DNA of 42,850 nucleotides from Chitinophagales bacterium (lineage in GTDB: Bacteria; Bacteroidota; Bacteroidia; Chitinophagales; CAIODY01), in contig JAPJNH010000134.1 in assembly GCA_026461075.1 (NCBI GenBank), positions 1-42,850 of the forward strand, in the 5' to 3' direction. A program made the translations under genes and the position numbers. Below the pieces are notes generated by a model. The model did not search any database and was not told the origin of the DNA. It was given only the letters and a program-made list of their open reading frames with translations. Shown here piece after piece: positions 1 to 42,850 of the stretch (position 1 is the first letter of the stretch; every line of letters starts with the position of its first letter).

Positions 1-1473
1 AAAAAGAAGAAAAAGAAAAAAGCGAAGGTTTTAAAAGTACAAAAAGAAAAGCCTTTAAACCCGCTTTTGTATGTGATATTAAAACCAATGATGTCTCTTA
101 AAAGAGCTTCTATCAATTATTCTGAAGATGCAGGCACGCAACTTCCTGGCTATTTCCCGCGTTCCAGATATCTTGGTCTTGACACTTTCATGCGTTATCC
201 TGGCTATGATTTCATTGGAGGTCTTCAGCCATCTCCTTCTATAATGAATATGTATGGAGGATATGATATCCTTTCAAAGGATTTCCTACAAAATACACCA
301 TTTACACAACGCCTTACTAAGACATTAAATGTAACAGCGAGTTTAGAGCCGATGACCGACTTTAAAATTGACTTAACCTTCATGCGTAATTCATCGAAAA
401 ACTTGAGTGAGAATTACAAGTATCAGGCTGCCACCAATAATAACCCTGGTTATTTTGATGTACAAAGTAAAATGATTAACGGTTCCTTCTCTGTATCTTT
501 TTTTGGATTGAATACCTTCTTTATTCAACCGGATGCAGACAATGTTTCTCCTTTATTTAAGGAATTCGAAAGGAAACGTAAGTTCATTTCAAAAGAGTTA
601 GGATTGGCAAACCCATATAGTCAAGACACTTTCCCTGGGCATAACGAATATTATAAAGGCTACGGACCTTATTCTCAAAGCGTCCTTATACCTGCATTCT
701 TGGCTACTTATACGAGTCCGCAAATGGCTAACTTAACCATCGATCAGTTATTCAATATTCTTCCGAAACCAAATTGGAGAGTTAGCTATAATGGTCTTAC
801 GAAACTTCCAGGGATTAAAAAAGTGATTACTTCTGCTACGATTAATCATACGTACAATTCTACGTTCAATATTGGTAGTTTTACTACCGCGCCTGATTTC
901 TTATTAGCTTTAGATAATGCAGGCTCTATTTGGCCTATATTCATTGATACGGTTGGTCAAAACTTCGTCAATTATTATAACGTACCATCGATTAGTATAA
1001 CGGAGCAATTAGCGCCATTAATCGGTATTGACATTACGTGGAAAAACAACATTACTACTAAACTTGATATTAAGTTTAGTCGCAATTTAAATATGTCTTT
1101 TGTCGACTATCAATTGTCAGAAGCACGTACACAAGAATTTACTTTTGGCGGAGGATATAAGCGTAAAGGAACCTCGCTACCTGTAAAGTATCAAGGTAAG
1201 CCAGTTAAGTTAGACAACGACCTAACCTTCCGTCTCGACCTTACTTATAGAAATGATCTAACTATGAATTACAAGTTGGACCAGAATTTGAATACCCCTA
1301 CTCGAGGTATGAAATCAATAGGCATTGCACCATATATCGACTATGTGGTGAACAACAAACTGAACATTAGAATTTTCTATGATTATCGTAGAACTATACC
1401 AGCGACTAGTGCCAGCTTCCCGATTACTGCTGTAAAGGCAGGTGTTAAGATTAGATTCTCCTTAACACCTTAA
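1..1473 (+). CDS. sprA: SprA (Sov) T9SS outer-membrane translocon, C-terminal part
   Basis: The frame is open from base 1, so the gene is cut by the window edge; only about the last 490 residues are present of a protein that in this family is around 2,400. SprA is the giant outer-membrane channel of the type IX secretion system, also needed for gliding. Visible features: a lysine-rich stretch at the very start, then a domain opening with NPLLYVILKPMMSLKRAS and continuing with GYFPRSRYLGLD, which is characteristic of the SprA C-terminus, and many alternating beta-strand segments ending in VKIRFSLTP, as expected for a beta-barrel. The gene converges on the helicase gene with an 18-19 base gap and no clear terminator. 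A second T9SS-type gene (PorP/SprF) lies about 34 kb away. The family call is from recognised sequence; the function is family knowledge. Confidence 0.88.
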   Translation, partial: KKKKKKKAKVLKVQKEKPLNPLLYVILKPMMSLKRASINYSEDAGTQLPGYFPRSRYLGLDTFMRYPGYDFIGGLQPSPSIMNMYGGYDILSKDFLQNTPFTQRLTKTLNVTASLEPMTDFKIDLTFMRNSSKNLSENYKYQAATNNNPGYFDVQSKMINGSFSVSFFGLNTFFIQPDADNVSPLFKEFERKRKFISKELGLANPYSQDTFPGHNEYYKGYGPYSQSVLIPAFLATYTSPQMANLTIDQLFNILPKPNWRVSYNGLTKLPGIKKVITSATINHTYNSTFNIGSFTTAPDFLLALDNAGSIWPIFIDTVGQNFVNYYNVPSISITEQLAPLIGIDITWKNNITTKLDIKFSRNLNMSFVDYQLSEARTQEFTFGGGYKRKGTSLPVKYQGKPVKLDNDLTFRLDLTYRNDLTMNYKLDQNLNTPTRGMKSIGIAPYIDYVVNNKLNIRIFYDYRRTIPATSASFPITAVKAGVKIRFSLTP

Positions 1474-1492
1474 CCTAAAAGCATTTTATAAA

Positions 1493-3580
1493 TTAATAAC
1501 GTTTTTTAGGACCGTCTTTTTTGCCTTTATAGCTTGAAGATCCCGCACTAGAGCGTGCTCCGTCTTTCTTTGGACCACCTCTGTATGATGAACCTGATCC
1601 ACCGCGAGAGTCGCGATCTCCACTTGATCTAGAAGCGCCTCCGAATTTGCTATCGCCGCCACGACTAGAACTACCAGGACGAGAACTTCCTCCGCGAGAG
1701 CTTGAGCTGCTACCACCAGATCTTTCACGTCTTTCGAAAGGAGCTCTTTCGCCTCTTTCTCCGCCACGATCGCTTCTTTCACTACGTTCGCCACTACCTC
1801 TTCTTTCTGATCTTTCCGGACGATCACCGCTAGAACGTGATCCTTTAAAATCACCACTCTCGAAATAACCAGAACCGAAAGAACGGCTAGAACCTCCGCT
1901 TGAAGGACGACGGGAGCGAGGACGGCTGCTAAAGCTGCTATCATCACCATCCATCTTGGCATCCATACCACTCTTCTCCATACGTATCTCACGACCATTG
2001 AACGTGCTTCCAGGAAGCATTGACATCATTGGTTCAACCGCTTCATCCTTAACAGTCAAATAGCTATAAACACCTTTGATATCTACATTCTTAAGCATTG
2101 CAGGTGTAATACCTGTATTGCTCATAACGAAAGTCTTCATTGAAGCAGCTGTAAATCCGTCACGCTTACCAAGATTGATAAACAAACGAGTTCCAGCAAC
2201 AACATCTAATACACGATTCGGATCATTTTGACCAGAACCACCTTTTTCATTACCACGGTTCAAATCTTCACGATCTGCACCAATAATAGTTTTACCAGAG
2301 AATAAGAAATGCAACATCTGACGCATTAAAGTATCAGAATCTGGTAAAGTAATATCTGCTAAAGCTGCATTAATTGCAACTTCAATAGCCTCTTCAATAT
2401 GAGGATGCGCAAAAATTTGTTGAATTTTTGAATCAATCAAATGCGTAGCCACTTCAGAGAAAGTAGGAATTGGCTTAAGTACAAAAGTAACCTTCGCCAT
2501 TCTTTCAATTTGACGCATTACGTGTACCTCACGAGCAGAAATCAAAGCCCATGAAACACCCGTTTTACCCGCACGAGCTGTACGTCCGCTACGGTGTGTA
2601 TAGTTTTCTATATCGTCTGGAAGATCAAAATGGATAACGTGCGTTAATTCTTTAACGTCGATACCACGAGCCGCCACGTCAGTAGCTAAAAGTATTCTTA
2701 CTTGACGTTGACGAAACTTTTGCATTACACGCTCACGTTGATTCTGATTCAAATCTCCGTGTAAACAATCCGACAAATAGCCGTCCTTATTTAATTTATC
2801 CGCAATGTCTTGCGTTTCACGTTTAGTAGTACAGAAGATAATACCATAAAAATCTGTTTGGTGATAATCCAAAATACGACGTAAAGCCATAAACTTATCC
2901 TTGCCATGCACTAATGCATATGCGTGGGTAATGTTTTGGTTAGTCGTGTTTTTGCTGCCAACAGAAATTTCTTTCGCGTCTTTCAAAAAGCGCTCAGCAA
3001 TCTGACGAACACTAGCAGGCATGGTAGCACTGAACAAGAACGTACGTTTTTCTGCAGGCGTATATCCTAAGATATACTCGATGTCATCACGAAAGCCCAT
3101 ATTGAGCATTTCATCTGCTTCATCTAATACGCAAAAACGAATCGCACCAAAATTGATTTCACCTCTTTGCATAAGGTCCATCAATCGTCCTGGCGTTGCC
3201 ACAATTACTGAAGGCTTATTACGCAAAGACTTAATCTGACGCATCATATCTGAACCACCATAAACCGCCACACTTGAAAACTGTGGGATAAATTTGGCGA
3301 ACTTGTTCAAATCTCTTTCGATTTGTAAACACAATTCACGTGTAGGACAAATAATAAGCGCTTGTGTAGTCTTCTTGCTTAAATCAATCAGATTTAAAAT
3401 TGGCAAGCCGAAAGCGGCAGTTTTCCCGGTTCCGGTCTGCGCCAATGCAAGAATATCCTTATCGTCGGAAAGAATAGCTGGAATTGATTGTGCTTGAACA
3501 GGGGTAGGTTCTGTAAAACCTAATTCCTCAATCGCTTTGAGGATTTCTGGGTTAAGTCCCAGGACTGAAAATAATGTCAT
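1493..3580 (-). CDS. DEAD-box ATP-dependent RNA helicase with DbpA RNA-binding domain
   Basis: ATP-driven RNA unwinding, probably in ribosome assembly or cold-shock RNA remodelling (DeaD/CsdA-like). The 695-residue protein has, in order: Q motif (FTEPTPVQ, about 22-29), motif I AQTGTGKT (47-54), Ia PTRELCLQI, Ib TPGRLMD, DEAD (153-156), SAT (184-186), ATDVAARGIDV (about 299-309) and HRSGRTARAG (329-338). Residues about 465-545 form a DbpA-type RNA-binding domain. The last ~130 residues are a low-complexity tail rich in Ser, Arg and Gly that ends in a lysine-rich KKDGPKKRY, probably a disordered RNA-binding tail. The ATG is supported by a -7 box 17 bases upstream. Long frames antisense or out of frame to the tail are composition artefacts. 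Family certain; the specific role is open. Confidence 0.96.
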   Translation of the reverse strand: MTLFSVLGLNPEILKAIEELGFTEPTPVQAQSIPAILSDDKDILALAQTGTGKTAAFGLPILNLIDLSKKTTQALIICPTRELCLQIERDLNKFAKFIPQFSSVAVYGGSDMMRQIKSLRNKPSVIVATPGRLMDLMQRGEINFGAIRFCVLDEADEMLNMGFRDDIEYILGYTPAEKRTFLFSATMPASVRQIAERFLKDAKEISVGSKNTTNQNITHAYALVHGKDKFMALRRILDYHQTDFYGIIFCTTKRETQDIADKLNKDGYLSDCLHGDLNQNQRERVMQKFRQRQVRILLATDVAARGIDVKELTHVIHFDLPDDIENYTHRSGRTARAGKTGVSWALISAREVHVMRQIERMAKVTFVLKPIPTFSEVATHLIDSKIQQIFAHPHIEEAIEVAINAALADITLPDSDTLMRQMLHFLFSGKTIIGADREDLNRGNEKGGSGQNDPNRVLDVVAGTRLFINLGKRDGFTAASMKTFVMSNTGITPAMLKNVDIKGVYSYLTVKDEAVEPMMSMLPGSTFNGREIRMEKSGMDAKMDGDDSSFSSRPRSRRPSSGGSSRSFGSGYFESGDFKGSRSSGDRPERSERRGSGERSERSDRGGERGERAPFERRERSGGSSSSSRGGSSRPGSSSRGGDSKFGGASRSSGDRDSRGGSGSSYRGGPKKDGARSSAGSSSYKGKKDGPKKRY

Positions 3581-3597
3581 TGTATATTAATAAGCCA

Positions 3598-3605
3598 CAA
3601 AGGTA
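3598..3605 (-). promoter_or_regulatory. -7 promoter box of the helicase gene
   Basis: TACCTTTG on the minus strand matches the Bacteroidota TAnnTTTG consensus and ends 17 bases before the helicase ATG. I see no TTG at the usual distance upstream. Confidence 0.55.
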
Positions 3606-3645
3606 CGATTTATTAGCGCAATCCCCTGATTTTAATTCCTAATTG

Positions 3646-4086
3646 TTAGCTATATGGGAAGAAAGCGTCCTTAATATGCTCCAATTCAAACCTTTGCTCA
3701 CCTAGTTTAATAATCGAAATAACATCAAATCTAACGTCTAATTTCCACTTTTCCTTTTCTATATACCCTTTTGCGACACGTATATATTGTTGTTGTTTGG
3801 CCTTATTAACGGCCCTTTCTGGATAGCCATATTTGGCAGTCGATCTTGTTTTTACCTCAATAAAAATGAGGAACTGCTTATGTTGAGCAATAATGTCAAC
3901 TTCGGCAGTCCCCCATTTCCAATTTCGATGTAAAATCGAATATCCTTTCTTTATTAGTTCTTCGGCAGCAATTGCCTCGCCCCAATTTCCGGTTACTTTA
4001 TTATTTGCTTTCGAATTATCCGTACAATTCGTAGTGGATGTCTTTTTTCTCATATCCCATTGCCATAAGGCGGTCTTTAGCTTCAT
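3646..4086 (-). CDS. yraN: YraN (UPF0102) family nuclease-fold protein
   Basis: Small protein of the restriction-endonuclease-like fold, biochemical role not established in the family. Visible features: the N-terminal GNWGEAIAAEEL followed by GYSILHRNWK, then EVDIIAQ and FIEVKTRS, giving the Glu...Asp...Glu-x-Lys pattern of PD-(D/E)xK enzymes. Length (146, or 135 from the inner Met) is close to the family's usual ~120-130. Start choice is uncertain: the first ATG (4086) overlaps the upstream reductase gene by 71 bases; the second ATG (4053, MRKKTST) overlaps it by 38 and gives a length nearer to the family. Either way the gene is translated from the reductase mRNA, so coupling is likely. Confidence 0.88.
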   Translation of the reverse strand: MKLKTALWQWDMRKKTSTTNCTDNSKANNKVTGNWGEAIAAEELIKKGYSILHRNWKWGTAEVDIIAQHKQFLIFIEVKTRSTAKYGYPERAVNKAKQQQYIRVAKGYIEKEKWKLDVRFDVISIIKLGEQRFELEHIKDAFFPYS

Positions 4087-4741
4087 TAATCATAGCTGTC
4101 CAACCGCAGATCATGAACTGTGCAGGACGCTTATCACTAAATAAACGCTCGTACACCTCATGAACGTATCCTTTCTCTCCAGTCCATGATTCATCACCAC
4201 GTGATAAAACAGGGATAAAGTTAAAGCCTGGCATATCTTTTTGTAATTGCTCCATCTCTTGACGATATAAAATATCACCTTCAACGCGCGTTCCAAAAAT
4301 CATATAAATATTCTTATGCTGCTTGCCATGCATCTTGATATCTTTCACCATTGCACGGAAAGGGGCAATTCCAGTTCCTGTACAAATGAAGCATAAGTCA
4401 TGCTCCAACGGATGATGTAAAGTAAACTTACCTAATGGACCACGCATTGGAACATCCATACCTTCTTTGATTTCATTGAACAAGTGAGTAGTGCCTGCAC
4501 CACCCTCCTTCAATACAATCACCAATTCTAATTTATTGGTTCCGTCAGGATTAGAAGCAATAGAATAACTTCTCCAACGAAGATTCTTTTTCTCATGAAT
4601 CGGTAAATCCATAGTCACAAATTGACCAGGAGTAAAATCGAATTTTTCTAATTCTGGAAACTCGATATAAAATCTACGAGTATTAGGAGTTTCTTGTTCA
4701 ATCTTATAGAACACTCCTTTGTGCCATGCTACTTCTGCCAT
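4016..4741 (-). CDS. Ferredoxin-NADP reductase-like FAD-dependent oxidoreductase
   Basis: A 241-residue flavoprotein with the two-domain ferredoxin reductase layout: an FAD-binding beta-barrel with RSYS at 57-60 and GKFTLHH near 104-110, and an NAD(P)-binding domain with TGTGIAPFRA (121-130) and ICGW (211-214). It ends in ELYG rather than a terminal aromatic residue. It moves electrons between NAD(P)H and an acceptor; no ferredoxin or flavodoxin gene adjoins it, so the partner is unknown. ATG start at 4741; a -7 box lies 22 bases upstream. Its 3' end overlaps yraN. Confidence 0.9.
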   Translation of the reverse strand: MAEVAWHKGVFYKIEQETPNTRRFYIEFPELEKFDFTPGQFVTMDLPIHEKKNLRWRSYSIASNPDGTNKLELVIVLKEGGAGTTHLFNEIKEGMDVPMRGPLGKFTLHHPLEHDLCFICTGTGIAPFRAMVKDIKMHGKQHKNIYMIFGTRVEGDILYRQEMEQLQKDMPGFNFIPVLSRGDESWTGEKGYVHEVYERLFSDKRPAQFMICGWTAMINEAKDRLMAMGYEKKDIHYELYG

Positions 4742-4763
4742 TGTATTGTTTTTTGTTGCTTCT

Positions 4764-4771
4764 CAAAAATA
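4764..4771 (-). promoter_or_regulatory. -7 promoter box of the reductase-yraN unit
   Basis: TATTTTTG on the minus strand matches TAnnTTTG and ends 22 bases before the reductase ATG. The -33 element is not clear. Confidence 0.5.
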
Positions 4772-4822
4772 TAAAAAAGGATGAAAACTTCTAACATTTC
4801 TGCTAGAATGAAATTGAAAAAT

Positions 4823-7684
4823 TTACAAATAGTTAGCAAGGTACTTTCCTGTATGGGATTCCTTTACCTTCACTAATTTCTCAGGAGTACCTGAGTAAAG
4901 CAATTTTCCACCACCTGAACCGCCTTCAGGACCAATATCTAACAAATAATCCATTGTTTTGATAACGTCTAGATTATGTTCGATAATTAGTACCGTATTT
5001 CCTTTATCCACTAAGCTTTGCAAAACCTCCATTAATATTCGAATATCCTCAAAATGCAAGCCTGTCGTTGGTTCATCTAGAATATAGAAAGTATTGCCCG
5101 TATCATTCTTACTAAGCTCCGCTGCTAATTTCACACGTTGTGCTTCTCCTCCACTCAAGGTAGTTGAGGATTGTCCCAATTTGATATAACCTAAACCTAC
5201 TTGTTGTAAAGTTTTAACCTTTTTATAAATCAATGGATAGGCTTCGAAGAAGTGTGTCGCTTCTTCAATGGTCATGTCTAACACATCCCCTATCGACTTC
5301 CCTTTATAGCGTATTTCAAGTGTTTCTTTGTTGAAACGTTTACCCATGCACTTCTCACAAAGAACCTCGACATCTGGCAAGAAGTTCATTTCGATAACCT
5401 TGTGCCCACCGCCTTCGCATACTTCACATCGTCCGCCTTTTACATTGAAAGAAAAACGACCTGGTTTATACCCACGAATTTTTGATTCTGGTAATTGCGT
5501 AAACAAGGATCTAATTTCACTAAACACATTGATATAAGTCGCTGGATTACTTCTAGGATTTCTTCCTATCGGGCTTTGATCAATTTCAATAATCTTATCG
5601 ATATGCTCTAAACCTTTTACCTGCTTGTATGCCAACGGCTTCATTTTTGAATGATAGCAATGTTGCATTAAAATCGGATATAAGGTTTGATTGATTAAGG
5701 TAGATTTTCCAGAACCAGAAACGCCTGTAACCCCCACTAGAGCGCCTAATGGAATCTTGATACTCACATTCTTCAAGTTATTCCCGGAGCAATTAGTCAA
5801 TTCTAAAAAATTACCATTCCCTTTTCGTCTTTGCTTCGGAACTGGAATTTCTTTGCGTTTATTTAAATAGGACGCCGTTAAAGAGTTGGAATTTAGAATA
5901 TCCTGATAGGAGCCTTCTGCAATAATTTTCCCTCCATGTTCTCCTGCTGCTGGTCCGATATCGATTATATAATCGGCAGCTTGCATTATTTCCTCATCAT
6001 GTTCAACGACTAAAACCGAATTCCCCACTTCCACTAATTGACGCAAGGAGTGAATTAATTTTTGATTATCGCGTTGATGTAATCCGATACTCGGTTCATC
6101 TAAAATATAGGTAATTCCAGTAAGTTGAGCTCCGATTTGGGTTGCCAAACGAATTCGCTGTGATTCACCACCAGAAAGCGTTCCGCTGCTTCTACCCAAA
6201 CTTAAATAGTTCAATCCGACATCCAACAAAAACTGCAATCGGGTTTGTAATTCTTTAATAATTTCAGAAGCGATCTGCGTTTGTTTTTTACTTAATTCTG
6301 GACCTACGCCCGAAAACCAATTCATTAATTCCTGCAAATCCATTTCTACTAACTCACTAATATTCCTATTCGCAATCTTGAAATGCAGACTTTCTTTTTT
6401 CAATCGTTTTCCGTTACAGGTGGGACACTCTCGCATTTCCATATACTCCTTCGCCCATTCACGAACTTGATCAGATGAAGTGTCTTCAAAGTACCTTTTT
6501 AACATAGGTATGACACCTTCAAAAGGACCATCGTAGTTTTGGGCCCAACCACTATAATTAACCTTTAATGCCTCTTCACCTGTTCCGTGTAAGATCTTTG
6601 CTAATACATCTTTAGATAATTTAGTGGGACTATCAGAAAGTTTAAATTTGTATTTTTTAGCGAGTGCGTTTAGCTGAGCGAAATGAAAAGAATCTTTATT
6701 GGAACCTATCGGTGCTATTGCGCCGTTATCAATGGAAAGATTGTAATCTGGAATAACTAAATTTTCTGCAACTTCATACTGCACCCCCAAACCATTACAA
6801 TCAGGGCAAGAACCGTATGGAGAGTTGAAGCTGAACGTATTTGGAGAAGGCTCATCATAGGAAATTCCCGACTCCGAACACATTAAGGTTTTACTCATTA
6901 ATTCAGTTCGATCCTTATCCCAATCCAAAATCATCACTTGACCATTTCCCAACTTCAGTGCTAGCGTAAGTGAATCTCTTAGACGATTTAAATCCTCCTC
7001 ACTTACTTCGAATCGATCAATTACCAATTCGATATCGTGAATTTTGAAACGATCCACTTGCATCTTCGGCACTATATTCTCTACCACTCCATCCACACGA
7101 ATTTTAGTATAACCTTGCTTGTGATATTGCTCAAAAAGCTCGCGATAGTGCCCTTTTCTACCTTTCACTAAAGGTGTTAATATCGCGATTCGTTTACTAT
7201 CATAATTAGAGAGAATATGCTCTAAAATTTGTTCTTCTGTAAAACGAATCATTTTCTTTCCTGTCACATACGAATAGGCCTCACCTGCGCGGGCATATAA
7301 AAGACGAAGAAAATCATATATCTCTGTAACCGTTCCAACTGTTGAACGAGGATTCTTATTGGTTGTCTTTTGCTCAATGGCAATCACCGGACTTAAGCCA
7401 CTGATTTGATCCACATCTGGACGTTCTAATCCGCCGATAAATTGACGAGCATAGGCAGAGAAACTTTCCATATATCTGCGCTGCCCTTCTGCAAATATGG
7501 TATCAAAAGCCAAAGAAGACTTTCCACTTCCACTCACACCGGTAATAACCACCAGTTTGTTTCGCGGAATTTTAACGGAAATGTTTTTTAAATTATGTTC
7601 ACGCGCACCTTCGACAATCAGGAAAGGGATTTCAACTTCTGAAATAGGATTCTCCACTTTCGCATTTGCCAATTTCTTTGCCAT
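4823..7684 (-). CDS. uvrA: Excinuclease ABC subunit UvrA
   Basis: DNA-damage recognition ATPase of nucleotide excision repair, working with UvrB and UvrC (not in this window). The 953-residue protein has the full-length UvrA layout: two ABC ATPase modules with Walker A GVSGSGKSS near the N-terminus and GVSGSGKST in the second half, signature motifs LSGGESQRIRLA and LSGGEAQRVKLAAEL, and Cys pairs for zinc modules (CPDCNGLG; CEVCEGGGH with CEKCMGKRF). Walker B regions read YILDEPSIGLH and YILDEPTTGLH. It starts 23 bases after the fused E1 gene on the same strand with no terminator between, so the two are probably co-transcribed; I found no separate promoter box in the short gap. Confidence 0.98.
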   Translation of the reverse strand: MAKKLANAKVENPISEVEIPFLIVEGAREHNLKNISVKIPRNKLVVITGVSGSGKSSLAFDTIFAEGQRRYMESFSAYARQFIGGLERPDVDQISGLSPVIAIEQKTTNKNPRSTVGTVTEIYDFLRLLYARAGEAYSYVTGKKMIRFTEEQILEHILSNYDSKRIAILTPLVKGRKGHYRELFEQYHKQGYTKIRVDGVVENIVPKMQVDRFKIHDIELVIDRFEVSEEDLNRLRDSLTLALKLGNGQVMILDWDKDRTELMSKTLMCSESGISYDEPSPNTFSFNSPYGSCPDCNGLGVQYEVAENLVIPDYNLSIDNGAIAPIGSNKDSFHFAQLNALAKKYKFKLSDSPTKLSKDVLAKILHGTGEEALKVNYSGWAQNYDGPFEGVIPMLKRYFEDTSSDQVREWAKEYMEMRECPTCNGKRLKKESLHFKIANRNISELVEMDLQELMNWFSGVGPELSKKQTQIASEIIKELQTRLQFLLDVGLNYLSLGRSSGTLSGGESQRIRLATQIGAQLTGITYILDEPSIGLHQRDNQKLIHSLRQLVEVGNSVLVVEHDEEIMQAADYIIDIGPAAGEHGGKIIAEGSYQDILNSNSLTASYLNKRKEIPVPKQRRKGNGNFLELTNCSGNNLKNVSIKIPLGALVGVTGVSGSGKSTLINQTLYPILMQHCYHSKMKPLAYKQVKGLEHIDKIIEIDQSPIGRNPRSNPATYINVFSEIRSLFTQLPESKIRGYKPGRFSFNVKGGRCEVCEGGGHKVIEMNFLPDVEVLCEKCMGKRFNKETLEIRYKGKSIGDVLDMTIEEATHFFEAYPLIYKKVKTLQQVGLGYIKLGQSSTTLSGGEAQRVKLAAELSKNDTGNTFYILDEPTTGLHFEDIRILMEVLQSLVDKGNTVLIIEHNLDVIKTMDYLLDIGPEGGSGGGKLLYSGTPEKLVKVKESHTGKYLANYL

Positions 7685-7707
7685 TAGGGGTGTTTCTTTA
7701 CACGTAA

Positions 7708-10083
7708 TTAAAAGGACATCATTTCTTGTACCTTTTCAATTAAATCATCTACTGAAGGTTTACAAAAATAATCACCATCCGTTCCATAAGCACTTCTATG
7801 AGCCGCAGCAGAAAGACATTGTGCAGGTGCATCCAAATAGAAGAAGCCTTCTTGTTTTTCTATCACCTCCTGCATCATATAAGCTGTTGCTCCACCCGGA
7901 ACGTCTTCGTCAAAGAATAGAACTCGATTTGTTTTTTGTAAGGATTTCAATATATCATGATTCAAATCAAAAGGTAATAATGTTTGAACATCAATAACCT
8001 CTACTGAAACACCGAATTGCGCTAATTGTTCAGCAGCTTCTAAAGCAATTCGCACACTCGATCCATAGGTTACCACAGTAATATCAGAGCCTTCATTCAC
8101 TACTTCAATTTTTCCTAATGGAACTGTAAACTCAGACAGATTATTTGGTAACTTTTCTTTCAAACGATATCCATTCAAACACTCAACTACGATACCAGGC
8201 TCATCACTCTTCAAAAGTGTGTTATACATACCTGCGGCTTGCGTCATGTTACGTGGCGTACAAACGTACATTCCACGTAAAGTCCCTAACATCATTTGCA
8301 TTGGAGATCCTGTATGCCAGATTCCTTCTAGACGATGTCCACGAGTTCTGATAATTAACGGAGCACGTTGACCTCCCGCTGTACGATATTGTAAAGTAGC
8401 CACATCATCACTTAGCGGCTGTAAACCATACAGTAAATAATCCAAATATTGAATCTCCGCAATCGGACGTAAACCACGTAATGACAATCCTATGGCTTGT
8501 CCCATAATGGTAGCTTCACGAATTCCAGTATCAAAAATACGTTCCACACCATGTTTCGCTTGCAAACCGGCAAAACCTTGATTCACGTCTCCGATATAGC
8601 CAACGTCTTCACCAAAGGCAACTACTAAAGGATTATTACTAAATAACTGATCAAAGTATTGATTCAAAATTTCAAAGCCATTTAAGCTTTGCGCATCTTC
8701 TGCAAACACTGCTTTCTGTTCAGGAACCATCAATGCATTCAAAGGTGTTTCACTATGCAAATGCGTAGTGTAAAGCTTAGAAGAGGATTTTTTGTAATTA
8801 TCAATGAATTGAGAAAGCATTACAAATTCGTTCGCTACTCCATTTGCATTTACCATACGCATCACCTTACGAGCGCTACTTAAAATATCTTTTCTAAATG
8901 GTTCGCGAATTGCCTTTAATGAATTTGTTTCTTGTTGAATAAAATATCCTAAAACAGAATGTTGTTCAAATGCAGCATACACATTTAACAATTCAATCAT
9001 TTCAGTTTTGATAGGTTGCGCATAATTATTCCAAGCAGCCTGTTTTGCATCTAAAACCTCTTTCTTCGCTTCTTCTTCAATTTGATTTAATGCTTCTTCA
9101 CTTGCTAAAGCATTCGACAACATCCATTCTTTCATTTTCACGATACCATCAAACTCACTTTCCCATTGTAAACGTTCTTTGGTTTTATAACGTTCATGCG
9201 ATCCAGAAGTACTATGTCCTTGCGGCTGTGTAACCTCTTCAATGTGGAACAATACTGGGCGATGTTCATTACGAGCGCGAGCCACACCATCTTGATAAGC
9301 CTCAATCAACGCAGGATAATCCCAGCCCTTTACTTTGTAAATTAAAATTCCGTCACCAACTTCATTAATTTCAAAACCCGCCAATGCTTCGCTGATACTT
9401 GCTTTGGTTGTTTGATATTTCTTTGGAACAGAAATTCCATAACCATCATCCCAAACATTCACAACTAATGGAACACGCATAACTGTGGCAGCATTTAATG
9501 TCTCCCAGAAATGCCCTTCAGAGGTAGATGCGTCACCAATGGTAGCAAAGCAAACTTCGTTTCCATTAATGCTTAATGCAGTATTGCTATGTAAGGCAGT
9601 ATTATCTCTAAACAACTTAGAAGCTAACGCAAGTCCTAAAGCACGAGGCATTTGACCTGCTGTTGGAGAAGCATCTGCAGCTGTGTTCTTTTGTTGAGTA
9701 AACGGTTTCCAAGAGCCATCGTCGTTAATCAAACGAGTTGCAAAGTGCGCATTCATTTGACGTCCACCACTATTGGGTTCGTTAACGATATTCGTATCTG
9801 CATACAACTGTGAAAACAATTGCTGAACACTCACAAGACCAGCTGCTAGCATGAAGGTTTGATCACGGTAATAACCACTACGCCAGTCACCATTTTGAAA
9901 AGCTTTTGACATAGCGATTTGAGGAATCTCTTTTCCGTCGCCGAAAATCCCAAACTTCGCCTTTCCAGTTAACACCTCGCGACGTCCTAGTAAAGACGCT
10001 TCACGACTAATGCACGCGATTTTATAATCGTTCAAAACTTCTGCTACAAAATTATCCACTGTGTGTTCAGTTTTCAAATTCAT
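7708..10083 (-). CDS. Fused 2-oxoacid dehydrogenase E1 (alpha and beta in one chain)
   Basis: Thiamine-diphosphate E1 that decarboxylates a 2-oxoacid and passes the acyl group to a lipoyl E2. The 791-residue chain joins an alpha-like half (to about 370) and a beta-like half (from about 490, starting near VVAFGEDVGYIGD) through a linker. The alpha half carries GDASTSEGHFWETLNAA and then VWDDGYGIS where other E1 alphas have GDG and NN. The beta half has DTGIREATIMGQAIGL and a transketolase C-terminal domain from about VVTYGSSVRIA. Whether the substrate is branched-chain, pyruvate or another 2-oxoacid cannot be decided here; no E2 or E3 gene is in the window. ATG at 10083 with a -7 box about 55 bases upstream. 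Confidence 0.92.
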   Translation of the reverse strand: MNLKTEHTVDNFVAEVLNDYKIACISREASLLGRREVLTGKAKFGIFGDGKEIPQIAMSKAFQNGDWRSGYYRDQTFMLAAGLVSVQQLFSQLYADTNIVNEPNSGGRQMNAHFATRLINDDGSWKPFTQQKNTAADASPTAGQMPRALGLALASKLFRDNTALHSNTALSINGNEVCFATIGDASTSEGHFWETLNAATVMRVPLVVNVWDDGYGISVPKKYQTTKASISEALAGFEINEVGDGILIYKVKGWDYPALIEAYQDGVARARNEHRPVLFHIEEVTQPQGHSTSGSHERYKTKERLQWESEFDGIVKMKEWMLSNALASEEALNQIEEEAKKEVLDAKQAAWNNYAQPIKTEMIELLNVYAAFEQHSVLGYFIQQETNSLKAIREPFRKDILSSARKVMRMVNANGVANEFVMLSQFIDNYKKSSSKLYTTHLHSETPLNALMVPEQKAVFAEDAQSLNGFEILNQYFDQLFSNNPLVVAFGEDVGYIGDVNQGFAGLQAKHGVERIFDTGIREATIMGQAIGLSLRGLRPIAEIQYLDYLLYGLQPLSDDVATLQYRTAGGQRAPLIIRTRGHRLEGIWHTGSPMQMMLGTLRGMYVCTPRNMTQAAGMYNTLLKSDEPGIVVECLNGYRLKEKLPNNLSEFTVPLGKIEVVNEGSDITVVTYGSSVRIALEAAEQLAQFGVSVEVIDVQTLLPFDLNHDILKSLQKTNRVLFFDEDVPGGATAYMMQEVIEKQEGFFYLDAPAQCLSAAAHRSAYGTDGDYFCKPSVDDLIEKVQEMMSF

Positions 10084-10138
10084 AAAATGAGTATTTAATT
10101 GCCCTTAATGCTTAACACGCGATTAACAAAGCAACATT

Positions 10139-10146
10139 CAAAGGTA
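10139..10146 (-). promoter_or_regulatory. -7 promoter box of the E1-uvrA unit
   Basis: TACCTTTG on the minus strand matches TAnnTTTG. It lies 13 bases from a plus-strand -7 box, making a tight divergent promoter pair in the 133-base gap between the E1 and first DUF1573 genes. Leader to the E1 ATG would be about 50 bases. Confidence 0.5.
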
Positions 10147-10159
10147 CAAAATTTGATTC

Positions 10160-10167
10160 TAAATTTG
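10160..10167 (+). promoter_or_regulatory. -7 promoter box of the first DUF1573 gene
   Basis: TAAATTTG matches TAnnTTTG. The leader to the ATG at 10217 would be about 46 bases. No clear -33 TTG. Confidence 0.45.
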
Positions 10168-10216
10168 AACCATAAAAGCAGGCAATAAACAAGCTACTCT
10201 TACTTGGATAAATTCT

Positions 10217-10642
10217 ATGAAAAACAATTTTGTATTTTTTGCAGTCATTATAGCACTGGCCTTTTCGCCTTATGTAATGGCTCAAGAAAACGAACCTGTT
10301 CAAGTACAAATTGTCCAATCCAAAGCAATCCTAACTTTGAATGAAGAGACGCATGATTTTGGCACGATTCCTGAAGGACCTAATGCAGCATGTGAATTTG
10401 AAGTGAAGAATACAGGAACAGAACCATTAGTCATCTATAGTGTAACTGCAAGTTGTGGATGTACTGTTCCGAGTTATTCAAAAGAGCCTGTTCTGCCAGG
10501 TCAAACTACAAACATTAAAGTTCTTTATCGTACTATAGGCCGACCAGGTTCTTTTACCAAAAGCGTAAACATATCTTCAAATGCGAGTAATGGTGAGTCG
10601 AAGATTATTTACATCAAAGGAACTGTACAAAACAAGCAATAG
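10217..10642 (+). CDS. DUF1573 secreted protein (first of a tandem pair)
   Basis: A 141-residue exported protein. The N-terminus is a signal peptide (MKNNFVFFAVIIALAFSPYVMAQ), probably cleaved after MAQ. The rest is one DUF1573 immunoglobulin-like domain: HDFGTIPEGP, then FEVKNTGTEPLVI, then ASCGCTVP with the conserved Cys pair, and a final ISSNAS strand. DUF1573 is common in Bacteroidota, with no agreed function. It is similar in order and motif spacing to the next gene (10725), so the two look like a duplication. A separate -7 box before the second gene suggests they can be expressed independently. Confidence 0.88.
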   Translation: MKNNFVFFAVIIALAFSPYVMAQENEPVQVQIVQSKAILTLNEETHDFGTIPEGPNAACEFEVKNTGTEPLVIYSVTASCGCTVPSYSKEPVLPGQTTNIKVLYRTIGRPGSFTKSVNISSNASNGESKIIYIKGTVQNKQ

Positions 10643-10675
10643 CCTATTTGTTATTTCCCTTTTCAACATTTTTTT

Positions 10676-10683
10676 TATATTTG
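10676..10683 (+). promoter_or_regulatory. -7 promoter box of the second DUF1573 gene
   Basis: TATATTTG matches TAnnTTTG, 41 bases before the ATG at 10725. A TTTG sits 25 bases upstream of it (10647-10650), a little far for a -33 element. Confidence 0.5.
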
Positions 10684-10724
10684 CTAAATACAAAATTTTC
10701 AAACTAAAACTAAACCATCATAAC

Positions 10725-11225
10725 ATGAAAAAACTAGCACTTTTACTTCTAGCTTCTGGATTATTCGTAATCAAGGCTAACGCACAAGCAGTTCCTGCTT
10801 CAGCACCTGCAGCTCAAACAGCACCTGCAGAAAACCCTAATGCTCCGGACATTAAATTTGTAACTGATCAACACGACTTCGGTACTGTACCTGAAGGTCC
10901 TCAAGCTAAATATGATTTCGAATTCGAAAACACGGGAAAAGAGCCATTAATTCTTCAAAACGTACAAGCTTCTTGCGGTTGTACAACTCCAGAATGGCCT
11001 AAAAACCCAATCTTACCAGGTGAAAAAGCTAAAATCATCGCTATCTACAATACACAAGGTCGCCCTGGTGCTTTCACTAAAACAATTACTGTAACTTCAA
11101 ATGCAAAATCACCTACAAAGGTTTTGACTATTCGTGGTACAGTTGAAGCTGCTCCAGCAACAACTGCTCCTGAAAAAGCTCCTAACATGATTAACACACC
11201 GAACCCTTCAAACGGCGGTCACTAA
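10725..11225 (+). CDS. DUF1573 secreted protein (second of a tandem pair)
   Basis: A 166-residue exported protein. The start is the ATG at 10725 (MKKLALLLLASGLFVIKANAQ), a typical signal peptide; the frame stays open upstream into the preceding gene's 3' end, but that part has no signal peptide. After the signal comes an Ala/Pro-rich linker (about 22-40), then one DUF1573 domain with HDFGTVPEGP, FENTGKEPLIL, ASCGCTTPEWP and GRPGAFTKTI, then a Pro/Ala-rich tail ending SNGGH. The linker and tail are absent from the first copy. Function unknown; probably periplasmic or surface-associated. It ends at a strong bidirectional terminator. Confidence 0.9.
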   Translation: MKKLALLLLASGLFVIKANAQAVPASAPAAQTAPAENPNAPDIKFVTDQHDFGTVPEGPQAKYDFEFENTGKEPLILQNVQASCGCTTPEWPKNPILPGEKAKIIAIYNTQGRPGAFTKTITVTSNAKSPTKVLTIRGTVEAAPATTAPEKAPNMINTPNPSNGGH

Positions 11226-11238
11226 TCATTATCTCTTT

Positions 11239-11280
11239 AAATTAAAAAAGGCTCTTCGAAAGAAGGGCCTTTTTTAATTT
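11239..11280. terminator. Bidirectional rho-independent terminator
   Basis: Arms 11244-11257 and 11262-11275 pair over 14 bases (one G-T wobble) around a GAAA loop; the AT flanks extend the pairing. T-runs on both strands let it end both the DUF1573 gene and the convergent ABC-F gene. Confidence 0.9.
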
Positions 11281-11296
11281 AAGACAATTCAATTAT

Positions 11297-13189
11297 TTAC
11301 TCCATCATCATCGCCAACTCCAACCAACGCTCTTCCTTCTTCGTTAGATTTGTACTAATTTTTTCTAATTCAGCACCTACAGCTTGAATTTTATCGTAGT
11401 TGGTTTCATTATTTAAAATGGCGCTAAGTTCCGTTTGCTTTGCTTGTAATTCCTGCATCTCCTGTTCAATCATTTCATATTCACGCTGATCCTTGTATGA
11501 AAGTTTCTTTTTTTCTTTAGGCTTTTCTATTATAGGCATAGCCGCCAATTCTTCTTTAATTCGAACGTTTTCTTCCTTACGTTTTTTGTCAGTATCTCGT
11601 TTAAAAACACGATACTCACTGTAGTTTCCCGGAAAATCATTCACTACCCCATCGCCTTCAAAAATAAACAAGTGATCGACTAATTTATCCATGAAATAAC
11701 GATCATGGGAAACCATCAAAATGCAACCTTCAAAATAGGTTAAGAAATTTTCCAAGACTTGCAATGTTACCAAGTCAAGATCATTGGTTGGCTCATCAAG
11801 AATTAAAAAATTCGGATTCTGATAAAGTAAAGCAAGCATCTGCAAGCGACGGCGCTCACCCCCACTCAACTTCGAAACATAGGTATATTGCTTTTCTGGT
11901 TCGAACAAAAACAACTCTAAGAATTGTCCTGCACTTACCTTTGTTCCATCTGCTAGCACAAAATGTTCAGCAATATTTTTAACGTATTCTATAACACGCA
12001 TGTCTTCCTTCAAGACTAAACCTTTCTGATCGAAATAGCCTAAAACAACGGTTTCTCCTAGGTTGATTTTTCCAGAATCTGCTTCTTCTTTACCACTAAT
12101 TAAATTTAAGAAAGTCGTCTTTCCTGTTCCATTCACCCCAATAATTCCAATTCTTTCTTTTCGTTTGAAGGTATAATCAAAGCCAGCTAATATTTTTCGC
12201 TCGCCATAATTCTTATACACCTTTTTCATTTCCAGCACCTTTCCACCAAGTCGAGTCATCTTCATATTCAACTCCAACTGCAAATCAGATTTACGTTTTA
12301 GGGCTTTCTGTTCTAAATCGTCGAAGGCTTCTGTTCTTGCTTTCGACTTTGTAGTACGGGCTTTCGGCTGTTTACGCACCCATTCTAATTCACGGCGATA
12401 TAAATTTTTTAACTTGTCTTGTTCACTGGCTGCAGCCGTTATACGTGCTTCCTTCTTTTCTAGATAGTAAGCAAAATCACCGTCATATTCGTAGATTGTA
12501 TTATCGTCTAGCTCGACAATTCGATTACAGACATTATCCATAAAGAATCGATCGTGGGTAACGAGCAATAAGGTTCTCGACTCATTATTTAAATAGTTTT
12601 CCAACCATTCAATCATCCCCATGTCCAAGTGGTTGGTAGGCTCATCGAGTAACAGTAAACAATGTCCAGGATTGAGTTCCATTTCGATCAACGCCTTTGC
12701 TAACGCAAGACGTTTTTTCTGACCTCCGGATAAAGTACCAATCTTTTGATGCAGGAAGTTGATATTCAACTTCGACAAGATGGTTTCGATTTGGTTCTCG
12801 GTATCCCAAGCTTGTAAAAACTCAATTTTTTCAGCAGCTAAGTGAATCGCGTGTTCATCCTGTGTTTCTGCAGACAGCAACTCATTATATTGTTTGAGCG
12901 CTTTTACTTTATCATCATTATGATTGAAAACATTATCAATTGTTTTCTGATTCTCATCCCAAGCATTTTCTTGCTCTAAATAAATCAAGCGTATATCCCG
13001 ATTCACGACCACTTTGCCACTTTCAGAAAACTCCTTTCCTACTAATATTTTTAACAAAGTGCTTTTCCCTGCGCCATTCCGAGCAATTAAGGCAACCCGA
13101 TCCCCTTCATTAATGTGAAAGGTAATATTCTCAAAAAGAGGCTGAATACCATAACTTTTGGTAAGCGACTCAATACTTAAAAAATGCAT
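11297..13189 (-). CDS. ABC-F family ATPase, Uup-like
   Basis: Soluble ribosome- or DNA-associated ATPase with two ABC domains and no membrane part. The 630-residue protein has Walker A ARNGAGKST (36-44) and GVNGTGKTT, signatures LSGGQKKRLALAKAL and LSGGERRRLQMLALL, and Walker B LLLLDEPTNHLD and LILDEPTNDLD. A charged inter-domain linker of the ABC-F type lies near 250-310, and the last ~90 residues form a coiled coil rich in Glu, Lys and Gln, as in Uup. The first Walker A begins with Ala where Gly is usual. The gene starts 8 bases after the dihydroorotase-like gene and is probably in its operon. Confidence 0.93.
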   Translation of the reverse strand: MHFLSIESLTKSYGIQPLFENITFHINEGDRVALIARNGAGKSTLLKILVGKEFSESGKVVVNRDIRLIYLEQENAWDENQKTIDNVFNHNDDKVKALKQYNELLSAETQDEHAIHLAAEKIEFLQAWDTENQIETILSKLNINFLHQKIGTLSGGQKKRLALAKALIEMELNPGHCLLLLDEPTNHLDMGMIEWLENYLNNESRTLLLVTHDRFFMDNVCNRIVELDDNTIYEYDGDFAYYLEKKEARITAAASEQDKLKNLYRRELEWVRKQPKARTTKSKARTEAFDDLEQKALKRKSDLQLELNMKMTRLGGKVLEMKKVYKNYGERKILAGFDYTFKRKERIGIIGVNGTGKTTFLNLISGKEEADSGKINLGETVVLGYFDQKGLVLKEDMRVIEYVKNIAEHFVLADGTKVSAGQFLELFLFEPEKQYTYVSKLSGGERRRLQMLALLYQNPNFLILDEPTNDLDLVTLQVLENFLTYFEGCILMVSHDRYFMDKLVDHLFIFEGDGVVNDFPGNYSEYRVFKRDTDKKRKEENVRIKEELAAMPIIEKPKEKKKLSYKDQREYEMIEQEMQELQAKQTELSAILNNETNYDKIQAVGAELEKISTNLTKKEERWLELAMMME

Positions 13190-13197
13190 TTAGCTTT

Positions 13198-14460
13198 TTA
13201 GTTTTGGTGCCAAACATTCTTAGTGAAAACACCCTTCACCTTACCTTGTAGCTGTTTGCCTAACAAAGCTGAATTTTTAGACTTTGATTTTATATCACTT
13301 TGCGAAAACAAAGTGTTGTATTGACGATCAATAAGTGTTAAATCCACTTGCTGGCCGACTTCAATAGAATTAATGGCTAAGCCAAGCAATTTGCGAGGAT
13401 TATGACTCATTAGTTCAACTATTTTATCATTTGATATTTTATTGTCGAAAGCCGTAATTAGGGCCGATAGACAAGTTTCTAAATTTATACTTCCTGTTGA
13501 AGCATAAGCAAATTCAACTGCCTTTTCTTCAATCGCTCGAGGCGTGTGACCTGAGCTAATCACTGAAATCGTTCCATCTAAGACTGCTTGCTTCATAGAT
13601 TCTACCTGCTCTTTATCCCTTAATGGAGGGAATAGTTTACAATTGGAATCAAACTCTGTCAACGACTCATCATTTAAAAGTAAGTAAAGACTAGAAATAC
13701 CCGCACTTACCTTTAAACTACTATTTATTGCTTCTTTTACTTGCTTTAAACTTTCCTTGGTGGTGCAGTTTAAGAAGTGAATTCGTGAATCAGCATATTT
13801 GCACAACTCAATATCTCTCTTCACCGCTAAATGCTCTGCTAAGGCAGGAATTCCTTTTAATCCAAGCGTTACGTGCACTTTTCCTTCGTGCATCATTCCT
13901 CCGTTAGACAAGGAAGGTGTATCAGGTTGTTGCAACAAAATACCATCAAATGCTTTAACATACTGTAAGGCACGTAATAGTAGGCCTTCATTTGCTAGTC
14001 CTTTACTTGCATCCGCAAATCCAAGGGCTCCGGCAGCATGCATATCGTACAGCTCGGCCATTTGTTCTCCCTTTATTTGCTTTGAAATAGCGCCTAAAAC
14101 GGAAAAATGAATATCCTGATTTTGATTAGTAACAAACTCAACGCCCGATTTATTGTCGATAGCCGGAGAGGTAGAAGGTAATACCACCAAATAACTATAA
14201 CCTCCTGCTAAAGCAGCTTTGCTAGCGGAGCGAAAATCCTCACGATCCTCTTTGCCAGGCTCACCTACCCAAGTTCCAATATCTACAAAAGAAGGCATCA
14301 AAAGCAAATCTTTGCCCTCTATTAGCTGATGTGTATCGTTAGGAATTGAATTTTCGATGGCGGAAATAATACCATCAATTACTAGAACATCCTTAACTTG
14401 ATTGTTGAAGGAAGAGCGTGGGTCGCAAACAGTTACCTGTCGAAAGAGAAGAGAACTCAT
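13198..14460 (-). CDS. Dihydroorotase homologue lacking catalytic residues
   Basis: A 420-residue amidohydrolase-superfamily protein that aligns along its length with class I dihydroorotase (pyrimidine synthesis), but the metal site is gone. The usual D-x-H-x-H-x-R-x-P-G reads DIGTWVGEPG (about 60-69); the next His region reads LLQQPD (about 175-180); the HVST His is Asn in FLNCTTKES (about 230); and the ATDHAPH Asp is Gly in SSGHTPR (about 304). So it is unlikely to close dihydroorotate. Inactive dihydroorotases that serve as structural partners of aspartate transcarbamoylase are known elsewhere; no pyrB is in the window. Start: ATG at 14460, not the TTG four codons upstream, which would lie in the promoter box. 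Confidence 0.88.
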   Translation of the reverse strand: MSSLLFRQVTVCDPRSSFNNQVKDVLVIDGIISAIENSIPNDTHQLIEGKDLLLMPSFVDIGTWVGEPGKEDREDFRSASKAALAGGYSYLVVLPSTSPAIDNKSGVEFVTNQNQDIHFSVLGAISKQIKGEQMAELYDMHAAGALGFADASKGLANEGLLLRALQYVKAFDGILLQQPDTPSLSNGGMMHEGKVHVTLGLKGIPALAEHLAVKRDIELCKYADSRIHFLNCTTKESLKQVKEAINSSLKVSAGISSLYLLLNDESLTEFDSNCKLFPPLRDKEQVESMKQAVLDGTISVISSGHTPRAIEEKAVEFAYASTGSINLETCLSALITAFDNKISNDKIVELMSHNPRKLLGLAINSIEVGQQVDLTLIDRQYNTLFSQSDIKSKSKNSALLGKQLQGKVKGVFTKNVWHQN

Positions 14461-14469
14461 ATCGAAAAA

Positions 14470-14477
14470 CAAAGTTA
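14470..14477 (-). promoter_or_regulatory. -7 promoter box of the dihydroorotase-like gene
   Basis: TAACTTTG on the minus strand matches TAnnTTTG and ends 9 bases before the ATG at 14460. Faces a plus-strand box at 14497, so the 59-base gap is divergent. Confidence 0.5.
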
Positions 14478-14496
14478 AACAATTTTATGGAAAGCT

Positions 14497-14504
14497 TAAA
14501 TTTG
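14497..14504 (+). promoter_or_regulatory. -7 promoter box of the TMTC-like gene
   Basis: TAAATTTG matches TAnnTTTG, 15 bases before the ATG at 14520. It lies downstream of the in-frame ATG at 14487 and so favours the later start. Confidence 0.5.
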
Positions 14505-14519
14505 TGGAGCTACATTATT

Positions 14520-16403
14520 ATGAATAAGAAGAAAAAAAATACACAAAGTCCAGAAATGGCCAATAATCAACAGCCAAATTCATCCGAAAAAGAGGTGTCA
14601 GAAGCTATTTATACGAAAAATTGGTTTTTAGCATTGCTAATTTTTATCGCAAGCTTTGGAATGTATACCAATAGCATTTCAAACGACTATGCTTTAGATG
14701 ACATCATGGTTTATACCGGCAATCAGTTGGTTCAATCAGGAATGGAAGGAATGTCTGAGTTATGGTCGAATGACTTTTTGTATGGCTATCGTGGATTTCA
14801 AAGTTTGGATTTGGCAGGAAGTCGTTGGCGTCCGCTTAGTTTGATCAGCTTCGCCATTGATGTGGAACTCTGGGGCAACAACCCACATTGGAGTCATTTT
14901 ATGAACGTTTTATTATTTGCAATTTGTTGTGTGTTGCTGTTTTACTTTTTGAGTACGCAATTATTTCCTAAAAACAAATTAGGTACTTTTTTCGCAGTTC
15001 TAATTTTTTCCGCTTTACCAATACATACCGAAGTCGTAGCCAACATTAAATCACGTGACGAAATTCTATGTTTTTTCTTTCTAATTATTGGCTTGAATTC
15101 CTTATTCAAATGGGACAACCTAAAAGGGAAATTAATTTTCGCATTTTGCATATTTTTATCCTTATTGGCTAAAGAAAACGCGGTCCCATTACTAGCAGGA
15201 TTGCCTTTGCTATTGTATTATTTCAAAGATCAACATTACAAGAAAATAGCGATGGAAACGGGGCTACTACTGGCAGTTATAGGCTTTTATCTATTTCTTC
15301 GACTACAGATTATTCCTATGGGAAAATTGGAAGCGAGTAAAGAAATTTTAAATAACCCTTTTATGAATGCTAGTGCGATGCAGGCTTTCGCAACGAAAGT
15401 TTACCTACTAGCCTATTCCATTGTAATCATGTTAATCCCTTTTAAGTTATCACATGATTATTCCTTTCAACATTTCGCCTATTTAAATTTAAGTTCAACC
15501 TGGTTTATCATTAGCTTCATAATACTTACTAGCATCAGTATTTGGTCATTGCTGAAGTTAAAGAACAAAAATATTTATGCCTTAGGATGGAGTATTTTCA
15601 TAATCCTTTATTCCATCAGCACAAATTTTGTTATTGAAATTGGTACTCCCTTAGCGGAGCGTCTTTTATTTCTTCCAAGTATTGCATTATGTTTTATAAT
15701 CATTGCGATTTACAAACAAATGAATGAAACCAAATTCAGAAAGACATTTCAAGTTATATTATTTGTTGTGTTTGGCATTTATGGATTACTTACGTTTCAG
15801 AGAAATCAGGACTGGAAAAACGATGACACCTTATCCTTAGCAGATTATCCTAAATGCCCAAAATCCATTCGATTGGCGAATCGTGTGGCGACAGCTTATA
15901 TCAACATAAGTGCAGATAGTACGCTAAGTTCTTCAAAGAAAAAGGAGTTGTTAAATCGAAGTATTGAAATTTGTAAAAAGGCATTAGCCGTTCATCCGAA
16001 TTACAATGATATGCTTTCCAATATAGGTGTAGCTTACTCTCGTATGGACAGTCTAGATATTTGTGAAAGCTATTGGAAGAGTTTTGAACGAGTAGATCCA
16101 GGCAATCCAAAACTTGTAGAACTACATCATTTCTTATTTGCTCGGATGTATAATAAAGGATTGATGTATGGCAGCATAAAGCCTGATTCAGCTTATTATT
16201 GGTTTAACAGAGCACTTCCCTACGCTAAGGCAGAGGCCGATGCTAATTTTTGGTATGATTATGCAGGCGCTAATTATATGTTAGGTCATTTCAAAGAAGC
16301 CGCGGATGGTTTTGCAAAAACCTTAAAATTGAATCCAGCAAAAAAAGAGGCAGAAATGGGTTTAATGGCAGCATCACAAAAAGCCGGGATTCCACTAAAG
16401 TAA
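14520..16403 (+). CDS. TMTC-like GT-C membrane glycosyltransferase with C-terminal TPRs
   Basis: A 627-residue polytopic membrane protein. After a charged, Lys/Asn/Gln-rich N-terminus comes the first membrane segment (about 34-50) and a periplasmic loop with the GT-C acidic pair LDDIM (59-63). The motif LPIHTEVVANIKSRDEIL matches the segment in TMTC-type O-mannosyltransferases (HPIHTE...RADLL). About ten further hydrophobic segments follow to about 435, then a soluble C-terminal part with three or so TPR-like helical repeats (for example NPAKKEAEMGLMAAS at the end). In the family the sugar donor is a polyprenyl-linked sugar, with protein acceptors; the true donor and acceptor here are not shown by the sequence. 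ATG 14520 is preferred over 14487, which precedes a -7 box. Confidence 0.8.
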   Translation: MNKKKKNTQSPEMANNQQPNSSEKEVSEAIYTKNWFLALLIFIASFGMYTNSISNDYALDDIMVYTGNQLVQSGMEGMSELWSNDFLYGYRGFQSLDLAGSRWRPLSLISFAIDVELWGNNPHWSHFMNVLLFAICCVLLFYFLSTQLFPKNKLGTFFAVLIFSALPIHTEVVANIKSRDEILCFFFLIIGLNSLFKWDNLKGKLIFAFCIFLSLLAKENAVPLLAGLPLLLYYFKDQHYKKIAMETGLLLAVIGFYLFLRLQIIPMGKLEASKEILNNPFMNASAMQAFATKVYLLAYSIVIMLIPFKLSHDYSFQHFAYLNLSSTWFIISFIILTSISIWSLLKLKNKNIYALGWSIFIILYSISTNFVIEIGTPLAERLLFLPSIALCFIIIAIYKQMNETKFRKTFQVILFVVFGIYGLLTFQRNQDWKNDDTLSLADYPKCPKSIRLANRVATAYINISADSTLSSSKKKELLNRSIEICKKALAVHPNYNDMLSNIGVAYSRMDSLDICESYWKSFERVDPGNPKLVELHHFLFARMYNKGLMYGSIKPDSAYYWFNRALPYAKAEADANFWYDYAGANYMLGHFKEAADGFAKTLKLNPAKKEAEMGLMAASQKAGIPLK

Positions 16404-16838
16404 TTTGGTCATCACGCAGTGGGGTATCCCCACTTCTAGAAACTCTTCCCCTACAACGGAGTAATTGCTTTTTTGATAGAAAGGAATCGCGTAGGAACGT
16501 GCATGCATAGTAATTTCTATACCCGAACGCGATTTAGCCCAAGTTTCGATTTCGGACAACAAGACGCTTCCCCAATTTTTTTGTTGAAAATCTGGATGCA
16601 CCGCCATTTGACGCAAGCGATAAATAGGATGCAAATCCTCCAGACAACAGCAAGCTATCAACGCTCCACAGTCCTTATGTTTTAGGGCAAATAAATTAAA
16701 GCCTTTGTCTTTTAATAAATCCGTCTCGGTATAAGTCAAGCCTAATGGCTTTCTTAAAACTAAAAAACGGAGGTGTACCATTTCTTGATACAACTCCGTT
16801 CCATATTCAATTTGAATAAAACTATAATTAGTTTGCAT
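16395..16838 (-). CDS. GNAT family N-acetyltransferase
   Basis: A 147-residue acetyl-CoA-dependent acyltransferase; substrate unknown. The core has the GNAT motif A region RLRQMAVHPDFQQKNWGSVLL (the acetyl-CoA loop reads QQKNWGS), then an Arg-Ser-Tyr-Ala strand and a C-terminal PFYQKSNYSVVGEEF typical of the family's end. The gene starts 11 bases inside the end of yajC (16828-16838), so it is likely translated from the yajC mRNA. Its stop overlaps the end of the TMTC-like gene on the other strand by 9 bases. Confidence 0.85.
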   Translation of the reverse strand: MQTNYSFIQIEYGTELYQEMVHLRFLVLRKPLGLTYTETDLLKDKGFNLFALKHKDCGALIACCCLEDLHPIYRLRQMAVHPDFQQKNWGSVLLSEIETWAKSRSGIEITMHARSYAIPFYQKSNYSVVGEEFLEVGIPHCVMTKLL

Positions 16839-17151
16839 TCTTTGGATAAACCTTTGCGCTTACTTCAGCAGAGATCATTGACTTCTCAATCGTAATTACT
16901 GTATTGTTCGCAATTTCAATATCAAAAGTTGATTCATCAGCTTTTACGATTTTACCATGAATACCACTCATAGTAATTACTTTATCACCTTTAGACAATT
17001 CGTCTTGAAACTTCTTTTGTTCTTTTGCTTTCTTTTGTTGCGGACGAATGGTCGTGAAATAAAATACGCCAAACAAACCTGCCATCAACAATAACATAGG
17101 GATGTTGCTACTAGCTTGAGGCTGAGCTGCTAAAATTGTAATGAATTGCAT
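16828..17151 (-). CDS. yajC: Preprotein translocase subunit YajC
   Basis: Small accessory subunit of the Sec translocon (with SecD and SecF, not in the window). The 107-residue protein has a short N-terminus, one membrane helix (about 16-35, PMLLLMAGLFGVFYFTTI), the hallmark RPQQKKAKEQKKFQDEL, then a basic soluble region with GDKVITMSGIHGKI. Length and layout match the family. It runs into the GNAT gene with an 11-base overlap. Confidence 0.95.
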   Translation of the reverse strand: MQFITILAAQPQASSNIPMLLLMAGLFGVFYFTTIRPQQKKAKEQKKFQDELSKGDKVITMSGIHGKIVKADESTFDIEIANNTVITIEKSMISAEVSAKVYPKNAN

Positions 17152-17166
17152 TGTTATAATTTTTTG

Positions 17167-17174
17167 TAAAGATA
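17167..17174 (-). promoter_or_regulatory. Possible -7 box of the yajC-GNAT unit
   Basis: TATCTTTA on the minus strand, one base from TAnnTTTG, 15 bases before the yajC ATG. It lies in the gap after the rhomboid gene. Confidence 0.4.
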
Positions 17175-17190
17175 TCTAAACTCCAGAACA

Positions 17191-17802
17191 TTATCTACCG
17201 AAGATTCCTTGAATTTCATGTATAAAAACTAAGGCCTGATACGGTTCGAAAATTATTGGAAATAGCAAGCCAAATAAAGCACCCCAAAAGTGTGCGTCGT
17301 GATTTACCATATCATTATTTCTTCGGCCTAAATACCATTCCAAAGCCAAATACAATATCCCAAAAACAACAGCTTTCATAGGAATTCCATAAGGATAAAT
17401 TGTAGCAGAAGGGAAAAACAATATAACAGTAAAAATACAGGCAGCCACTGCCCCACTTGCACCAATCGATCTAAAATAATAATTGTCTTTATGCTTTATG
17501 TAAGAGCCAATATGGGAAACTGCAATTGACAAGAAATAATAAACAACGAATACAATTCCTCCTGCTTTGCCAAAATGTAATTGAAAGACCTTTTCTACGA
17601 TATGACCGAAATTATAAAGAACGAACATATTTAGACCTAGATGCAACCAACCCGCATGTAAAAATCCGCCAGAAACAAAACGGTACCATTCCCCATTCCG
17701 TTTTATTACATAAGGATGAAAGGCTTGTTTTTGGAGAAAAGTCTCATTATTGAAGGCCAGTAATGAGATCAAAACGGTACTAATCAGAAGTAAAATTGTC
17801 AT
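17191..17802 (-). CDS. Rhomboid family intramembrane serine protease
   Basis: A 203-residue polytopic protein that cleaves substrates within the membrane. Visible: a first membrane helix, the L1 loop region WYRFVSGGFLHAGWLHLGLNMF, the catalytic Ser in GASGA (Ser116 counting from the ATG at 17802), and the catalytic His in HDAHFWGALFG (about His171). About six membrane helices, the bacterial basic rhomboid form. The ATG at 17802 is preferred over a TTG three codons earlier. It is divergent from the photolyase gene with a 32-base gap. Substrates unknown. Confidence 0.9.
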   Translation of the reverse strand: MTILLLISTVLISLLAFNNETFLQKQAFHPYVIKRNGEWYRFVSGGFLHAGWLHLGLNMFVLYNFGHIVEKVFQLHFGKAGGIVFVVYYFLSIAVSHIGSYIKHKDNYYFRSIGASGAVAACIFTVILFFPSATIYPYGIPMKAVVFGILYLALEWYLGRRNNDMVNHDAHFWGALFGLLFPIIFEPYQALVFIHEIQGIFGR

Positions 17803-17834
17803 GATAAACAAATATGCACTTAATTTGTTAAAGA

Positions 17835-19142
17835 ATGATGCAACAAAACCCTGTTTATTTTTGGTTCAGACGAGATTTACGCTTGCAAGATAATCATGGC
17901 CTATATCAAGCGTTACAGTCTGGACATCCAGTAAAATGTGTGTTTATTTTCGATACGGATATTCTAGACCGATTGGAAGATAAAGCGGATGCAAGGGTTA
18001 ATTTTATACATCAACAAATTTCTGCTATACATCATGAATTAGAAAAACATGGTAGTGGATTAGAAGTTTATCATGGAAAGCCTTTAGAAATCTGGAAATC
18101 GATCTTATCCAAAAATCCTGTTGCAAGTATTTACAACAACCGCGATTATGAACCGCAAGCAATTGCACGAGATGAGGCCATTGAAAAGTTGGCTTTAGCA
18201 TATCAATGTAGTTTTCAAACCTACAAGGACCAGGTCATTTTTGAAAAGAATGAAGTTTTGAAAGATGATGGAAAGCCCTACACCGTTTTTACTCCTTATT
18301 CAAGAAAATGGAAGACTATTTTCGCTACTCAAAACATAGTATCCTATCCTTCTGAAAGTCATTTAGATAAACTTTTTAAATGTGAAAAGAAATCGATTTT
18401 AACATTAGCAGAAATTGGGTTTACAGAAAGTAAAATTTCCTTTCCATCACAAAGTATCAATAGCAATATTATCAAGACCTACAACGAAACGCGTGATTAT
18501 CCTGCACAGTCCGGAACCACGAGATTAGGTCTGCATTTACGTTTTGGAACAATCAGTATTCGAAAGTTGGTGAATGAATATAAACACCTCAACGAAACAT
18601 ATTTAAATGAATTGATATGGCGTGAGTTTTACCAGATGATTTTATTTCATTTTCCGCATGTCGTGAAAGGAGCATTCAGAAAGGAATATGATTTAATTCG
18701 TTGGGAGAACAATGAAGAACAGTTCGAAAAGTGGTGTAATGGCACAACAGGTTATCCGATTGTAGATGCAGGTATGCGAGAGTTGAATGAGACGGGGTAT
18801 ATGCACAACCGTGTACGTATGATTGTGGCCTCTTTTCTAACGAAGCATTTGTTAATCGACTGGAAATGGGGCGAAGCCTATTTCGCTAAAAAACTATTAG
18901 ACTTTGACTTGTCGGCTAATAATGGAGGATGGCAATGGGCGGCAGGCTGCGGATGCGATGCAGCGCCTTATTTCAGAGTATTTAACCCCACCCTACAAAC
19001 AGAAAAATTTGATCCAAAATTCGAGTATATCGAGAAATGGGTACCTGAATTTAGGGAGCTAAATTATACTCGTCCAATTATCGAACATAGTTTCGCTAGA
19101 AACAGAGCAATTGCTAGATATAAAGAAGCGTTAAAACCTTGA
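17835..19142 (+). CDS. phrB: Cryptochrome/photolyase family protein (CPD photolyase-like)
   Basis: Light-driven repair of UV pyrimidine dimers by a FAD enzyme. The 435-residue protein has the N-terminal photolyase alpha/beta domain (WFRRDLRLQDNHGL near 10-23) for an antenna pigment, and the C-terminal FAD domain with TTRLGLHLRFGTIS, WREFYQMILFHFP, GYPIVDAGMRELN, GYMHNRVRM and the catalytic-site segment NNGGWQWAAGCGCDAAPYFR. These are all intact, favouring an active photolyase over a signalling cryptochrome. Two ATGs occur at the start (17835, 17838). The gene stops one base before the convergent CoA-binding gene. Confidence 0.9.
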   Translation: MMQQNPVYFWFRRDLRLQDNHGLYQALQSGHPVKCVFIFDTDILDRLEDKADARVNFIHQQISAIHHELEKHGSGLEVYHGKPLEIWKSILSKNPVASIYNNRDYEPQAIARDEAIEKLALAYQCSFQTYKDQVIFEKNEVLKDDGKPYTVFTPYSRKWKTIFATQNIVSYPSESHLDKLFKCEKKSILTLAEIGFTESKISFPSQSINSNIIKTYNETRDYPAQSGTTRLGLHLRFGTISIRKLVNEYKHLNETYLNELIWREFYQMILFHFPHVVKGAFRKEYDLIRWENNEEQFEKWCNGTTGYPIVDAGMRELNETGYMHNRVRMIVASFLTKHLLIDWKWGEAYFAKKLLDFDLSANNGGWQWAAGCGCDAAPYFRVFNPTLQTEKFDPKFEYIEKWVPEFRELNYTRPIIEHSFARNRAIARYKEALKP

Positions 19143-19499
19143 TTAGTACTGATTGGTCGCTAACAAAACCAAAGTACATGCGATTTCACATTGAATCCCT
19201 TGGCTAGTTGCTCTTTGGACAAAATCCGAATTTTCGGTTCCAGGATTAAAGATGATTCGACGAGGCTTTAATTGAATAATCATATCAATATATTCGTCTT
19301 GATTTTGTGGTCCGACATATAAAGTAACGGTATCAACTATCTCCTCTTTTGGCCATTCTGTTTGAATTTCAACATCAGACACTTTACCTGTTTTTAGTCC
19401 GTGCGCAACAACTTCATGTGCGTGCGATCTTAAGCTGGTAATCGCCTTAAAGGAATATCTTTCTGGATTGGTGCTTGAGCCTATTACTAATGTTTTCAT
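19143..19499 (-). CDS. CoA-binding domain protein (YccU-like)
   Basis: A 118-residue single-domain Rossmann-type protein of the CoA_binding family seen in succinyl-CoA synthetase. The start reads MKTLVIGSSTNPERYSFKA, the nucleotide-binding strand and Gly-rich loop; later RRIIFNPGTENSDF matches the family's conserved NPG segment. Ligand use is inferred from the family. The stop abuts the photolyase stop. Its ATG is only three bases downstream of the T-run of a terminator that ends fabI transcription. Confidence 0.85.
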   Translation of the reverse strand: MKTLVIGSSTNPERYSFKAITSLRSHAHEVVAHGLKTGKVSDVEIQTEWPKEEIVDTVTLYVGPQNQDEYIDMIIQLKPRRIIFNPGTENSDFVQRATSQGIQCEIACTLVLLATNQY

Positions 19500-19502
19500 A
19501 AT

Positions 19503-19527
19503 AAAAAAAGGCCGGTATTACCCGGCC
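19503..19527 (-). terminator. Rho-independent terminator after fabI
   Basis: GGCCGG (19510-19515) pairs with CCGGCC (19522-19527) around a 6-base loop, and on the minus strand it runs into seven T (19509-19503). It terminates fabI transcription, ending three bases before the next gene's ATG. Confidence 0.85.
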
Positions 19528-19536
19528 TATATGCAA

Positions 19537-20337
19537 TTAAAGATTTAACAATTGTTCTGTGATACCTGTATTGGAGTATCCTCCATCGTGATAAAGATTT
19601 TGCATTGTCACCATCTTGGTTAGATCTGAGAATAATGCCACACAGAATTGTGCACAATCATCGGCAGGAGCATTTCCTAACGGAGACATTTTATCAGCAA
19701 ACTGGAAGAACTTATCGAATCCAGAGATACCGCTACCGGCAGTTGTTGGTGTTGGAGATTGCGAAACAGAGTTTACACGCACTTTATTTTTAACCCCATA
19801 ATGATAACCAAAGCTACGCACGATACTTTCCAACATTGCTTTTGCATCAGCCATATCAGAATAGAAAGAATAAGCACGTTGTGCTGCGATATAACTTAAA
19901 GTCACAACAGAACCACCTTCAGAGATTGCATCCAATTTATACGCTGTTTGCAAAGTCTTGTGTAAAGAGATAGCAGAAACGTCCAAGGTCTTATTTAAAT
20001 AGTCATAATTCAACTCCGTATAAGGAACTCCTTTACGAACGTTTACAGACATACCAATTGAGTGAAGAACAAAATCAATTTTACCACCCAATTTTTCTTG
20101 AGCAGTAACAAATAATTTTTCTAAATCTTCCATTGAAGTTGCATCTGCTGCAATTACTTCGGTTTGACATTTTTCAGCCAATTTATTGATCTCTCCCATA
20201 CGCATTGCGATCGGAGCATTCGTCAAAATAATTTTAGCACCTTGCTCATGACAACGTTCTGCAACTTTCCAAGCAATACTCGATTCATTCAAGGCACCGA
20301 AGATAATGCCGCGTTTACCGGCTAATAGATTGTTCAT
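19537..20337 (-). CDS. fabI: Enoyl-[acyl-carrier-protein] reductase (NADH), FabI
   Basis: Final reductive step of each fatty-acid elongation cycle. The 266-residue protein is an SDR-type FabI: GKRGIIFGALNESSIAWKVAE near the N-terminus for the nucleotide, HSIGMS (about 92-97), and the active-site pair Y159-x6-K166 in YSDMADAKAMLES, with Tyr149 ahead of it in the FabI manner. The substrate loop TTAGSGISGFDKF and the C-terminal GGYSNTGI are as in FabI. Target family of the drug triclosan. A -7 box is 19 bases before the ATG. Confidence 0.96.
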   Translation of the reverse strand: MNNLLAGKRGIIFGALNESSIAWKVAERCHEQGAKIILTNAPIAMRMGEINKLAEKCQTEVIAADATSMEDLEKLFVTAQEKLGGKIDFVLHSIGMSVNVRKGVPYTELNYDYLNKTLDVSAISLHKTLQTAYKLDAISEGGSVVTLSYIAAQRAYSFYSDMADAKAMLESIVRSFGYHYGVKNKVRVNSVSQSPTPTTAGSGISGFDKFFQFADKMSPLGNAPADDCAQFCVALFSDLTKMVTMQNLYHDGGYSNTGITEQLLNL

Positions 20338-20356
20338 TTTTTAAGATTTTGATTTA

Positions 20357-20364
20357 CAAATATA
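20357..20364 (-). promoter_or_regulatory. -7 promoter box of fabI
   Basis: TATATTTG on the minus strand matches TAnnTTTG, 19 bases before the fabI ATG. Confidence 0.55.
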
Positions 20365-20410
20365 CTAAATTGCTTAACAGAATAAAAGTATCGAAGCATC
20401 TAAAGTCGAT

Positions 20411-20418
20411 TATCTTTA
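20411..20418 (+). promoter_or_regulatory. -7 promoter box of pfkA, 4 bases before the ATG
   Basis: TATCTTTA, then tagt, then the ATG. Transcription from this box would begin almost at the start codon. Confidence 0.5.
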
Positions 20419-20422
20419 TAGT

Positions 20423-21403
20423 ATGAAAAATATTCAAAATATTGCAGTTTTAACTAGTGGAGGTGATTCTCCCGGAATGAACGCAGCCATAAGAGCCGTT
20501 GTCAGAACAGCTTGTCATTTTAATTTGAATGTATTTGGTATAAAACACGGATATGAAGGACTGATTGACGGAGAAATTACGCCGATGAATGAGTCGGATG
20601 TGAGTAATATCATTCATACAGGGGGTACGATATTAAGAACGGCCAGAAGCGCAAGATTTCGCACGGAAGAAGGTTTGCAGCTAGCTATAGAAAACTTGAA
20701 AAAATTCAATATCGAAGGCTTAGTGATTATTGGCGGAGATGGATCTTACAAAGGAGCGGCTGCCTTGGCTGAAAAATTCCCTATCCAAGTTATTGGTATT
20801 CCTGGAACCATTGATAAAGATTTGAGTGGCACTGATACGACACTCGGCTTCGATACAGCGGTAAATACCGCCATGTATGCCATTGATAAAATTAGGGATA
20901 CTGCGGAAGCGCATGATCGAATTTTCTTTGTAGAAGTAATGGGAAGAGACGCCGGTTATATTGCATTAAATGCAGGATTGGCAACAGGTTCCGAAGCAAT
21001 CTTGATTCCAGAAACAAAAACCTATATCGACCATTTAGTGGCACTTTTAGAAAAAGGCTGGAGAAGAAAAAAGAAAAGTCATATTATCATCGTATCTGAA
21101 GGTGATGATGCGGGCGGAGCAATCCAAGTAAGCGATGCCGTAAAAGCGAAATTCAATTCCATCGAATCAAGAGTAACTATTCTAGGTCATTTACAAAGAG
21201 GAGGATCACCTTCTATGGCCGATCGTTTGTTAGGAACAAGATGGGGCTTTGCAGCAGTTGAAAAACTAATGGAAGGGAAATCAGGAATCGCGCTAGGAGT
21301 TAAAAATGGAGAAATCAATGAAACTCCCTTAACAGTGGTCAATAAGGAACATCCGATTCTTTCTGAAGAAATGTTAAGAATGCTGTATATCCTTTCGAAT
21401 TAA
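20423..21403 (+). CDS. pfkA: 6-phosphofructokinase (ATP-dependent)
   Basis: Commits fructose 6-phosphate to glycolysis. The 326-residue protein matches bacterial PfkA in length. Visible: TSGGDSPGMNAAIRAVVR at the N-terminus, GGDGS at 104-108 (Gly at the position that marks ATP-users), IPGTIDKDLSGTD around 126-138 with the catalytic Asp131, MGRDAGYIALNAGLA, and GHLQRGGSPSMADR. One change: the second motif residue is Lys132 where PfkA normally has Asn (TIDND). The gene's 3' end overlaps the convergent GT9 gene by 4 bases. Confidence 0.95.
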   Translation: MKNIQNIAVLTSGGDSPGMNAAIRAVVRTACHFNLNVFGIKHGYEGLIDGEITPMNESDVSNIIHTGGTILRTARSARFRTEEGLQLAIENLKKFNIEGLVIIGGDGSYKGAAALAEKFPIQVIGIPGTIDKDLSGTDTTLGFDTAVNTAMYAIDKIRDTAEAHDRIFFVEVMGRDAGYIALNAGLATGSEAILIPETKTYIDHLVALLEKGWRRKKKSHIIIVSEGDDAGGAIQVSDAVKAKFNSIESRVTILGHLQRGGSPSMADRLLGTRWGFAAVEKLMEGKSGIALGVKNGEINETPLTVVNKEHPILSEEMLRMLYILSN

Positions 21404-22425
21404 GCCGGTAAAATTTGACTTAATTTCTCTTTAATGAGCAACTCATCCAGGTTCAATAAACAAGGAGATTCGTCTCCGAGCTTACAAGTATTTTTTACAC
21501 ATGGTTCGCAGGGTAATTTACCATAACGCAAGCCGTGAACATATGCTTTATTATACGCTTCGGTATTATTCTCGTCATCAGCGCCATGCATCACCACCGT
21601 TTGCAATCTAAGCGCATTGGCTAAATGACTAGGTCCTGAATCAACTGTTAGTAAGGCCTTTGCACCTGACATCAAAGCAGCCAATTGAGCTAAATTTGTT
21701 TGCCCAGCAATACTGATAATACGACTCTCGTTAGTACCTCGGATGATGAATTCATTAAATGCAATATCTTTGGGACCACCGATTAATATTATTTGTTTAA
21801 CAGGTAAATCCTTTATTGTATTTAATATTGAAACAGCCTTTCCAATAGGCATTCTGCGGGACTTTGCCTCCGAATTAAAACTAACCAATAAGGTATCTGT
21901 GGCATCGAATTCTTTCCAAGCCTCTTTTGATTGAAGTCTTACTTCTTCAAAAGTTGCGTCCGTAAAATTGAATGCGCTTTTCACCAATTGAAAGTATTGC
22001 TCTACACGATGCAATCTTTTATCCCATTTTGGCTTATCCGTCAATAGAAGGCCTCTAAATTCATTTGCATACCCTAGCCTATTTCCAGCGCCACTCGTAT
22101 AAGCCATTAACGCAGAGGAAATGCTATTTGGGAAACAAACAAAGCAATCTTCTTTCGATAATGATAATTGCTTGCCAAAACGCCAAATACCAGCTAGTCC
22201 TTTGAATTCAGATTTATTAAATATTATTATTTCAAATTCACCTTCAAAGGTTTTTAAAACATCCTCTAAGCCTTTTTTACAAATGAGTGTAAACTTACTT
22301 TGCGGAAAACGTTGCCTTAATAATTGAACAGCCGGTGCGGCCATAACCATATCACCGAGCCAATTTGGCATTCTGATTACAATATTTTTTGGATGCTGAT
22401 TCAATGTTATGCAATTTCGAAACAT
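21400..22425 (-). CDS. GT9 glycosyltransferase, ADP-heptose LPS heptosyltransferase-like
   Basis: A 341-residue member of glycosyltransferase family 9, which adds heptose to lipopolysaccharide core. The N-terminal IVIRMPNWLGDMVMAAPAV resembles heptosyltransferase WLGDMVMATP, and the C-terminal half has TVDSGPSHLANAL, the conserved donor-binding segment. A Cys-rich patch, CEPCVKNTCKLGDESPCL, near 305-325 is seen in some family members. gmhA, for heptose precursor synthesis, is elsewhere in the window, which fits. The gene is divergent from the histidine kinase with a 32-base gap. The exact acceptor is not shown by the sequence. Confidence 0.85.
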   Translation of the reverse strand: MFRNCITLNQHPKNIVIRMPNWLGDMVMAAPAVQLLRQRFPQSKFTLICKKGLEDVLKTFEGEFEIIIFNKSEFKGLAGIWRFGKQLSLSKEDCFVCFPNSISSALMAYTSGAGNRLGYANEFRGLLLTDKPKWDKRLHRVEQYFQLVKSAFNFTDATFEEVRLQSKEAWKEFDATDTLLVSFNSEAKSRRMPIGKAVSILNTIKDLPVKQIILIGGPKDIAFNEFIIRGTNESRIISIAGQTNLAQLAALMSGAKALLTVDSGPSHLANALRLQTVVMHGADDENNTEAYNKAYVHGLRYGKLPCEPCVKNTCKLGDESPCLLNLDELLIKEKLSQILPA

Positions 22426-22457
22426 TTTTCCTTATTTTAAAGCATAATTAAGAATAG

Positions 22458-23618
22458 ATGAATCCTTATCGTTTTGAATTTCGTTTTAGAATGGTCTTGC
22501 TGATTTGTGCATTACTCATCATTTCTGCTACTTTATGGTATTCAAATTTGTTGGCGAAGAAGTTGGCATTTGAAGAACGTAAGCGAATGCAATTATTGGC
22601 AAATACCTATGAACGTTTGAATAATGTAGAAGATGGTTCCGACTATACTTTTCTTTTAGATATCATTCAGGACAACAAAACGGTACCACTCATTCTTACT
22701 GATAAAGAATTTAATATTGCAGGAAGTAGAAATTTCGATTCCATTAAAAGCTTGGATAGCTCGTATATGAAACGGGAACTACGTTTTATGCTTGCTAAAG
22801 GTGATACCATTGGGATTAAATATCAAGGAAAGACCATTCAATATATTTGCTACAAAGACTCTACCCTATTAAGCGAATTAAAATACTATCCCTACGTTCA
22901 ATTACTCATTATTTGTATTTTTTTAGCAGTAGCTTACTTTGCTTTCTTTTCTTCGCAGAGATCAATTCAGAACCAATTATGGGTGGGCATGGCTAAAGAA
23001 ACTGCACATCAGATAGCAACGCCATTATCTTCACTTGGAGGATGGGTCGACTATTTAGCAGAAAAAGAGATTCCCGCTACGATTAAAGAAAAGGTGCTAC
23101 CAGAAATGAATCATGATTTGGAGCGCTTATCAATCATTACCGACCGTTTCTCGAAAATAGGCTCCCAACCTGAATTAGTATTAAAACCAATTTCAGAAAG
23201 TGTAAGTGATGCGGTAAATTATATGAAACGAAGAGCTCCATCCAAGGTTCTAATTGAATTAAAGGATGAAACAAATATGAATGTGGTTATCGCACACAAT
23301 CCGTCTTTGATGAATTGGGTGTTTGAGAACCTAATTCGAAATGCACTAGATGCAATGAGTGATAGTGGAGTAATTAATGTTCGAATCCAATGTGAAAATA
23401 AAGCGGTTATAATTGATGTACAAGATAGCGGCAAAGGAATGGAAGCTAAAGATTTTAAAAACGTTTTCAAACCAGGATTCAGCACTAAAAAAAGAGGATG
23501 GGGAATCGGACTTGCGTTATGTAAACGAATTGTTGAAGACTATCACAAGGGTTCAATCGAAGTTTTGAATTCCGAAATTGGTAAAGGCACTACGTTTAGA
23601 ATTCAACTACCTGCATAA
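22458..23618 (+). CDS. Orphan membrane sensor histidine kinase
   Basis: A 386-residue sensor kinase. Two membrane helices (about 11-32 and 147-165) flank a ~115-residue periplasmic sensor with no recognised domain. The kinase part has an H-box with His184 in AKETAHQIATPL (not the usual HELRTPL), the N-box ENLIRNALDAM, G1 DSGKGM, F/G2 FKPGFSTKKRGWGIGLALCKRI and a C-terminal HATPase strand. No HAMP or PAS domain is evident, and no response regulator adjoins it. The stop overlaps a strong terminator. Signal and partner unknown. Confidence 0.88.
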   Translation: MNPYRFEFRFRMVLLICALLIISATLWYSNLLAKKLAFEERKRMQLLANTYERLNNVEDGSDYTFLLDIIQDNKTVPLILTDKEFNIAGSRNFDSIKSLDSSYMKRELRFMLAKGDTIGIKYQGKTIQYICYKDSTLLSELKYYPYVQLLIICIFLAVAYFAFFSSQRSIQNQLWVGMAKETAHQIATPLSSLGGWVDYLAEKEIPATIKEKVLPEMNHDLERLSIITDRFSKIGSQPELVLKPISESVSDAVNYMKRRAPSKVLIELKDETNMNVVIAHNPSLMNWVFENLIRNALDAMSDSGVINVRIQCENKAVIIDVQDSGKGMEAKDFKNVFKPGFSTKKRGWGIGLALCKRIVEDYHKGSIEVLNSEIGKGTTFRIQLPA

Positions 23619-23645
23619 AAAAAGGCTCCAAATGGAGCCTTTTTT
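23617..23645. terminator. Bidirectional rho-independent terminator
   Basis: AAAAAAAGGCTCCA pairs with TGGAGCCTTTTTT around a tiny loop, with T-runs in both directions; the left arm begins within the kinase stop codon. It lies between the kinase gene and the convergent S46 peptidase gene. Confidence 0.88.
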
Positions 23646-23664
23646 GTTTTATTATTCTTAATGA

Positions 23665-25827
23665 TTATTGGTGAATCACCAACTCACTGATTAGGTTATT
23701 TGCATGACCTAATTTCTCGATACACCACAACACATAACGGATATCCACGCAAATGGTACGCTTTTGATCTCCACTGAAATCAATATCACCACTCATCGCT
23801 TCCCAGTTACCATCGAACGCAATACCGATTTGTTCGCCATCTGCATTGATTACCGGAGAACCGCTATTACCACCAGTGATATCGTTAGTTGTCAAGAAAC
23901 ATACTTGCAAGGTTCCTGTCTTAGGATCTGCATAACGACCGTAATCTTTAGCCATTAATAGATTGTGCTCTTCTTGAGGAACTTTGAATTCAGGATTCGT
24001 ATTGTCTTCTTTTTCCAAGATTCCCTCTGCTGTTGTATAATGACGGAAACGAACTGCATCCAAACCATCATACTCCTTTACATTACCATAAGTCAAACGC
24101 AAAGTAGAGTTTGCATCTGGATAGAAAGCCTTTGAAGGATTCATTTCCAACATCGCTTTTGCAAAATCACGTTTCAATGAAATCAATTGATTGCTTAATT
24201 GAGTTGTTGTTGAAACTGCCGTACGACGGTAATGACCATAAATCATATCAATTAATTTGAACATTGGTTCATTACGAACTTGTTTGCTATCTAAACCAGC
24301 CAAGAAAGCTTTAAAATTTGCTTCGTTAGTCAATTTAGATTTCTTAATTAAAGAAGCAACATATTTATCAGCAGTTGCTTTGAGGTCTTTGCTCTTTGCA
24401 AAAATTGCTTTGAATTCTGCAGACTGTTGCTCAACAGGGATATCATTGTGCATCATTACCAAAAGCTGAGAAAGAATTTTCTTTTCAGTAGCTAAATTGA
24501 AATCTTTGTAGAATTCATCAGCACCTTCAGCAAACATTTCTACTGCTTTTTTCAATTCTTCAGGCTTAGTTTCAGCCTTGCCTGCAGCATCCCAAGTGCT
24601 CATGTAAACACCAATTAGGTAAGAAACCAATTGGTCGCGGGTAAATCCATAACGGATTACACTTTTATGTGCATCATAAACTTTTAGTCCATCATAAACT
24701 TTGTCTACGTTATCATAAAGAGAACCATACAATTCTTTACGGCTTGCGTCAGCTGCAATCCATTGCTTCATGACAGCTTCCTTACTACGAAGATTTTCAA
24801 CCGTACGTAAACGCTTTAATTGAGCTGTTTGGCCAATTGAATACTTATAATAGTTCATTTTTTGTGCGTAGACAGCAGCTAATTGAAGGTCAACGGCAGG
24901 ACTAGCATCCATGTCAGACTTCATAGTCTCAGTCATCATTTTCCAATACTTAATCCAAATAGGATTAGCTACATTTTGTACTACATCGATTTCACGACTG
25001 AATTCATAACGTTGTGTACGACCAGGGAATCCCATAATCATAGCGTAGTCGTTATTTTGAACACCTTTCAAAGAAATGGGCAAAAACTTCTTTGGCGTAT
25101 ACGGTTTATTATCTCCAGAATGAGCTGCAGGCTTATTATCAGCACCAGCATAAATACGCATGATACTGAAATCACCAGTGTGACGAGGCCACATCCAGTT
25201 ATCCGTATCTCCACCGAATTTACCAACTGATTCAGCAGGAGCACCTACTAAACGTACGTCAGTATATTTATCATAAACAAACAAGAAATATTGATTGCCA
25301 TTAAAAAATTCAGCAACCGTTACCATTTGGTATTTCTCTTTCTTTTCAGCCTTCGACAATGAATCCGTTATCTTTTTAACAATCATACGACGATCTTGCT
25401 CATTTTTACCAGCAACTGCAGGTAATACACTAGCAGTGATATCTGTGATATGATCCAAGATAGCAGCATAGGCAGTAGTTGTTAACTCCTGCTTTTTATC
25501 CAAAGCCCAAAAGCCATTTTCTAGGTAATTAGTACCTGTTGTAGATTGAGATTGAATGGCGTTAAAAGCACAGTGGTGGTTGGTGAATAATAAGCCTTCA
25601 TTACTTACTAATTCAGCTGTACAAAAACCACCTAAAGAAACGACAGCATCCTTTAAAGAAGAATGGTTAATGTCATAAACATCTTGCGCAGATAAACGCA
25701 AACCTGCCCTTTGCATGTCATTGTAGTTTTTACCAATTAAGGAAGGAATCCACATACCTTCGTCTGCAAGGGCAACAGAGATAAAATTGAATAGCACAAC
25801 GGCTATCAACAGTAACTTTTTAAACAT
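23665..25827 (-). CDS. S46 dipeptidyl-peptidase, DPP7-type
   Basis: Periplasmic dipeptidyl-peptidase that takes dipeptides from the N-terminus of peptides, the feeding system of asaccharolytic Bacteroidota. The 720-residue protein begins with a signal peptide (to about ALA, 22) and shows the S46 trypsin-like triad: His in FTNHHCAF (84-85), Asp in WPRHTGDF (about 219) and Ser655 in GGNSGSPV. The specificity residue 18 positions after the Ser is Gly673 in AFDGNWEAMSGD; in the well-studied Porphyromonas enzymes Gly here marks DPP7 (hydrophobic P1) and Arg marks DPP11 (acidic P1). So DPP7-type specificity is expected, an inference by alignment. The gene converges on the terminator after the kinase gene. 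Confidence 0.93.
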   Translation of the reverse strand: MFKKLLLIAVVLFNFISVALADEGMWIPSLIGKNYNDMQRAGLRLSAQDVYDINHSSLKDAVVSLGGFCTAELVSNEGLLFTNHHCAFNAIQSQSTTGTNYLENGFWALDKKQELTTTAYAAILDHITDITASVLPAVAGKNEQDRRMIVKKITDSLSKAEKKEKYQMVTVAEFFNGNQYFLFVYDKYTDVRLVGAPAESVGKFGGDTDNWMWPRHTGDFSIMRIYAGADNKPAAHSGDNKPYTPKKFLPISLKGVQNNDYAMIMGFPGRTQRYEFSREIDVVQNVANPIWIKYWKMMTETMKSDMDASPAVDLQLAAVYAQKMNYYKYSIGQTAQLKRLRTVENLRSKEAVMKQWIAADASRKELYGSLYDNVDKVYDGLKVYDAHKSVIRYGFTRDQLVSYLIGVYMSTWDAAGKAETKPEELKKAVEMFAEGADEFYKDFNLATEKKILSQLLVMMHNDIPVEQQSAEFKAIFAKSKDLKATADKYVASLIKKSKLTNEANFKAFLAGLDSKQVRNEPMFKLIDMIYGHYRRTAVSTTTQLSNQLISLKRDFAKAMLEMNPSKAFYPDANSTLRLTYGNVKEYDGLDAVRFRHYTTAEGILEKEDNTNPEFKVPQEEHNLLMAKDYGRYADPKTGTLQVCFLTTNDITGGNSGSPVINADGEQIGIAFDGNWEAMSGDIDFSGDQKRTICVDIRYVLWCIEKLGHANNLISELVIHQ

Positions 25828-25847
25828 TTTGGATAGATTTTAGGCCG

Positions 25848-25855
25848 TAAAGGTA
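25848..25855 (-). promoter_or_regulatory. Possible -7 box of the S46 peptidase
   Basis: TACCTTTA on the minus strand, one base from TAnnTTTG, 20 bases before the ATG. Confidence 0.35.
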
Positions 25856-25901
25856 CAAAAAAGCCTTAAAGACCTAAAATGACTTGCTAATGAAAATTTA
25901 A

Positions 25902-25990
25902 TTTTAGCGTAACCTCTAATAATAATTTCACTTGCATTTTAACAATCTATTCGGTAAAGCATAATTGATATTATTGATTTTTAGCGTAAC
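25902..25990 (+). repeat. 12-base direct repeat before the Bax-inhibitor-1 gene
   Basis: TTTTAGCGTAAC occurs at 25902-25913 and again at 25979-25990, starts 77 bases apart. The second copy overlaps the -7 region. The remainder of this 194-base gap is AT-rich. Confidence 0.6.
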
Positions 25991-25994
25991 TTTA
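25965..25994 (+). promoter_or_regulatory. Promoter of the Bax-inhibitor-1 gene
   Basis: TTG (25965-25967), a 19-base spacer, and TAACTTTA (25987-25994), near the Bacteroidota consensus. The ATG is 27 bases downstream. Confidence 0.55.
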
Positions 25995-26021
25995 ATTTAT
26001 TAACGCAAAAGATAAATTAAT

Positions 26022-26720
26022 ATGAATTACACAATTCTAGAAGAAGAAAAAACAAATACCACGGGCCTAACTAGATTGATGGGGCGTGTATATGGATGGA
26101 TGGGGGCTGCATTATTAATTTCTGCATTGAGTTCCTTATTATTCTTAAGCTCTGAAACGGCGCTGCAATTAGTTTTTGGAAACAGAATCGGATTTTGGGT
26201 ATTGATTATTCTAGAGTTTTTACTTGTAATAGGAATCAGCGGAGCTATTAATAGAATTAGTGCTAGTACTGCAACAGCCTTGTTCATTTTATATGCTATT
26301 TTGAATGGTATTACTTTATCTCCAATCTTGTTAATTTATACTGGTGCAAGTGTAGCAGCTACTTTTTTCATTACTGCCGCAACTTTTGGTGTAATGTCAA
26401 TAGCTGGTTATGTAACGAAGAAGGATTTATCTACGATGGGCTCTTATTTAATAATGGGTCTAATTGGTGTGATCATCGCTTCGGTAGTTAATATGTTCTT
26501 ACATTCAGAAACGATGGATTATATCATCAGTTATTTAGGGGTTTTCATATTCATCGGACTTACCGCTTATGACACTCAAAAAATCAAAACACTTGGTCAA
26601 GAGGCAATTAACAATGGCGCATCTATGCAGAAAATCGCAATTTTAGGAGCCCTTACATTATATCTCGACTTCGTTAACTTATTCTTATACCTACTTCGCT
26701 TGTTTGGCAGAAGAAAGTAA
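26022..26720 (+). CDS. Bax inhibitor-1/YccA family membrane protein
   Basis: A 232-residue protein with seven hydrophobic segments, from about 27-46 to the C-terminal LYLDFVNLFLYLLRLFG. The end matches the family signature (GALTLYLDFVNLF) and the TAYDTQKIK segment precedes it, the region of the conserved Asp pair that controls calcium leak in the characterised bacterial homologue YetJ. Probably an inner-membrane ion-leak or stress protein; the physiological role is open. ATG 27 bases after its promoter; a terminator follows. Confidence 0.9.
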   Translation: MNYTILEEEKTNTTGLTRLMGRVYGWMGAALLISALSSLLFLSSETALQLVFGNRIGFWVLIILEFLLVIGISGAINRISASTATALFILYAILNGITLSPILLIYTGASVAATFFITAATFGVMSIAGYVTKKDLSTMGSYLIMGLIGVIIASVVNMFLHSETMDYIISYLGVFIFIGLTAYDTQKIKTLGQEAINNGASMQKIAILGALTLYLDFVNLFLYLLRLFGRRK

Positions 26721-26743
26721 CAAATAACATTCCATTAAAAATT

Positions 26744-26774
26744 AAAGCCTTGAAAAAACATTCAAGGCTTTTTT
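26744..26774 (+). terminator. Rho-independent terminator after the Bax-inhibitor-1 gene
   Basis: AAAGCCTTGAA (26744-26754) pairs perfectly with TTCAAGGCTTT (26761-26771) around a 6-base loop, followed by a T-run to 26774. Confidence 0.9.
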
Positions 26775-26781
26775 ATTGTTG

Positions 26782-26789
26782 TAATTTTA
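26782..26789 (+). promoter_or_regulatory. -7 box of the DUF4249 gene, 4 bases before the ATG
   Basis: TAATTTTA, then acct, then the ATG at 26794. It sits just after the terminator's T-run. Confidence 0.4.
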
Positions 26790-26793
26790 ACCT

Positions 26794-27783
26794 ATGAAGA
26801 AGTATCTCGCTCTTTTTGCCTTTCTAAGCATTCTTACACTCACTTTTAGCGCATGTGAGAAAGACTTTAATATTACTATCCCTGCCTCAACAAAGAAAGT
26901 AGTCGTAGAAGGTTATATTGAAAACAACCTCCCGCCTTACGTTTTCTTAAGCAATACCTTAGATATTTTCGGTCCACTAAACGTTGCAAGTATTAGTTCC
27001 TCTTTTATTCACAACGCAAAAATCACCATAAGCGACGGAACAAACAGCTTTGATTTAAAAGAATATACAATCGATCTTGGTGCGAATAAATTTTACATTT
27101 ATACCATTAAGGGATTTGATTTTAGCGGTACAAGTGCCAATCAACAGTTTGTTCCAGGTATTGGTTTGGTAGGCATTGACTTAAACAATCCTCCTGATTT
27201 TACGCAAGTAGGTAAACTAAATAAAACCTACAAACTCAGCATTCAATTGGAAGGTGAAACAAGCCCTAGTATCACTTCAACAACAGAAATTAAATACGCC
27301 CAAAAGATAGATTCTTTGTGGGTTGAACCTCGTCCGGGCAAACCAGCAACAGATGAATTCGTTTCACTTTTTGCAAAGATTAGTGAGAAAGGTCCGGAGA
27401 GAAATTATTATAGATATTTCACTAAACGTAATAACGAAGGATTTCTTCCAGGTTACAATTCCATCTATGACGACAATTTTGTAAACGGCACTACATACAA
27501 TGTCCGTGTTCTTCGCGGTATTGACAAGACCCTTCCTGATTCAGTAGCCTTCAAAAACTACGGCTTATTTAGAAAGGGAGATACCATCACCGTGAAAATT
27601 GTTCAAATAGACAAGAATGTCTACGACTTTTGGAAGACCTTAGATTATGCGAATCAAAATACTGGTAATCCTTATGCCTCTCCAGGTAATGTAAAAACGA
27701 ATATCGTTGGCGGCTTAGGTGTTTGGTGTGGCTATGCGAGTTATAATTCTCCTGCCTACCAGACTTTAATTGTCCCTAAATAA
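26794..27783 (+). CDS. DUF4249 lipoprotein
   Basis: A 329-residue exported lipoprotein. The signal MKKYLALFAFLSILTLTFSAC ends in a lipobox-like FSAC, so Cys21 should be lipidated. The body has the DUF4249 start (VVVEGYIENNLPPYVFLSNT), beta-rich middle and the family ending GGLGVWCGYASYNSPAYQT. DUF4249 proteins in Bacteroidota are usually encoded beside a TonB-dependent receptor; here none is adjacent, so its partner is probably elsewhere. Function unknown. Confidence 0.86.
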   Translation: MKKYLALFAFLSILTLTFSACEKDFNITIPASTKKVVVEGYIENNLPPYVFLSNTLDIFGPLNVASISSSFIHNAKITISDGTNSFDLKEYTIDLGANKFYIYTIKGFDFSGTSANQQFVPGIGLVGIDLNNPPDFTQVGKLNKTYKLSIQLEGETSPSITSTTEIKYAQKIDSLWVEPRPGKPATDEFVSLFAKISEKGPERNYYRYFTKRNNEGFLPGYNSIYDDNFVNGTTYNVRVLRGIDKTLPDSVAFKNYGLFRKGDTITVKIVQIDKNVYDFWKTLDYANQNTGNPYASPGNVKTNIVGGLGVWCGYASYNSPAYQTLIVPK

Positions 27784-27785
27784 TA

Positions 27786-28448
27786 TTAGCAGTTAACTAA
27801 AAGCACTTTTTTAGTCTCGAAAAATTCCTGATTATAAAAAGTAGATATTTTGCATTCAAAAACTGGATAATTCGCTTCTGAAATTTCCTCTTCCAAATCT
27901 CCGCCCTTAATACATACGATACCTCTATATAAAGGGGTCACTTTATTCCAAGTGCCCATTATCTTCGTTTTATTCTGCTTTAACTTAGGTAAGGAGAATT
28001 GCATAAGCGCTCCTAAGCGGGTAACTGCCCGTGAAACCGTAAAATCGAAGTTTTCATGGATATCCTCCACTCTACTATGAATTGCACGAACATTGGTTAA
28101 TCCAATTGCTGTGGCCACTTCCTCTACAACTTTAATCTTTTTACCGATACTGTCTGCTAAAACAAACTGTACATTCGGAAACAAAATCGCTAATGGAATT
28201 CCAGGAAAGCCTCCTCCTGTTCCAATATCTAAGACCTTCGCTCCATCCTCAAATTTCATACATACAGCTAAGCCTAGAGAATGTAATAAATGATGTTCAT
28301 TGAAGGAGTCTGTGTCCTTTCTACTAATGACATTAATTTTGGCATTCCACTCTAAATACAAATCTTTTAGTGCCAAGAATTGCTGCATTTGCTTATCTGT
28401 CACATCAGGAAAATGCTGACGTATCAACACTTCGATAGTATCATCCAT
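27786..28448 (-). CDS. rsmG: 16S rRNA m7G527 methyltransferase RsmG
   Basis: SAM-dependent methylation of G527 in 16S rRNA. The 220-residue protein has the family layout: NVISRKD-type N-terminus (INVISRKDTDSFNEHHLLHSL), the SAM-binding loop VLDIGTGGGFPGIPLAI, LADSIGKKIKVVEEV, and the SRAVTRLG segment. Loss of RsmG gives low-level streptomycin resistance in other bacteria. The ATG overlaps the sigma-factor gene's end by 8 bases, so it is last in a GT2 - sigma - rsmG operon. Confidence 0.95.
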   Translation of the reverse strand: MDDTIEVLIRQHFPDVTDKQMQQFLALKDLYLEWNAKINVISRKDTDSFNEHHLLHSLGLAVCMKFEDGAKVLDIGTGGGFPGIPLAILFPNVQFVLADSIGKKIKVVEEVATAIGLTNVRAIHSRVEDIHENFDFTVSRAVTRLGALMQFSLPKLKQNKTKIMGTWNKVTPLYRGIVCIKGGDLEEEISEANYPVFECKISTFYNQEFFETKKVLLVNC

Positions 28449-29052
28449 TGGGGTTCTTTTTATATAAGGCTAGAAGAAAATCTTTAGCACGGAAAAGTTG
28501 CGCTTTAACCGTCCCTAAAGGAATATTTAATTGTTCAGCAATTTCCTCATAACTCAACTCTTGGAAATAGCGCATTTCGATCAACTGCTTGTACTTCGGA
28601 GCTAGTTTTGCTAAGGTTTCTTGCATATGCTCCACTCTTTGCTGCTTAATTAAAACTTCTTCCGGAGTCATTGCTTCAGAAGCTATTTTAAAACTACGAT
28701 CTAATTTGTCTCCCTTATCATTCGTACGTGACTCATCAATAGAAGTAGTTTCTAAACGCTTCTTACGTAAAAAATCAATCGCGTGATTGGTCGCACTTTT
28801 ATACAACCAAGTGCTAAAGGCCCATTGCGAATTATAATGAGAAATATTGGTAAAAATCTTCTCAAAAACCTCCATGGTAAGATCCTCAGAATCCTCTCTA
28901 TTATTAACCATCTTCAGGATTAAATAATAAACAGAATCCTTGTATTTAATCAACAGACGCTCAAAAGCACGAGGATTTGTTCCATTGATTGCACTTTGCA
29001 CCAATTGAAAATCATCTTTCGAACGTTCTGAGAAATTAGGATTTATTTCCAT
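28441..29052 (-). CDS. ECF-type RNA polymerase sigma factor
   Basis: A 203-residue sigma-70 family protein with region 2 (NNREDSEDLTMEVFEKIF and FSTWLYKSATNHAIDFLRKKR) and region 4 (LAPKYKQLIEMRYFQELSYEEIAEQLNIPLGTVKAQLFRAK, the DNA-binding helix-turn-helix), joined by an acidic linker. It directs RNA polymerase to an unknown promoter set. No anti-sigma factor gene adjoins it. Its ends overlap the GT2 gene (10 bases) and rsmG (8 bases), so it is co-translated with a glycosyltransferase and an rRNA methyltransferase. Confidence 0.93.
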   Translation of the reverse strand: MEINPNFSERSKDDFQLVQSAINGTNPRAFERLLIKYKDSVYYLILKMVNNREDSEDLTMEVFEKIFTNISHYNSQWAFSTWLYKSATNHAIDFLRKKRLETTSIDESRTNDKGDKLDRSFKIASEAMTPEEVLIKQQRVEHMQETLAKLAPKYKQLIEMRYFQELSYEEIAEQLNIPLGTVKAQLFRAKDFLLALYKKNPNG

Positions 29053-30176
29053 TTATTTGAAGGCTTTTTAATCACAGCAGGTAACATTACTATATTATAA
29101 ACGATAAGCAAAAGGTCGAATAAAGGGAACAACCAAAGCAAGTCTAATTCTTTCAACTTGTACATCGCGACAGAAAAATCAATCAACTGAACGACAAAGC
29201 GAACGCCGTAAGCAATCAAAACCCATTGCCAATGAAATCCTGTTACCAAAAGTGCTATCAAAAGTACATAAAATAAAGTATGCGTTAATGATTGTGCTCC
29301 TAACAAAAATTTATGAATACCACGATACAATTTACCTGTACTTAAATGACGACGTTTTTGCCACATCCAGTCGTTCCAAGTTCTCTTCGGATTTGAATAC
29401 ATGAATGTTTTTGAATCAATTTCAACACTCGTTATACTTCCCTTGGCAATTTTATTGACGAATAAATCGTCATCCCCTGAGATTACATTTGGCTGTTGAA
29501 TGTACCCTTTATTATCAAAGAACAATTGCTTGCGGTAGGCCATATTTCTGCCCACACCCATATACGGTACCCCACTCATTGCAAAATTTAGATACTGAAA
29601 AGCCGTCCAAAATGTTTCAAAACGAATGCATTTATTTAAAAAACCTCCTCCTTTATAATGAGGCGCATAACCTAAAACAAGCCCTTTATTTGAGTGAAAA
29701 TTGCGTTGCATGGTGAATAACCATGAAGGACTAGTAGGCGCACAATCAGCATCGGTAAAAACACACCATTCATAACTGGCCGCCTTTAAAGCTAAGGACA
29801 AGGCCAAACGCTTTCCCTTAAAGGTTCTAGACTCCTGACGTATATGAACAACTTTTAAATGCGGATATTGCATTTTTAAATTTGCCAGGAAATCATCCGT
29901 TCCATCTTCAGAATTATCATTGGCAACAATTACTTCAAAGGTAGGATACTGTTGCTCCAAAACGATACTCAAGTTCTTCTGCAAATTATCCAGTTCATTC
30001 TTTGCACAAATAATGACGCTCACTGGCGGAGCAGAATTAGGTGACTCTTTGCGCTTTGAACTAAAAAAAACGAAGCGACTGAACAATACCAGATAGTAGA
30101 ATAATTGCACCCCACCAACACCGATCAATGCATACCATAATATGCTCTGAATTAAATTCCAATTAATTTGCATCAT
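29043..30176 (-). CDS. Membrane GT2 family glycosyltransferase
   Basis: A 377-residue membrane glycosyltransferase. One N-terminal helix (about 13-33) precedes a cytosolic GT-A domain with VSVIICAKNELDNL, ANDNSEDGTDDF, the donor DxD as FTDADCAP, a GDDDLFVNK acidic site and QKRRHLSTG in the QxxRW position. Two C-terminal helices follow near 300-345. Product class (polysaccharide, lipid sugar) cannot be told. Start ATG at 30176; a strong promoter overlaps the 45-base divergent gap to tgt. First gene of the GT2 - sigma - rsmG operon. Confidence 0.88.
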   Translation of the reverse strand: MMQINWNLIQSILWYALIGVGGVQLFYYLVLFSRFVFFSSKRKESPNSAPPVSVIICAKNELDNLQKNLSIVLEQQYPTFEVIVANDNSEDGTDDFLANLKMQYPHLKVVHIRQESRTFKGKRLALSLALKAASYEWCVFTDADCAPTSPSWLFTMQRNFHSNKGLVLGYAPHYKGGGFLNKCIRFETFWTAFQYLNFAMSGVPYMGVGRNMAYRKQLFFDNKGYIQQPNVISGDDDLFVNKIAKGSITSVEIDSKTFMYSNPKRTWNDWMWQKRRHLSTGKLYRGIHKFLLGAQSLTHTLFYVLLIALLVTGFHWQWVLIAYGVRFVVQLIDFSVAMYKLKELDLLWLFPLFDLLLIVYNIVMLPAVIKKPSNKWK

Positions 30177-30180
30177 ATTA

Positions 30181-30211
30181 CAAAGCTAAAATTCTCTACC
30201 TTCGTCACCAA
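30181..30211 (-). promoter_or_regulatory. Promoter of the GT2-sigma-rsmG operon, 4 bases from the ATG
   Basis: On the minus strand TTG (30211-30209), a 20-base spacer, then TAGCTTTG (30188-30181), then four bases and the ATG. One of the best consensus matches in the window. Confidence 0.65.
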
Positions 30212-30221
30212 TTTATTCCTT

Positions 30222-31352
30222 ATGAAATTTACACGAATTGCTGTTGATAATCTCTCTAAAGCGCGCGCCTCTGTACTAAGTACTGAGCATGGAGATATTG
30301 AAACACCGATATTTATGCCCGTAGGAACAAGGGCTACCGTTAAAACCATCCGCCAGGAAGACTTGAAAGACCCCATAAAAGCGCAAATTATTCTTGGGAA
30401 CACCTATCATCTTTACCTACGTCCCGGGCTAGAAGTTTTACAAGGAGCTGGTGGATTGCATAAATTCATGAACTGGAATGGTCCCATTTTAACAGATAGT
30501 GGAGGGTATCAAGTGTATTCTTTGTCAAGTACCCGCAAAATCAAAGAAGAAGGCGTACGCTTCCAATCGCATATCGACGGATCCAAACATATGATTAGCC
30601 CAGAAGATGCGATGGATATCCAACGAAAAATTGGCGCAGATATTATTATGGCATTCGACGAATGTACGCCATGGCCTTGTGATTTTAGATACGCAAAAAA
30701 ATCGATGGAAATGACGCACCGTTGGCTGAAGCGCTGTTGCGAACGATTTGACCAGACCTCTCCCCTTTATGGCTATGAACAAAATTTATTCCCGATTGTA
30801 CAAGGAAGTACCTATCCTGAATTAAGAAAACAATCAGCTGAATTCATTGCAGAGCAAGATCGTGTTGGTAATGCAATTGGAGGGTTGAGCGTGGGTGAGC
30901 CGGCAGAGGAGATGTATAAAATGACGGAATTGGTTTGCAATATTCTTCCCGAAGACAAACCTCGCTATTTAATGGGCGTTGGAACTCCTATCAATATTCT
31001 AGAAAACATAGCTTTAGGAATCGATATGTTTGATTGCGTAATGCCTACCAGAAATGCACGTCATGGACTTTTATTTACTTGGGAAGGCGTTATCAATATT
31101 CGTAATAAAAAATGGGCCAATGATTTCAATCCAATAGATGCGAATTCTGAAAGTCCATTGAGTAAAAACCACACAAAAGCCTACTTATATCACCTCAATA
31201 AGGAACAAGAAATGTTAGGGGCAAGTATTGCGAGTGTTCACAATCTTACGTTCTATTTAGAATTGGTTCGTGAAGCAAGAAAACATATTATAGCAGGTGA
31301 TTTTTACCATTGGAAAAATAAAATGGTAGCACAGTTGGGCACCAAATTATAA
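30222..31352 (+). CDS. tgt: Queuine tRNA-ribosyltransferase (Tgt), zinc cysteines replaced
   Basis: Exchanges guanine-34 in tRNAs with GUN anticodons for preQ1. The 376-residue protein (ATG at 30222, MKFTRIAVD) has the TIM-barrel core: ILTDSGGYQVYS (Asp92), GGLSVGE, MGVGTP and the nucleophile region IDMFDCVMPTRNARHG (Asp271). The zinc motif C-x-C-x2-C-x25-H is present only as S309-x-S311-x2-S314-x25-H340: the spacing and His are intact but all three Cys are Ser. So a canonical structural zinc is unlikely, though the fold and active site look complete. Upstream in-frame codons lack an ATG. Confidence 0.95.
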   Translation: MKFTRIAVDNLSKARASVLSTEHGDIETPIFMPVGTRATVKTIRQEDLKDPIKAQIILGNTYHLYLRPGLEVLQGAGGLHKFMNWNGPILTDSGGYQVYSLSSTRKIKEEGVRFQSHIDGSKHMISPEDAMDIQRKIGADIIMAFDECTPWPCDFRYAKKSMEMTHRWLKRCCERFDQTSPLYGYEQNLFPIVQGSTYPELRKQSAEFIAEQDRVGNAIGGLSVGEPAEEMYKMTELVCNILPEDKPRYLMGVGTPINILENIALGIDMFDCVMPTRNARHGLLFTWEGVINIRNKKWANDFNPIDANSESPLSKNHTKAYLYHLNKEQEMLGASIASVHNLTFYLELVREARKHIIAGDFYHWKNKMVAQLGTKL

Positions 31353-31364
31353 GCAGTATCTTTG
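31335..31364 (+). promoter_or_regulatory. Promoter of lptG within the end of tgt
   Basis: TTG (31335-31337), a 19-base spacer and TATCTTTG (31357-31364), then aaag and the GTG start. The -33 element is in the tgt coding end. Confidence 0.65.
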
Positions 31365-31368
31365 AAAG

Positions 31369-32445
31369 GTGACTATCCTAGATCGCTACATAATTAAAAA
31401 GTTCCTCGGAACCTTTTTCTTCTCGCTTGCACTTTTTTTTACCGTCGCAATCATTATTGATTTGGTAGAAAGAGTGGATGATTTTGTGCGCTCCGCAGCC
31501 CCGTTGAGTCTTATTATTTCAAATTATTATCTGCCTTTTATCCCTTGGATTGGTGCAATCCTATTTCCTCTTTTCGTGTTTATCGCAGTATTATTTTTTA
31601 CCTCCAAATTAGCCGGGCAAAGCGAGATAATCGGAATGCTAGGTAATAGTGTGAGTTATTATAGACTGCTCGTCCCTTACCTAGTCACGTCCATTTTTTT
31701 AGCGGTACTTTTGTTTTTTGCTAACCACTATGTAGTTCCTTATTCGAACGCCAAAAAATTAGCCTTCGAGAGTACCTATTTTCCTGGAGGATATAAGTCG
31801 TCTGATCAAAATATTCACATAAGACTTTCATCTAACGACTTTCTGTTTCTTGAAAATTATAATCATCGTGAAAACGAAGGTTATAAGTTCTCTTTTGAAA
31901 AGTATGCCAATGGGAAATTAATGGAAAAAGTTTCTGCTGACCGAATTGAATGGGACTATGCAGAGAAAGCTTGGAAGCTTTATAACGTAAGGATTCGTGA
32001 CTGGAAGAAAGGGACTGAAAATTTTGTATTCGAAGAAAGTAAGATTGAGCATTACCCAATCACGCCTAACGATTTTGAAAGAAAGAAGGAAACAAAAGAG
32101 GCTATGACTACCCCAGAAATCGACCGCTTTATAGCGCAAGAGGAAGCTCGCGGGGCAGACAATTTACAATTGTTTTATGTAGAAAAATTCAGAAGAACTG
32201 CTGCTTGTTATTCCTTATTAATAATGACTCTTATCGGTGTTGCAGTTGGAGGTAGAAAATCTCGAGGCGGCACAGGAAGTTCGATTGCAATAGGCCTTTT
32301 ACTGAGTGCAAGTTATGTGCTCTTTATGCAAATGAGTACCACATTTGCTAATCAAGCCGGATTAAATCCAATTTTGGGAACCTGGATACCGAATATTTTG
32401 TTTACCCTCATTGCATTACTCTTACTACAAAGAGCGCAAAAGTAA
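31369..32445 (+). CDS. lptG: LptF/LptG-type lipopolysaccharide export permease
   Basis: Inner-membrane permease that, with LptB, pulls lipopolysaccharide from the inner membrane. The 358-residue protein starts with a GTG codon (MTILDRYIIKKFLG), as LptG begins with LDRYI. Three N-terminal membrane helices, a periplasmic beta-jellyroll (about 115-265) and three C-terminal helices match the YjgP/YjgQ fold. Assignment to LptG rather than LptF rests on the N-terminus only. Transcribed from its own promoter inside tgt and 4 bases upstream of the TonB receptor gene, so the two are probably co-expressed. Confidence 0.88.
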   Translation: MTILDRYIIKKFLGTFFFSLALFFTVAIIIDLVERVDDFVRSAAPLSLIISNYYLPFIPWIGAILFPLFVFIAVLFFTSKLAGQSEIIGMLGNSVSYYRLLVPYLVTSIFLAVLLFFANHYVVPYSNAKKLAFESTYFPGGYKSSDQNIHIRLSSNDFLFLENYNHRENEGYKFSFEKYANGKLMEKVSADRIEWDYAEKAWKLYNVRIRDWKKGTENFVFEESKIEHYPITPNDFERKKETKEAMTTPEIDRFIAQEEARGADNLQLFYVEKFRRTAACYSLLIMTLIGVAVGGRKSRGGTGSSIAIGLLLSASYVLFMQMSTTFANQAGLNPILGTWIPNILFTLIALLLLQRAQK

Positions 32446-32449
32446 GCTT

Positions 32450-34459
32450 ATGAAATTTACGATACTCGCTTCCTTGTTTATACTAATAGTCGGCTTTAAT
32501 CTGAATGCTCAGGATACGACAAATCAACCACTACGAAAGAATCTTGGCGAACTAAAAATACAGTCTGTTGAGAATGGTACTTCTATTCGTTTAAAATCAA
32601 CTATTAACGAAGAAAAACTGGGTTTGACAGAATTGAAGAAAAACGCCTGTTGTAATTTGGCAGAGAGCTTTGAAAGTTCTGCTACAGTTGAAGTTGGTTA
32701 TAGCAATCCAGTTACGGGTACCAAACAAATTCAAATGTTAGGTCTAGCCGGCACCTACGTTCAAATCATGTATGATCAATTGCCTGGCGTTAGAGGATTA
32801 AATCAATGGTTTGGACTAGAACAAATACCTGCTACTTTTATTGACGCTATTTATGTAAACAAAGGTCCTGGAAGCGTAGTGAATGGCTTCGAAAGTATGA
32901 GCGGGCAAATTGATGTTGAATTGCAAAAGCCAGAAAAAGCAGACAAGCTGATTATAAATGCATATGCTAATTCATTTAATCGCCAAGAAATAAATCTTCA
33001 TAAAACATTTAAAGTAAATCAACGTTGGAGTACTTTATTAGAAGCACACGCCAGCAGATTTGAATACCAAAAAGAATTTTACGACAACTTCGTTAGAACA
33101 CCACAAATCCGTCAGTATAGCTTTATTCATCGTTGGAAATATGATTCTTATCGAAGAGTTGAAACCATGTTTGGCATAAAAGCAAACGGTCAGTTACGTT
33201 GGGGCGGACAAAGTACAGCCTACCCTGTATTAAATAAAATCTCAGCCAACATTTATGCCTTCGGGTTAAGGGCAAACAAAATAGATGGATTCAACAAAAC
33301 AAGTATTCGATTGAATGATTGTGGATCGCATGGTATTGGCTTTCAAACTCAATACAATTTCCAAAATCAAGAAGGATTTTTCGGCTCTAGATACTATACA
33401 GGTATCGATCAATCATTCTATTTTAACGCCATACATCAATACGAATTTGAAGGCACTGGCCACAGTTTTAAAGACGGTATAAGCTTTTTAAGGCAGGATT
33501 ATGAAGAAGGGTTTACTTCCGCTTCCGAAAACTATAAGCAGGTAGTAAAAGAAGTGATTCCAGGCGCTTTCTTAGAGTATAGCTATGTTTCATCAGATGA
33601 TAAATGGTCCTTGCTCATTGGACAAAGAATTGATCACCAGTCGAGGATTAATAAATGGATTTATACGCCACGATTACATCTTCGTTACTCACTTGCGGCC
33701 AATCAAAGCATTCGACTTTCTGCAGGAAGCGGATTTAAAAGCAAATTTTTATTGGCAGAAAATCCTGGCGTGTTGAATACTACCCGACGCCTAGTGCAGC
33801 TCGACCCATTATTAGCACCAGAACAATGCGAGAACTACGGTATTAATTATTCGATTAAATGGAAAGGCGACAACTTATTTAGCGTAGATTATTTCTATAC
33901 CCATTTCACGAATCAAATTGTGGTTGATATGGACTTTTCGCCCTATGAAACATTGGTTTATAATTTGAAAGGAAACTCCTTCAGTAAAGCTTTACAAGTG
34001 GAAGCGTTTCTTAAAATAATCGACAACCTCTTCGTTCGTCTTGCCTACAAAAATACCGATGTACAGTGGATGCAAAGAGGTGTGATGACCCAAGTAATGC
34101 TCGTTCCAAAACATAGAGCTTTATTCAATATTGCTTATTCAACCAAAAATCAAAAGTGGAAGTTCGATTTCACTACACAATGGGTGGGGCGCCAACGTCT
34201 ACCGCATTATGAAGGATTAAGTACTATGCAAAACATCGGTGATTACAGTCCGAATTACTTCAGACATCTAGGTCAAATCACCTATACAGTAAAAGATTGG
34301 GAGTATTATGTCGGAGGAGAAAACTTGAGCAATTTCAAGCAAAACAATATCCTATTGTATTTGAATGAACCAACTGGTACCTATTTCGATGCAAACTACA
34401 ATTGGGGACCCGTAACTGGCAGACAACTTTATGCTGGCTTAAGATGGACTATTCATTAA
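32450..34459 (+). CDS. TonB-dependent outer-membrane receptor
   Basis: A 669-residue outer-membrane receptor. ATG at 32450 gives a signal peptide (MKFTILASLFILIVGFNLNAQ). There is no N-terminal carboxypeptidase-regulatory domain; the plug begins at once, with NACCNLAESFESSATVEVGY and IQMLGLAGTYVQIMYDQLPG, YVNKGPGSVVNGFESMSGQIDVEL, then the barrel. The Cys-Cys pair just before the plug core is a recognisable feature of a family that I recall in metal-related settings, though no metal gene adjoins it here, so the ligand is unknown. Starts 4 bases after lptG. Its end overlaps rluD on the other strand by 11 bases. Confidence 0.9.
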   Translation: MKFTILASLFILIVGFNLNAQDTTNQPLRKNLGELKIQSVENGTSIRLKSTINEEKLGLTELKKNACCNLAESFESSATVEVGYSNPVTGTKQIQMLGLAGTYVQIMYDQLPGVRGLNQWFGLEQIPATFIDAIYVNKGPGSVVNGFESMSGQIDVELQKPEKADKLIINAYANSFNRQEINLHKTFKVNQRWSTLLEAHASRFEYQKEFYDNFVRTPQIRQYSFIHRWKYDSYRRVETMFGIKANGQLRWGGQSTAYPVLNKISANIYAFGLRANKIDGFNKTSIRLNDCGSHGIGFQTQYNFQNQEGFFGSRYYTGIDQSFYFNAIHQYEFEGTGHSFKDGISFLRQDYEEGFTSASENYKQVVKEVIPGAFLEYSYVSSDDKWSLLIGQRIDHQSRINKWIYTPRLHLRYSLAANQSIRLSAGSGFKSKFLLAENPGVLNTTRRLVQLDPLLAPEQCENYGINYSIKWKGDNLFSVDYFYTHFTNQIVVDMDFSPYETLVYNLKGNSFSKALQVEAFLKIIDNLFVRLAYKNTDVQWMQRGVMTQVMLVPKHRALFNIAYSTKNQKWKFDFTTQWVGRQRLPHYEGLSTMQNIGDYSPNYFRHLGQITYTVKDWEYYVGGENLSNFKQNNILLYLNEPTGTYFDANYNWGPVTGRQLYAGLRWTIH

Positions 34460-35522
34460 GCGCACTTACATAAGTCCTCCACTTCGAAATCACTTGAACC
34501 ATATCTTGTGGTAAATCCGACTCGAAAAACACCTTTTCCTTTGTATGAGGATGAATGAAGCCCAATGACTTTGCATGCAAAGCTTGACGATTACAAAGTG
34601 AGAAACAATTCTCAACGAACTGTTTGTATTTACTATAAATGGTTCCTTTGACAATCCTATCTCCGCCATAAGTATCATCAGCAAAAAGCGGATGTCCGAT
34701 ATGCGAGAAATGCACACGAATTTGGTGCGTGCGTCCTGTTTCTAACTGACATTCTATTAAAGTAACGTAGCCGAAACGCTCTAACACTTTATAATGCGTT
34801 ACAGCATGCTTCCCTTTATCTTCTTCTTGATAAACGCAGAACTTCTGTCTATCGGTAGCACTTCTTCCAATATTGCCACGTATAGTTCCAGAATCATCCT
34901 GAAGATTTCCCCATACCAAGGCAATATATTTACGATCAATGGTATGATGAAAAAACTGATGATTTAACAACTCCATTGCTCTTTCTTCCTTCGCCACGAC
35001 CAACAAACCAGAGGTCATTTTATCAATGCGATGTACCAAAAAAGGACGAACTCCTTTTAAAATAGCCTTTTCTTCATCCGAAAGTGCTTTAACACCGTCC
35101 CAATCTAAACCTCGTTTTTGAAAAAGAAAATAATGCAATAACCCATTTACTAAGGTGCCATTAAAATTGCCGACACCAGGATGAACAACCATTCCAGCAG
35201 GTTTATTAACGATTGCTATATAGTCATCTTCATAAGCAATATTCAGATCCATTTTCTCAGGAATAAGAAAATAATCAACCGGCTCTTCACTATAAACTAC
35301 TGTGATTAAATCGTTCGGCTTTACCTTATAATTATTTCGCGTTGGAAGTCCATTCACTAATACATTACCGGCTTCAATTCCTATCTGAACTTTGTTTCTG
35401 CTAATCCCTTCAATTCGGCCCATTAAAAATTTGTCAATTCTCAACGGCTCTTGACCGCGATCAATGGTAAATTGTCGATGTACGAATAAATCTTCCTGTT
35501 CTAGCTGAACCGCGTTTTCCAT
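34449..35522 (-). CDS. rluD: RluA/RluD family pseudouridine synthase
   Basis: Makes pseudouridine in 23S rRNA or tRNA; the exact site is inferred. The 357-residue protein has an N-terminal S4-like RNA-binding domain (LRIDKFLMGRIEGISRNKVQIGIEAGNVLVNG) and a catalytic core with the HRIDKMTSGLLVVAK segment, in which the Asp is the catalytic residue, and TGRTHQIRVHFSHIGHPLFAD. It also carries a longer central segment than usual. A one-mismatch -7 box (GACTTTTG, 35534-35527) sits 4 bases before its ATG. Confidence 0.88.
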   Translation of the reverse strand: MENAVQLEQEDLFVHRQFTIDRGQEPLRIDKFLMGRIEGISRNKVQIGIEAGNVLVNGLPTRNNYKVKPNDLITVVYSEEPVDYFLIPEKMDLNIAYEDDYIAIVNKPAGMVVHPGVGNFNGTLVNGLLHYFLFQKRGLDWDGVKALSDEEKAILKGVRPFLVHRIDKMTSGLLVVAKEERAMELLNHQFFHHTIDRKYIALVWGNLQDDSGTIRGNIGRSATDRQKFCVYQEEDKGKHAVTHYKVLERFGYVTLIECQLETGRTHQIRVHFSHIGHPLFADDTYGGDRIVKGTIYSKYKQFVENCFSLCNRQALHAKSLGFIHPHTKEKVFFESDLPQDMVQVISKWRTYVSALNE

Positions 35523-35587
35523 TATACAAAAGTCGAAAAAAAATAAGACTAATTGAATAAAAATCAGTCAACAATAAAGGTTAATAT

Positions 35588-35595
35588 TATATTTG
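35588..35595 (+). promoter_or_regulatory. -7 box of the PorP/SprF gene, 5 bases before the ATG
   Basis: TATATTTG matches TAnnTTTG, followed by tacta and the ATG at 35601. A TTG lies too far upstream (32 bases) for a -33 element. Confidence 0.5.
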
Positions 35596-35600
35596 TACTA

Positions 35601-36662
35601 ATGAAAAAAGCGCGCAACTACCTTTTTCTATTCATAAGCCTGTTTATACTCAAAGGGGCTGTAAATGCTCAGGATATTCATTTCTCCCAATACTACCTCT
35701 CTCCTCTCACGCAAAATCCGTCGCTAACTGGAAGTTTCAGTGAATTATATCGCTTTTCTGCTATCTACAGAAATCAATGGTACTCCGTTAGTAATCAACC
35801 CTTTCAGACCGGTGCAATTTCCTATGATGTAGCGCTTAAAGAAGATAAATACTTCCTAAAAGGCAGCACACCGAGTGAGAAAAACTACTTCGCATATGGG
35901 GGTATTTTGTTTTACGATCAGAGTGGCCTTGGTAAGCTTTCCAATTTAACCATTATGGGTTCGGGTGCTTATCAGCTATACCTGAATAAATACAATCGTT
36001 TGTCTTTTGGATTGCAGGCAGGAATTTCGCAGCGAAAAATCGATTATGCGCAGTTGTTGGTAAATAACCAATACAATACAGGTTCGGGGACTTTCGATCC
36101 AACGCTGCCATCCAATGAATCATTTAACAACAATCAAATCCTTTATGCCAATGCGCATTTGGGGATGGGATATACCAAATCGTTCAAGAATCAAAAGAAC
36201 AAACTTTTTGTAGGTGCAGCCTATTTTAATTTATTAAAACCCAAAGAGAGCTTTTTAAATACAGCAAACCAATTACAGCCCAGATACACTTCCTATTTGG
36301 CTTTTGATCATTATGTGGATGCGAAAAAGTATTGGAGAATATTAGTAAACTTCCAATCGCAAAACAAGGCACAGGAATATAATTTAGGTTTCCTAAAAAG
36401 CTATAAGATTGCTTCTATAACGTATTTTATTTGGGGCACTCAAATGCGCCTTTCACTTTCCAATTCGAACTGGGATGCTTTAATTCCCCATTTTGGTATT
36501 AAATATGCCAATTGGCGAATGGGTTTTAGCTATGATTTGAATTTATCTAGTTTAAGAAAAGCCTCACAAGTGCAAGGTGGCTTTGAAATCGCCTTGCTGT
36601 ATGCCTTTGGGGCTACAAAGAATCATGTTTACAACATGATTTCTCCTTGTCAATCGATGTAG
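35601..36662 (+). CDS. PorP/SprF family T9SS-associated membrane protein
   Basis: A 353-residue outer-membrane protein of the PorP/SprF family, which helps anchor or export type IX cargo. The start at 35601 gives a signal peptide (MKKARNYLFLFISLFILKGAVNAQ), then the family's opening DIHFSQYYLSPLTQNPSLTG and RFSAIYRNQWYSV, then beta strands to a C-terminal YDLNLSSLRKASQ. PorP/SprF genes usually follow a large adhesin-like cargo gene; none precedes it here, and it stands beside an orphan secreted protein instead. SprA at the window start fits the same system. Confidence 0.9.
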   Translation: MKKARNYLFLFISLFILKGAVNAQDIHFSQYYLSPLTQNPSLTGSFSELYRFSAIYRNQWYSVSNQPFQTGAISYDVALKEDKYFLKGSTPSEKNYFAYGGILFYDQSGLGKLSNLTIMGSGAYQLYLNKYNRLSFGLQAGISQRKIDYAQLLVNNQYNTGSGTFDPTLPSNESFNNNQILYANAHLGMGYTKSFKNQKNKLFVGAAYFNLLKPKESFLNTANQLQPRYTSYLAFDHYVDAKKYWRILVNFQSQNKAQEYNLGFLKSYKIASITYFIWGTQMRLSLSNSNWDALIPHFGIKYANWRMGFSYDLNLSSLRKASQVQGGFEIALLYAFGATKNHVYNMISPCQSM

Positions 36663-36798
36663 ATTGATCAAATTCTACGTATTTCCACTTATTATTTCTG
36701 CGTAAACCACTATAAGAACCGTTAGTTGTACGGATTTCATAGACCCCATTTGTGTGATATCATTGCATCAGACATTAATCACAACAAAATACAAGGTC

Positions 36799-37167
36799 AT
36801 GAAAACAAAAATAGCAAGCGTAGTACTTAGCTTTTCAATAGCTCTACTTCTAATTTTTTCTTTTGCCTCAAGTTTTGCAAAATCAAGTTTAACAAACACT
36901 AATGGTGTAGATAATACCCCTTCGTTTTTGTCGCCAGGAGCGGTGGTAAGTAGCAACTCCTTGACACAAGTTACGAAAGGTGAATACCAATACTTTTTCA
37001 AGAAAGACGCAGCAAATAGCTATCAGTTTTTGTACATGCAAAGAGTGCCTAGCAATGCTTCATTAGAAAATGCTGCTAACGAAGAAGTGGTAAAAATTGA
37101 CATCAATAACCAATCCTTCCTATTCTCTACAAATACAGGCCGTCCAACTTTATTGGCTAGCCGTTAA
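36799..37167 (+). CDS. Unrecognised secreted protein, 122 residues
   Basis: I do not recognise this protein. The ATG at 36799 (MKTKIASVVLSFSIALLLIF) gives a signal peptide with possible cleavage after FAKS or ASS. The mature part, about 90 residues, has two tyrosine/phenylalanine-rich stretches (KGEYQYFFKKDAANSYQFLY) and a C-terminal FLFSTNTGRPTLLASR. No Cys. The in-frame extension upstream from 36754 lacks a plausible start. It follows the PorP/SprF gene after a 136-base gap with no clear promoter, so it may be co-transcribed. Likely exported, lineage-specific. Confidence 0.6.
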   Translation: MKTKIASVVLSFSIALLLIFSFASSFAKSSLTNTNGVDNTPSFLSPGAVVSSNSLTQVTKGEYQYFFKKDAANSYQFLYMQRVPSNASLENAANEEVVKIDINNQSFLFSTNTGRPTLLASR

Positions 37168-37186
37168 GATACATTCGAATCACCCA

Positions 37187-37206
37187 GGCTATGACGACTC
37201 ATAGTC
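37187..37206 (+). other. Hairpin in the gap after the orphan secreted gene
   Basis: GGCTATGA pairs with TCATAGTC (one G-T wobble) around cgac. Not followed by a T-run. Confidence 0.4.
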
Positions 37207-37235
37207 TAACAGGAATTACTCCTCCTCAATTACAG

Positions 37236-37261
37236 GCCGAAATTGCTTTTGCGATTTCGGC
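37236..37261 (+). other. 11-base hairpin with a TTTT loop
   Basis: GCCGAAATTGC (37236-37246) pairs with GCGATTTCGGC (37251-37261), one G-T wobble, TTTT loop. Without a clear T-run, so it is a weak terminator candidate or an RNA element. The 166-base gap 37168-37333 otherwise holds the promoter of the 51-residue gene. Confidence 0.55.
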
Positions 37262-37280
37262 TTCGTAAATTCTAGAAGAT

Positions 37281-37310
37281 TTTGAAGATTACGAAAATTT
37301 ACTAATTTTG
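37281..37310 (+). promoter_or_regulatory. Promoter of the 51-residue membrane protein gene
   Basis: TTTG (37281-37284), an 18-base spacer and TAATTTTG (37303-37310), near-consensus at both elements. The ATG is 23 bases downstream. Confidence 0.65.
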
Positions 37311-37333
37311 CATTAAATCAAAAACGCCTAAAA

Positions 37334-37489
37334 ATGTCTAATCCTAAAAATAACCGCGGTTTATTTGCCATCGGCACTGTAATTTCTCTAGTTGCAATGA
37401 TTGCTATGCTTGTTTATATGCCAGCAGGCTTTTGGATTTTCCTTCCTTTCGTAGTTGCATTCGCAGGAAAAGCTTTCGATATTATCTAA
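37334..37489 (+). CDS. Small membrane protein, 51 residues
   Basis: A short gene encoding 51 residues, starting MSNPKNNRGLFAIGTVISLV. A basic N-terminus precedes two hydrophobic segments (about 10-29, LFAIGTVISLVAMIAMLVYM, and about 31-46, GFWIFLPFVVAFAG), so a helical-hairpin membrane protein is likely. It has its own near-consensus promoter and a terminator 27 bases after its stop, so it is a self-contained unit between the orphan secreted gene and tilS. I do not recognise a family. Real expression is likely from these flanking signals. Confidence 0.65.
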   Translation: MSNPKNNRGLFAIGTVISLVAMIAMLVYMPAGFWIFLPFVVAFAGKAFDII

Positions 37490-37503
37490 GGTAATCCTTA
37501 AAA

Positions 37504-38853
37504 TTAAATACTTTCTAAAAGGTCAATTTCTAATCGAAGTTGGCCTTTTTTGTTTTGGTCAAAGCCATCGGCTACTCGCAATGGCCACACGGCAATTATC
37601 TTAGCGTCAAGTTCTACCACCAAAGCCTGTTCTTTAGAATTTCGGTCGTACTTATGACTGACAAATAAATCACTTAACTTTTTTGATCCGTTTAATCCTC
37701 TTAGACGAATTTTATCTCCCTCGCGCCACCTTCTTATCGTTAAATGTTTACCTGTTTCAGCTTTGTCCAGATAAACAATGAATTTAGATTTTGCAGCTTC
37801 ATTTTCATTCCTCACACAGATATTATACGTAGCGCTGTCATCAACAATTTGCTGTTCAGTTCCGTCTTGAATTTTAAGTAATAATTCCAATGGAGTTTTA
37901 AGGACGTTATTCTGAAAAACTAATTCTAATCGATCACGCAAAAGGCGCAACTCCCCACCATGCAATAAAATCTTACGTTCACCATCATAGGATTCATAAA
38001 CTTGTTGCAATTGCCTATAATTAGACTCATTAAACCCTAAATTTCCAATCCACGCATGTAGAATACTTCGAAAGGCAGGAATGGATCTTAAAGCTTCCAA
38101 GGTCAGATACTCACCAGATTGGGTAGTAATCAAATTAGCTTTTAAAAACTGTTGTAGAAAAAAATCCATTAGCGACGCCTCATCTTTCCAAACCTCAACA
38201 TTGTGAATCATTGTCTTCTTAAAGGCTGGAATCCGCGATTCAATCATCGGCACCAATTGCTTACGCACATAATTGCGATTATAATCGTCTTTAAAATTGC
38301 TCGAATCTTGACTCCATTCCCATTTATTTTCTAAAGCTAGATTTTCAATTTCTGCTTTATAAAAATCAAGTAAGGGACGCAAATGATTACCAGAATGATA
38401 ATTCATCCCTTTCAATCCTTGCAAACCAGCACCGCGAAACTGATGTAGTAAAACCGTTTCAATTTGATCGTCGGCATGGTGCGCTGATAACAAAAAATCT
38501 AAATTATTCTCTTGCAGCAAATCCTTAAACCAACGATATCGTATATTACGAGCGGCAGCTTGCAGATTTTCATTTTCCAAAACTCTTTTTTCTTCGTCAG
38601 TAACAACCTTAAGGTGTAATTTTAAATCATTCTTTTTTGCAAACTCCTGACAAAAGCGACTATTCACTGCTGACTCCTCCCCTCTTAATTGATAATTAAC
38701 GTGAGCCAGTTCAAATGGTAGCTCCAATTTAAGAAAAAGTTGTGCCAGCACGACTGAATCAACTCCGCCACTAAAGGCCAATAAGTAACGACACTCCTCT
38801 TTGGGAAGAAGAGTTTGAAGGTGTCTGCAAAATTCTCTTAATTGACTTTCCAC
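37504..38853 (-). CDS. tilS: tRNA(Ile)-lysidine synthase TilS
   Basis: Makes lysidine at position 34 of the AUA-reading tRNA(Ile), an essential reaction. The 449-residue protein starts with GTG (VESQLREFCRH) and has the PP-loop SGGVDS at 28-33, HVNYQLRGEES, SAHHADDQIETVLLHQFRGAGLQGLKG and a C-terminal RRWREGDKIRLRGLNGSKKLSDLFV. TATCTTTA (38865-38858) lies 4 bases before the GTG. Its 3' end contains the terminator of the opposing 51-residue gene. Confidence 0.95.
   Translation of the reverse strand: MESQLREFCRHLQTLLPKEECRYLLAFSGGVDSVVLAQLFLKLELPFELAHVNYQLRGEESAVNSRFCQEFAKKNDLKLHLKVVTDEEKRVLENENLQAAARNIRYRWFKDLLQENNLDFLLSAHHADDQIETVLLHQFRGAGLQGLKGMNYHSGNHLRPLLDFYKAEIENLALENKWEWSQDSSNFKDDYNRNYVRKQLVPMIESRIPAFKKTMIHNVEVWKDEASLMDFFLQQFLKANLITTQSGEYLTLEALRSIPAFRSILHAWIGNLGFNESNYRQLQQVYESYDGERKILLHGGELRLLRDRLELVFQNNVLKTPLELLLKIQDGTEQQIVDDSATYNICVRNENEAAKSKFIVYLDKAETGKHLTIRRWREGDKIRLRGLNGSKKLSDLFVSHKYDRNSKEQALVVELDAKIIAVWPLRVADGFDQNKKGQLRLEIDLLESI
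37517..37551 (+). terminator. Terminator of the 51-residue gene, within the end of tilS
   Basis: AAAAGGTCAA (37517-37526) pairs with TTGGCCTTTT (37540-37549), one G-T wobble, 13-base loop, then a T-run to 37551. It overlaps the last tilS codons, which also form a stem. Confidence 0.6.
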
Positions 38854-38857
38854 CTCT

Positions 38858-38865
38858 TAAAGATA
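38858..38865 (-). promoter_or_regulatory. -7 box of tilS, 4 bases before the GTG
   Basis: TATCTTTA on the minus strand, then agag, then GTG. Shares its arrangement with lptG. The rest of the 195-base gap to the NYN gene is AT-rich. Confidence 0.5.
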
Positions 38866-39001
38866 GCATTTTGGCTAAAAATTATGGCAGTTCAAATCAG
38901 TTTAAAATAATTCACTATACCTAACCTCAACAGAACCTACTACGTTTAATTTTCATTAAGGAATCTTTTAAAAATTCTTAATAAAGCTATGCGCTTGTGA
39001 T

Positions 39002-39009
39002 TACTTTTG
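39002..39009 (+). promoter_or_regulatory. -7 box of the NYN gene
   Basis: TACTTTTG matches TAnnTTTG; the leader to the ATG at 39049 is about 36-39 bases. Confidence 0.45.
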
Positions 39010-39048
39010 TCTAGTTGGGTCTTATTAGATATTACAATTATTTTATAG

Positions 39049-39723
39049 ATGAATAACAAAACCTTAAAAATCGCTACGTTTCTCGATGGAAATTTTTTCA
39101 TGACCATCACTGAGTATTATAAATTTCAACACCCACGTCAGCAGTATCTTTCCTTCTCTGGTTTAACAGAATTCATTAAAGAAGAGGTGGCAAAATCAGA
39201 AGGTGTGGATAGTTGCTATTGTAAAATTGTAGAAACACACTGGTTTAGAGGCCGCTATAATACTTCTCAGCTCAATCAAATGATGCCAGAGGAAGCTAAA
39301 CGTTTGAAATGGATGACAAACGAGCGCTATCGTGACGACCTTTTCATGTATAATGGCATTGTTCAACACGTATATCCGCTGCAATTCGACCACAAATCTG
39401 GCAGAACGGTAGAGAAAGGAATTGATGTATGGTTTGCACTTGAAGCATTTGAACTAGCGATCTTGAAAAAGTTTGACATTGTTTGTTTGATGGCGGGTGA
39501 TACCGACTATGTTCCATTGGTGCGTAAATTAAATGGCTTAGGAATTCGTGTAATGGTTTTGGGATGGGACTTTAGTTATACTTTGCAAGATGGCAAAGTA
39601 GTTACTACTCGAACATCACAAGCATTATTAGACGAATCTTCTTACCCAGTTTTAATGGATGATATCATTAATAATCCGCGCGAACAAGAAGCTGAAATTG
39701 TAAGCGGTTTGTTCGGAGCTTAA
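39049..39723 (+). CDS. NYN domain (LabA/DUF88-like) PIN-fold protein
   Basis: A 224-residue protein with the PIN-like nuclease fold of the NYN group. Acidic residues fit a metal site: Asp in IATFLDGNFF (about 14), Asp in EKGIDVWFALEAF (about 125) and the pair in LMAGDTDYVPLVRKL. Such domains are RNA nucleases in characterised cases, but this member is not characterised as far as I know. No other domain is visible. It stands alone in front of a nuclease gene that has its own promoter. Confidence 0.85.
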   Translation: MNNKTLKIATFLDGNFFMTITEYYKFQHPRQQYLSFSGLTEFIKEEVAKSEGVDSCYCKIVETHWFRGRYNTSQLNQMMPEEAKRLKWMTNERYRDDLFMYNGIVQHVYPLQFDHKSGRTVEKGIDVWFALEAFELAILKKFDIVCLMAGDTDYVPLVRKLNGLGIRVMVLGWDFSYTLQDGKVVTTRTSQALLDESSYPVLMDDIINNPREQEAEIVSGLFGA

Positions 39724-39739
39724 GTTATTAATATCTTTG
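39709..39739 (+). promoter_or_regulatory. Promoter of the membrane-anchored nuclease gene
   Basis: TTG (39709-39711, within the end of the NYN gene), a 20-base spacer and TATCTTTG (39732-39739), both near-consensus. ATG 20 bases downstream. Confidence 0.6.
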
Positions 39740-39755
39740 AACCTATAATTCAAAG
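39735..39755 (+). promoter_or_regulatory. Palindrome over the nuclease -7 box
   Basis: CTTTGAA (39735-39741), 7-base spacer, TTCAAAG (39749-39755): a perfect inverted repeat beginning inside the -7 box. An operator-like layout, or a leader hairpin. Confidence 0.45.
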
Positions 39756-39759
39756 GTTT

Positions 39760-40812
39760 ATGCGCTCCCTTTTTAAATTTTTATTATTCTCCTTACTTGC
39801 AATTTTCATCATTTGGATTTGCTACCATTTTCTATTTCAAAAAGGCAACGCGCAACAAAACAATACTCTAAGGTCTAATTCAACTGAAGAATATAGTAGT
39901 ACTTCTACAAGCGACATTGCATCTGCAACACGAAGCGACAGCAATTTATTGTCGGAAGAATTCGACCACAATCCGATTCCAGACGAAAAGCTACTACCCA
40001 AATGCACTTTAAAGGGGCAGTTCATCAAACACCAAGCTTACGAATTGTATTATGTCAATGAAGCGGAGGAGGCTGCATGGGTGGCTTATACCCTTACAGA
40101 TGAACATTTGAATGGTCCTTATCACAGAAGTAATAACTTCGAAACAGACCCATTAGTTAAGCAAGGTTCTGCCGACGATCTAGACTATTCTCATAGTGGA
40201 TTTGATAGAGGTCATCTTGCTCCGGCAGCAGATTTCAGTTGGAGTAGTGCCGCCATGGAAGAGTCGTTTTATTATAGCAATATGACTCCGCAAGACCCTT
40301 CTTTCAATCGAGGAAAATGGAAAGAGTTAGAAGAACAGGTGCGTGACTGGGCAGCGACCTACCATTATGTGACCGTTATCACAGGACCGGTTTTAACTAG
40401 CGCAAGCGGGAGTATTGGCCATGACCATGTGCTGGTGCCTAAACAATTTTATAAAATCATTTTAACCAGCGAAAATGGGCAGGTGAAAGCTATTGGTTTC
40501 CTAATGGAAAATCATGCACTCCATTCAAACTTAACAAGCTATGCAACTAGCATTGACAATATTGAGAAGATATCTGGTCTTAATTTTTTTGAAGGCCTAA
40601 ATGACTCCTTAGAAAATAAAATTGAATCAACGCTAAACATTCAGCAATGGGATTTTGTTTCTAAAACACAGCATAGATCTTCAGGCGATCAAAAGAATTA
40701 TTCGCATGAATCCTCTATCTGTAAGGGGACTACAAAAGCTGGCAATCCCTGTAAAAACCACACTAAAAACTCGAATGGCTATTGTCAGCACCATCAATCA
40801 CAAGCTCAATAA
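39760..40812 (+). CDS. Membrane-anchored DNA/RNA non-specific endonuclease with Cys-rich tail
   Basis: A 350-residue nuclease. An N-terminal hydrophobic stretch (about 7-26) acts as an uncleaved anchor or signal; a Ser/Thr-rich linker follows (about 35-75). The catalytic domain has FDRGHLAPAADF with DRGH at 149-152 (His152 the general base) and SNMTPQDPSFNRGKWKELE with the metal-binding Asn183, the betabetaalpha-metal fold of NUC1 and Serratia nuclease. The C-terminal ~35 residues have the pattern C-x9-C-x10-C-x-H-H (ICKGTTKAGNPCKNHTKN, then GYCQHH), like DUF5763, probably a zinc-binding tail. Localised to the membrane or periplasm. It has its own promoter with an overlapping palindrome. Confidence 0.87.
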   Translation: MRSLFKFLLFSLLAIFIIWICYHFLFQKGNAQQNNTLRSNSTEEYSSTSTSDIASATRSDSNLLSEEFDHNPIPDEKLLPKCTLKGQFIKHQAYELYYVNEAEEAAWVAYTLTDEHLNGPYHRSNNFETDPLVKQGSADDLDYSHSGFDRGHLAPAADFSWSSAAMEESFYYSNMTPQDPSFNRGKWKELEEQVRDWAATYHYVTVITGPVLTSASGSIGHDHVLVPKQFYKIILTSENGQVKAIGFLMENHALHSNLTSYATSIDNIEKISGLNFFEGLNDSLENKIESTLNIQQWDFVSKTQHRSSGDQKNYSHESSICKGTTKAGNPCKNHTKNSNGYCQHHQSQAQ

Positions 40813-40820
40813 ATAGTAAG

Positions 40821-41591
40821 ATGAACGCTAATTTAGACTTAATCGAAAATAAAATAAGTACAACTAGAGAACAGATTGTATCGCATAGTTTGTATAGTCA
40901 ATTAAAGTCGCTAGATGATGTGAAAATATTTATGGAACATCATGTCTATGCCGTCTTCGACTTTATGTCATTATTGAAAAGTTTACAAATGCATCTGACT
41001 TGCACCGTGATACCTTGGCTACCAAAAGGAAATGCCAATACTCGTTATTTGATTAACGAAATTGTTTGTGGAGAAGAATCAGATGTGGATGCAAATGGCA
41101 TTAGAATGAGCCACTTTGAAATGTATCTTGCAGCTATGCGACAAGCAGGCGCCAAAACAGAAGGCATAGAAAAATTCATCGCGGCATTAAAAACTGGTAG
41201 CAGCTTAGAAGAAGCTTTTGAAGAAGCAAGTACGCCTATAGCAGCACAAAAATTTGTCAAAACGACTTTTGACATCATCAACAATACTGACATTGCTACA
41301 CAAGCAGCTGTGTTTACTTATGGCAGAGAAGATCTTATTCCAAACATGTTCTACAGCTTAGTGAATGACATCAACAAACAATTTCCCAACAAAATTGACC
41401 AATTCAAATATTACCTAGATCGTCATATCGAAGTGGATGGAGATCATCACAAAGTGTTAGCCAAGGAGATGTTAATTGAATTGATTGCAGCAGGAAATTC
41501 AGATATTGAATCTATCGTTTCAGATATTGAAGTATCTCTCATCGCTAGAAGAGAATTATGGTCAGGAATAGAAGAAATCTTAAAGAACTAA
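40821..41591 (+). CDS. DUF3050 protein with heme-oxygenase-like helices
   Basis: A 256-residue helical protein of DUF3050 (ATG at 40821, MNANLDLIENK), 8 bases after the nuclease stop, so probably co-transcribed. It contains His/Glu/Asp clusters that could bind metal: MEHHVYAVFDFMSLLKSL (about 38-55), INEIVCGEESD (about 75-85), RMSHFEMYLAAM and DRHIEVDGDHHK (about 205-216). I recall the family being related in fold to heme-oxygenase-like proteins, some of which are diiron oxidases; that link is inference here. Function unknown. Confidence 0.75.
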   Translation: MNANLDLIENKISTTREQIVSHSLYSQLKSLDDVKIFMEHHVYAVFDFMSLLKSLQMHLTCTVIPWLPKGNANTRYLINEIVCGEESDVDANGIRMSHFEMYLAAMRQAGAKTEGIEKFIAALKTGSSLEEAFEEASTPIAAQKFVKTTFDIINNTDIATQAAVFTYGREDLIPNMFYSLVNDINKQFPNKIDQFKYYLDRHIEVDGDHHKVLAKEMLIELIAAGNSDIESIVSDIEVSLIARRELWSGIEEILKN

Positions 41592-41604
41592 AAGTATAAA
41601 TTTC

Positions 41605-41612
41605 TATCTTTG
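41605..41612 (+). promoter_or_regulatory. -7 box of gmhA
   Basis: TATCTTTG matches TAnnTTTG, 18 bases before the ATG at 41631. No clear -33 element. Confidence 0.45.
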
Positions 41613-41630
41613 ATTGTAATAAAGACGCAA

Positions 41631-42215
41631 ATGAAGACTACCATCGAAGAATTAATCAAAGCATCAATAGACGTTAAGACGAAATTATTGACGGATCCTT
41701 TTTTAATGACGACCATCGAAGCTGTTGCAGAAGACATGGTAGCTTGTCTACAAAACGGTGGCAAGGTTTTGTTTTGCGGTAATGGTGGTAGTGCAGCAGA
41801 TGCGCAACATATTGCAGCCGAATTAAGCGGAAGATTTTATACCGACCGTGCTCCGTTATATGCAGAAGCCTTACATGTGAACAGCTCTTACATGACTGCC
41901 GTAGCAAACGATTACAGCTATGATGTAGTTTATAGTCGTATGATTGAAGGTTGCGGTCGCAAAGGAGATATTCTAGTTGGTATTTCAACTTCTGGCAATT
42001 CTAAAAATGTGGTAAAAGCATTAGAAAAAGCCGAAGAAAAAGGAATGATCACTATTTCAATGACAGGAAATGGCGGCGGAAAAATGAAGGACTTTTCAAA
42101 ACACTTATTAAATGTTCCTTCCAACGATACGCCAAGAATCCAGGAATGTCACATTTTAATTGGACATATTATTTGCCAATTAGTGGAAGAAAAACTTTTC
42201 CCTACGCAATCTTAG
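41631..42215 (+). CDS. gmhA: Sedoheptulose-7-phosphate isomerase GmhA
   Basis: First step of ADP-heptose synthesis for lipopolysaccharide core. The 194-residue protein is a SIS-domain isomerase: FCGNGGSAADAQHIAAELS, the sugar-phosphate site, then GISTSGNSKNVVKALEKAE and the C-terminal RIQECHILIGHIICQLVEE with the GmhA His. The start is ATG 41631 (MKTTIEELIK). The GT9 heptosyltransferase-like gene at 21400 fits the same route. Its stop overlaps the convergent ftsE stop by 4 bases. Confidence 0.9.
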   Translation: MKTTIEELIKASIDVKTKLLTDPFLMTTIEAVAEDMVACLQNGGKVLFCGNGGSAADAQHIAAELSGRFYTDRAPLYAEALHVNSSYMTAVANDYSYDVVYSRMIEGCGRKGDILVGISTSGNSKNVVKALEKAEEKGMITISMTGNGGGKMKDFSKHLLNVPSNDTPRIQECHILIGHIICQLVEEKLFPTQS

Positions 42216-42850
42216 AATTTATCAAAATCACCACTGCTAGGCTCCTTAGGAACTTCAATCTGTGGAGCAGATGGTGTCTGCGTTTCAATTTGTATTTCAA
42301 CACTTGTTGCTACAGTGGCAGGTTCTGTATTAGTCATATTAGAAATGTGCTGATTAACACTTTCCATCCCAGACTCTAACAAATGTCCTCCTTCACATTT
42401 AATAGTTCTTGAAGGAAACTTCTGCATAATCATATAATCATGCGTCGCAATTAACATCGCAGTATTGGACTCTTTAGCGATTTTCATCAATAGTTGAATA
42501 ATTTCATCACTTGTCTCAGGATCTAAATTACCTGTTGGCTCGTCAGCAAGAATCAATTCTGGATGATTTAATAATGCGCGTGCAACCACTACACGTTGTT
42601 GCTCCCCTCCTGACAATTCATACGGCATTTTAAAGCCTTTTGTGCGCAATCCTACTAAATCCAACACTTCATTAATACGGGCTTCGATTGCTTTTTTATC
42701 TTGCCAACCAATGGCCTCTAACGCGAAAGCCAAATTCTGATACACATTTCGATCTGTCAATAATTGAAAATCTTGAAAGACAATTCCAAGTTTACGTCTA
42801 AGGAAAGGAACATTCTTCCAAGTGATAGATTTTAAATCAAAACCACAAAC
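42212..42850 (-). CDS. ftsE: Cell-division ABC ATPase FtsE, N-terminus cut by the window
   Basis: ATPase partner of FtsX in septal cell-wall control. The frame is open to base 42850, so the Walker A is missing from the window; the visible 212 residues start inside the N-terminal part (VCGFDLKSITWKNVPF), then RRKLGIVFQDFQLLTDRNVY, a FtsE hallmark, the signature LSGGEQQRVVVARALL and Walker B LILADEPTGNLDPET. After the ABC core comes an extra ~45-residue Glu/Pro/Thr-rich tail (from about HISNMTNTEPATVAT to SSGDFDKF) not found in typical FtsE. The ftsX gene is not in view. Confidence 0.87.
   Translation of the reverse strand, partial: VCGFDLKSITWKNVPFLRRKLGIVFQDFQLLTDRNVYQNLAFALEAIGWQDKKAIEARINEVLDLVGLRTKGFKMPYELSGGEQQRVVVARALLNHPELILADEPTGNLDPETSDEIIQLLMKIAKESNTAMLIATHDYMIMQKFPSRTIKCEGGHLLESGMESVNQHISNMTNTEPATVATSVEIQIETQTPSAPQIEVPKEPSSGDFDKF

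Follow-up and report, generated by a model that had tools for sequence, protein, structure and literature searches.

The gene at 13198..14460 (minus strand) of the window, the 42,850-nucleotide stretch of DNA from a Chitinophagales bacterium that was analysed here, encodes a 420-amino-acid pseudo-dihydroorotase (PyrC'-like) in which the metal site of dihydroorotase (DHO) is gone while the predicted fold is retained. The product is probably a structural partner of the preceding pathway enzyme, aspartate transcarbamoylase (ATCase), and is conserved in a large bacterial group. By analogy with PyrC' of Pseudomonas, we consider it highly likely that the protein is a class A2-like, noncatalytic DHO subunit that binds PyrB and is needed for ATCase assembly or stability.

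Loss of the metal site with the predicted fold retained

The gene was recognized from its open reading frame (ORF), profile and PDB homology, and predicted fold. The start was taken as the ATG (13198-14460); from a TTG, the ORF would span 13198-14472 (minus strand). Homology to class I DHO extends over the full length of the protein, and a PDB sequence search placed bacterial class I DHOs on top (E of ∼1e-55). The score against TIGR00857 (279 bits) is marginally below the cutoff of 279.05, and that against NF005614 (301 bits, E of 1.3e-89) is below its cutoff of 456. The ORF is flanked by an ABC-F gene on one side and by a gene with a weak, subthreshold TMTC match on the other. Elsewhere in the window, an overlapping pair of plus-strand ORFs (10217-10642 and 10581-11225) carries a DUF1573 domain in each member.

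In the DHO of Aquifex aeolicus, the zinc ligands are H61, H63, and D153, accompanied by H180, H232, and the nearby D305, as given in passages of PMC3880350. Alignment with this enzyme indicates that none of the six metal or catalytic positions (0/6) is kept in the window protein. Counted from the ATG at 14460, with all codons on the minus strand, metal ligand H61 is replaced by G62 (14275..14277), metal ligand H63 by W64 (14269..14271), metal ligand D153 by A151 (14008..14010), H180 by Q178 (13927..13929), H232 by N231 (13768..13770), and D305 by G304 (13549..13551). D150, the neighbor of the A. aeolicus D153 position, is retained, and there are further changes at R65 (G66 in the window protein) and H309 (R308). 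The loss of the HxH motif, both later histidines, and the catalytic aspartate, as described in the initial annotation, is therefore borne out, and D153 is a sixth position in addition to the five that it named. Its companion claim, that the fold is retained over the full length, is likewise supported by modeling. Structure prediction for the protein alone, which it had proposed, gave a DHO fold (AlphaFold2 with alignment A2; pLDDT of 87.7, pTM of 0.91), and DHOs ranked first when the model was compared with the PDB by Foldseek (4yiw, TM of 0.92; 3d6n, the Aquifex DHO in its ATC complex, TM of 0.93, root mean square deviation of 2.5, and 27% identity to the model).

The loss is not a sequencing artifact, because the orthologue in a genome of the same genus (G012), with 79% identity to the window protein, also keeps 0/6 ligands and 72 of the 73 class orthologues inspected keep no more than two. 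A scan of the genome contigs with the single window protein gave one close relative. Metal positions were counted in 144 of 398 genomes (criterion, best DHO of ≥250 bits with profile A2); the loci counted are the best-scoring ones plus hand-chosen families rather than a random sample, and strong DHO matches outside this count were assigned to the pseudo-DHO by score alone. Within the order and class of the window, 0, 1, and 2 positions are kept in 18, 50, and 4 genomes, respectively, and the sole orthologue with 6/6 among the 73 is that of G184. Among 71 DHOs from other classes of the phylum, 69 keep 6/6, the other two being G119 (0 kept) and G207 (2 kept).

The initial annotation had raised a new substrate as an alternative to a structural role. 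Catalysis on a new substrate, or by a novel mechanism that needs no metal, would account for the retained fold and for the 36 columns, H305, K313, R281, and P278 included, that are still fixed in the degenerate clade (44 rows) among the 92 fixed in active relatives (62 rows). Passages of PMC2770081 report DHO activity for a Zur-linked PyrC paralogue in which the zinc residues are not conserved. Nevertheless, five of the six ligand columns are among the 22 that the degenerate clade has lost, and these vary widely across families: in entropy, columns 61, 63, 232, and 305 rank in the 86th to 96th percentile and column 180 in the 73rd, with column 153, mostly Gly, in the 32nd. No new fixed motif was seen at the old metal columns by column entropy in the degenerate clade. 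To us, this points to selection that has relaxed on the pocket but still preserves the body of the protein, rather than to a rebuilt active site; the drift of the metal columns lends no support to a new substrate, and we judge a new enzyme very improbable.

That the gene is a decaying relic without function would agree with the loss of every catalytic residue. Against this, dN/dS is ∼0.05 to 0.10 in four DHO gene pairs (dN of 0.055 to 0.147 and dS of 0.77 to 2.28, the latter partly near saturation), 155 of the 178 class genomes give strong matches, and none of the pseudo-DHO rows listed contains an inner stop. Both the dN/dS and the conservation make a relic barely conceivable. In the three pairs for which both were measured, dN of PyrB was ∼4-fold lower than that of DHO.

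The genome of the window (G000; 2.53 Mb in 166 contigs, 99.7% complete, 4.1% contamination) was searched for a second DHO, as had been suggested, and one was found. TIGR00857 detected the window gene, a second full DHO (contig C32), and a weak stretch (contig C153), with none above the cutoff; the second DHO (L002, 1450-2841, minus strand) passes the cutoff of NF006688 (679 versus 535 bits), and its closest match is Porphyromonas gingivalis 2gwn (445.8 bits). Its HxH is Q-V-H (DDQVHFREPG), as in 2gwn and in L180 (three sequences compared), and it retains the HCE, H-I/L-S-T, and DHAPH motifs. The presumed working DHO of this genome thus seems, from its sequence, to be without the first His of HxH. 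The window protein might itself still be a DHO, through another metal site or through a site completed by PyrB: the A. aeolicus DHO gains activity with ATC, and the kinetics of its H180A/H232A double mutant are unchanged (passages of PMC3880350). The window protein, however, has also lost the alpha-site (H61, H63, and D153) and D305, and its genome encodes a separate DHO, making retained DHO activity highly improbable.

Occurrence of the gene and the type of PyrB

G000 has a single PyrB, on contig C106, where it adjoins a gene taken for pyrR; the pseudo-DHO lies away from it, on contig C65. A search of G000 for PyrI (PF01948) gave no match. In the PDB, this PyrB scores almost the same against its best matches, with 201.9 bits for the Aquifex ATC from the complex with DHO and 200.9 bits for 6pnz, which leaves the kind of PyrB undecided. 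Phylogenetic trees place it with the native type of the class, a lineage that goes with DHO.

Presence of the gene was assessed in 178 genomes of the class, comprising 119 of the order and 59 more from a draw across the phylum (the draws share 17), with a strong match defined as >170 bits with the single protein or an E of <1e-110 with profile A2. A strong pseudo-DHO match was found in 155 of the 178; G184, with an active-type gene beside pyrB, was kept separate. Two of the listed matches (G077 and G028) are split or cut at contig ends. PyrB is present in 154 of the 155, the exception being G008 (94% complete, 590 contigs); the PyrB of G036 is split across two contigs, with either piece below the cutoff.

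The remaining 22 genomes are without the gene. Ten of them have no PyrB above the cutoff (nine genomes of family f10 and G272), six, all of family f20, have a PyrB resembling that of Bacillus subtilis, and three (G335, G343, and G093) have PyrI beside PyrB, so that PyrB has been lost or replaced in 19 of the 22. Such tracking of PyrB would be unexpected for an enzyme of a new pathway. PyrI was above the cutoff in 3 of the 22 genomes without the gene and in 0 of the 155 with it; G053 (f10) has a subthreshold PyrI match containing a stop. By our own count, about five independent losses (f20, f27, G093, f10, and f25) lie behind the 22 absences. The three genomes that keep a native PyrB without the gene are drafts (G007, 92% complete; G011, 93%; G092, 99%, in 530 contigs). 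The region may be absent from these drafts, in which gaps are possible, because phmmer found no cluster genes at the DUF4199 loci of G007 and G092 and G011 gave no DUF4199 match. With G007, G011, G092, and G008 as exceptions, presence of the gene is tied to the type of PyrB across the class. The association is looser in other classes, where, among the matches listed, nine f40 genomes have PyrB with a trace of class I DHO or none, and G301, outside the class, has PyrI together with an active DHO.

The nine f10 genomes (G009, G023, G035, G046, G053, G060, G067, G073, and G079) are 4.5 to 7.6 Mb in size and have no PyrB above the cutoff; judging from their sequences, this family may have given up making pyrimidines de novo despite its large genomes.

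Trees of PyrB and DHO were thinned by family. In the second PyrB tree, 13 named rows, including G018, were omitted, and a maximum of two rows per family dropped G093, G092, and others; its bootstrap was unsettled, with several weak inner branches. The second, smaller DHO tree omits G033, G003, and G154, which had long branches in the first. In both PyrB trees, the native PyrBs of the class fall into a single clade (52 rows, SH-aLRT of 98; 34 rows, 100/100), nested among PyrBs of other classes, most of which accompany active DHOs. The PyrB of f20 groups with that of B. subtilis (SH-aLRT of 98 in the first tree; 100/99 with two f20 rows in the second), and the Aquifex PyrB joins B. subtilis and f20 in the second tree (92/83, on a long branch). 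The PyrB of G018 lies outside the native clade in the first tree, on a long branch, and assignment of the G093 PyrB to the PyrI type rests on the first tree and the adjoining PyrI.

A single origin with the pseudo-DHOs of proteobacteria was also considered. The DHO tree, which is unrooted, has a clade of class pseudo-DHOs (35 rows, 97) and one of proteobacterial sequences (5 rows, 99); it is compatible with a common degenerate ancestor and with separate origins alike. The PyrB tree speaks against a single origin and favors separate ones, as a 67-row set from the phylum (97/87) excludes the proteobacterial PyrBs (6 rows, 94/86). A further independent loss of the metal site is likely in G207, because its DHO (99, first DHO tree) and its PyrB (100/94) both lie among the active-DHO sets; the smaller tree does not fix where its DHO belongs.

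Gene order and the envelope-like cluster

Across the class, the pseudo-DHO gene lies away from pyrB. In the same-genus genome G012, the two are ∼46 kb apart, and the smallest gap among class genomes compared by eye, the active-type G184 aside, is ∼10 kb (G097). Outside the class, pyrB often adjoins pyrC: at least 29 genomes of other classes have the two side by side (220 searched; read by eye), and in some, e.g., G141 (f39), they are on separate contigs. In G119, of another class, the open frames of pyrB and a 0/6 DHO share 19 bases. In Hymenobacter canadensis (L311), a plasmid bears pyrB together with an active-type DHO, and the pair in G184 (C23:494515-496830) closely resembles this one, with 95% identity in PyrB. 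G272, which has the same genus code as G184, has no PyrB above the cutoff and no strong DHO match of this type.

Several families place the pseudo-DHO in an envelope-like cluster, and this placement could mean another role. The order in G255 (f24), where the cluster is complete, is a BatA-domain protein, pseudo-DHO, two DUF4199 membrane proteins, and a GT2 glycosyltransferase, and that in G365 is BatA, pseudo-DHO, one more ORF, and DUF4199. Portions of the cluster surround the gene in f3, f6, f16, f19, and f26, and plasmid 2 of Rufibacter tibetensis encodes a hypothetical protein, "dihydroorotase," two DUF4199 proteins, and GT2. Function with these neighbors in the envelope, and not with PyrB, would explain such gene orders. 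In contrast, BatA-like, DUF4199, and GT2 genes remain without the pseudo-DHO where PyrB was lost or replaced in G272, G184, G060, and G079 (BatA identified by its Pfam N-terminal domain in G272 and G060 and by phmmer in G184 and G079), and DUF4199-GT2 is retained without it in G206 (f20) and in G335 and G343 (f27). The neighbors persist without the DHO, and the cluster therefore does not explain the losses. The window gene itself lies outside the cluster, the only DUF4199 match of G000 being on a different contig. The distribution of DUF4199 and the gene order consequently weaken the case for an envelope role, which we regard as quite improbable.

The R. tibetensis orthologue keeps 0/6 positions, and its label confirms, for one named case, the expectation of the initial annotation that such genes would be annotated as DHO.

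Proposed role and known systems

The metal site is lost, dN/dS is low, the gene is conserved across the class, and its presence follows the type of PyrB; the pattern fits a subunit that a particular type of PyrB requires. The initial suggestion of a structural or regulatory partner of ATCase draws support from the phylogenetic profile, gene order, and partner trees, all of them comparisons of genomes. Against a PyrB partner are the separation from pyrB in G000, the native PyrB standing alone in three drafts, the placement of the G018 PyrB off the native clade, and the near equality of the PDB matches of PyrB.

We propose that the ancestor of the class probably had PyrB together with a catalytically active class I DHO, a state that persists in other classes of the phylum, often as a pyrB-pyrC pair. 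The chemistry would then have passed to a second, 2gwn-type DHO, and the old subunit would have lost its metal site while keeping its fold and contact role, with its gene now away from pyrB. Physical contact with PyrB, which for a class A2 ATCase would mean a dodecamer, the requirement for ATCase activity, and this order of events are what we infer. A wider extension is improbable: that in most Bacteroidia the first committed reaction of the pyrimidine pathway is carried out by an ATCase dependent on a pseudo-DHO of separate origin, released from its link to pyrB and in many cases located among envelope genes, with the pseudo-DHO perhaps acting as a regulatory subunit coupling pyrimidine supply to envelope glycan synthesis.

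A gene called dihydroorotase throughout a large bacterial class is very probably without DHO activity, and pyrimidine metabolism would be modeled wrongly wherever it is counted as PyrC. If the proposal is true, ATCase in the class would be a two-chain complex and not a simple trimer, and the repeated loss of the subunit along with loss or exchange of PyrB would be a natural experiment on a dead enzyme kept for its contacts. A search of open-licence papers recognized none on a pseudo-DHO in Bacteroidota.

Among known systems, the second DHO of G000 is of the P. gingivalis type (2gwn; NF006688), a homologue annotated as dihydroorotase, as the window gene would be; it has 20% identity to the window protein and, unlike that protein, scores above its own cutoff. 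The DHO-ATC of A. aeolicus (3d6n and 4bjh) shares the fold of the window model, and its DHO, in contrast to the window protein, is catalytic and holds zinc (passages of PMC3880350). The pseudo-DHO domain of fungal CAD-like proteins (passages of PMC7053772) is also without zinc ligands and tied to ATCase but is a domain of a multifunctional protein, whereas the window protein is a separate bacterial chain.

The proteobacterial comparison set consists of five degenerate DHOs near pyrB and has no Pseudomonas row. These homologues (L307, L309, L312, L308, and L305, from Sinorhizobium meliloti, Sphingomonas, Ruegeria, Azospirillum, and Acinetobacter, respectively) lie ≤3 kb from pyrB and keep 0 to 3 of the 6 ligands, and the annotated ones are named dihydroorotase. 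The gene adjoins pyrB in Sinorhizobium and Sphingomonas and is one gene off in Ruegeria, whereas the window gene is unlinked to pyrB and falls in a different clade (97, against 99 for theirs).

Class A2 and PyrC' are used here as the usual names for the Pseudomonas-type ATCase and its pseudo-DHO. We file the window protein as a probable PyrC' of a class A ATCase, of probably separate origin, and as no firmer a member because its gene is unlinked from pyrB and its association is deduced from comparison. The name PyrC' appears in passages of PMC2770081. The closest parallel in kind is PyrC'/pDHO (pyrX) of Pseudomonas putida and P. aeruginosa, likewise a separate class I DHO chain without zinc ligands. 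According to passages of PMC7053772, the ATCase chain of P. aeruginosa is by itself an inactive monomer and becomes active on addition of pDHO, in a complex of ∼457 kDa; complex formation and the dependence of ATCase were measured there, whereas for the window protein they are predicted from genes.
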